From a virus: DNA of 29,990 nt. The translations under genes were made by a program, and so were the position numbers. Positions 1 to 29,990 of this stretch are shown here, piece after piece. The notes beneath the pieces are model-generated. The model searched no databases. It was given only the letters and a program-made list of their open reading frames with translations, and was not told where the DNA came from. Each line of letters opens with the position of its first letter. Within the stretch, counting starts at the first letter, position 1. The stretch is taken from positions 1-29,990 of the IMG/VR virus record IMGVR_UViG_3300020204_000252; one strand, given 5' to 3'.

Positions 1-406
1 CAATTGTTACACCTTGGACTGCTCCGGCATTTTCGTATGCACCATGACCTTTTTGATCTGAAAAATTGATGTTGTACGTGTTTCCACTGCCACTGCTACC
101 ATCTCCACCGCCTCCACCGCCTCCACGTCCACCGCCGCCTCTACGACGACCACCACCGAAGCGGCCTCCTTCGCCATAAACAACATTATGAAGGGGATTG
201 AGGGGACTCCAAACACTTTGCATTTGTTGGGCTATAAATCCGGCCTGGGGCTGTTGACGTGGGTCTCCGTCAAAGTTCTTTGCTACACCAGCGGCAGGGG
301 CTTTAAAAGGTTGCGCGGTAGGGCCCTGCTCCATATCCCTGGGATTACGACCAGTAACGTTATAAATCGGCTGAGTGTTTACAGATCCAAAACGATTTGC
401 GGTCAT
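1..406 (-). CDS. Gly-rich protein, partial (3' end beyond left edge)
   Basis: The reading frame opens at the ATG at 406-404 and stays open to base 1, so 135 codons are visible and the C-terminus is missing. The first ~60 residues are ordinary (MTANRFGSVNTQPIYN at the start). A Gly/Arg-rich tract follows (coding bases ~165-95), then a segment reading YNINFSDQKGHGAYENAG and GAVQGVTI at the window edge. The last segment closely resembles GHSAFNNVGAVQGVNI in the 515-aa protein at 1282-2829. The start lies just after the stop of the 106-aa gene and has only a weak Shine-Dalgarno. Function is unknown. Gly-rich phage proteins in such positions are often structural, but that is inference. Confidence in the gene is high; there is no functional call. 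Confidence 0.75.
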   Translation of the reverse strand, partial: MTANRFGSVNTQPIYNVTGRNPRDMEQGPTAQPFKAPAAGVAKNFDGDPRQQPQAGFIAQQMQSVWSPLNPLHNVVYGEGGRFGGGRRRGGGGRGGGGGGGDGSSGSGNTYNINFSDQKGHGAYENAGAVQGVTI

Positions 407-412
407 ACTTAA

Positions 413-733
413 TTATACCCATAGGCTTTGCATTGAGTATCTGCCCGAACCACTGAATTGATCGTCGGTCATTTGTGCCCTCTGGAGCATTACTGGTGCA
501 CCGGACACCCATGACCTATAAGTAGGGGCATACCTATCCACTGACAATATGTCAAGCACCCCCAGTTCGTTCTTGACAAAGCCTCGAGTCTGGGGCATCA
601 ATTGCTGGGGAACAACAGGGCGGGTTTGTCGGATGGTATCTAAATCGGAAATGGCTGATTGTAGGGCGATATCTACCAGCATCTCTTCACGTGATTGCCA
701 CGGACGACGAGATCGGTAGTTATCGACAGCCAT
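413..733 (-). CDS. Hypothetical protein, 106 aa
   Basis: Open frame of 106 aa starting MAVDNYRSRRPWQSREEML. I do not recognise it. It has an Arg-rich, charged N-terminus, a predicted helical stretch around residues 15-35 (EEMLVDIALQSAISDLDTI), a Pro/Gln segment (RPVVPQQLMP) and a Ser/Gln-rich end. There is no signal peptide, membrane segment or cysteine pair. The start codon shares one base with the stop codon of the upstream 42-aa gene (TAATG arrangement), so the two are probably translationally coupled. It belongs to the left-hand run of small proteins that may be virion-associated; that role is inferred from neighbours only. Confidence 0.7.
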   Translation of the reverse strand: MAVDNYRSRRPWQSREEMLVDIALQSAISDLDTIRQTRPVVPQQLMPQTRGFVKNELGVLDILSVDRYAPTYRSWVSGAPVMLQRAQMTDDQFSGSGRYSMQSLWV

Positions 734-861
734 TACTTTTTCTTAGCTTTCTTAGTTTTCTTTGATTTTTCTGCGGGAACGCAATTAGGAACTAATTTAC
801 CGTTCTTCTTCTTCATGCCTTTTTGCACGTAGCCATCCCAGCAAGGACCTTGTTTAGCCAT
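733..861 (-). CDS. Small Lys-rich phage protein, 42 aa
   Basis: A 42-codon frame (ATG at 861-859, TAA at 735-733) encodes MAKQGPCWDGYVQKGMKKK followed by NGKLVPNCVP and an almost pure Lys/Ala/Thr tail. The CWDGY...KxVPNCVP pattern, with two cysteines bracketing a basic loop, is one I recognise from short uncharacterised proteins common in environmental phage genomes. No biochemical role is known to me. The basic tail suggests nucleic-acid or packaged-DNA contact (inference). It is coupled on both sides by TAATG overlaps, upstream to the 52-aa gene and downstream to the 106-aa gene, which supports it being real despite its size. Confidence 0.8.
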   Translation of the reverse strand: MAKQGPCWDGYVQKGMKKKNGKLVPNCVPAEKSKKTKKAKKK

Positions 862-1019
862 TACTTTTTCTTCTTTGCTACTGCCATGTTGTCTACGAGG
901 TTGGGGTAAGGGCGGCCTGCTTTTTTAGCGCGAGCCTTGGCCTCAGCCTTTTCAGACGGGTCAAGCTTCTCTGACTTTTTCTTGGGATTCTTTTTATCCC
1001 ATACTTTTTTCTTTGACAT
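861..1019 (-). CDS. Small Lys-rich phage protein, 52 aa (AGRPYPNLVDN type)
   Basis: A 52-codon frame (ATG 1019-1017, TAA 863-861) encodes MSKKKVWDKKNPKKKSEKL, an Ala/Lys helix (DPSEKAEAKARAKKAG) and the segment GRPYPNLVDNMAVAKKKK. The AGRPYPNLVDN ending is a recurrent motif in short uncharacterised phage proteins that I recognise by eye; no function is established. More than a third of residues are Lys or Arg. The stop overlaps the ATG of the next gene by one base and the start immediately follows the DUF6321-like gene's stop, so it sits inside one polycistronic message. A DNA-compacting or scaffold-like virion role is possible but unproven. Confidence 0.8.
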   Translation of the reverse strand: MSKKKVWDKKNPKKKSEKLDPSEKAEAKARAKKAGRPYPNLVDNMAVAKKKK

Positions 1020-1289
1020 TTAACAGTCCCACTTTCTCAATGATTTGTTAATACGGCTATCTGGATCACGTGCGGTTTTAGACGACGTGTTTTTCTTTTT
1101 CATGCCCTCCATTCGAGCACAAAAAGACTTTCGGCGCTTTGCCTTTGACTTTGATTTGGAAGCTTCTTCACGTGACACGGGCGGCTTGAGGTTGTGCCCC
1201 TCTTTTTTAGCAGACGCACGTCCTTTAGCGTTCAAGCCACCTTCGGGATTTTTACCCTCTTTACGTTGCCACGCTGCTGTTTTAGCCAT
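1020..1289 (-). CDS. DUF6321-like protein, 89 aa
   Basis: The start is the ATG at 1289-1287 (MAKTAAWQRKEGKNPEGG), which overlaps the end of the 515-aa gene by 8 bp. An upstream in-frame start would push 66 bp further into that gene, and the homology begins at AAWQRKEGKNPEGGLNAKG. The line W-x-R-K-E-G-K-N-P-E-G-G-L-N-A-K-G-R-A-S, followed by GHNLKPPV, matches my memory of the DUF6321 family, a widespread phage and prokaryotic domain of unknown function. The second half is Lys/Ser-rich (EEASKSKSKAKRRKSFCARM), then ends RINKSLRKWDC. Family members usually continue with RRxSFxARMxxM, which is visible here as RKSFCARMEGM. The function is unknown. Confidence 0.85.
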   Translation of the reverse strand: MAKTAAWQRKEGKNPEGGLNAKGRASAKKEGHNLKPPVSREEASKSKSKAKRRKSFCARMEGMKKKNTSSKTARDPDSRINKSLRKWDC

Positions 1290-2829
1290 TGTTTTTGGTA
1301 GTGCGTCGACCACCACGTGTGGCATTCTTGGCTCGAGGATGGTTAGCAGCAGCACCGCTGTTACTTATTACCCCACCTTTGCCACCACCGGCTGCACGAC
1401 CACTATTGGTGATCGTCGAAGGCAAACCACCGCCTGCACCTCCACCGCCACCATAATTTATTGTCTGGTTGTTGGTAGAAAACGGACTGCCACCGGTTAT
1501 ATCGCCACTGTTATTTCCGCCAATGTTTACACCTTGGACTGCCCCAACATTGTTAAATGCTGAATGTCCGCCCTGGAAAGCACCAGAACGACCACTTGCT
1601 GGGGCACCACCGCCACCCGCTGGAGCACCACCGTCTGATGGAGAGGTTGGAGCGTCTTCGAGGCCTTTTCCTCGAAGCCTTCCTTTACCACCGCCTGCCG
1701 GAGGAGTCGGAGGGACTGCACCACCACCTGAACCAGATGGTGGAGTCGGAGGAGACGGAGGAGCGTCTGCCGCTGCTTGTGCCTCTCCTCTCTTTCGTAT
1801 GTCTACTTCAGATCCACCAAGCCACTTGCCAACTTTAGCAAGTGTTCCTCGAAGCCTTCCACCCTTTTTGGAAGAATCCTCAGTTGGGGCTGAGGGGTTA
1901 ACAGGTGTAACTTCTGGACCCTTGGCTGGAGATTTACTAGGCTCGCTAACGAGTCCTGTATCTTTATCCCACTCGTCTGTACGCATCATTTCCATGCCGC
2001 CTCGACTTGCACGTTCGGCTGAAGCTTTACGCTCTTCGTCCCAATAGCCACCATCACCCTTTTTCTTTGCGCCAAAGTTCTTGGGCTTACCAGTACCGCC
2101 CTTTTTGGTGTCTTCAGGAGCTTCTCCGTATGACATACCGCCACCTGCGGCCTTTGCATCGTCCCAGATGGTGCTCTTTTCTTTCTTTGCGCCAAAGTTA
2201 CGAGGACCAGTTGATGGGGAGTCTTCTTTCTTTGCTGGAGCATCTTCTTTCTTTGCCATTGATTCGGATGCCTTATTAACGGCAGCATCCACTGCTGGAG
2301 TGGTCTTCTTCGGACGACCACGCGGCCTCTTTTCCTTGGAGGCAGCGGGCTGCTTCTCGGCGGCGGGCTGCTTCTCAGCAGCGGGCTTCTTTTTCTTGGA
2401 GTCAGTTTTCTTTTCTTCCTTGGCCTCTGGTGCGTTTGCAGGCGTATCTGGAGTCTTCATTTCAGAAGATTTATCTTTCTTTTTTGCCACAGTGGGATCC
2501 TTTCGCTCACTTGCTTTTCGCTCTTTAACTTCTGTATCTTCTAGGTTGTATGACTCCTCTGTTTTTGGATCAAGAAGCCGCTTCAATTCTTTTTGACTAT
2601 TTGCAACATTCTTCGCCAAAAAGTCTTGATGCTTTTTTAATTTGTCGCCAGTTAAACCTGGTTCATATCTTGTACCACCTGGGCTTACCATGCTACGTAC
2701 TTGTCCGCCCTCGCCCGTACCAAACACCTTGCCGGGATCGGCAATAATACGTTCATGCATACGAATATGCCGCTTCAAACGCGAGTTTTTAACCTTGTCA
2801 GCAGCAGATGCTTTCTTTTTCTCAGCCAT
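1282..2829 (-). CDS. 515-aa low-complexity AT-hook / Pro-Gly-rich protein
   Basis: A strong Shine-Dalgarno (GGAGGATCT before ATG at 2829) fixes the start. In order: a charged helical N-terminus (residues 1-95, with HIRMHERIIADPGKVFG and a KLKKHQDFLAKN helix); a Lys/Glu/Ala linker (95-200) with a PAAEKQ tandem and the AT-hook KRPRGRPKK; two copies of NFGAKK (~210-260); a Pro/Gly/Ser region (300-410); and a C-terminal Gly/Asn/Ser region with GHSAFNNVGAVQGVNI and NNQTINYGGGGGAGGG. AT-hooks bind the minor groove of AT-rich DNA, so a DNA-associated virion or nucleoid protein is plausible. The tail could equally be a surface or fibre-like structure. The module shared with the truncated gene at 1-406 suggests a related role. 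No enzyme motif is visible. Confidence 0.8.
   Translation of the reverse strand: MAEKKKASAADKVKNSRLKRHIRMHERIIADPGKVFGTGEGGQVRSMVSPGGTRYEPGLTGDKLKKHQDFLAKNVANSQKELKRLLDPKTEESYNLEDTEVKERKASERKDPTVAKKKDKSSEMKTPDTPANAPEAKEEKKTDSKKKKPAAEKQPAAEKQPAASKEKRPRGRPKKTTPAVDAAVNKASESMAKKEDAPAKKEDSPSTGPRNFGAKKEKSTIWDDAKAAGGGMSYGEAPEDTKKGGTGKPKNFGAKKKGDGGYWDEERKASAERASRGGMEMMRTDEWDKDTGLVSEPSKSPAKGPEVTPVNPSAPTEDSSKKGGRLRGTLAKVGKWLGGSEVDIRKRGEAQAAADAPPSPPTPPSGSGGGAVPPTPPAGGGKGRLRGKGLEDAPTSPSDGGAPAGGGGAPASGRSGAFQGGHSAFNNVGAVQGVNIGGNNSGDITGGSPFSTNNQTINYGGGGGAGGGLPSTITNSGRAAGGGKGGVISNSGAAANHPRAKNATRGGRRTTKNNG
2062..2199 (-). repeat. Direct repeat pair encoding NFGAKK
   Basis: The 18-base string TTTCTTTGCGCCAAAGTT occurs at 2062-2079 and again at 2182-2199, exactly 120 bp apart and in the same frame. 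Both copies encode the NFGAKK(K/E) peptide of the 515-aa protein. This is probably an internal duplication of a short peptide module. Confidence 0.8.
2343..2389 (-). repeat. 18-bp tandem repeat inside the 515-aa gene
   Basis: GCGGGC recurs at 2345, 2363 and 2381, giving a period of 18 bp and about 2.6 copies. It encodes the hexapeptide PAAEKQ repeated. The period is a multiple of three, so the repeat is a protein-level spacer that can expand by slippage without a frameshift. Confidence 0.85.
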
Positions 2830-2847
2830 AGATCCTCCAGAATATCA

Positions 2848-3789
2848 TTAAAAGAGCTCTAATTGCTCTGCTCCCCAGTCACCGCCAAATTGGTTCTTGG
2901 ATAAGGGTTTTGATGGGGCTTTTGGCTTTTCAACTTTTGTTGGGCTGGGCTTTGGCTTCTTTTTTGACTTAGGGGCATTCTGTTCTTCTACGTTGCGTCG
3001 TAGGGCTTCGTGGTTTGGAACGTGGTTAGTTACGTATTCTTCAATAGTAGTTTTAGGCTGACCTGCTCGAACCCTGTCATATTGGTGTTGTATAAATCCT
3101 CGATATTCAGGGTAATAATGACCAGTTTCCCAGTCCTTAGCTGGTAATGCCCCCACGCCTTTAGTAAGCCACTTTCCAGTAATTACATGGTGGGAGTTAT
3201 CATCCCAGGAAAGGGTGTCCATTGGGTTGTGATCAGCATCATCTCTTGACCTTATTTTACGTTTAACACCCTTTTTGGGAAGTTGATCTTTTGTCATAAA
3301 ATCTAGTTCGTCATACCCAAATCTTGCTACTTCGTCAGTGTACGACCCGCTGAAAACTCTTTTGGGGTAATAATCTTTTCCTGATAGATGTCCACCAGTT
3401 TTTTCTCTGTAGTAGTGGTTGTAATAATTGTCGGTTGCTGCCTCTTTTATGTCAAAAGCATCCGGTAACCTCAACCCAGACATATACTCATTTGCTTCTT
3501 TTTCAAGACTAGGAATGTGTCTCATGTTGTCATCAAGACTTGTTCCTTCGTAAAAATGCGGGGTCATATCCCAAGGTTCTCCGGGATTGGGATTTGCATA
3601 ATGGCTGCGACTCCACCAACTCGCATCTTCATCTTCAAAGTTTTGAGAATCTTTTATATCTTGTTTGTATCCTTTGACGTGCATTAAATTATTAGCTGCA
3701 CTAGTCATTGCTGTGTGGCTAACCGGGTACAAATACTCAGGCGCAACATCAAAACGCTTTAAGGAGTTGCTTGTGCCTTTACGGGCCAT
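2848..3789 (-). CDS. Hypothetical protein, 313 aa
   Basis: The start at 3789 has a Shine-Dalgarno (GGAGATAAGT before ATG). The protein begins MARKGTSNSLKRFDVAPEYL and is rich in Tyr, Asp, His and Asn through residues 1-250 (for example TDNYYNHYYREKTGGHLSG). It then has a Lys/Pro-rich linker (KSKKKPKPSPTKVEKPKAP) and ends in the compact acidic tail QFGGDWGAEQLELF. The basic linker plus short terminal motif looks like a tethered docking peptide, but I recognise no family. There is no membrane segment or cysteine cluster. It sits between the 165-aa gene and the 515-aa low-complexity gene in the presumed virion-protein block. Confidence 0.75.
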   Translation of the reverse strand: MARKGTSNSLKRFDVAPEYLYPVSHTAMTSAANNLMHVKGYKQDIKDSQNFEDEDASWWSRSHYANPNPGEPWDMTPHFYEGTSLDDNMRHIPSLEKEANEYMSGLRLPDAFDIKEAATDNYYNHYYREKTGGHLSGKDYYPKRVFSGSYTDEVARFGYDELDFMTKDQLPKKGVKRKIRSRDDADHNPMDTLSWDDNSHHVITGKWLTKGVGALPAKDWETGHYYPEYRGFIQHQYDRVRAGQPKTTIEEYVTNHVPNHEALRRNVEEQNAPKSKKKPKPSPTKVEKPKAPSKPLSKNQFGGDWGAEQLELF

Positions 3790-3791
3790 AC

Positions 3792-4289
3792 TTATCTCCA
3801 GGTTGGGCGCAGAGTCTGCAATTGCGCCCTTCGCTCAGCATTGACTTCGACAGTTACTTCTTGATCGGTGGTCCTGGGCAAACCTTTAGGGCCGACTTTG
3901 CCATCGTTCGTTAGGCGTACAGGCTCAGCTCCCGGAGGTGCAAACTTTATACCAGCCTGTTGGTACTGAAGACCAGTGTAAAGATTGAACTCTTGAGGCC
4001 AGAGGTAATCACCTTGGTTGATGCGTTCACCTTTGTGAACACCACGAGAGTACTGTCGAGCATTCATTCGGCTCAACGTGCCAAGGATCTTGTCCTGTCG
4101 TCGGTTGGCCGACATTGTCCCTAAGTATCCGTCTGGATACGTAGTGTCTTGCAGGGTTCGATACCCTGCTAGTTGGTAGTCCTTTGCGCTGCGAAAAACA
4201 GGTGCGGGGCCAAGAAGAGGTTGCGACCCAGCGTCGGGTGGCATGCTGGGGTTATTCCAGTTAGCAAATGCTTGCGTCTGCTGGCTCAT
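3792..4289 (-). CDS. Hypothetical protein, 165 aa
   Basis: The frame starts MSQQTQAFANWNNPSMPPDA; its ATG overlaps the stop of the 125-aa gene (ATGA). The N-terminal ~30 residues are Pro/Gln/Asn-rich and probably disordered. The middle is rich in Tyr, Arg and Gln (YQLAGYRTLQDTTYPDGYLG), and the C-terminus has a short predicted strand region (QEVTVEVNAERRAQLQTL). I do not recognise a family. Size and composition fit a minor structural protein, a weak inference from location between other unrecognised proteins. Confidence 0.7.
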   Translation of the reverse strand: MSQQTQAFANWNNPSMPPDAGSQPLLGPAPVFRSAKDYQLAGYRTLQDTTYPDGYLGTMSANRRQDKILGTLSRMNARQYSRGVHKGERINQGDYLWPQEFNLYTGLQYQQAGIKFAPPGAEPVRLTNDGKVGPKGLPRTTDQEVTVEVNAERRAQLQTLRPTWR

Positions 4290-4663
4290 TTCTTACCTCT
4301 ACCCTTTGGCGTTCTTTTACGTACATACAAGTATCCACCATCTCCGTCATCAATGTATGGAACTGCACCAGCTACGTCTACGCGTTCTACTAAATTTAAA
4401 GCCTTTTTTCTACTTATAGGCTTGTGCCAATTATCTGCTGAAAGAGCGTATCTGGCAGCGTCTTCGGGCTTGTGTGTGACCCATATGGCCTCATGATTTC
4501 TAAACTGTCGCAAAAACCCTTTTGGGATATCGTTACCACGTTCCCGTTCGGTTTTTACTATATCCTTAAGATTTCCCCATTGGGGAGAATTTAACATATC
4601 ACTAGCTCTGTAACCAAACTTCTGTGGTTTTACAACAGGAAGAATTGGTTTTTTACCAGTCAT
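4286..4663 (-). CDS. Hypothetical protein, 125 aa
   Basis: The start ATG at 4663 overlaps the stop of the 35-aa gene (ATGA) and the stop overlaps the next start (ATGA), so it is embedded in a coupled series. It begins MTGKKPILPVVKPQKFGYRA, has a helical middle and then a segment EAIWVTHKPEDAARYALS, followed by VDVAGAVPYIDDGDGGYLYV and a basic tail. The pattern of a Trp-Val-Thr strand followed by an (A)xxYA helix resembles small ADP-ribosyltransferase-like or toxin-like folds in phage genomes. No catalytic triad can be assigned, so I do not call it. Function unknown. Confidence 0.7.
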   Translation of the reverse strand: MTGKKPILPVVKPQKFGYRASDMLNSPQWGNLKDIVKTERERGNDIPKGFLRQFRNHEAIWVTHKPEDAARYALSADNWHKPISRKKALNLVERVDVAGAVPYIDDGDGGYLYVRKRTPKGRGKK

Positions 4664-4767
4664 CCCCTACCGCCCATGGATGTCATAAAACCGCCACCGG
4701 CTCCGGCAGCGGATGAAATAGGCCTGGGCTTGGCTTTCTTTTTGGTGGTTTTCTTTTTCTTAGGCAT
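4660..4767 (-). CDS. Tiny basic protein, 35 aa
   Basis: A 35-codon frame starting at the ATG at 4767-4765 (MPKKKKTTKKKAKPRPISS, then AAGAGGGFMTSMGGRG) and ending in TGA at 4662-4660. The frame stays open upstream, but those codons lie inside the 171-aa gene. The MPKKKK start gives the 8-bp overlap typical of this genome, so I choose it. It combines a Lys-rich head with a Gly-rich tail ending GGFMTSMGGRG, a composition echoed in other small genes of this block. Function unknown. The coupled overlaps on both sides (8 bp and ATGA) are the main evidence that it is real. Confidence 0.6.
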   Translation of the reverse strand: MPKKKKTTKKKAKPRPISSAAGAGGGFMTSMGGRG

Positions 4768-5275
4768 ACCAATCGTCATCTTTGTTGGGCCACTTGTCTT
4801 TGTTTTTATCTTCGGGGTAACCATCCGGGAAACCATCTTTTTGAATTCGGGGCTTTTTGGGCGGCTTTTTACCGCTACCACCAGCATCGGTTTTTTTTAC
4901 TTTTTTTGGATACCTAGTTTCTTTATAATCTTTTGGTAGTTGGTATTTATCATAATTCTCATTTTGGTTACGCAATGGTTCGTCTTGATAAAGACTTTCG
5001 TCTTGACCAATCACACCCATCTTTTTGCCGATGTGGTCCATGGTGCGCATGGCATACGACGTAAATCGGCCAGCGGTTCCCGGGCGTTTCATGCCTAACT
5101 TTGGAAGATCAACCTGGCTTTGGTAATGCGCCTCTAGTGGATGAATATCCCTAACCTTGTAATCAGGTGATTCGCTATGGGCAGCATCTCGAGCTGCGGA
5201 AGCTTTGCGACCACGATACTCATTGATATCGGTGATCGAACCTTTGGGCTGGTCGTGCTTTCGAATAAAACCCAT
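4760..5275 (-). CDS. Hypothetical protein, 171 aa
   Basis: The frame begins MGFIRKHDQPKGSITDINEY. The Shine-Dalgarno is poor (AGGA about 13 bases upstream), so the start is less certain than its neighbours'. The first 90 residues are mixed charged and Ala/Tyr, with a helix around SYAMRTMDHIGKKMG. The last 80 are a Lys/Pro/Asp low-complexity tail (KKVKKTDAGGSGKKPPKKP ... PNKDDDWYA). There are no recognisable domains, cysteines or membrane segments. It belongs to the same basic low-complexity group as its neighbours and may be virion- or DNA-associated (inference). Confidence 0.7.
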   Translation of the reverse strand: MGFIRKHDQPKGSITDINEYRGRKASAARDAAHSESPDYKVRDIHPLEAHYQSQVDLPKLGMKRPGTAGRFTSYAMRTMDHIGKKMGVIGQDESLYQDEPLRNQNENYDKYQLPKDYKETRYPKKVKKTDAGGSGKKPPKKPRIQKDGFPDGYPEDKNKDKWPNKDDDWYA

Positions 5276-5283
5276 ATTAAAAC

Positions 5284-5847
5284 TTAGATCCTAATGTCTT
5301 TGTGGTATTCACCCTGTTTCATTTTTTCTTCGTGAGCTTGCTTTTCTTCGTGAGCCTTGGCTGCTTCAGCACGTGGCTTCCTACCATACGTCTTTTTGTC
5401 GTACTTCTCGACACCCTTGAACCCGCCCTTAGCGTACGCTTCGGCAACTCCACCCTTGGCAACCGACTCAATACGACCATCCTTTTTTTCTCTAAAGGTG
5501 TTCTGGCCAAAAGTGTCAAGCCTACGTTCTTCGTCTGCGCGGGCACGGTCATAAACACGACCACGCCTTTGTGATTCGTCACGATTCTTGGGTTTGTTAA
5601 TTTCCTTCATCGCCTTGTCTTTACGGCGCTGTTCTTTCTTAGACAACGGAACAGCTGGAGCAGTGGACTCACTATCGATTTGAACTTTGTAGCCAACACT
5701 GCCATCTGGCTTGGCATACCTTTTTGTATCCCCACGCATTACTGACTGGTGCACATCATCTATGTTGCGTACGGGCGGGGGTTTGGTCACGCCATGCGGA
5801 TCGTCGTAGCGCCCACCATGATGACCTTTGTGTCGAAACAACGGCAT
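5284..5847 (-). CDS. Hypothetical basic protein, 187 aa
   Basis: The start at 5847 has a good Shine-Dalgarno (GAGGTAGTC before ATG). It begins MPLFRHKGHHGGRYDDPHGV. Residues ~70-120 are densely charged (SKKEQRRKDKAMKEINK, RRGRVYDRARADEERR), and residues ~140-187 form another charged helical stretch rich in Ala, Lys and Glu (EAAKAHEEKQAHEEKMKQGE), likely coiled coil or single alpha-helix. No family is recognised. It lies two bases downstream of the SpoVS gene, so the two are probably co-translated. A DNA-binding or internal virion role would fit the charge, but this is inference. Confidence 0.7.
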   Translation of the reverse strand: MPLFRHKGHHGGRYDDPHGVTKPPPVRNIDDVHQSVMRGDTKRYAKPDGSVGYKVQIDSESTAPAVPLSKKEQRRKDKAMKEINKPKNRDESQRRGRVYDRARADEERRLDTFGQNTFREKKDGRIESVAKGGVAEAYAKGGFKGVEKYDKKTYGRKPRAEAAKAHEEKQAHEEKMKQGEYHKDIRI

Positions 5848-5849
5848 GA

Positions 5850-6140
5850 CTACCTCACTACAGGTTTAAAGGAGATTGCCGAAATGCTCTCTCCGTTCTC
5901 TCCAATAATATCATCAAAGCCAATAATGTAGGTCAGATCAATACCACGGGGGGCAACAAAACCACGTGCAATAGCAGCAGATTTTGCTGCTTGGTTAACC
6001 GCACTGGCTCCAATTGCTCGCATCTTGGGAAAATGTCCAGCAACGACAGATCTAGCCAAAATTGAGCCTACACTTTGAGGATTACTACTTCCCGAAACTT
6101 TAAGGACATCGTCAATCTTTGTAACCTGTTCTTCAGCCAT
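5850..6140 (-). CDS. spoVS: SpoVS-domain protein (stage V sporulation protein S homologue)
   Basis: The chosen ATG at 6140 has a clear Shine-Dalgarno (AGGAGACAAT); a TTG 15 bp upstream is less likely. The 96-aa protein begins MAEEQVTKIDDVLKVSGSS and carries the SpoVS signature along its length: LKVSGSSNPQSVGSILA, then IGASAVNQAAKSAAIARGFV and APRGIDLTYIIGF, ending ISAISFKPVVR. Bacterial SpoVS is about 86 aa, so this is a full domain with a short N-terminal addition. SpoVS affects sporulation and septation in Bacillus and has an Alba-like fold linked to nucleic-acid binding; its molecular role is unsettled. In a phage it may act as a nucleic-acid-binding or host-modulating protein (inference). 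It sits between the recombination nucleases and the basic-protein block. Confidence 0.9.
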   Translation of the reverse strand: MAEEQVTKIDDVLKVSGSSNPQSVGSILARSVVAGHFPKMRAIGASAVNQAAKSAAIARGFVAPRGIDLTYIIGFDDIIGENGESISAISFKPVVR

Positions 6141-6171
6141 ATTGTCTCCTAACAATGAACCTAAAACAAGT

Positions 6172-6588
6172 TTAGCAGAACCCCAAATCTTTTAAAATAG
6201 CAACAATGTCGGACAAGCGCATGACCGCGTAGGAATCACCAAGTGATTTTTCTCCCTTGCCGGGGCGTTTAACCACCAAAATGGGCAGGGCAGCTTGGCG
6301 AAAAGCAGTTTCAGAAAGGGGGGCATTGTCTAGTCGGACAGCCTGATCCACGGTGTCGTTAAGCCACTCACTTAACTTAAACGTTTTTTGATTCTTGCAT
6401 TGAATACAAGCTTTTCGGACAATAGTAACACCAGAATTGTGTCTGGTCTGCTCTATGCCGTGAATGTCTCCTTTATCTTGCCCGCCTTCCAACGCTGTGC
6501 GGTGGGCTTTCTCAAAGCCATTGGCGTTAAGATATTCACGTATGGCAGTCTCAAACGACGTGCCTTTGGCTTTATGTTTATTACCCAT
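6172..6588 (-). CDS. PD-(D/E)xK-type nuclease, Mrr/Hjc-like (QxK variant)
   Basis: I take the start as the ATG at 6588, which overlaps the 54-aa gene by 8 bp; longer in-frame starts would run through that gene. The 138-aa protein begins MGNKHKAKGTSFETAIREYL. E13 (in SFE), D41 (in GDIHG), and Q63-x-K65 (in CIQCKNQ) match the core of the restriction-endonuclease-like fold. Gln replaces the usual Glu of ExK, as in Mrr/McrC-type enzymes. Small nucleases of this type in phages act as Holliday-junction or branched-DNA resolvases before packaging, or as repair nucleases. The context of RecA, Cas4-like nuclease and DNA polymerase supports a recombination role. The exact substrate cannot be told from sequence. 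Confidence 0.8.
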   Translation of the reverse strand: MGNKHKAKGTSFETAIREYLNANGFEKAHRTALEGGQDKGDIHGIEQTRHNSGVTIVRKACIQCKNQKTFKLSEWLNDTVDQAVRLDNAPLSETAFRQAALPILVVKRPGKGEKSLGDSYAVMRLSDIVAILKDLGFC

Positions 6589-6745
6589 CGATCTTTTCCC
6601 ACTCAGCTTGACTAAACCCACGAATACGACCATCGGTTTCGATGTACACCCAGGTCGGTGCATCTGGGTCACAACCGCAACCCGTTATTTGACGGGGGTT
6701 GTGCTCAACTATCGTTCCGCACTTTAGACACCTAACTTTGATCAT
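6581..6745 (-). CDS. Small zinc-binding protein, 54 aa
   Basis: A 54-codon frame from the ATG at 6745 to TAA at 6583-6581. It begins MIKVRCLKCGTIVEHNPRQI and contains C6-x2-C9 and C23-x-C25, enough for one zinc site, followed by a YIETDGRIRGFSQAEW segment. Small MIKVRCxxCG phage proteins of this type are common; I know of no assigned function. The start overlaps the stop of the upstream helical gene by ATGA and the end overlaps the QxK nuclease by 8 bp, so all three appear translationally coupled. A cofactor or DNA-binding role alongside the nuclease is possible (inference). Confidence 0.8.
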   Translation of the reverse strand: MIKVRCLKCGTIVEHNPRQITGCGCDPDAPTWVYIETDGRIRGFSQAEWEKIDG

Positions 6746-7227
6746 GGTATGTATTTATACAGTTTCTTTTCGTGCGGAACAATACTAATACGACGACTCA
6801 GTTCCCTTGACAGGAGATGAGAGCCACGTTCACATCGATCAAATACTGTATCAACAAGTTTTCGGTACGCACGGGCTTTTGTATAGGCGTTTTGGGCGCT
6901 CACTACAGTTTCTGACACACTGCTTTTCGCCTTAGCAATAGTGACTAACTCACCTTTGATTTTGGTATCCCACTGATTAATCAACGTAGTGGCTTTGGCA
7001 AAATCTAGATCGTTGGAAAAGCTCTCTTCTGCAATCTCGGCAAGAACTAACTGTGACTTTGCGTAGTTAAGCCAAGCCGTGTATTGGGCGTAATACTTCA
7101 TTAACTCCGAATCGGTCAAATCATCAAGGTTAAATGGAATATCTGGAATTTCATTGCCGGGTTTAGTCGGCAACGAAAAATGTTGATGAAAATTTCCGTA
7201 CTCTTCTTCAAGGGTTTCAATTGACAT
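6742..7227 (-). CDS. Hypothetical helical protein, 161 aa
   Basis: The start is taken at the ATG at 7227 (MSIETLEEEYGNFHQHFSLP). A GTG at 7236 overlapping the previous stop (GTGA) is an alternative that adds three residues. After a loop (PTKPGNEIPDIPFNLDDL) the protein is mostly alpha-helical and charged from residue ~40 to the end, probably coiled coil (LNYAKSQLVLAEIAEESF, TKARAYRKLVDTVFDRCE). No motif is recognised. Its position directly downstream of the Cas4-like nuclease suggests a partner in recombination or end-processing, but nothing in the sequence proves this. Confidence 0.7.
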   Translation of the reverse strand: MSIETLEEEYGNFHQHFSLPTKPGNEIPDIPFNLDDLTDSELMKYYAQYTAWLNYAKSQLVLAEIAEESFSNDLDFAKATTLINQWDTKIKGELVTIAKAKSSVSETVVSAQNAYTKARAYRKLVDTVFDRCERGSHLLSRELSRRISIVPHEKKLYKYIP

Positions 7228-7232
7228 GACAC

Positions 7233-8096
7233 TCACGCTTTCCAGCACCTTTCTTTGTAGTGACAGTTTTTGCAGGTTGTGTGGGTTTGTTCTTCAGCCC
7301 AGGCTGGCCGCTCTGGCGGGATACCATCCTCCAAAGCATCCATTACCTTGGAACAATTGTCAAGTATGGGTTTAATGAGTTCCGGCATGAACTCAATAGA
7401 AAACTCTTTGACTTCTTGGGAAGCCTTCCACTCATAGATAAAAATTAATTTATGAATGCCGGTAACGTGCATGTACAACATGCCTTGGCGAATATGTGTG
7501 GCAAACGGTTGACGTAGTGACTTCCACACACCATCGTAGGTAAGTGTTCCATCCGCGTATTGTTTATGAATATCTGGGGCCTCCATACGTATCGTTCCCA
7601 TACCCACTGATTTGATTTCAATGAGTGCCCTTTTTTTACCGCTAGTAAAAATGCCATCGGCGTGTCCAAGGATCATGTACTTGTCGTCTTTAAGTGGAAT
7701 TTCTCGATAGTAAATTTTGTGACTGGAGCACTTTGGACATGTCTTTGGAGAAATATCCCACCATTCATGTTGGCAGTCTTGACAACCCCATTGCCCTTCC
7801 AACACTCCTGCTTCCCACATCCATTTTTGCCACTTGCTATGGATGGCGTGACCTTCAGCAAAGATATTTAAACGCTGATAGGACATGGGTTTTGTTGGGG
7901 GCTTTTCCTCAGATGAGATGGTGTACCAGGATGCTCGTGGACACCAATCTTTTTTGGACAACTCACTTGGATGTAGATGCATAAAATCTCGTTTGGCATC
8001 TCGAACTTCTTGATTACGCAGCATCTGAACTGCTACGACAGGGAGAACATCCCCCGACATTGTCAACAACTTTTTGTAGGACTCACTGTTACTCAC
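7233..8096 (-). CDS. Cas4/RecB-type PD-(D/E)xK exonuclease with Fe-S and zinc-ribbon cysteines
   Basis: The start is GTG at 8096, preceded by GGAGATGATCA and overlapping the previous stop by 8 bp. The 287-aa protein shows a RecB-family nuclease core: H86 (EGHAIH), D147 (GHADG), E160-I-K162 (LIEIKS) and Q204-x3-Y208 (RQGMLYM). C52 plus C275, C278 and C284 (TCKNC...RC) have the spacing of the 4Fe-4S cluster in Cas4 and AddB nucleases. A second cysteine set, C105-x2-C108 and C120-x2-C123, forms a zinc ribbon inserted before the catalytic core. Such phage enzymes process DNA ends for recombination; the RecA-like gene is two genes upstream. There are no cas1 or cas2 neighbours, so no CRISPR role is implied. 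Confidence 0.88.
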   Translation of the reverse strand: MSNSESYKKLLTMSGDVLPVVAVQMLRNQEVRDAKRDFMHLHPSELSKKDWCPRASWYTISSEEKPPTKPMSYQRLNIFAEGHAIHSKWQKWMWEAGVLEGQWGCQDCQHEWWDISPKTCPKCSSHKIYYREIPLKDDKYMILGHADGIFTSGKKRALIEIKSVGMGTIRMEAPDIHKQYADGTLTYDGVWKSLRQPFATHIRQGMLYMHVTGIHKLIFIYEWKASQEVKEFSIEFMPELIKPILDNCSKVMDALEDGIPPERPAWAEEQTHTTCKNCHYKERCWKA

Positions 8097-8421
8097 TGAT
8101 CATCTCCAGAAAATCGTCTTCGGCAAGAACAACGTACCTGCGCCCACCGCAATCAAACTGTAGTACAGGGGTGCGATCCTCTAAAATTGCACGTTCTCGA
8201 AGTTCAACTAAATCCATAGATTTTAAGGTTATCCCCTTGATGTTGGCGGTCAACTTGTTCTCAATCAAAAAGTTATGGCTACGTACATCGTTCTTGCGCA
8301 TCCAACCAGCACCTGACCGGGCGTTGCGGGACCCCTTATAGGTGTCAGCCGTTCTAACCTCCTGCTTCTTTGACTTCTTCAGGAGTTTTCTGGTCTTATC
8401 TGGGTCTCGTCCTAAAATCAT
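8089..8421 (-). CDS. Hjc-like PD-(D/E)xK endonuclease, 110 aa
   Basis: This short protein begins MILGRDPDKTRKLLKKSKKQ. It has a basic N-terminus (GSRNARSGAGWMRKND) followed by D45 (NDVRS) and E54-N-K56 (FLIENK), the D...ExK core of archaeal-type Holliday-junction resolvases. After that it has KGITLKSMDLVEL and VLQFDCGGRRYVVLAEDDF, which match the strand-helix ending of this family by eye. Phage versions of about 100 aa are usually annotated as endonuclease or resolvase. It overlaps the RecA stop by ATGA and the Cas4-like start by 8 bp. Likely role: cleaving branched recombination or replication intermediates (inference from family and context). Confidence 0.8.
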   Translation of the reverse strand: MILGRDPDKTRKLLKKSKKQEVRTADTYKGSRNARSGAGWMRKNDVRSHNFLIENKLTANIKGITLKSMDLVELRERAILEDRTPVLQFDCGGRRYVVLAEDDFLEMISE

Positions 8422-9443
8422 CGCTTAATGCCAAAGTGCTTTTCAACGTCTACTTTAAGTTTTTTTTGCATCGTCACATCCTCACGGAAAGCGGCAATCA
8501 TCTTGTCTTTACCCTGCCAACGTTCTTTTCCATATGAGTAGTAAGCACCAGAACGAGTGATGATTTCTACAACTGTGGCAATGTTAATCATGTCCTTTAC
8601 TACATCAAATGACCCAAGGGAAAAACCATGGTGCTCCGTAAAATAGAAATCAACAACAGCAACCTGTGATGGTCGATAGGTCTTGTTCTTCAGGGTTCTG
8701 GCTTTGATGCTCTGGCCCACAATTTCATCTTTTTCTTTTATCCACTCATCACGCTTTACCTCAACACGCGTAAAGTAATGGAAGTTCTTTGCTTTACCGC
8801 CGGGGGTGGTGCGTGGATCTCCCCATAGCACACCGATCTTGTCACGCCACTGATTGATCATAATGCCAACACAGGAACGTTCTTTGTGAATCATGGAACG
8901 CTTTTGGGCCTCAGATGCCTTTCTAAAAAACTTAGATGTAACTCGAGCACCAAGACCAACGGTAAACTCATCCATCGACTTTTCAGACTCGGTGGATGGA
9001 ACAAGAGCCGGAAGAGAGTCAATAACGACACAGTCAGCGGCTCGATTGGCCATAACTTCCAACACAAGGTTATAGGCATGTTCCATCAAATTGGTTTCAA
9101 CTATCCATAACCTAGACAAGTCAACACCGATGGCTAGGGCGTAGCTTGGAACAAACTCTTCAGCGGCAACCCATACAGCAGTCCACTCAGGGTCAAGTTG
9201 TTGATTGGCGGCAATAGTGCGAAGGGCAATAGCTGTCTTTCCAGACGACTCATCTCCAACAATTTCGCTCCACTGATTGGTGGGCCACCCTCCACCAAGC
9301 ATGAGGTCATACGCCAAGATTCCGGTGGTGATGCGCGGCAAGGCCGGTTGCATATCACTGCCAAGGATGACGCAAGATTCTCCTAAGTTCTTGTTAACTC
9401 CGGCAACGATGTCCTTAAGACTTGCCCACTGTTGTTGATCCAT
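8418..9443 (-). CDS. recA: RecA/UvsX-like recombinase
   Basis: The start at 9443 has a strong Shine-Dalgarno (AAGGAGCACAA). The 341-aa protein is a RecA-fold ATPase: a short N-terminal helix, ITTGILAYDLMLGGGWP leading to Walker A GDESSGKT (63-70), catalytic E in VAAEEF (~95), Walker B CVVIDSLPAL (D142), and the DNA-binding L2 region with TTPGGKAKNFHYFTRVEVKR. Length is close to bacterial RecA (about 350) and T4 UvsX (about 390). The C-terminus is basic and helical. It would catalyse strand exchange for phage recombination or repair, working with the two adjacent nucleases and the ssDNA-binding protein upstream. The family is certain; RecA versus UvsX subfamily needs a phylogeny. Confidence 0.93.
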   Translation of the reverse strand: MDQQQWASLKDIVAGVNKNLGESCVILGSDMQPALPRITTGILAYDLMLGGGWPTNQWSEIVGDESSGKTAIALRTIAANQQLDPEWTAVWVAAEEFVPSYALAIGVDLSRLWIVETNLMEHAYNLVLEVMANRAADCVVIDSLPALVPSTESEKSMDEFTVGLGARVTSKFFRKASEAQKRSMIHKERSCVGIMINQWRDKIGVLWGDPRTTPGGKAKNFHYFTRVEVKRDEWIKEKDEIVGQSIKARTLKNKTYRPSQVAVVDFYFTEHHGFSLGSFDVVKDMINIATVVEIITRSGAYYSYGKERWQGKDKMIAAFREDVTMQKKLKVDVEKHFGIKR

Positions 9444-9452
9444 TTGTGCTCC

Positions 9453-9815
9453 TTATACTGCCCATGATGACTGATCCGCTTGTCTGTAAAGCCCATTCCA
9501 CCCGCACTCAAAACACCGCGGGGCTGGTGGGTTTGTAGATAACCCACTGTTTGAGCGACTAAATACATTCTTACTTCCACAATTAGGACAAGTCAAGTTG
9601 CCATCTCGTCGGTGGGCTTCCCCACCTTTCCATGTTCTAATTGCCGTGCCCATCGTAGTCTGTCCTGTTGGATCCTGCTGTACGACGGTGGTGCGTGACG
9701 GTGTAGTCGTTTGCTGAGTGAACACAGGCAATACCGGCCTATGCGTTGTGGGCGGTAACGAAGCTTTAGTCGACTCGGTATCGCCATTTAATTTCTTTTC
9801 CCACCAGGAACTCAT
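9453..9815 (-). CDS. Zinc-ribbon protein, 120 aa
   Basis: It begins MSSWWEKKLNGDTESTKASL. Residues ~15-60 are Thr/Pro/Gln-rich and probably disordered. A C-terminal zinc ribbon has C76-x2-C79 (CPNCGSKNVF) and C101-x2-C104 (RCFECGWNG). The start overlaps the previous stop by ATGA. Zinc ribbons of this layout bind nucleic acid or mediate protein contacts; similar short proteins occur near recombination genes in many phages without known function. The position directly before recA suggests a replication or recombination accessory role (inference). Confidence 0.78.
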   Translation of the reverse strand: MSSWWEKKLNGDTESTKASLPPTTHRPVLPVFTQQTTTPSRTTVVQQDPTGQTTMGTAIRTWKGGEAHRRDGNLTCPNCGSKNVFSRSNSGLSTNPPAPRCFECGWNGLYRQADQSSWAV

Positions 9816-10177
9816 TCCACCACCACTTCTCCTAATAATGCAATCTTTTCGTTCATAAGCAACTTTTGAACCAGGGCAACGCCGTAGGCAAGGATAATTG
9901 TTTTGGTCTGCTCAACCAGTGCCTCAGTTTGTGGCATATCGTCGTCGGAGTCGATCATGCCTTTGGTCAGCACTTCAGAAAACCATTCTACCGATTCAAC
10001 AACTTCGTTAAAGACCCCAAGTTCATACAGCATTTCCCATTGATTAGAAATCCACTCTTGTTCTTTTTCTTTAACATCGTCTGATGTGCCGGTAAAACCA
10101 TGTTTATATGCAATGTCCTGACCAAGGTACAAGGAGAGCATGAGATAAAAATTTCTCTTATCAATGATGTGCTTCAT
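9812..10177 (-). CDS. Hypothetical acidic protein, 121 aa
   Basis: It begins MKHIIDKRNFYLMLSLYLGQ, is acidic overall and predicted almost entirely alpha-helical (for example EQEWISNQWEMLYELGVF and VEQTKTIILAYGVALVQKLL). The hydrophobic C-terminal helix alternates with polar residues and is not a convincing membrane segment. No family is recognised. It is coupled by ATGA overlaps to the DNA polymerase upstream and the zinc-ribbon protein downstream, so it is likely a small replication-module accessory protein. Confidence 0.72.
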   Translation of the reverse strand: MKHIIDKRNFYLMLSLYLGQDIAYKHGFTGTSDDVKEKEQEWISNQWEMLYELGVFNEVVESVEWFSEVLTKGMIDSDDDMPQTEALVEQTKTIILAYGVALVQKLLMNEKIALLGEVVVE

Positions 10178-12216
10178 TTGCCTTTAGCCTCCGACCAGCT
10201 ACGTGCCGTGTGACACGATACTTTAAGTGACACACCCATAATAGATCGGTTATGACCCATGGCGTTTATAAAAAGTTCTTGAACGTCTTCATCTTCAGGA
10301 GAAACTGCTATAAGTTCGTCGTGAACCTGCACAACAAGTTTTGATTTTGTGTTCTTAAATACAGAAAACACCTCAATCATTGCGTCTTTGCATATATCTG
10401 CGGCAGATCCTTGAATAACCGCGTTAACTGCTTGGCGTTCTGCCCTCGAAACCTTCTCTTGATCTGACGACGTAATATCAATAAGCCTTCTACGGCGACC
10501 ACTCAAGGTGGTTACATATCCTTTCTTTTGGGCTACGGCAATTACTTTGTTCTTCCACTGAGTAAGCCCTTTAAAACTTTTCCTATATGCAGCCATGATA
10601 TTTTGGGCATGCTCATCACTAATACCTGTGGTCCTAGCAAGTTTGGCATACCCACCGCCGTAGGCGGTAAGGAAATTGACTCCTTTACCTATCTGTCGTT
10701 CTTCTGAGGTTACTTGTTCTAGTGGTTTTTTAAATACGGCTGCGGCGGTGGCGGTGTGAATGTCTATGCCTTCGTTAAAAATACGAAGTAGTTCTTTGTC
10801 TTGACTAAACATGGCCATGACTCGCAGTTCAATTTGGTCATAGTCGGCAACTAACATCCTGTACCCTTCCGGTGGTACAAAGAGTTTTCTTACTGTTGAC
10901 TCTCTCGGAATGTTCTGAAGGTTGGGGTCTGAAGATGACAATCGACCTGTTGCAGTCCTGTGCAAATGAAATGATGGGTGAAGTTTTCCCTTATTTAGTT
11001 TTGGAATAAGACCCTCAACGTAAGTGGACTTAAGTTTTTGTAACTCTTGCCACTCAAGTAAGAGAGGGACAATAGGGTGCTTACCCCGAAGTTTTTCCAA
11101 AGACTCACTATCCACAGATGGTGCGTTATTTGGTGTTTTCTTAGGTGGCTTGAGACCAAGACCACCCTGTCTCTTTTTGTTAAAAAGAAACTGTTGTTTT
11201 TCCTTATTTGAGTCTGGGTTAAACCCAGGGTAAGCGATTTCTGAAATAGCCAACAACGTGTCTTTAAGTTTGCTGTCAAGTTCCTTACGCAAGGACTTGA
11301 GTGAATGGTGATCAACGGAAATGCCCTCTTCTTCCATATGCATAATCACATACAACAACTCCATGTCCTTTTCTAGGACTGGAATAAGGGGGCAGTCAAT
11401 CTTAATTTTGGCAATAAGTTTTTTATAGGTAAGCCATGCCCACCGTGCATCTAAATGAACATACCGGGCTGCCACGTCGAAGGGAACACTGTCAATGTTT
11501 TTACCGATCTTTCCCTCGCGGTAGGCGTTGTGGTTGGCAAAGTTATGTTGAATAAGGCTGACAAGTGAGAAACTACTAATGTTTTCGTCACAAATGTGCT
11601 GTAGCACCATTGTGTCGCAATAAGGTTTTGACGGTAAAGAACCGTAGTACTTTTGAATAGATCGTGCGTCAAACTTGACGTTGTGGTTGATCTTTAAACA
11701 CTCACTAAAAAACAATGGCCGTAGGTATTCAAATACTTCAAAACGGTCAAGTTGTTGAGGTGCTGGTTCAAACGTGGCAGGGATTACGTACTTGGCTTTA
11801 GCAAGAGACTCAGTTCCATCTTTCAAAACCTTGCGATGCCCGGGCGGTGGAATAGTGGAACCGTCGCCTCGTTCTTCTGGAGCAATTAGTTTTCCTACCT
11901 TGTGACCCATAGGAATTGCCCACGACTGTTCAGCAGTTGCAAGACCAATCCAAAAGACTTCATTGCGTTTTGGATCAAGTGCCAACTGAGATAAATATCG
12001 CTGGTGTATGACTTCTGTAGAACGTGCAACAATGTCGGCACTGGGGTTCTTAAGCGTTTTGATGTGATCGGAACATTCTTTTTCAAAATGCTCCATTACA
12101 TCAGGATGACGCTCAAGAACCCCACGTGACTCGATATCAAATGAGAATGCCCCAACTTTTTGTATTTCAGAAACAATCTCGTTGATTTCGGAAACGGTAT
12201 GAACCGTTAGGGCCAT
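10174..12216 (-). CDS. polA: Family A DNA polymerase with 3'-5' exonuclease domain
   Basis: This 680-aa protein is a DNA polymerase I-type replicase without the 5' nuclease domain. The DEDDy exonuclease is intact by motif: D27 and E29 (FDIES), D183 (NHNVKFDARS), Y252 and D256 (YVHLD). The polymerase has motif A D458 (ADYDQIELR), motif B R507-x3-K511-x3-F515 (RQIGKGVNFLTAYGGG) and motif C H632-D633-E634 (VQVHDELI). The template-binding LHRTATGRLSSSDPNLQNIP line is present. F515 aligns with E. coli Phe762; the next residue is Leu instead of the common Gly. Insertions around residues 35-75 and 100-150 make the exonuclease region longer than usual. It very likely copies the phage genome, with the primase and helicase upstream. 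Confidence 0.96.
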   Translation of the reverse strand: MALTVHTVSEINEIVSEIQKVGAFSFDIESRGVLERHPDVMEHFEKECSDHIKTLKNPSADIVARSTEVIHQRYLSQLALDPKRNEVFWIGLATAEQSWAIPMGHKVGKLIAPEERGDGSTIPPPGHRKVLKDGTESLAKAKYVIPATFEPAPQQLDRFEVFEYLRPLFFSECLKINHNVKFDARSIQKYYGSLPSKPYCDTMVLQHICDENISSFSLVSLIQHNFANHNAYREGKIGKNIDSVPFDVAARYVHLDARWAWLTYKKLIAKIKIDCPLIPVLEKDMELLYVIMHMEEEGISVDHHSLKSLRKELDSKLKDTLLAISEIAYPGFNPDSNKEKQQFLFNKKRQGGLGLKPPKKTPNNAPSVDSESLEKLRGKHPIVPLLLEWQELQKLKSTYVEGLIPKLNKGKLHPSFHLHRTATGRLSSSDPNLQNIPRESTVRKLFVPPEGYRMLVADYDQIELRVMAMFSQDKELLRIFNEGIDIHTATAAAVFKKPLEQVTSEERQIGKGVNFLTAYGGGYAKLARTTGISDEHAQNIMAAYRKSFKGLTQWKNKVIAVAQKKGYVTTLSGRRRRLIDITSSDQEKVSRAERQAVNAVIQGSAADICKDAMIEVFSVFKNTKSKLVVQVHDELIAVSPEDEDVQELFINAMGHNRSIMGVSLKVSCHTARSWSEAKGK

Positions 12217-12219
12217 GAA

Positions 12220-12936
12220 TTATTCCGCTTGAACTATCTCTGACGCAATTTCCAAGAGATCGGTGTGCGACGGAACCTGAATGATGTCGGATGAGTACGC
12301 CTTGTTGCGCAAAACCGACATGTTGTCATCGGTCAACCCTTCAAGGTTGAACTCTTCAAGGTCACGCTCACGAACGAGCTGCAAAAGGGTCTGTGTCTGA
12401 GCGCCCTTACCGGTGCGTGAGATTGCCCAGTAGTGCTTGGACAGCGGTCCCTGTCGGGGGTCGTTGTGGTAATTGCGGAGCTGGTCAATGAGGCGAACGC
12501 CGACTTCCAATGAGCGGATTTCGGGTTCCTCATTGCTGGCCAACAGCGCCACGTTGAATGCGAACTTGCTGGAGGCACGGAGACCGGCTTTGCACAATGG
12601 GCATCCATCGGGGTGGTTGCTGAGGCAGATGAATGACTTCTGGCCTTCGCGCTCGACCCAGTGTGTGCGGAACGATGCGTATGGCTCATCCTCAATGAAC
12701 TTGATGATTTGAACATCTTCGGTGACCTTGAGGCGCTGTGCGTAAGGCGTGGTTGCCTCTTGCACTTTTTGTGCGGCTCCCCATCCACGTCGGATGATTG
12801 CCACTGCTGATGCGGTGGAGGGTTGGGCAGTTTCGACCCGAGCCTTCTTTGTCATCGTGGTGGTTGCTGCTTCGGTGATTTGTTCCATGTTGACGGTGTC
12901 GTCAATCTCGAACTCTTCATTGTATTTGTTTGGCAT
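12220..12936 (-). CDS. ssb: gp32-like single-stranded DNA-binding protein
   Basis: The start at 12936 has a Shine-Dalgarno (AAAGGACAAACGTC). The 238-aa protein has a disordered Thr/Ala-rich N-terminus (to ~60), then an OB-fold region with VQIIKFIEDEPYASFRTHWV and a zinc site C104, C112-x2-C115 (ICLSN..., GCPLCKAG) with H92 or H108 as fourth ligand. The ending is acidic (LEIASEIVQAE). The IKFxEDxPYASFxxHW...CPLC pattern matches phage gp32-like ssDNA-binding proteins seen in many actinobacterial and environmental phages. The acidic tail typically recruits polymerase and recombination proteins. It lies directly upstream of DNA polymerase in the same operon. Confidence 0.85.
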   Translation of the reverse strand: MPNKYNEEFEIDDTVNMEQITEAATTTMTKKARVETAQPSTASAVAIIRRGWGAAQKVQEATTPYAQRLKVTEDVQIIKFIEDEPYASFRTHWVEREGQKSFICLSNHPDGCPLCKAGLRASSKFAFNVALLASNEEPEIRSLEVGVRLIDQLRNYHNDPRQGPLSKHYWAISRTGKGAQTQTLLQLVRERDLEEFNLEGLTDDNMSVLRNKAYSSDIIQVPSHTDLLEIASEIVQAE

Positions 12937-12951
12937 GACGTTTGTCCTTTG

Positions 12952-13386
12952 TTACTTTGTCCAATGTTGCTTGATGTATTTCTTGAATTCATTCCAGTTA
13001 GCTGACCTCTGCCTTGGTTCATCACCAATGAATTTGTCAACTGCTTGGATGATCAACTCTACCTGCGCCCGAGTGTAAAGACGACGACCCTGGGTCTTTT
13101 TTCCAGGAATTTGTTCTCCTTTCGGCATCGGGCTCCTGTATGTTGCGGGAGGAATTCGCCCCCGGCTTTCCCACGCCCGCACGGTAACTGGTCGTCGGCC
13201 CAAAAGCTTTGCCAGTTGCCCTACGGTGTAGAACTCTATACGCACACCGTTCATGGTGTAAAACGTTGGTTTTACGTTAGCAGAGGGGTCTCCCAGAGTT
13301 TCGTACTCTTTTCTATTCTTTGGCTTTTTGGAACCGGGATAGTTGGGAAGATCCCCAAAAATGTTATCTATACTTTCAGTGCCCAA
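12952..13386 (-). CDS. MerR-like helix-turn-helix DNA-binding protein
   Basis: No ATG lies near the 5' end. A TTG at 13386 has a strong Shine-Dalgarno (GGAGAAAGAG) and overlaps the previous gene by 19 bp, so I take it as the start; the next ATG (residue 45, MNGVRIEF) would leave little before the HTH. Residues 53-85 read YTVGQLAKLLGRRPVTVRAW and ESRGRIPPATYRS, a MerR-type winged HTH. GRRLYTRAQVELIIQAV around 100-116 matches the second half of the MerR DNA-binding domain. No effector-binding domain is present. It may be a transcription or replication regulator, or an excisionase-like architectural protein. Nothing here shows its target. Confidence 0.8.
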   Translation of the reverse strand: MGTESIDNIFGDLPNYPGSKKPKNRKEYETLGDPSANVKPTFYTMNGVRIEFYTVGQLAKLLGRRPVTVRAWESRGRIPPATYRSPMPKGEQIPGKKTQGRRLYTRAQVELIIQAVDKFIGDEPRQRSANWNEFKKYIKQHWTK

Positions 13387-13760
13387 GACTCTTTCTCCAT
13401 GTAAAAGGATTTAACCTGTTCCTGCAATTCGGGATTTTGCCACGCTAACCCAAGGATCTTATCCTCGTTTAGTACTTCGACTACTTCTTTTACTACATCC
13501 CAATGACCGTTTTGTTTTGCCCATGCTTCAGCGGCAGCGGAATTAAATACTTTACTAACGCGGCGCTCGCGTTTGATCTCAACGTCATCAAGAGTCAACC
13601 ATAGGTGGCCGTTACTATCAGGGGACCCATTGGCAACAAGAGCGTCTGTCAGTTTGGTCTTCATCTCAGCGTTGCGCTTTTCAAGAGCGTCAATCATCTC
13701 TTTGGCTTTCTTGTACTCACGTACAAGGCCCTTGATGTAGTCGTTATCTACTTCTGCCAT
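13368..13760 (-). CDS. Coiled-coil hypothetical protein, 130 aa
   Basis: The start is the ATG at 13760 (MAEVDNDYIKGLVREYKKAK) with a GAGG Shine-Dalgarno; the longer frame upstream overlaps the helicase gene. Residues ~5-45 are a charged coiled coil (EYKKAKEMIDALEKRNAEM). Then comes a compact region with GHLWLTLDDVEIKRERRVSK and a C-terminal helical part (LQEQVKSFYMEKESWALKV). I do not recognise a named family, though similar coiled-coil proteins sit beside phage helicases. It lies between the SNF2-type helicase and the MerR-like gene, so it is probably a replication accessory factor (inference). Confidence 0.75.
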   Translation of the reverse strand: MAEVDNDYIKGLVREYKKAKEMIDALEKRNAEMKTKLTDALVANGSPDSNGHLWLTLDDVEIKRERRVSKVFNSAAAEAWAKQNGHWDVVKEVVEVLNEDKILGLAWQNPELQEQVKSFYMEKESWALKV

Positions 13761-13761
13761 T

Positions 13762-15303
13762 TTATACCTCGCTTGTTTTGAGAAAATCGCTGAGTGTTCC
13801 AAGTGTTAATTGATAACTGTTGTTGTAATCATATCCACCGTCAATGAACGCTTTGTTGATGTTGCGCTTCTCTTGAAGCATTTCATACTGACGCTCTTCG
13901 ACGCTTCCTTCCATGACCAACGCCACGATATTAACGTGGGTGTGTTCGGATGACAACCTGATGATTCGAGATTCCCGCTGATCTAGTTTACCGGCGCTCC
14001 ATGGCAGGTCATAGGAAATTAGGTAGTTAGCAATGGGCAAATCCAACCCATAGCCACCGGCATCTGAGGATAAGAACAAACGTACAGACTCGTCATTGGT
14101 GAACAATTGTTTTGCTGTATCTCGTTGGGCGTTATTCATTGTTCCGTCAAAAATAACGCTTTTAGTTAAATGTGCTGTTGCTTTTTGAATAAGTTTCAAG
14201 TTGTAGGTATAAAACGAAAACAATACAACTTTGTTCTTTGAATCTTCAGCAAGAACAGTTTCAAGGTATTCAATAAGCACCTCGAGTTTAGGTGATTTCA
14301 TTCGTGTAGCAATTACACCGCGACTAACGAGCTCATAAGCATATTCGCTACCTTGATTGTTAGTGGTTCCGTACAGGTGGGCTGACAACTGAACTAAATC
14401 TGGGTTGTCGCAAAACATACGTAGCGCGGTAATTTGTGACATGATTCGTCCCTGATCAGTTTTGTCTTGTCGACCAAAATAGTGAGTCCATAGGTCAAAG
14501 CCACGCCCAAATGATGTAATGGCTTTTTGAATGGAGTTAAGTAGTTCCTTGGCAATAATTCTGTATGCCTTTGCCCCGTCTTTATCAAAAGGAACTGGGA
14601 TGACTGAATGAATGATCTTGGGCAACTGATCTGCAATGTCTTCACGTCGTTTACGAATCATTGTCGTCTTTAACGTTTCACTCAATACGTCAAGATTTCT
14701 GTAACGCAATGGCTTACCAAACATTTTGTCTCTAACAATAAATGTCCGGTCAAATGTTTTAAAATCACCTAATAGTTTTGGATCAACAAATTGCATAATG
14801 GAAAACAATTCCTCTGGACGATTTTCAATGGGTTGGCCAGTAAGGGCGAACCGATAGTGGTAGGTCTTGCCAATCTTTTTTAGAATACGCGAACGTTGGG
14901 ACCTGGGGGTTTTAATCATTGTCGCTTCGTCAATAACCATTGCGTCAAAGCGGTGTTCTGAATAATACGAAAGATCTCGTTTTAAAGACTCTGGGTTGAC
15001 AATGACATATCGAGACCCAATTGATTTACGCCATTGGTCAATACGTGCTGACTGAGCCCCATCAATAACGGTTGAATGGGCATCTGTAAATTTTTGTATT
15101 TCTCGTTGCCATTGATACTTGAGTGCTGCCGGGACAACAATGAGAGCTTTTTGTATCTCTTTGCCCTCATGTAGGTGTTCTAGGGCTGCCAGCGTTGTAA
15201 CCGTCTTACCAGCACCCATGACGAGGGCAAGAAGCATTTGCCCACGTTCGACCATCGCGTCGACAGCCTCTTGTTGGAATGGGTAAAGTTTTCCGTTAAA
15301 CAC
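13762..15303 (-). CDS. SNF2/DEAD-like superfamily 2 helicase
   Basis: Two GTG starts are possible: 15303 (8-bp overlap with the primase gene, GGTGGA upstream) and 15333 (no Shine-Dalgarno); I prefer 15303, giving 513 aa. In order: a Q-motif-like LYPFQQEAVDAM, Walker A VMGAGKT (~29-34), KALIVVPAALKYQWQREI (motif Ia), Walker B VIDEATMIK, FALTGQPIENRPEEL (motif III), and a helicase C domain with VVLFSFYTYNLKL, LFLSSDAGGYGLDLP and DQRESRIIRL. The SSDAGGxGLDL...QRxxRxxR pattern is that of SNF2 proteins. These use ATP to translocate on double-stranded DNA; in phages they probably remove bound proteins or remodel forks. It sits after the primase in the replication operon. Confidence 0.9.
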   Translation of the reverse strand: MFNGKLYPFQQEAVDAMVERGQMLLALVMGAGKTVTTLAALEHLHEGKEIQKALIVVPAALKYQWQREIQKFTDAHSTVIDGAQSARIDQWRKSIGSRYVIVNPESLKRDLSYYSEHRFDAMVIDEATMIKTPRSQRSRILKKIGKTYHYRFALTGQPIENRPEELFSIMQFVDPKLLGDFKTFDRTFIVRDKMFGKPLRYRNLDVLSETLKTTMIRKRREDIADQLPKIIHSVIPVPFDKDGAKAYRIIAKELLNSIQKAITSFGRGFDLWTHYFGRQDKTDQGRIMSQITALRMFCDNPDLVQLSAHLYGTTNNQGSEYAYELVSRGVIATRMKSPKLEVLIEYLETVLAEDSKNKVVLFSFYTYNLKLIQKATAHLTKSVIFDGTMNNAQRDTAKQLFTNDESVRLFLSSDAGGYGLDLPIANYLISYDLPWSAGKLDQRESRIIRLSSEHTHVNIVALVMEGSVEERQYEMLQEKRNINKAFIDGGYDYNNSYQLTLGTLSDFLKTSEV

Positions 15304-16225
15304 TGGGGATCCACCATGGTAGTACTGACGCACCGGTAACTGCTTCGTAGATCTCAGAGTCCGTCATGTCACCAAGATCCTTAACAGACGTATGACGATA
15401 CCTTAACCATGTAACAGGGTTTTTAAAGGATGGGAGAGAAAGCTTTAATTTCTTTGCCGCGTTAATGCCAGCTTCGTCATTGTCTAGGGCCACAACTAAC
15501 TTGTTTACATATAGTGAAAGCAGGGCAATTTGGCTTTTGCTGATATGTGCGCCAAAGGATGCAAGACCACAGACCCCATCCATAACTGTGCTTAGCCTGA
15601 CCACATCAAGAGGGGACTCAACCAACACACAAGTACCTGAGTTGATGGAGTCAAGACCAAACAGAGTTTTTGATTTAGAAACGCCGGTGGGATAGTTAAG
15701 GACTCGAGACTTTGATTTAGATTGCCAACCCATTAATTCTCCTGTGGGTGCAACAATTGGAATGATCCATGACTGTGTTGATGTGTCCCACCGGATACCG
15801 TAACGACGCACTGCTTCCCTATCAAGGTTCTTTTCCTGTAGTCGAGCATCTGATGGTACGGAAAACTTGCTAAACGTAAACCAATCAATGGGTACAGCTT
15901 TCTCTTCTACCTTTGGAGTTGATATCCGATTAAGACTGTTAGTAATCAAAAACTTATGAATCGCAACGATGGAGTCTGTTTCCCCGGTGATTTCAGAAAC
16001 AAGTTGTGAAAGAGTTCCCCGTGCTCCACATGAGTAACAAATCCACAAGCCGGTATTGCCGTTCATCGACCACGACGGAGACTTATCCTCCTTGCCAGTG
16101 CGCTTAAGGTGGACTGGGCATCGAGCAGATATTTCTTTTTCTCCTGCCCTAATAACGTCAACGCCTAATCGACGCAGAACGTCAGCAAGATCAGTAGTAC
16201 CAGTTGTCGGTGTCATTGTCATCAT
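15296..16225 (-). CDS. DNA primase (CHC2 zinc finger plus Toprim)
   Basis: The start is the ATG at 16225, preceded by GGAG nine bases upstream and overlapping the helicase gene by 35 bp. The 309-aa protein has a CHC2-type zinc finger (C36-x2-H39 in RCPVH, C63-x2-C66 in CYSC) and a Toprim domain with E203 (CVLVESPLDVV) and D248-x-D250 (VVALDNDEAG). It is much shorter than bacterial DnaG (about 580 aa): the helicase-binding C-terminal domain is absent and the RNA-polymerase core is compact. It makes RNA primers for lagging-strand synthesis. Co-transcription after the DnaB-like helicase suggests primase and helicase work as separate partner proteins rather than a T7-like fusion. Confidence 0.93.
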   Translation of the reverse strand: MMTMTPTTGTTDLADVLRRLGVDVIRAGEKEISARCPVHLKRTGKEDKSPSWSMNGNTGLWICYSCGARGTLSQLVSEITGETDSIVAIHKFLITNSLNRISTPKVEEKAVPIDWFTFSKFSVPSDARLQEKNLDREAVRRYGIRWDTSTQSWIIPIVAPTGELMGWQSKSKSRVLNYPTGVSKSKTLFGLDSINSGTCVLVESPLDVVRLSTVMDGVCGLASFGAHISKSQIALLSLYVNKLVVALDNDEAGINAAKKLKLSLPSFKNPVTWLRYRHTSVKDLGDMTDSEIYEAVTGASVLPWWIPSV

Positions 16226-17453
16226 CGGTATCGTCTCCTACTTCGGTGAAATTCATATTTGCCCAATCCCAGTTAATCTTGATTTCCCCAAGAGGAGCCG
16301 AGCGAGCAAGTACTACGCGAATAATGGCTTGATCTTCAATATCTGGGTCGGCTTCAACACCAAGCACTAGGTCTGAGTCTTGGGCAAACGAAGACGTGTA
16401 ACCGATTGCATCAGACGTAATCTTTCTAGATTTTCTGTTATTTAGTTTCCATGACAGAACCTGGGTGGTTCCGACAATGGGGATGTCTTCATTCTGTGCC
16501 ACACGCTTTAATGCACGAGTGATGTTGGTCAGGGCTTGTGGAGAACCCTTTGGCTCTCCGTTTTCGTCATCCATCAAATACACACCGTCAACAAACAAAA
16601 TGTCCGGTTTGTATTCTTTAATTTTTGCGGCCAGTGCACCGACTGTTGTAAGAGAAGACGTGTCTTCAGTGATGATGAATGGGTGCATGTTCTTGCGCAT
16701 GCGTAACGTATTTGAAACCTTTTCAAGTTCCTGTTCGCTCATAGATCCACGCAAGATGTTGCTGTAGGGAACACCAGCAACAATTGCGTCGTATCGAGCA
16801 GCTTGTTCATCTGCTGACATTTCAAAGGAAACAAACAGTGGTGTCTTACCGTGTAGGTGGGCGGCGTTTGCCATGTACAGCGTCATAAGCGATTTACCAC
16901 GCTTTGCTTCACCAACAAAGGTAATCAACTGCTGTGGTCGGAGTCCAGAGGTAATGCGGTCAAGACCAAGTAGCCCGGTGGGAATTCCACGAAGTCCGTT
17001 GGGTGTTTTTTGCAACTCAATGTATTTCTCAACACGTTGTTCCCATGTCTCAATAAGGTTTACATCTCGAAGCCTGGTGGTGTCAGTAGTGGCTTTGTTT
17101 ACGCCTCTAGTCAGCAGGGTTAGGGCCGCATCAACGGCGCTTTGTTCCAGCGCTGGCATTGCTTCTGCGACTGCTTCTAGCAAACTCCTGTGTTTATACG
17201 CTTTGTAAACCTCTTCAATCAACCCACTAAACGGCTCTTTAGAAGCGTCAACAAGCGTAATGTCGCCAAACTGTTGCTTGACTGCTCGAGCAGTTGGAAC
17301 CGAGTTGTGTTCTCTCCAGTAGATCAGAACCCATTCCCAAACCTGTCCCCATGTTTGAGTGAAGTGAATGTTCTTGACACCAAGCTTCAGTGGATGGGTG
17401 ATGTTCTGGTCTTGAATGACCTTGCTGATAAGAAGGTGTTCTGCACTAGCCAT
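16191..17453 (-). CDS. dnaB: DnaB-like replicative helicase
   Basis: The start is taken at the ATG at 17453 (MASAEHLLISKVIQDQNITH), which overlaps the previous stop by one base (TAATG). The 420-aa protein has a DnaB-like N-terminal helical domain (~1-130), a linker, and a RecA-fold domain from GIPTGLLGLDRITSGL with Walker A GEAKRGKS (181-188), FVSFEMSADEQAARYDA, Walker B DILFVDGVYLM (D289) and a sensor region IPIVGTTQVL. This is a hexameric 5'-3' helicase for fork unwinding. It ends in an acidic tail (GDDTDDDNDTDNWYY). The DnaC-like loader two genes upstream would load it, and the primase follows. Confidence 0.93.
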   Translation of the reverse strand: MASAEHLLISKVIQDQNITHPLKLGVKNIHFTQTWGQVWEWVLIYWREHNSVPTARAVKQQFGDITLVDASKEPFSGLIEEVYKAYKHRSLLEAVAEAMPALEQSAVDAALTLLTRGVNKATTDTTRLRDVNLIETWEQRVEKYIELQKTPNGLRGIPTGLLGLDRITSGLRPQQLITFVGEAKRGKSLMTLYMANAAHLHGKTPLFVSFEMSADEQAARYDAIVAGVPYSNILRGSMSEQELEKVSNTLRMRKNMHPFIITEDTSSLTTVGALAAKIKEYKPDILFVDGVYLMDDENGEPKGSPQALTNITRALKRVAQNEDIPIVGTTQVLSWKLNNRKSRKITSDAIGYTSSFAQDSDLVLGVEADPDIEDQAIIRVVLARSAPLGEIKINWDWANMNFTEVGDDTDDDNDTDNWYY

Positions 17454-17893
17454 TACAAGTTCCAACTTGTTTCAGGAGTAACTACAGTTGCCTTCATGCC
17501 AATCCTTCTTGCGTATTCTTGGTCTGCGACGTAGATGGTTTTAATTTCTGGAAAAAACTTTGAGGTCTCTGTCAAATCATCTATGTCAGCGTAGGGGACC
17601 ACAGTAGTAGAGATGTTGCGCTTAATCAACCACCGGTCAATTGCTTCGGCAACTTCAACCGGAAGAAGTGTGTATACAACTACGCCAATTTGTTTTCGAT
17701 TAATGGTGTCAATTACGTGTTTTAATGGAATCTCATGTGCTTTCCAATAGGTGAGGTATGCATCATAATCGTTAGCTCGTAGGCGGATGTTCGCAATGAC
17801 CTTACCTAGTGTATCGGGTGGTGAGGCCAGTACCCCTTCAAAAAGTACGGCGAGTCCCGGTGGGGCGTATGCGGAAATGTCACCCCTCTCCAC
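17453..17893 (-). CDS. Hypothetical protein, 146 aa
   Basis: The frame is open to an upstream ATG at 17989, but that would overlap the loader gene by 110 bp. A GTG at 17893 has an ideal Shine-Dalgarno (GGAGAGCCA-GTG) and overlaps by only 14 bp, so I choose it. The protein begins VERGDISAYAPPGLAVLFEG and alternates strands and helices (GVVVYTLLPVEVAEAIDRWL, NISTTVVPYADIDDL, IKTIYVADQEYARRIG), suggesting a Rossmann-like or HAD-like alpha/beta fold. No catalytic motif can be assigned. It sits between the helicase loader and the helicase, so a replication accessory role is likely (inference). Confidence 0.65.
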   Translation of the reverse strand: MERGDISAYAPPGLAVLFEGVLASPPDTLGKVIANIRLRANDYDAYLTYWKAHEIPLKHVIDTINRKQIGVVVYTLLPVEVAEAIDRWLIKRNISTTVVPYADIDDLTETSKFFPEIKTIYVADQEYARRIGMKATVVTPETSWNL

Positions 17894-18527
17894 TGGCTCT
17901 CCATAGTCGGTAATCGCCACCAAGAAATGGAATGAACAAACAACAGTCGGTGATAATTGACGAAAGTCTGTTCCCATAAATTTGAGCAAGCTTTTTCATG
18001 GGGATGTCTGTTGTGATGATTGTTGGTAACTGATTCTCATATCGTTTACTTAACATAGATGTAAGCGACTTCTTTGCAAATTCTGTTTGCCTTCGTTCAG
18101 TACCTAACCCATCAAGAACCAGCAGATCGTAAACATTGTCAATGTAATGAACCGTATCTGCATCAGATGATTCATCGTCGTATCGTTCGTCATCTAAGGC
18201 CGAATAGGAAACATCAAGATATTGTTCTGCTGTAATGAAATACCCACATGTTTCTGTTGTGGCAACTGCTCGTTTCAAAATAGACGTAGCAATGTGGGTT
18301 TTACCACTTCCGGTTCCGCCAAACAAATACAACCCAGTGCCTTCGTTTAAGTTCTGTTCAACGTTGTTTACCCAGTGCCGTGCGTATAAAACAACATCTT
18401 GACTTCCGTGTTCTTCATCATAGTTATCAAGGGTTGCGGCCAGATATTTTTTAGGGATCTTTGTGTTATGGAGTCGTTCCTCTAGGGGTCTCTTTCTCCA
18501 GTATTTTTGACTCTTAAGCTCAGCCAT
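17880..18527 (-). CDS. dnaC: DnaC-like helicase loader (AAA+ ATPase)
   Basis: The start is the ATG at 18527 with a Shine-Dalgarno (AAAGGAAATAAAA), overlapping the previous gene by 8 bp. The 215-aa protein begins MAELKSQKYWRKRPLEERLH. It has P-KKYLAATLDNYD before the ATPase, Walker A GGTGSGKT (70-77), Walker B LLVLDGLG (D139), a sensor region TIITTDIPMKKL and R187 in YGNRLSSII, the arginine-finger position of the DnaC/IstB family. The loader places the DnaB-like helicase on origin DNA melted by the initiator. The initiator gene, loader and helicase all lie within one operon here. Confidence 0.9.
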   Translation of the reverse strand: MAELKSQKYWRKRPLEERLHNTKIPKKYLAATLDNYDEEHGSQDVVLYARHWVNNVEQNLNEGTGLYLFGGTGSGKTHIATSILKRAVATTETCGYFITAEQYLDVSYSALDDERYDDESSDADTVHYIDNVYDLLVLDGLGTERRQTEFAKKSLTSMLSKRYENQLPTIITTDIPMKKLAQIYGNRLSSIITDCCLFIPFLGGDYRLWRASGEG

Positions 18528-18924
18528 TTTTATTTCCTTTTTTGAAGCGCTTGTCAACAGTATACGACTCGTAGGTGTAGGTATTCGATCCAATTTTTAT
18601 TTTTTCATACAAAGAATCTAATCGAGAAACAAAGCCCCGCCACGCCGGAATAGCGGTTGGTAGGGGAGCCTGTTTGATGTCGTGTGCAAACTGATCAATC
18701 ATCAAAACAATTTCATCGTTGGATATTCCACGTTGTCGTAAATTCTTAAATGCCTTCATTAAAGCCACGCCGTTTACTGGAGCTGACAACGTCATCGTTG
18801 TTGGAATTACGGTGTCTTTAAAATAATAAACAAGTGACTTTAACGACGTTTTCTTTTTTGGTTGAACAACAACTTTTTCTTCATCGTCTTCACCTAGCGC
18901 CTTACCCCATGAATCAGAAATCAT
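18520..18924 (-). CDS. Hypothetical protein, 134 aa
   Basis: It begins MISDSWGKALGEDDEEKVVV; the start overlaps the previous stop by ATGA. It has an acidic N-terminus, a basic patch (QPKKKTSLKSLVYYFKD), a helical middle (GVALMKAFKNLRQRGISNDE and IVLMIDQFAHDIKQ) and a basic end (DKRFKKGNKNG). No named family is recognised. The position between the initiator-side genes and the DnaC-like loader suggests a primosome component, for example a bridging protein, but this is inference only. Confidence 0.7.
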   Translation of the reverse strand: MISDSWGKALGEDDEEKVVVQPKKKTSLKSLVYYFKDTVIPTTMTLSAPVNGVALMKAFKNLRQRGISNDEIVLMIDQFAHDIKQAPLPTAIPAWRGFVSRLDSLYEKIKIGSNTYTYESYTVDKRFKKGNKNG

Positions 18925-19478
18925 GTCAACGATTCATGGAGTGCTTCATGCATTTCTGCAAGCTCTTCTTTAAATGTTTCCACGTCCTCATCTTGAACCA
19001 TGATCGATATTGCCATTGAAAAAAGATTACTAGTGTGTGCATTTACCAACGCAATGGGTGTTGAGTACTGCACTCGATGTTCAAGTAGATCGGTGGCCCA
19101 TTGATTAAACACATTCTTGCGTCTACCAATTTCATCGTCGTATCCACCGGTTGTCCACCCGTCTACTACGCACGTCCATCCAGGAAGTGTGATGTCCATG
19201 TACCCGCGCCACATGCTGGTAGAAACCCACTGTGCTCTTACTTTGAGAGGTTTTTTTCGCCACATAATCGGAGAATCGCCGTACTCATCCAATTGAACAA
19301 AGTTAGCAATGTAATACGTTGAGACCTCTTCACCGTCAACAATAAAAATTGTTTCGCAGTTGTCTAGGTCGGCGCTGTAACAACTTTCGCAGATCGGACC
19401 GTCGCCATCTTCGGGGTACCAAGAAAAATCATTTTCCTCAATTTTGGCTTCACACAAAACACAGGCGGTTGGGTACAT
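18921..19478 (-). CDS. Hypothetical protein with N-terminal zinc-binding motif, 185 aa
   Basis: A strong Shine-Dalgarno (GGAGGAATGAT) precedes the ATG at 19478. C6-x2-C9 (ACVLCEAKI) and C30-x2-C33 (ICESCYSAD) form a single zinc site of LIM/treble-clef type. The rest is a beta-rich middle with many Trp residues (VRAQWVSTSMWRGYMDITLP, GWTCVVDGWTTGG) and an acidic helical C-terminus (DVETFKEELAEMHEAL). No family is recognised. It is the first gene after the initiator in the replication operon, which suggests a replication-associated role. Confidence 0.72.
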   Translation of the reverse strand: MYPTACVLCEAKIEENDFSWYPEDGDGPICESCYSADLDNCETIFIVDGEEVSTYYIANFVQLDEYGDSPIMWRKKPLKVRAQWVSTSMWRGYMDITLPGWTCVVDGWTTGGYDDEIGRRKNVFNQWATDLLEHRVQYSTPIALVNAHTSNLFSMAISIMVQDEDVETFKEELAEMHEALHESLT

Positions 19479-19479
19479 A

Positions 19480-20019
19480 TCATTCCTCCGTTTTGGGATC
19501 TGGCTTAAGTTGCTGTCTCCACTTGGGATCAGTGTTAAACAAATCTAGTACACCATTAGACCTCCGCCCCCGGGTCTTGTCTTGGTTTAGATTAGTCTTT
19601 CTTGATTGGGTGTCACCAGTGACACCCCCAAGGGGTGTCTGGCGTGGCACTGGGGGGGTGTCAGGTGTGACACTGCTCTCGGGGAGGGTGTCTGACGCGA
19701 CACCCCTAATTCGAGCCATTGGATTGTTGAAGTCGATCATGTACTTGTTGGTCAACTGCCGACCACCTTTGCCGTGTCGGTGGTTGAGCTCAATCACCCC
19801 AACTTCGTGAAGTCTTGCCATTGCCCTAATGACTGTGCGTCGGCTATACCCAGTCTTTTCTGCCAGATGCTCATACGAGGTGGTTAGTTCTTGCGTTTCG
19901 TTGTTTAAATACTCTAGGGCTGTAACCAGCACGTGGAGCGATACAGAATCGCCCTTGATGTAGTTCATTACCCACTTTGGGACTGGTATAAACGGTCCTC
20001 CAAACTTGCTTCCTGCCAT
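19480..20019 (-). CDS. Winged-helix replication initiator-like protein containing the origin iterons
   Basis: The start at 20019 has a strong Shine-Dalgarno (AAAGGAAGCAACC). The 179-aa protein has an N-terminal winged HTH (residues ~25-95): SLHVLVTALEYLNN, then LTTSYEHLAEKTGYSRRTVI and RAMARLHEVGVIEL. A Pro/Thr linker (~103-140) follows, whose DNA holds four 20-bp iterons, then a short basic C-terminus. This is the layout of lambda-type O initiators: N-terminal DNA-binding domain, iteron-bearing middle and a C-terminus that contacts the helicase loader; here the C-terminus is much shorter than in O. It heads the replication operon right after the only real intergenic gap. The DNA-binding fold is clear; the initiator role is inferred from iterons and neighbours. 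A transcription regulator is the alternative. Confidence 0.8.
   Translation of the reverse strand: MAGSKFGGPFIPVPKWVMNYIKGDSVSLHVLVTALEYLNNETQELTTSYEHLAEKTGYSRRTVIRAMARLHEVGVIELNHRHGKGGRQLTNKYMIDFNNPMARIRGVASDTLPESSVTPDTPPVPRQTPLGGVTGDTQSRKTNLNQDKTRGRRSNGVLDLFNTDPKWRQQLKPDPKTEE
19608..19705. repeat. Four 20-bp iterons inside the initiator gene; candidate replication origin
   Basis: On the plus strand, gapless 20-bp copies start at 19608 (GGGTGTCACCAGTGACACCC), 19633 (GGGTGTCTGGCGTGGCACTG), 19656 (GGGTGTCAGGTGTGACACTG) and 19686 (GGGTGTCTGACGCGACACCC). Positions 1-7 and the later CAC are invariant. Copy 1 has 9-bp inverted arms around 2 bp and copy 4 has 7-bp arms around 6 bp, so each iteron is a dyad suited to a dimeric protein. 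The spacings (25, 23 and 30 bp) are not all multiples of three, so the repetition is kept at DNA level and not as a peptide repeat. Confidence 0.82.
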
Positions 20020-20066
20020 GGTTGCTTCCTTTCTTTTGTGGTGCTATTATGTATCCCAAGGGTAAG

Positions 20067-20075
20067 TTATACACC
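20067..20075 (+). promoter_or_regulatory. Near-match to a DnaA box
   Basis: TTATACACC matches 8 of 9 positions of the consensus TTATNCACA (last base differs). It lies 48 bp upstream of the initiator start. A single 9-mer with one mismatch can occur by chance, so this is weak alone; it gains some weight from the iterons about 400 bp away. Confidence 0.3.
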
Positions 20076-20115
20076 TGAATCCGCAGCTGGCCTTCGGGAA
20101 TACAACTGCGGTCCT

Positions 20116-20170
20116 GTGGGGGTTTGTGGCCGGGGGGTTTTCCTTCCTTCTTGACCCCGGCCCCCCCCAC
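20116..20170 (-). repeat. GC-rich inverted repeat / hairpin
   Basis: GGCCGGGG (20128-20135) is the reverse complement of CCCCGGCC (20155-20162), with a 19-base loop. The outer GTGGGGG (20116-20122) can pair with CCCCCAC (20164-20170), extending the stem after a bulge. In the leftward transcript the hairpin follows the 216-aa gene by a few bases. It is not followed by a U-tract, so a classical intrinsic terminator is not supported. An eight-C run (20161-20168) is a likely slippage site. Confidence 0.6.
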
Positions 20171-20176
20171 AGATGG

Positions 20177-20827
20177 TTAGGACAAAGCGTTGACAAACCT
20201 AACGATTTGATCTCTTGAACCAGTGAATGACTCAAGTACCCCGTGGTCGTTTACGTATGCCAGTACAAACACCATGTCAGACGCATTAGGAAGCGTTTTA
20301 AGAGGCGGTTTAGCTTGGGGGGCTGTCTCCCTAGGGGTAGTAGTTTTTGTCGCATCCTGGGGCTTCCCAGAGGCCTCTGGTGCCAAGCCAGTCTCTGGCT
20401 GGTCTAGGTACAACGGAACCAACCCATTGCAGAGGTCAACTGTCTGCATACCACGGCTAAGTGATGACATGCAAATCTCAGTTGTGAGAGCCGTTGGGAC
20501 ACCATCAACGTCATCCCACAAAACCAGGGTTGTGTACTTTGGATACAAGTTAAAAAAATCAGCCATCAAATGATCAACTTTGAGTATTTCTCCAGCCGCC
20601 TCCTTGACTACTGGATGGACCTTGGTGGTTCCGTCGTGGATAACCGTGAACTGGCCCTCTTTAAACGTAATCAACCAATCAAGCACATGTGCCTGACCAT
20701 CGGAAGCCTTACCATCCCAAAGATAGACAATGTGGGAATTATCTCTCAAGTCATTTAGTCCAGCCTGGATTACCGTTTCTCCTGCTGTACCCTTACCGGC
20801 AATTAAGCAAATGCGTTCTTGTTCCAT
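20177..20827 (-). CDS. Hypothetical protein with Rossmann-like N-terminus, 216 aa
   Basis: The start at 20827 has a strong Shine-Dalgarno (AGGAGAACAAC). The protein begins MEQERICLIAGKGTAGETVI and has an alternating strand/helix pattern to ~residue 140 (HIVYLWDGKASDGQAHVLDW, TTLVLWDDVDGVPTALTTEI). A Pro/Thr/Ala/Lys linker (~145-185) and a C-terminal part (MVFVLAYVNDHGVLESFTGS) follow. AGKGTAG does not match the Walker A consensus, so nucleotide binding is not established. I remember similar phage proteins only as hypothetical. It lies between the small membrane protein and the control gap, as the last gene before the replication operon. Confidence 0.72.
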   Translation of the reverse strand: MEQERICLIAGKGTAGETVIQAGLNDLRDNSHIVYLWDGKASDGQAHVLDWLITFKEGQFTVIHDGTTKVHPVVKEAAGEILKVDHLMADFFNLYPKYTTLVLWDDVDGVPTALTTEICMSSLSRGMQTVDLCNGLVPLYLDQPETGLAPEASGKPQDATKTTTPRETAPQAKPPLKTLPNASDMVFVLAYVNDHGVLESFTGSRDQIVRFVNALS

Positions 20828-20836
20828 GTTGTTCTC

Positions 20837-21091
20837 CTATTTAAGTGATTTACGAAAGGCCATGTCACCCATCAAGGTTAGACATCGAAGGATGGCGTGG
20901 CATGCACCAGCAAGTGTGGAGATGACAAGGCCACCAAGAATCATGTTCTCAATGTCAACCAAAAACGAGATTGCATATGAGGCAACTATTCCAGCGACCA
21001 CCTTAACCCAAGTCATGGGCTCCCTGGGCAAAAGTAAGTCCACCACTTGTAGGAGTTTGTAAACGGCTAGTGCTCCAAGTATGTATTCCAT
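20837..21091 (-). CDS. Small membrane protein, 84 aa (holin-like)
   Basis: The start has a Shine-Dalgarno (AAAGGAATAAC). Three hydrophobic segments are visible: ILGALAVYKLLQVVDLLL (~4-21), WVKVVAGIVASYAISFLV (~28-45) and MILGGLVISTLAGACHAIL (~50-68), with a basic C-terminal end (MAFRKSLK). Size, three membrane segments and position directly after the tail genes are those of a phage holin, which forms the lesion that lets endolysin reach the cell wall. No dedicated endolysin gene is adjacent in this window, so this is a suggestion only. Confidence 0.6.
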   Translation of the reverse strand: MEYILGALAVYKLLQVVDLLLPREPMTWVKVVAGIVASYAISFLVDIENMILGGLVISTLAGACHAILRCLTLMGDMAFRKSLK

Positions 21092-21100
21092 GTTATTCCT

Positions 21101-22738
21101 TTACGTTTTGTTTGGGATCCAATCGTAGACTATGTCGTAATCAATTGATGTGTCAATCAGCATAGTGACAGGAAGAAGTTTTGGCAACACGCGTTCGATT
21201 GCATCAATGGTTTTTTTACGATTTGTTGTGTATGTGGAATATGATGCGTAATTGCTTCCAGACCACTGGTGATCTGAAAAAGTGTTTTGATACATAAATC
21301 CACCGAAGTCAGATGCACCATTAAAGAAAATTCCGTAGGCCCTTGGCTCAACCATCCATTTAGTAACTAACATGGTTGCCCCAGCATCGATTCCAAAAAT
21401 ACCAACCGGGTATGCCGATGATGCAGAGGTGGTTTCTGGCATTAACATGACAGCACGGTTTTCTGGAGACAACGCCGCTGGAATAATTCGATCATTAAGT
21501 TTTGTTGTTGACCAATCAGAAAATGTTGCTGATGAACTAACCCACTGAGATCCCCAAAACTGACCGGCACTTGCTGTCATGTTTAATGACATCCAGTAAT
21601 TAACTGTGTTATCAACTGGAACACCCAGTAGTGATTGCACGGAAAATTGAGCAGACGATGACCCTGTATTTGTTACAAGAAGACCACCACTAGCAGTGGT
21701 ATACGAAACTGATGCGTTCTGAGAAGCAAATTCCCATTTTTTAGTTGCGGACGTGATGACAAATAATGAATCAGGTATCAAGTTTGCTTTTTCCGCGTAC
21801 ACGCGAAACTTAAATCGAGGTGTTGAGTTTGATTCAACAACATCAACTGCACATCCGCTAAGTGCTGTCAAATAAGCAATCGCTGCCTGTAGTGTACCTT
21901 TTCTCTGCCGGTAGTAACCAATGTCTTTAAGTACTTGTCTTATTTTAGAAACACCAAGTTCGTCAACCCCAGATTCCAAACCCATTTGTTTTGCAAGGTA
22001 GTTAATTGAATTTGATTCACATTTGTCAGGGTCGTATTGGTTAATAACAGAGTCAATAAGTGTTCGTTCTTTGTCCATTTCAAAACCAAAGATGTACAAA
22101 AAGCGATACAACAAACCGTGGCCTAAGTTTTCAGGATCGTCAGCTTGCCCATAAATATCAGATTGTTGTTGATAATAGGGAATTCGACTCCACAAAGAGT
22201 CAATTGAGTTATAGTCAAATGGAACGAGTTCTTGTATTGTGGCAACTCGCTCGTACCAACTAACGCCACTAGGGCCTGTCCCGTTTTGATTCCAATGTAG
22301 GAAAAGAGAATAGTAAGCCCATTTACCCGATTCGACACCCACGTGATCAACTGCGTATGTGTTATCAAAATGCTTTTGAGTTTTAATGATTTTCCCATCA
22401 GCAACCGTTTCAGGAGACCCAGTAGGTGAATACACCAAAACAATTCCTTGAATGTTTGTAACGCCAGATGCATTTGTTTCTGGGTCGACGATATTTAAAG
22501 GTGACCAAGATAAACGAACACGATTATGGTCAACTGATTGAGCGATAATAAAAGCTTCAAGATCGAGTTCCGCAACTGGAATAAGAAAACCATCGGCCCT
22601 AAGAGCCGAGTCCGAGTCAACGCGAGTAAATCCGGATGGCGCTGTTGTATCGTCTGCTCTTAGGTAAGAACCGAATGCATTTGCATCCGGGCTTGCTACA
22701 AGGTCAGCTCTCCTGACTCGAAAAGATACGACAGCCAT
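21101..22738 (-). CDS. Tail protein, P2 gpI-like baseplate component with C-terminal extension
   Basis: This 545-aa protein starts MAVVSFRVRRADLVASPDAN; its start overlaps the J-like gene's stop (TAATG). The N-terminal ~150 residues are beta-rich (fibronectin-like in feel). Residues ~165-310 contain the tail protein I-like core: LWSRIPYYQQQSDIYGQADD, LIDSVINQYDPDKCESNSIN, YLAKQMGLESGVDELG and IGYYRQRKGTLQAAIAYLTA. The C-terminal ~200 residues are Ser/Thr/Gly-rich beta strands with the look of a carbohydrate-binding jelly roll. In P2-type tails gpI caps the baseplate wedge and connects to the tail fibre. The gp25-gpJ-gpI order with the two genes upstream is conserved. The extended C-terminus may itself bind the host surface (inference). 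Confidence 0.82.
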   Translation of the reverse strand: MAVVSFRVRRADLVASPDANAFGSYLRADDTTAPSGFTRVDSDSALRADGFLIPVAELDLEAFIIAQSVDHNRVRLSWSPLNIVDPETNASGVTNIQGIVLVYSPTGSPETVADGKIIKTQKHFDNTYAVDHVGVESGKWAYYSLFLHWNQNGTGPSGVSWYERVATIQELVPFDYNSIDSLWSRIPYYQQQSDIYGQADDPENLGHGLLYRFLYIFGFEMDKERTLIDSVINQYDPDKCESNSINYLAKQMGLESGVDELGVSKIRQVLKDIGYYRQRKGTLQAAIAYLTALSGCAVDVVESNSTPRFKFRVYAEKANLIPDSLFVITSATKKWEFASQNASVSYTTASGGLLVTNTGSSSAQFSVQSLLGVPVDNTVNYWMSLNMTASAGQFWGSQWVSSSATFSDWSTTKLNDRIIPAALSPENRAVMLMPETTSASSAYPVGIFGIDAGATMLVTKWMVEPRAYGIFFNGASDFGGFMYQNTFSDHQWSGSNYASYSTYTTNRKKTIDAIERVLPKLLPVTMLIDTSIDYDIVYDWIPNKT

Positions 22739-24540
22739 TACGCTTCAGTAATCCCTCCGCTACCGTTTATCATTACGTTGGTAAGCAGAAGCAGTTTGGT
22801 GTTTTCAGCCTGGACTCCGTAGACACTTGGAGAAGAACTAATTGTGTCAATACCAGAAGTTGCCGTGGTGAACTTTGTAATGTTTACATAGTCAACTCCA
22901 GAAACATTCATAATTATTCGGTAGAGTTCACCAAGGGTAATTTTTTGACTAAACGTAACGGCATCAAAAGTAAATAGATCTTTTATTGCCAGTCGAACAT
23001 CGTCAACTACTTTTTCCTGGATGTACGCCGGTAGTATGGCAACGTCACATTCAACTTTTACGTTTTGTAGGCTTATAGATGGGAGAACTACGGAGTTAAC
23101 GCCAATCATTTCCCTTGGGCGTAGATACTCATAAATTGAGTCACGGTATGAACTGCTCAACAGTAAGGGGCTTGTGGTTGCCCCCTCAGCAAGAGTTCCA
23201 TCGTAAATATCTTGTGGTGTAAGTGCAAGAATTTCAACTTGGGCATTCATGTATGTCCCAGCTGCAACACTTGCTGAAGAAACGTTTGCCGATGCAACAT
23301 CATAAAGAAGCGATGATCCAGAAGATCCGGTTTTAACTACAAAAGTTCCATCAAATGGTTCACCAACACCAAAGATTGCGATGGTGTCACCAACCGAAAG
23401 GTCATGTGCGGAGCTAGTAGTTAACGTAGCAACGCTTGCAGATAAAACCTTGTTTGTAACAACACCACGTTTAGCCGTTTTACCAACGTTTACCTTGGCG
23501 GTAGCTTTTACAATTCCTGGAACACGAAGAACTAGGTCAATGTAATCCTGCAAAGATACAGCCCTGTCCTGAGAACGGAAAGCAGCCGGAATGTTATTTT
23601 TAAGCGATGCGGCACTTTCTGAATCAGATCCACCAAATGCTCGAGAGGTGTTTGGAGTAATGACAATACCGTCATATGACGGGCCAAAGTTATTGGTGAG
23701 TGATTCAAATTCTTTAATTGCATTTGGACCAACGTTTCCAGCCGAGCCGCGGCTTCGTCGATAAACAATACTAATCAACGCGTTATTAGTTGGCACCTTT
23801 CCATGGACACCGTTACCAAAATTCAAGGTAGATGAATCATTTGCGTTTAGATCAACAGAGTACACAAGTGACGTGCTTGAGTACTCAACCAACCGTTCAA
23901 CATTTCCGTAACGTATAGCGTTTCCGCCTGCGCCCTCAAACACGTCAACGCGAATAGAACTGTGAACAATGCCTGTTTTATTAAGAGTAAATTTTTGAGT
24001 AGCCAATCCGTTACTTGTAAATGATTCCGAAAAGATTTCTCCTTCTATAACAGGAACCGTAATCAAAGACGATTTTTGATATGTGTCGTATCCAGTTACA
24101 GGTGTTCCAGAGACATTAAAAGCAGTATCGCGATCAAGGGTAAACACCACTTTTTCAGCACCCTCAACCAGTGGGGTTGCCAAGAAACGGGTACCTGCCG
24201 GGATAAGGATTGGAGAAGCATCAGTTGCCTCTGACAACGTTGCATCTAATTTGATAGACGACACCGCAGCGGTACGCCCAATTGGAATGTAGTCAAGAAG
24301 TTTTGCAATAGACAACAACGAGTCTCGTTGCGTTGCTGTTTCTAGAAATGCTTCCCTTGAAGCCCTATCAACGTAATAGTGCAAAACATCGCCCATGTAA
24401 GCCCACAAGTCGACAAGCAGCATGCCAAAGTCAGACTGATCACGACTTGTCCATTCTGGAAAAATTAACGTTGCACGTTCTAACAGTGCGTCTTTGATTG
24501 ACGCAAAGTCGCGGTTTGTGTAGTCAAAACTTAAAGTCAT
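22738..24540 (-). CDS. Baseplate J-like wedge protein
   Basis: This 600-aa protein starts MTLSFDYTNRDFASIKDALL; the start overlaps the gp25-like gene's stop by ATGA. The N-terminal block (FPEWTSRDQSDFGMLLVDLW, HYYVDRASREAFLETATQRD, LLDYIPIGRTAAVSS) is the signature of baseplate J/gp47-type proteins. RDSIYEYLRPREMIGVNS, then LQNVKVECDVAILPAYI and the closing GVDYVNITKF region match the family's C-terminal half. The middle (SLKNNIPAAFRSQDRAVSLQ) is the central J domain. In contractile tails it forms the baseplate wedge with gp25 and gpI. It is longer than P2 J (about 300 aa) and similar in size to T4 gp6. Confidence 0.92.
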   Translation of the reverse strand: MTLSFDYTNRDFASIKDALLERATLIFPEWTSRDQSDFGMLLVDLWAYMGDVLHYYVDRASREAFLETATQRDSLLSIAKLLDYIPIGRTAAVSSIKLDATLSEATDASPILIPAGTRFLATPLVEGAEKVVFTLDRDTAFNVSGTPVTGYDTYQKSSLITVPVIEGEIFSESFTSNGLATQKFTLNKTGIVHSSIRVDVFEGAGGNAIRYGNVERLVEYSSTSLVYSVDLNANDSSTLNFGNGVHGKVPTNNALISIVYRRSRGSAGNVGPNAIKEFESLTNNFGPSYDGIVITPNTSRAFGGSDSESAASLKNNIPAAFRSQDRAVSLQDYIDLVLRVPGIVKATAKVNVGKTAKRGVVTNKVLSASVATLTTSSAHDLSVGDTIAIFGVGEPFDGTFVVKTGSSGSSLLYDVASANVSSASVAAGTYMNAQVEILALTPQDIYDGTLAEGATTSPLLLSSSYRDSIYEYLRPREMIGVNSVVLPSISLQNVKVECDVAILPAYIQEKVVDDVRLAIKDLFTFDAVTFSQKITLGELYRIIMNVSGVDYVNITKFTTATSGIDTISSSPSVYGVQAENTKLLLLTNVMINGSGGITEA

Positions 24541-24950
24541 AGGATTGATCCTTCACCTAACTCGTCGGGGTTTACTACCTCAACAACAGCCGTACGAATA
24601 CCAAATGCTGGCAAACTGTAAGTTACTTCTATCATTACAGTGTTTTCTGCAAATTGAGATAATGTGTCATTTTTTACTTCAACCAATTTCAAATCAAGAA
24701 TTTGTGCTCCAGAAACATTTTGTTTAAGACCATTCAGCGCCTCGTTTTTATATTCACTAAATACAAGAGAGTCATAATTATCAAACAAAAGTTTTGAGGT
24801 GTTAGCGCCATAGCTTGGGTTCATTACTCGTTCCATAACGTTTGTGGTCAAATAATCCACTATTTTTTGAGAAACAATGTTTTCTGTTTTTGTAAGAACG
24901 GTAAGGCCACCGCCATCGGAAACTTGCAAAGGTGTTTTTAAAATGGACAT
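24537..24950 (-). CDS. gp25-like baseplate wedge protein
   Basis: A 137-aa protein starting MSILKTPLQVSDGGGLTVLT. It has the GPW/gp25 features: IVSQKIVDYLTTNVMERVMN, PSYGANTSKLLFDN (family pattern R-x-x-P-x-x-G-x-x-L) and ALNGLKQNVSGAQILDLKL, followed by a beta-strand ending (NTVMIEVTYSLPAFGIRTAV). It is a small structural component of the contractile-tail baseplate wedge where the sheath is initiated. It lies directly upstream of the J-like gene, the standard order in P2-, Mu- and T4-type tails. Confidence 0.9.
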   Translation of the reverse strand: MSILKTPLQVSDGGGLTVLTKTENIVSQKIVDYLTTNVMERVMNPSYGANTSKLLFDNYDSLVFSEYKNEALNGLKQNVSGAQILDLKLVEVKNDTLSQFAENTVMIEVTYSLPAFGIRTAVVEVVNPDELGEGSIL

Positions 24951-24952
24951 AA

Positions 24953-25219
24953 TTAACTCGGATTTACATTGAGGATGAATACGTTTGAAAAGTCAGAACC
25001 GTCAGCGGTTACCACTACTTGTTCTCCAACTTTTGGAACCGGCCAAACACCATTATTCGCTTTACGCCCAATCCTAGAAACAACAACGGCTGTTTCTGAT
25101 CCAAATCGTGCCGGTATTCTGACCTTGATTTCGCCCGTTGTTGAGTTAGCCGAAGAAACAATTGCTCGATATACCCCAACTGGGGGGCTGTGCATATTAT
25201 TGTTACTGTTAGTAGACAT
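24953..25219 (-). CDS. OB-fold tail hub / spike base protein (gpV/gp5 N-terminal-like)
   Basis: I take the ATG at 25219 (MSTNSNNNMHSPPVGVYRAI); an in-frame TTG two codons upstream is less likely. The 88-aa protein is one beta-barrel: GVYRAIVSSANSTTGEIKVR, then IPARFGSETAVVVSR, GVWPVPKVGEQVVVTADGSD and VFILNVNP. The D/N...G-x-h-x-V-h-h-P and P-x-V-G-E-x-V pattern is that of the OB domain at the base of phage tail spikes. No apex or needle domain follows, so the piercing tip must be supplied by another protein. It overlaps the hub gene by 11 bp. Confidence 0.8.
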   Translation of the reverse strand: MSTNSNNNMHSPPVGVYRAIVSSANSTTGEIKVRIPARFGSETAVVVSRIGRKANNGVWPVPKVGEQVVVTADGSDFSNVFILNVNPS

Positions 25220-26366
25220 AGGCAAACTCTCGTGAACTTACCCATCTATTATTGCTCAAAACTGAAGTAGGCGGATTTCGGTACACAGAACCGGGGGATG
25301 TCTGTAAACCTTGGTCATTAGTGGCATCTGTTTTAAGTTTCAATGTGGTGACAAAATGGGCATTATTTACTAAGTGATTTACTTCTGAAATGATCCAATA
25401 CCCATCAAACTTTGAATCATACTTGTTTACCAAAGCCAACCTTCCCGGCAATGCGGTGGAGATACCAATCACAGATACCTCGGCATTCATGGGAAAACTT
25501 TGCCTTGTGTATCGATTTATAAATTGTTTTAAGGCATCTTGTGACACAGCATTCATGGCAAGCTCATGGGTAAAACGAGGTGTAAGTGTTTTTCCAAGAC
25601 CGCTTTTAAGGCTGTCGCTAGATGTCACTGTTATGTTTTTTCTAAGAACGTCAAATGATTTTAAAGACCAGTTTGCGTGGTTACCATCTGGAGTCACATC
25701 ACCAAAGGTTCCTTTAAATTCATAAATTGATCCCGGTTGTCTTTGTGTTGTTTCCCCAATGCTAATTAATTGGGTTGGAGGAATAGAACGAAAATATGGG
25801 GAAAATGAATCATAGACATGTATATGAGTTCCACAAACCATTACGCAATAGCCGATGGATTGCGCAGTTTCAAACAGCACTTCCCAATCACTTTTGTTTG
25901 CCTGTTCAATTACTTTAAATGTGTAGTTGTTATTGGGCACTGAGTAGGACAATTGATAACGGTTTGCTATGGTTGCTACAAGTTTTGGCAACGTTGTATC
26001 AACGTACACAGTGCTTTTTATTTGTTTCATGTCGTAGCTTGAGCCAAAGCACACAACACGCGCTGCCTGGATTAATGACTCGTTTACAATGCCCATTCTT
26101 GTATTGGCTTCAATATCTACATACGCAACATAACCAGTAAATGTGATCATGTTGCTTTCATTGTTTCCCAAAGTAATCGATACAGGAAGCCCAATGTACT
26201 CGGTTACCGCGATGCCGGGAAACCCCGAATACGTAATGACTGCCATGTCATGTTTGTTTTCTGCCATATTAAGTTCAACAGAAACAATGCGCGTATCTGG
26301 AACGGTTGCCCTATCAATGAATACATTAAGAAGGGGAGCGTCGTTATACGCGTTTCTAAAAATCAT
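25209..26366 (-). CDS. Baseplate hub protein, gpD/gp27-like
   Basis: A 385-aa protein starting MIFRNAYNDAPLLNVFIDRA, whose ATG overlaps the LysM gene's stop by ATGA. It is beta-rich, with VDTTLPKLVATIANRYQLSY and the FKVIEQANKSDWEVLFETAQ then SIGYCVMVCGTHIHVYD segment, characteristic of late control D / gp27 hub proteins (W-x-x-L-x-x-x-A-x-x-x-G-Y). Hub proteins form the trimeric ring that closes the tail tube and holds the spike. The neighbours (LysM protein, OB spike, gp25, J) are the usual hub neighbourhood. The family assignment rests on these short motifs and context. Confidence 0.82.
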   Translation of the reverse strand: MIFRNAYNDAPLLNVFIDRATVPDTRIVSVELNMAENKHDMAVITYSGFPGIAVTEYIGLPVSITLGNNESNMITFTGYVAYVDIEANTRMGIVNESLIQAARVVCFGSSYDMKQIKSTVYVDTTLPKLVATIANRYQLSYSVPNNNYTFKVIEQANKSDWEVLFETAQSIGYCVMVCGTHIHVYDSFSPYFRSIPPTQLISIGETTQRQPGSIYEFKGTFGDVTPDGNHANWSLKSFDVLRKNITVTSSDSLKSGLGKTLTPRFTHELAMNAVSQDALKQFINRYTRQSFPMNAEVSVIGISTALPGRLALVNKYDSKFDGYWIISEVNHLVNNAHFVTTLKLKTDATNDQGLQTSPGSVYRNPPTSVLSNNRWVSSREFAYVY

Positions 26367-26614
26367 TGCGGAATGCGAATGACCGTTCCGGCCTCAAGAT
26401 CCAGTGGAAATTTTATTTGTGGGTTGATATCAGCAATACGCCAATACTGTGAGCTATCGCCGTACAGGCGGGCAGCAATGTTTTCAAACGTATCCCCGGG
26501 ACCAACCATATATGTTTGTACACCAACTGAATAGTTTGGTTTTCTTACAGCAGTTAACTTCCCATCAACTGTTGAGTTTTCTCCGTAGGTGTATCTAGAA
26601 AGTGTGTACAACAT
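26363..26614 (-). CDS. LysM-domain tail protein, 83 aa
   Basis: It begins MLYTLSRYTYGENSTVDGKL. Residues ~33-83 are a LysM domain: YMVGPGDTFENIAARLYGDS, then YWRIADINPQI and a final LEAGTVIRIP. In contractile phages and related injection systems, short LysM proteins sit next to the hub gene (T4 gp53-like and Mu-type proteins) and strengthen hub-wedge contacts or bind peptidoglycan during penetration. The overlaps at both ends (TAATG and ATGA) fit co-translation with hub and upstream tail genes. Confidence 0.88.
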   Translation of the reverse strand: MLYTLSRYTYGENSTVDGKLTAVRKPNYSVGVQTYMVGPGDTFENIAARLYGDSSQYWRIADINPQIKFPLDLEAGTVIRIPQ

Positions 26615-28458
26615 TAAAGTTTATCCGGGAATCCGCTATTTGAGACAGATAAATTTTCAAACAATTTGTCTTCGTCAAGCCGTAATGTCCAATTACCTTT
26701 AATTACTTGCTTTGATTTATACCCAGCTTCGAACCTACGTGCTTGAATCCGCATAGTTAGTTCAACGATAAATTCTTCATTTTCATACGGAATAATTACT
26801 TGCCCCTGACTTCGTGGCCGAACAAAAGTCCATCCTTGATTGTCAGTAACCCATTTGTCTTCTTCAAACTTAATATCTGCTCGTCGTATTTCCCCACTAG
26901 TTGTAATGACAAATGGATCTTTTTTTGTACCCCAACCTTTTAGATATTCTAATTCTGAAGGAAATGGTTTGGTGTAGTCAATTTTTTCTATAGTACTTCC
27001 AGACGGGGAGCTTCTACCTTTAGTTACTGTTCGAGCTTTGTCAGGGTCGTTTTGATCAGCGCCCTTGGCATATTTATGCCAATACATTTTAATCACGCCC
27101 TCGTAAAAAAATGTAACTTCACCACCCGATGAATTACCATCTCCTTCGTATTGTTTTCTAAAATCTTTTCCTGAGTCTGTTTCACCAAGGTCCATTTTAA
27201 AGGCAAAGTTTTGTGTTGAGTTTGCAAACACAATGTCATTTAAGCTGTCCCTATCATTAAAACCAAACAAACCGGATTGATCCTCTGCGAACTTAAAAAA
27301 TGAATCAATGCCTTGCTGAGTTTGTTGCAAAACGTTTTGGTTTTTTTCCGTTGGGCCAACTGGGTCAGCAGTTCCAGAGGCTGGTGTTCCAGATACCGGA
27401 ATCGGTGCAGTAAGCATTGTTTGTTTTTTCTCAAACCCAATGTAAAGAGCCTGCATTTGAACTTCAACACTGGCCTGGGATGGTATGTAGTCCCTTGTAA
27501 ACTTGTGAAAGTTTACGTTCATTGACGTAATGAATCCTTCAACAATCATCCATTTAGAAAGAACAACGCGAATTGGCACTGGAGTAATAAACGCCGTATT
27601 ACCCAAGTTTGGATTTAAAGAATTTTCAGACCAGGGAGTAGTTACTGTTTCTGTATCTTCTTTATCCTCGTCGTCAGACGTACTGGGGTCAGCAGCTGGT
27701 GGATTCGCGGCCCGAGCGTTTAATGTTTGTTTAACTATGTTCAACATTTCTTGGTTAAACCCTTGACCAACTACTGCGTCTAACACCATAATGTCGGCAA
27801 GTACACCAAGGCCACACACCCAACTGGGGTCATAGTTGCTGTCAATAAAGTATTCAGGATCATTGTTTAAATAATTTGAAAGCGTTTTAACATTGACATC
27901 CCTTAATCCAGTACCGGTCCTAAATTTCTTTGAGACAAGTTCAGCTTCTCGATTAAACAAAAGTTTAAAACCGTAAGAGGCTTGACCCGGAATTGGCACC
28001 GATAGCTGCGCCGGTTCCTGGTTAAAAAAGAACTGAGTATCATAAGCATTAGCAGCAACAGACCGAACAATAGTGTCTGGTTGAAATTGAAAATTACAAC
28101 GACGATTATAGATTGTGGGGGCATTTTCCATTTTTGCGTAAAACTCAGTTAAGCGACGAATATACCCCCGCTGCATTTTGACTCGCTCAGGAACACGTTT
28201 TTTAGATCCAAGGTTTACAAAAGTGTCCCCTGGATAAATAAACAGTGGGTTATCTTGAGCACCGCTTGGAGGAGTTAACGGCGTTATATAAAAATTAAAT
28301 CCTTGAGATTGAAGCTTTGAGTATACAGATTTGGTTTTTAATTGTGCTTCTCGCGTGTCTGCTGATCCAGATGTTGCATTTTTAATAATGGCAGCATTGT
28401 TTGCGGCAATTTCTTTTTTGTGTTGGTTTACCCTTCGTTCTATTGCGTCTGCAGTCAT
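26614..28458 (-). CDS. Large tail/baseplate protein, 614 aa, unrecognised
   Basis: It begins MTADAIERRVNQHKKEIAAN with an N-terminal charged helix, then a mixed alpha/beta body with many Phe/Tyr residues (FNFYITPLTPPSGAQDNPLF, GYIRRLTEFYAKMENAPTIY, NRRCNFQFQPDTIVRSV). An acidic low-complexity linker follows (~255-275, DPSTSDDEDKEDTE), and a C-terminal half ends GNWTLRLDEDKLFENLSV. No family is certain. It lies between a tape-measure/lysin-like gene and the LysM-hub pair, the slot where contractile phages encode tail-terminating baseplate hub or tail-tube-initiator proteins. It therefore probably connects the tube or tape measure to the hub (inference). Confidence 0.72.
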   Translation of the reverse strand: MTADAIERRVNQHKKEIAANNAAIIKNATSGSADTREAQLKTKSVYSKLQSQGFNFYITPLTPPSGAQDNPLFIYPGDTFVNLGSKKRVPERVKMQRGYIRRLTEFYAKMENAPTIYNRRCNFQFQPDTIVRSVAANAYDTQFFFNQEPAQLSVPIPGQASYGFKLLFNREAELVSKKFRTGTGLRDVNVKTLSNYLNNDPEYFIDSNYDPSWVCGLGVLADIMVLDAVVGQGFNQEMLNIVKQTLNARAANPPAADPSTSDDEDKEDTETVTTPWSENSLNPNLGNTAFITPVPIRVVLSKWMIVEGFITSMNVNFHKFTRDYIPSQASVEVQMQALYIGFEKKQTMLTAPIPVSGTPASGTADPVGPTEKNQNVLQQTQQGIDSFFKFAEDQSGLFGFNDRDSLNDIVFANSTQNFAFKMDLGETDSGKDFRKQYEGDGNSSGGEVTFFYEGVIKMYWHKYAKGADQNDPDKARTVTKGRSSPSGSTIEKIDYTKPFPSELEYLKGWGTKKDPFVITTSGEIRRADIKFEEDKWVTDNQGWTFVRPRSQGQVIIPYENEEFIVELTMRIQARRFEAGYKSKQVIKGNWTLRLDEDKLFENLSVSNSGFPDKL

Positions 28459-29990
28459 TACGTTGTCCTCAACAATTCTCGCTTGACTTCCCGTTGCAAG
28501 ATCCTAGAAATTTCTTGCGCTATACGTTGAGCATCTTGTGCATTATTACCAGTAGAGGTAACGTAAATGTTTGGAGCAATGTTAACACTTGTTCCACCTT
28601 GTACAACTATTCCAGAACCCTGGGGAGTAGGCACATTGCCAATTGGGTCTCCTCCACCAAAGCCAAGTTCTTTTGTAATTGCTTGGGCTTTTGGCATGAT
28701 GGATTCTGTTTTGGCAAGTGGATTTCCATCAATGTTCCACGGTGCATAGTTACCACCACCGAACAGTATGCGAGCAGCTCGTACGTTTGTTTCTGGGTCG
28801 TACAATTCTTCGTTTTTACTAATTTTAAAATACCCACGCCTAGCCGGTCCCATTTTGCCCAGCATGTTTACTTGGAATAATCCGTATGACAAATCGTCGC
28901 TATCGTCTGCCATAGCTCCCGGAATCCAACGGGATTCTCTCCAAGAAATGGCAAGCATGTTGGTTATATCCTTGCCACGGAATCCCTTTTTGTACAAAAG
29001 TCGGGCTACGTCGTATGGATCCATTGGTTGTTTAGATCCGGTGAGACTTGAATAGTTGGTAGCCCCAATCTGATTTGCTACTCGTCGAACCGTTGCAGAT
29101 TCGCCAACGCCATCCATCCGAGCAGCGGTTGCTGAGAACGGCTCCCCAAGGATAGAAGCAATACTTAGTTGGCTAAATGTCTCGTAACTGGAGCCAAGTG
29201 CGCCGGGGGCTCCAATTACTTTGTCACCAACCACTGCTCCATTAGTTGGCTTTCCACGTGCATCTACTTCCACGTTTGCAGAATCACGACTTGTACCGGC
29301 TGGCTGACCCCACGGAGAACCCTGTTTTTCATATTCATAACGAGAGTCGGGAAGCTCTGCTGGCTGAACGTGCCAAGGTTCGTTGAGATTCTTGGCAAAT
29401 GTTTTTAGACCATACTTTTCAGCGTTCTTAACAACCCAGTCAAGATCACCAACGAGGTCGGCTGCCAAACCAATTTCGTGCATTGAACGCCCCGGAGGTG
29501 CGGCGGGGGCACCGGATACGTGTTTCCATCCTTTTCCATCCCAAGTCAAGTCTGCTTTTTCATTTCCTTGAACAGGGCGATAACGGTCTCTAAACATCCT
29601 TGCTTGCTCAGACTCAGATCGATGACCTGTACCAAGACCAACGTTTGGATTGGCAGCGAACATGCGAAGCAGTCGATCACGGAATCGAGAATTAAGTTTT
29701 GAGAATGATGGACTATTGGCTAGTTCACCAAGAGTCACGCGTTTTGCTGGAGTGTTGTAGCCCATCGGTACTTTTGTTAGTTGCGGATTACCGGTTTTAG
29801 CTGTCGGAACAGGGTCGCCGGACAGTAGTGTTGCTCCAGCTGCGGCCATTCCAAATGCAGCAGGTGCCCCAACTCCTGATGCTCCTGCAACAACACTACC
29901 CGCCATCAAAGCACCGCCCAGTACTTTACGAGCAATACTTCCTTTTGTAGATACACCAGTTCCAACAATTCCTGAAAGTTTGTCTTCAAA
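28458..29990 (-). CDS. Tape-measure-like / virion lysin with M15 peptidase and SLT domains, partial (5' end beyond right edge)
   Basis: The frame is open from base 29990 with no stop, so the N-terminus lies outside the window; an ATG at 29906 is unlikely to be the start. Visible parts in order: an Ala/Gly hydrophobic stretch (VLGGALMAGSVVAGASGVGA), then an M15 (VanY-type) peptidase region around 29660-29370 with FRDRLLRMFAANPNVGLGTG, HRSESEQARMF, the zinc ligands H-x6-D in SMHEIGLAADL (29480-29457) and EPWH (H at 29372-29370). An SLT lysozyme-like domain follows around 28950-28730 with catalytic Glu in SWRESRW (28937-28935), SYGLFQVN and NYAPWNI. The C-terminus is coiled-coil-like (AQRIAQEISRILQREVKREL). 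Both enzymes cut peptidoglycan for DNA injection. Confidence 0.85.
   Translation of the reverse strand, partial: FEDKLSGIVGTGVSTKGSIARKVLGGALMAGSVVAGASGVGAPAAFGMAAAGATLLSGDPVPTAKTGNPQLTKVPMGYNTPAKRVTLGELANSPSFSKLNSRFRDRLLRMFAANPNVGLGTGHRSESEQARMFRDRYRPVQGNEKADLTWDGKGWKHVSGAPAAPPGRSMHEIGLAADLVGDLDWVVKNAEKYGLKTFAKNLNEPWHVQPAELPDSRYEYEKQGSPWGQPAGTSRDSANVEVDARGKPTNGAVVGDKVIGAPGALGSSYETFSQLSIASILGEPFSATAARMDGVGESATVRRVANQIGATNYSSLTGSKQPMDPYDVARLLYKKGFRGKDITNMLAISWRESRWIPGAMADDSDDLSYGLFQVNMLGKMGPARRGYFKISKNEELYDPETNVRAARILFGGGNYAPWNIDGNPLAKTESIMPKAQAITKELGFGGGDPIGNVPTPQGSGIVVQGGTSVNIAPNIYVTSTGNNAQDAQRIAQEISRILQREVKRELLRTT

Follow-up and report, generated by a model that had tools for sequence, protein, structure and literature searches.

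The window, by which we mean the whole stretch of DNA that was analysed, is 29,990 bases long and represents an entire IMG/VR contig. Its minus strand carries a gene for a winged-helix protein of 179 amino acids, with replication genes downstream and, inside its own coding sequence, a cluster of dyad repeats (iterons):

15296–16225, minus strand: DnaG-type primase with zinc ribbon and Toprim domains (phrog_47, 6.8e-44).
16191–17465, minus strand: DnaB-type replicative helicase (Pfam DnaB_C, 8.8e-30; phrog_19, 2.4e-61).
17880–18593, minus strand: DnaC/IstB-type AAA+ helicase loader (Pfam IstB_IS21, 2.7e-11; phrog_50, DnaC-like helicase loader, 2.8e-41).
18520–18924, minus strand: conserved helical protein of 134 aa, candidate partner of the initiator, found in 65/65 relatives and sharing a D-x-R-L/W-type tail with the initiator.
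19480–20019, minus strand: initiator gene, 179 aa, recognized by Pfam HTH_36, by PHROG replication initiation profiles, and by its AlphaFold2 model.
19575–19609, minus strand: presumed DNA unwinding element, the conserved CCAATCAAGA and, after it, an A-rich coding strand.
19610–19625, minus strand: iteron 4, GTGTCACTGGTGACAC, its outer 6+6 bases a perfect palindrome.
19635–19650, minus strand: iteron 3, GTGCCACGCCAGACAC, with one half-site mismatch.
19658–19673, minus strand: iteron 2, GTGTCACACCTGACAC.
19688–19703, minus strand: iteron 1 (numbered in coding order), GTGTCGCGTCAGACAC.
19801–19842, minus strand: codons of the predicted recognition helix (residues 60–73, from the model helices), in which residue 61 covaries with the half-site.
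19837–19839, minus strand: Arg61 codon.

In 65/65 relatives, the genes for the initiator, the 134-aa protein, the DnaC-type loader, a further conserved ORF, DnaB, and primase are found together, bearing out an earlier proposal that the initiator gene heads a loader-helicase-primase order. A SNF2 helicase gene lies alongside in 59/65, and an ORF at 18921–19478, between the initiator and the 134-aa gene, is restricted to close relatives (7/65). The preliminary description had also assigned the phage a PolA-type replisome and a myovirus-type (contractile) tail; profile searches of the window proteins agree with the former, and the presence of baseplate genes with the latter.

We then examined the initiator protein. 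It matches Pfam HTH_36 (2.9e-7) as well as PHROGs annotated as replication initiation or O-like (best 1.5e-13). Its AlphaFold2 model, which is confident for the domain only (block mean pLDDT of 75–87 over residues 21–80), places a helix-turn-helix at residues 49–56 and 60–73 with the wing after it. Overall, the protein consists of a winged helix (residues ∼10–98), a disordered linker (101–149), and a short C-terminal tail. A PDB fold search returned generic winged helices, including DnaD and a Rep–DNA complex, none of them below 0.001. Direct alignment of the initiator with lambda O was not significant, and the profile match to P22 gp18 was weak (P 8e-4); matches to phrog_345 and phrog_678 are common to all three proteins. 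As judged from sequence, the link to lambda O and P22 gp18 runs through shared PHROG profiles. The match to phrog_391 covers the N-terminal half only (residues 20–117), and the protein ends at 179 aa. The initiator may also regulate its own expression. A promoter scan near the gene gave nothing above chance; in the gap upstream of it, at window positions ∼20112–20165, a GC-rich inverted repeat (CTGTGGGGG ... CCCCCCCACAG) was spotted by eye.

The window contains four ungapped repeats starting at 19608, 19633, 19656, and 19686, with spacings of 25, 23, and 30 and one copy out of frame with the other three, just as the preliminary description had stated. Its consensus, however, had to be revised: GGGTGTCN5GNGNCAC is one N too long and fails to match any of the four repeats even when two mismatches are allowed, and the repeat unit, given as 20 bp, measures 16–18 bp. 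The corrected string is GGGTGTCN4GNGNCAC (18 bp), with the 16-bp dyad GTGTCN6GACAC as its conserved core. Allowing at most one mismatch, this core occurs six times in 30 kb compared with 0.88 expected (0/100 shuffles reach six), and four of the six copies fall within a single 94-bp stretch. When the whole window was scanned for groups of four similar dyads spaced as in an origin, this was the only set. The repeats lie, as proposed, in the linker-coding part of the gene, encoding the stretch 101–149 that is disordered in the AlphaFold2 model. Synonymous recoding of the window's initiator gene never reached the observed iteron score, either with phage codon usage (0/3000) or with the gene's own codons (0/3000).

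To follow the repeats across relatives, we fetched homologues by protein patterns rather than by the repeat, which yielded 80 distinct ones in IMG/VR. At least four dyads are present in 79 of the 80, including every intact gene (79). The lone exception (L057) has one iteron joined directly to the downstream A-rich stretch, with the reading frame broken (6230–6420), and looks like an assembly collapse or a natural deletion between repeats. Two homologues (L083 and L147) apparently have five GTGWCN6GWCAC sites, the extra iteron lying 18 bp away (contig G014, 30794–30897); for L083, all five are visible in its contig. Spacing sets are few (e.g., 30-23-25, 24-23-25, 22-24-24, and 24-22-24), and the copies are never all in one reading frame in any of the 79 genes. 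The iteron arms are near-invariant and the centre is variable, a contrast that is partly built in, as the site caller prefers palindromes. With 150 codon shuffles per gene, no shuffle reached the observed score in 75/76 genes. The repeats are therefore conserved beyond codon constraint. Moreover, in four homologues (L061, L078, L084, and L087), iteron 4 and the adjoining CCAA..AAGA stretch are read in another frame, such that the DNA is kept and the peptide replaced. Together with the out-of-frame copies and the two recodings of the window gene, these cases uphold the earlier suggestion that selection acts on DNA rather than peptide, and the frame-shifted iteron 4 is its clearest sign.

In nearly every gene, iteron 4 is followed by CCAA and then by A-rich coding-strand DNA. 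AT content in the 50 bp past iteron 4 averages 68.5% across the family, against 52.5% over the opening part of the gene, and ACAAGARTAA-like repeats occur downstream of iteron 4 at 2.1 per 60 bp compared with 0.6 in shuffles. By this measure, the window has only a weak A-rich stretch, at 50% AT across 50 bp.

Among the matches listed for 16 contigs of 60–97 kb, the only motif cluster is the one in the initiator gene, in line with what the preliminary description had anticipated; single stray motifs number 0–4 per contig compared with 0–2 for a reversed control pattern, again among the matches listed. Two of the 16 have end repeats of at least 100 bp and are probably complete, and there, too, the cluster is unique. 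The cluster is likewise present in contig G013. Almost every gene is encoded on the same strand, which left GC skew, computed for the window and for three long contigs, without a readable inflection.

We next asked how half-sites relate to the recognition helix, counting them by residue 61 over 76 genes. With Arg61 (59 genes), half-sites are GTGTC (343) or GTGAC (124), and with Ser61 (8 genes), they are GTGTC (63) with no GTGAC. The single Ile61 gene (L080) has GTATC in 7/8 half-sites, and the Thr61 genes (8) have GTAGC (44), GTAGT (10), and others (10). On a tree built without helix columns 59–62, replacement of Arg or Ser61 by Thr or Ile arose three times (the L055 clade, L080, and L115), each time accompanied by a G-to-A change at half-site base 3. 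The preliminary description had named covariation of iterons and recognition helix across relatives as a test, and these three events come out in its favour. They are too few for a formal independent-pairs test; a crude branch-length estimate gives 4e-6, which assumes random placement of changes and is indicative only. In L115 (Thr61), the half-sites are mixed and the change is part-way (3/8). L172 and L219, which have Ser61 and are related to the Thr clade, carry one and three GTAGC half-sites, respectively, and the residue-61 code suggested by these sequences is therefore a tendency, not strict, in that sites can be mixed during change. GTAGY sites are confined to the initiator gene of a Thr61 phage, plus one stray elsewhere.

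Several other explanations for such a cluster can be weighed against these data. The protein could instead regulate transcription of the replication operon, with the dyads as operators inside the gene; its winged-helix domain also resembles transcription regulators, and clustered dyads can serve as operators. However, the sites occupy the 3′ half of the coding sequence, a long way from any promoter (the nearby promoter scan being empty), the PHROG matches are to replication initiators, no copies occur at other operons among the matches listed, and the conserved A-rich stretch after iteron 4 would serve no purpose in an operator. We regard this explanation as unlikely. That the dyads form mRNA stem-loops controlling translation or termination is more improbable still, although a 5–6 bp stem is possible at each site and both arms change together. 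The fourth pair is nonpairing in 105/316 sites (78 A.A and 20 T.T), and at all four sites in eight genes; G.U pairs are nearly absent, and covariation with the recognition helix would be left unexplained. We rejected the RNA stem, as an unpaired fourth position fits a protein half-site that accepts T or A.

Clustered repeats inside phage genes can also be packaging or partition sites, and the cluster might be a pac or partition site that happens to fall in the initiator gene. Yet the site sequence tracks the helix of the very gene that holds the sites, and the surrounding genes encode loader, helicase, and primase rather than terminase or par functions, leaving this explanation with very little probability. 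Least credible of all is a repeat at the level of the linker peptide, or chance, with no function in DNA. GVT.DT-like peptides do recur in the linker, but linker peptides differ widely, no gene among the 79 has its copies in a single frame, codon shuffles fail to recreate the sites, and the frame-shifted copies in relatives contradict it.

We conclude that the window cluster is very probably the phage's replication origin, situated inside its own initiator gene. Features found here that are typical of in-gene origins are an initiator-type domain, spaced repeats conserved as DNA, an AT-rich element, and loader and helicase genes close downstream. From the sites, their DNA-level conservation, the helix covariation, the A-rich stretch, and the gene order, we infer that the initiator binds here, that the strands open, that the loader is recruited, and that the region acts as an origin. 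In this scheme, the winged-helix protein would occupy each of the four 16-bp dyads as a dimer, every subunit contacting a single half-site; residue 61, at the N terminus of the recognition helix, would read bases 3 and 4 of that half-site. The resulting initiator–iteron complex would strain the DNA and open the A-rich stretch beside iteron 4. The DnaC-type loader would be recruited via the C-terminal tail of the initiator, probably also via the 134-aa neighbour, and would place the phage DnaB helicase at the opened stretch; the phage primase and PolA-type polymerase would come after the helicase.

The 134-aa neighbour is modelled as a compact helical domain (pLDDT ∼90 at residues 51–110) and has no Pfam, PHROG, or PDB match. 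Both it and the initiator usually end in an (I/V/T)D-x-(R/K)-(L/W/F) tail (IDPRL type), which we found near the C terminus of 54/79 initiators and 58/78 of the 134-aa partners. The motif is absent among 77–118 sequences each of ORF_17453, DnaB, primase, and SNF2, and its background is ∼9% of all ORFs. Within a phage, the initiator and partner tails often agree in detail (VDSRL/VDSRL in L219 and IDPRLK/IDPRLK in L054), and L084 has the pair YEDL..DERI/YEDL..DHRI. In one group of relatives, the motif is missing from both proteins; the two tails vary and disappear in parallel. The simplest reading of these sequences is that the shared tail reflects a common docking partner of the initiator and the 134-aa protein. 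We tentatively extend this to a two-part initiator, a possibility to which we give somewhat less than even chances: a short origin binder and the 134-aa protein, docking by the same tail on one partner (loader or helicase), would stand in for the C-terminal domain that is fused in lambda O, and the origin would evolve by the residue-61/half-site code.

We compared this arrangement with known systems. In lambda, four dyad iterons also lie in the middle of the initiator gene, spaced 20, 24, and 23 and in three frames, and are followed by the A-rich ACACAAAAGACACTATTACAAAAG, which matches the window family in strand and side; the winged-helix initiators share PHROG profiles with this family. In contrast, lambda O has 299 aa with a C-terminal domain and the window initiator has 179. 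The part of O that meets the P-type loader corresponds to phrog_391 positions 133–288 and is missing from the window initiator. Gene P follows O in lambda, and host DnaB is used, whereas the window phage has a DnaC-type loader and its own helicase, primase, and polymerase. The label "lambdoid-style" used in the preliminary description is thus apt in the sense of working alike, but not as a statement of membership: the window phage lacks both the C-terminal domain of lambda O and a P-type loader, and its initiator does not align significantly with lambda O.

According to PMC8022706, the iterons bound in lambda, P22, and L lie within their coding regions and differ from phage to phage. P22 and L (gene 18 with gene 12) resemble the window phage in having in-gene iterons that vary between phages and a phage-encoded DnaB-type helicase. 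A-rich repeats of this kind, ACACAAAAGACAATATACAAAAGACAATAAA, also occur in the P22 ori, whose orientation and A-rich strand agree with those of the window family. These phages differ in iteron sequence and in having the helicase gene directly next, without a separate DnaC-type loader or a 134-aa partner. In the Bacillus phage SPP1, oriL lies within gene 38, whose product gp38 is the initiator, and gp39 and gp40 are the loader and a DnaB-type helicase (PMC6316719). By description, SPP1 likewise has repeats and an AT-rich element inside the initiator gene, and, as in the window phage, initiator, loader, and DnaB-type helicase are all phage-encoded (PMC6316719). Its repeats, however, are described as direct, a second origin (oriR) lies ∼13 kb away, and it uses host primase and polymerases where the window phage has its own primase and PolA (PMC6316719). 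On this comparison, SPP1 genes 38-39-40 would be at least as close a parallel as lambda.

As in-gene iterons or origins have been described for lambda, P22, and L (PMC8022706) and for SPP1 (PMC6316719), the design of an origin within the initiator gene is already known. In the literature, we found no earlier account of this family, of a short initiator without the fused C-terminal domain, or of a natural specificity series, and no characterized origin for this uncultured actinobacterial phage group. To our knowledge, few replication origins have been characterized in phages of actinobacteria. The family provides 79 natural origin–initiator pairs with at least three specificity changes and mixed intermediates (L115 and L219). 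With the origin inside the gene, any base change in a site may alter the protein, and a change of specificity can be tested with one residue and one base. The origin fragment could also be tried for plasmids in hard-to-grow actinobacteria.

WhiB genes, an actinophage marker (PMC10202952), are present in 11/12 long contigs, and these sequences point to actinobacteria as the hosts. Each of 11 long relatives (G001, G005, G007, G009, and G011–G017) has two WhiB-like genes. No relatives were confirmed in cellular genomes. The nearest isolates by DnaB and RecA are the Streptomyces phages BRock and GiJojo, in which we found neither an initiator homologue nor iterons clustered near the loader gene. 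A weak initiator homologue (E 4e-6) does occur in an isolated actinobacterial phage, as gp44 of Arthrobacter phage Klevey, which differs in being a larger protein with a C-terminal part. The linker-coding part of the Klevey gene (L200, 4285–4332) carries a 2 × 24-nt tandem repeat, GGGGGTCCCCCCCCTGAAAACCGA, whose two copies differ in sequence from the iterons and are perhaps another in-gene origin.
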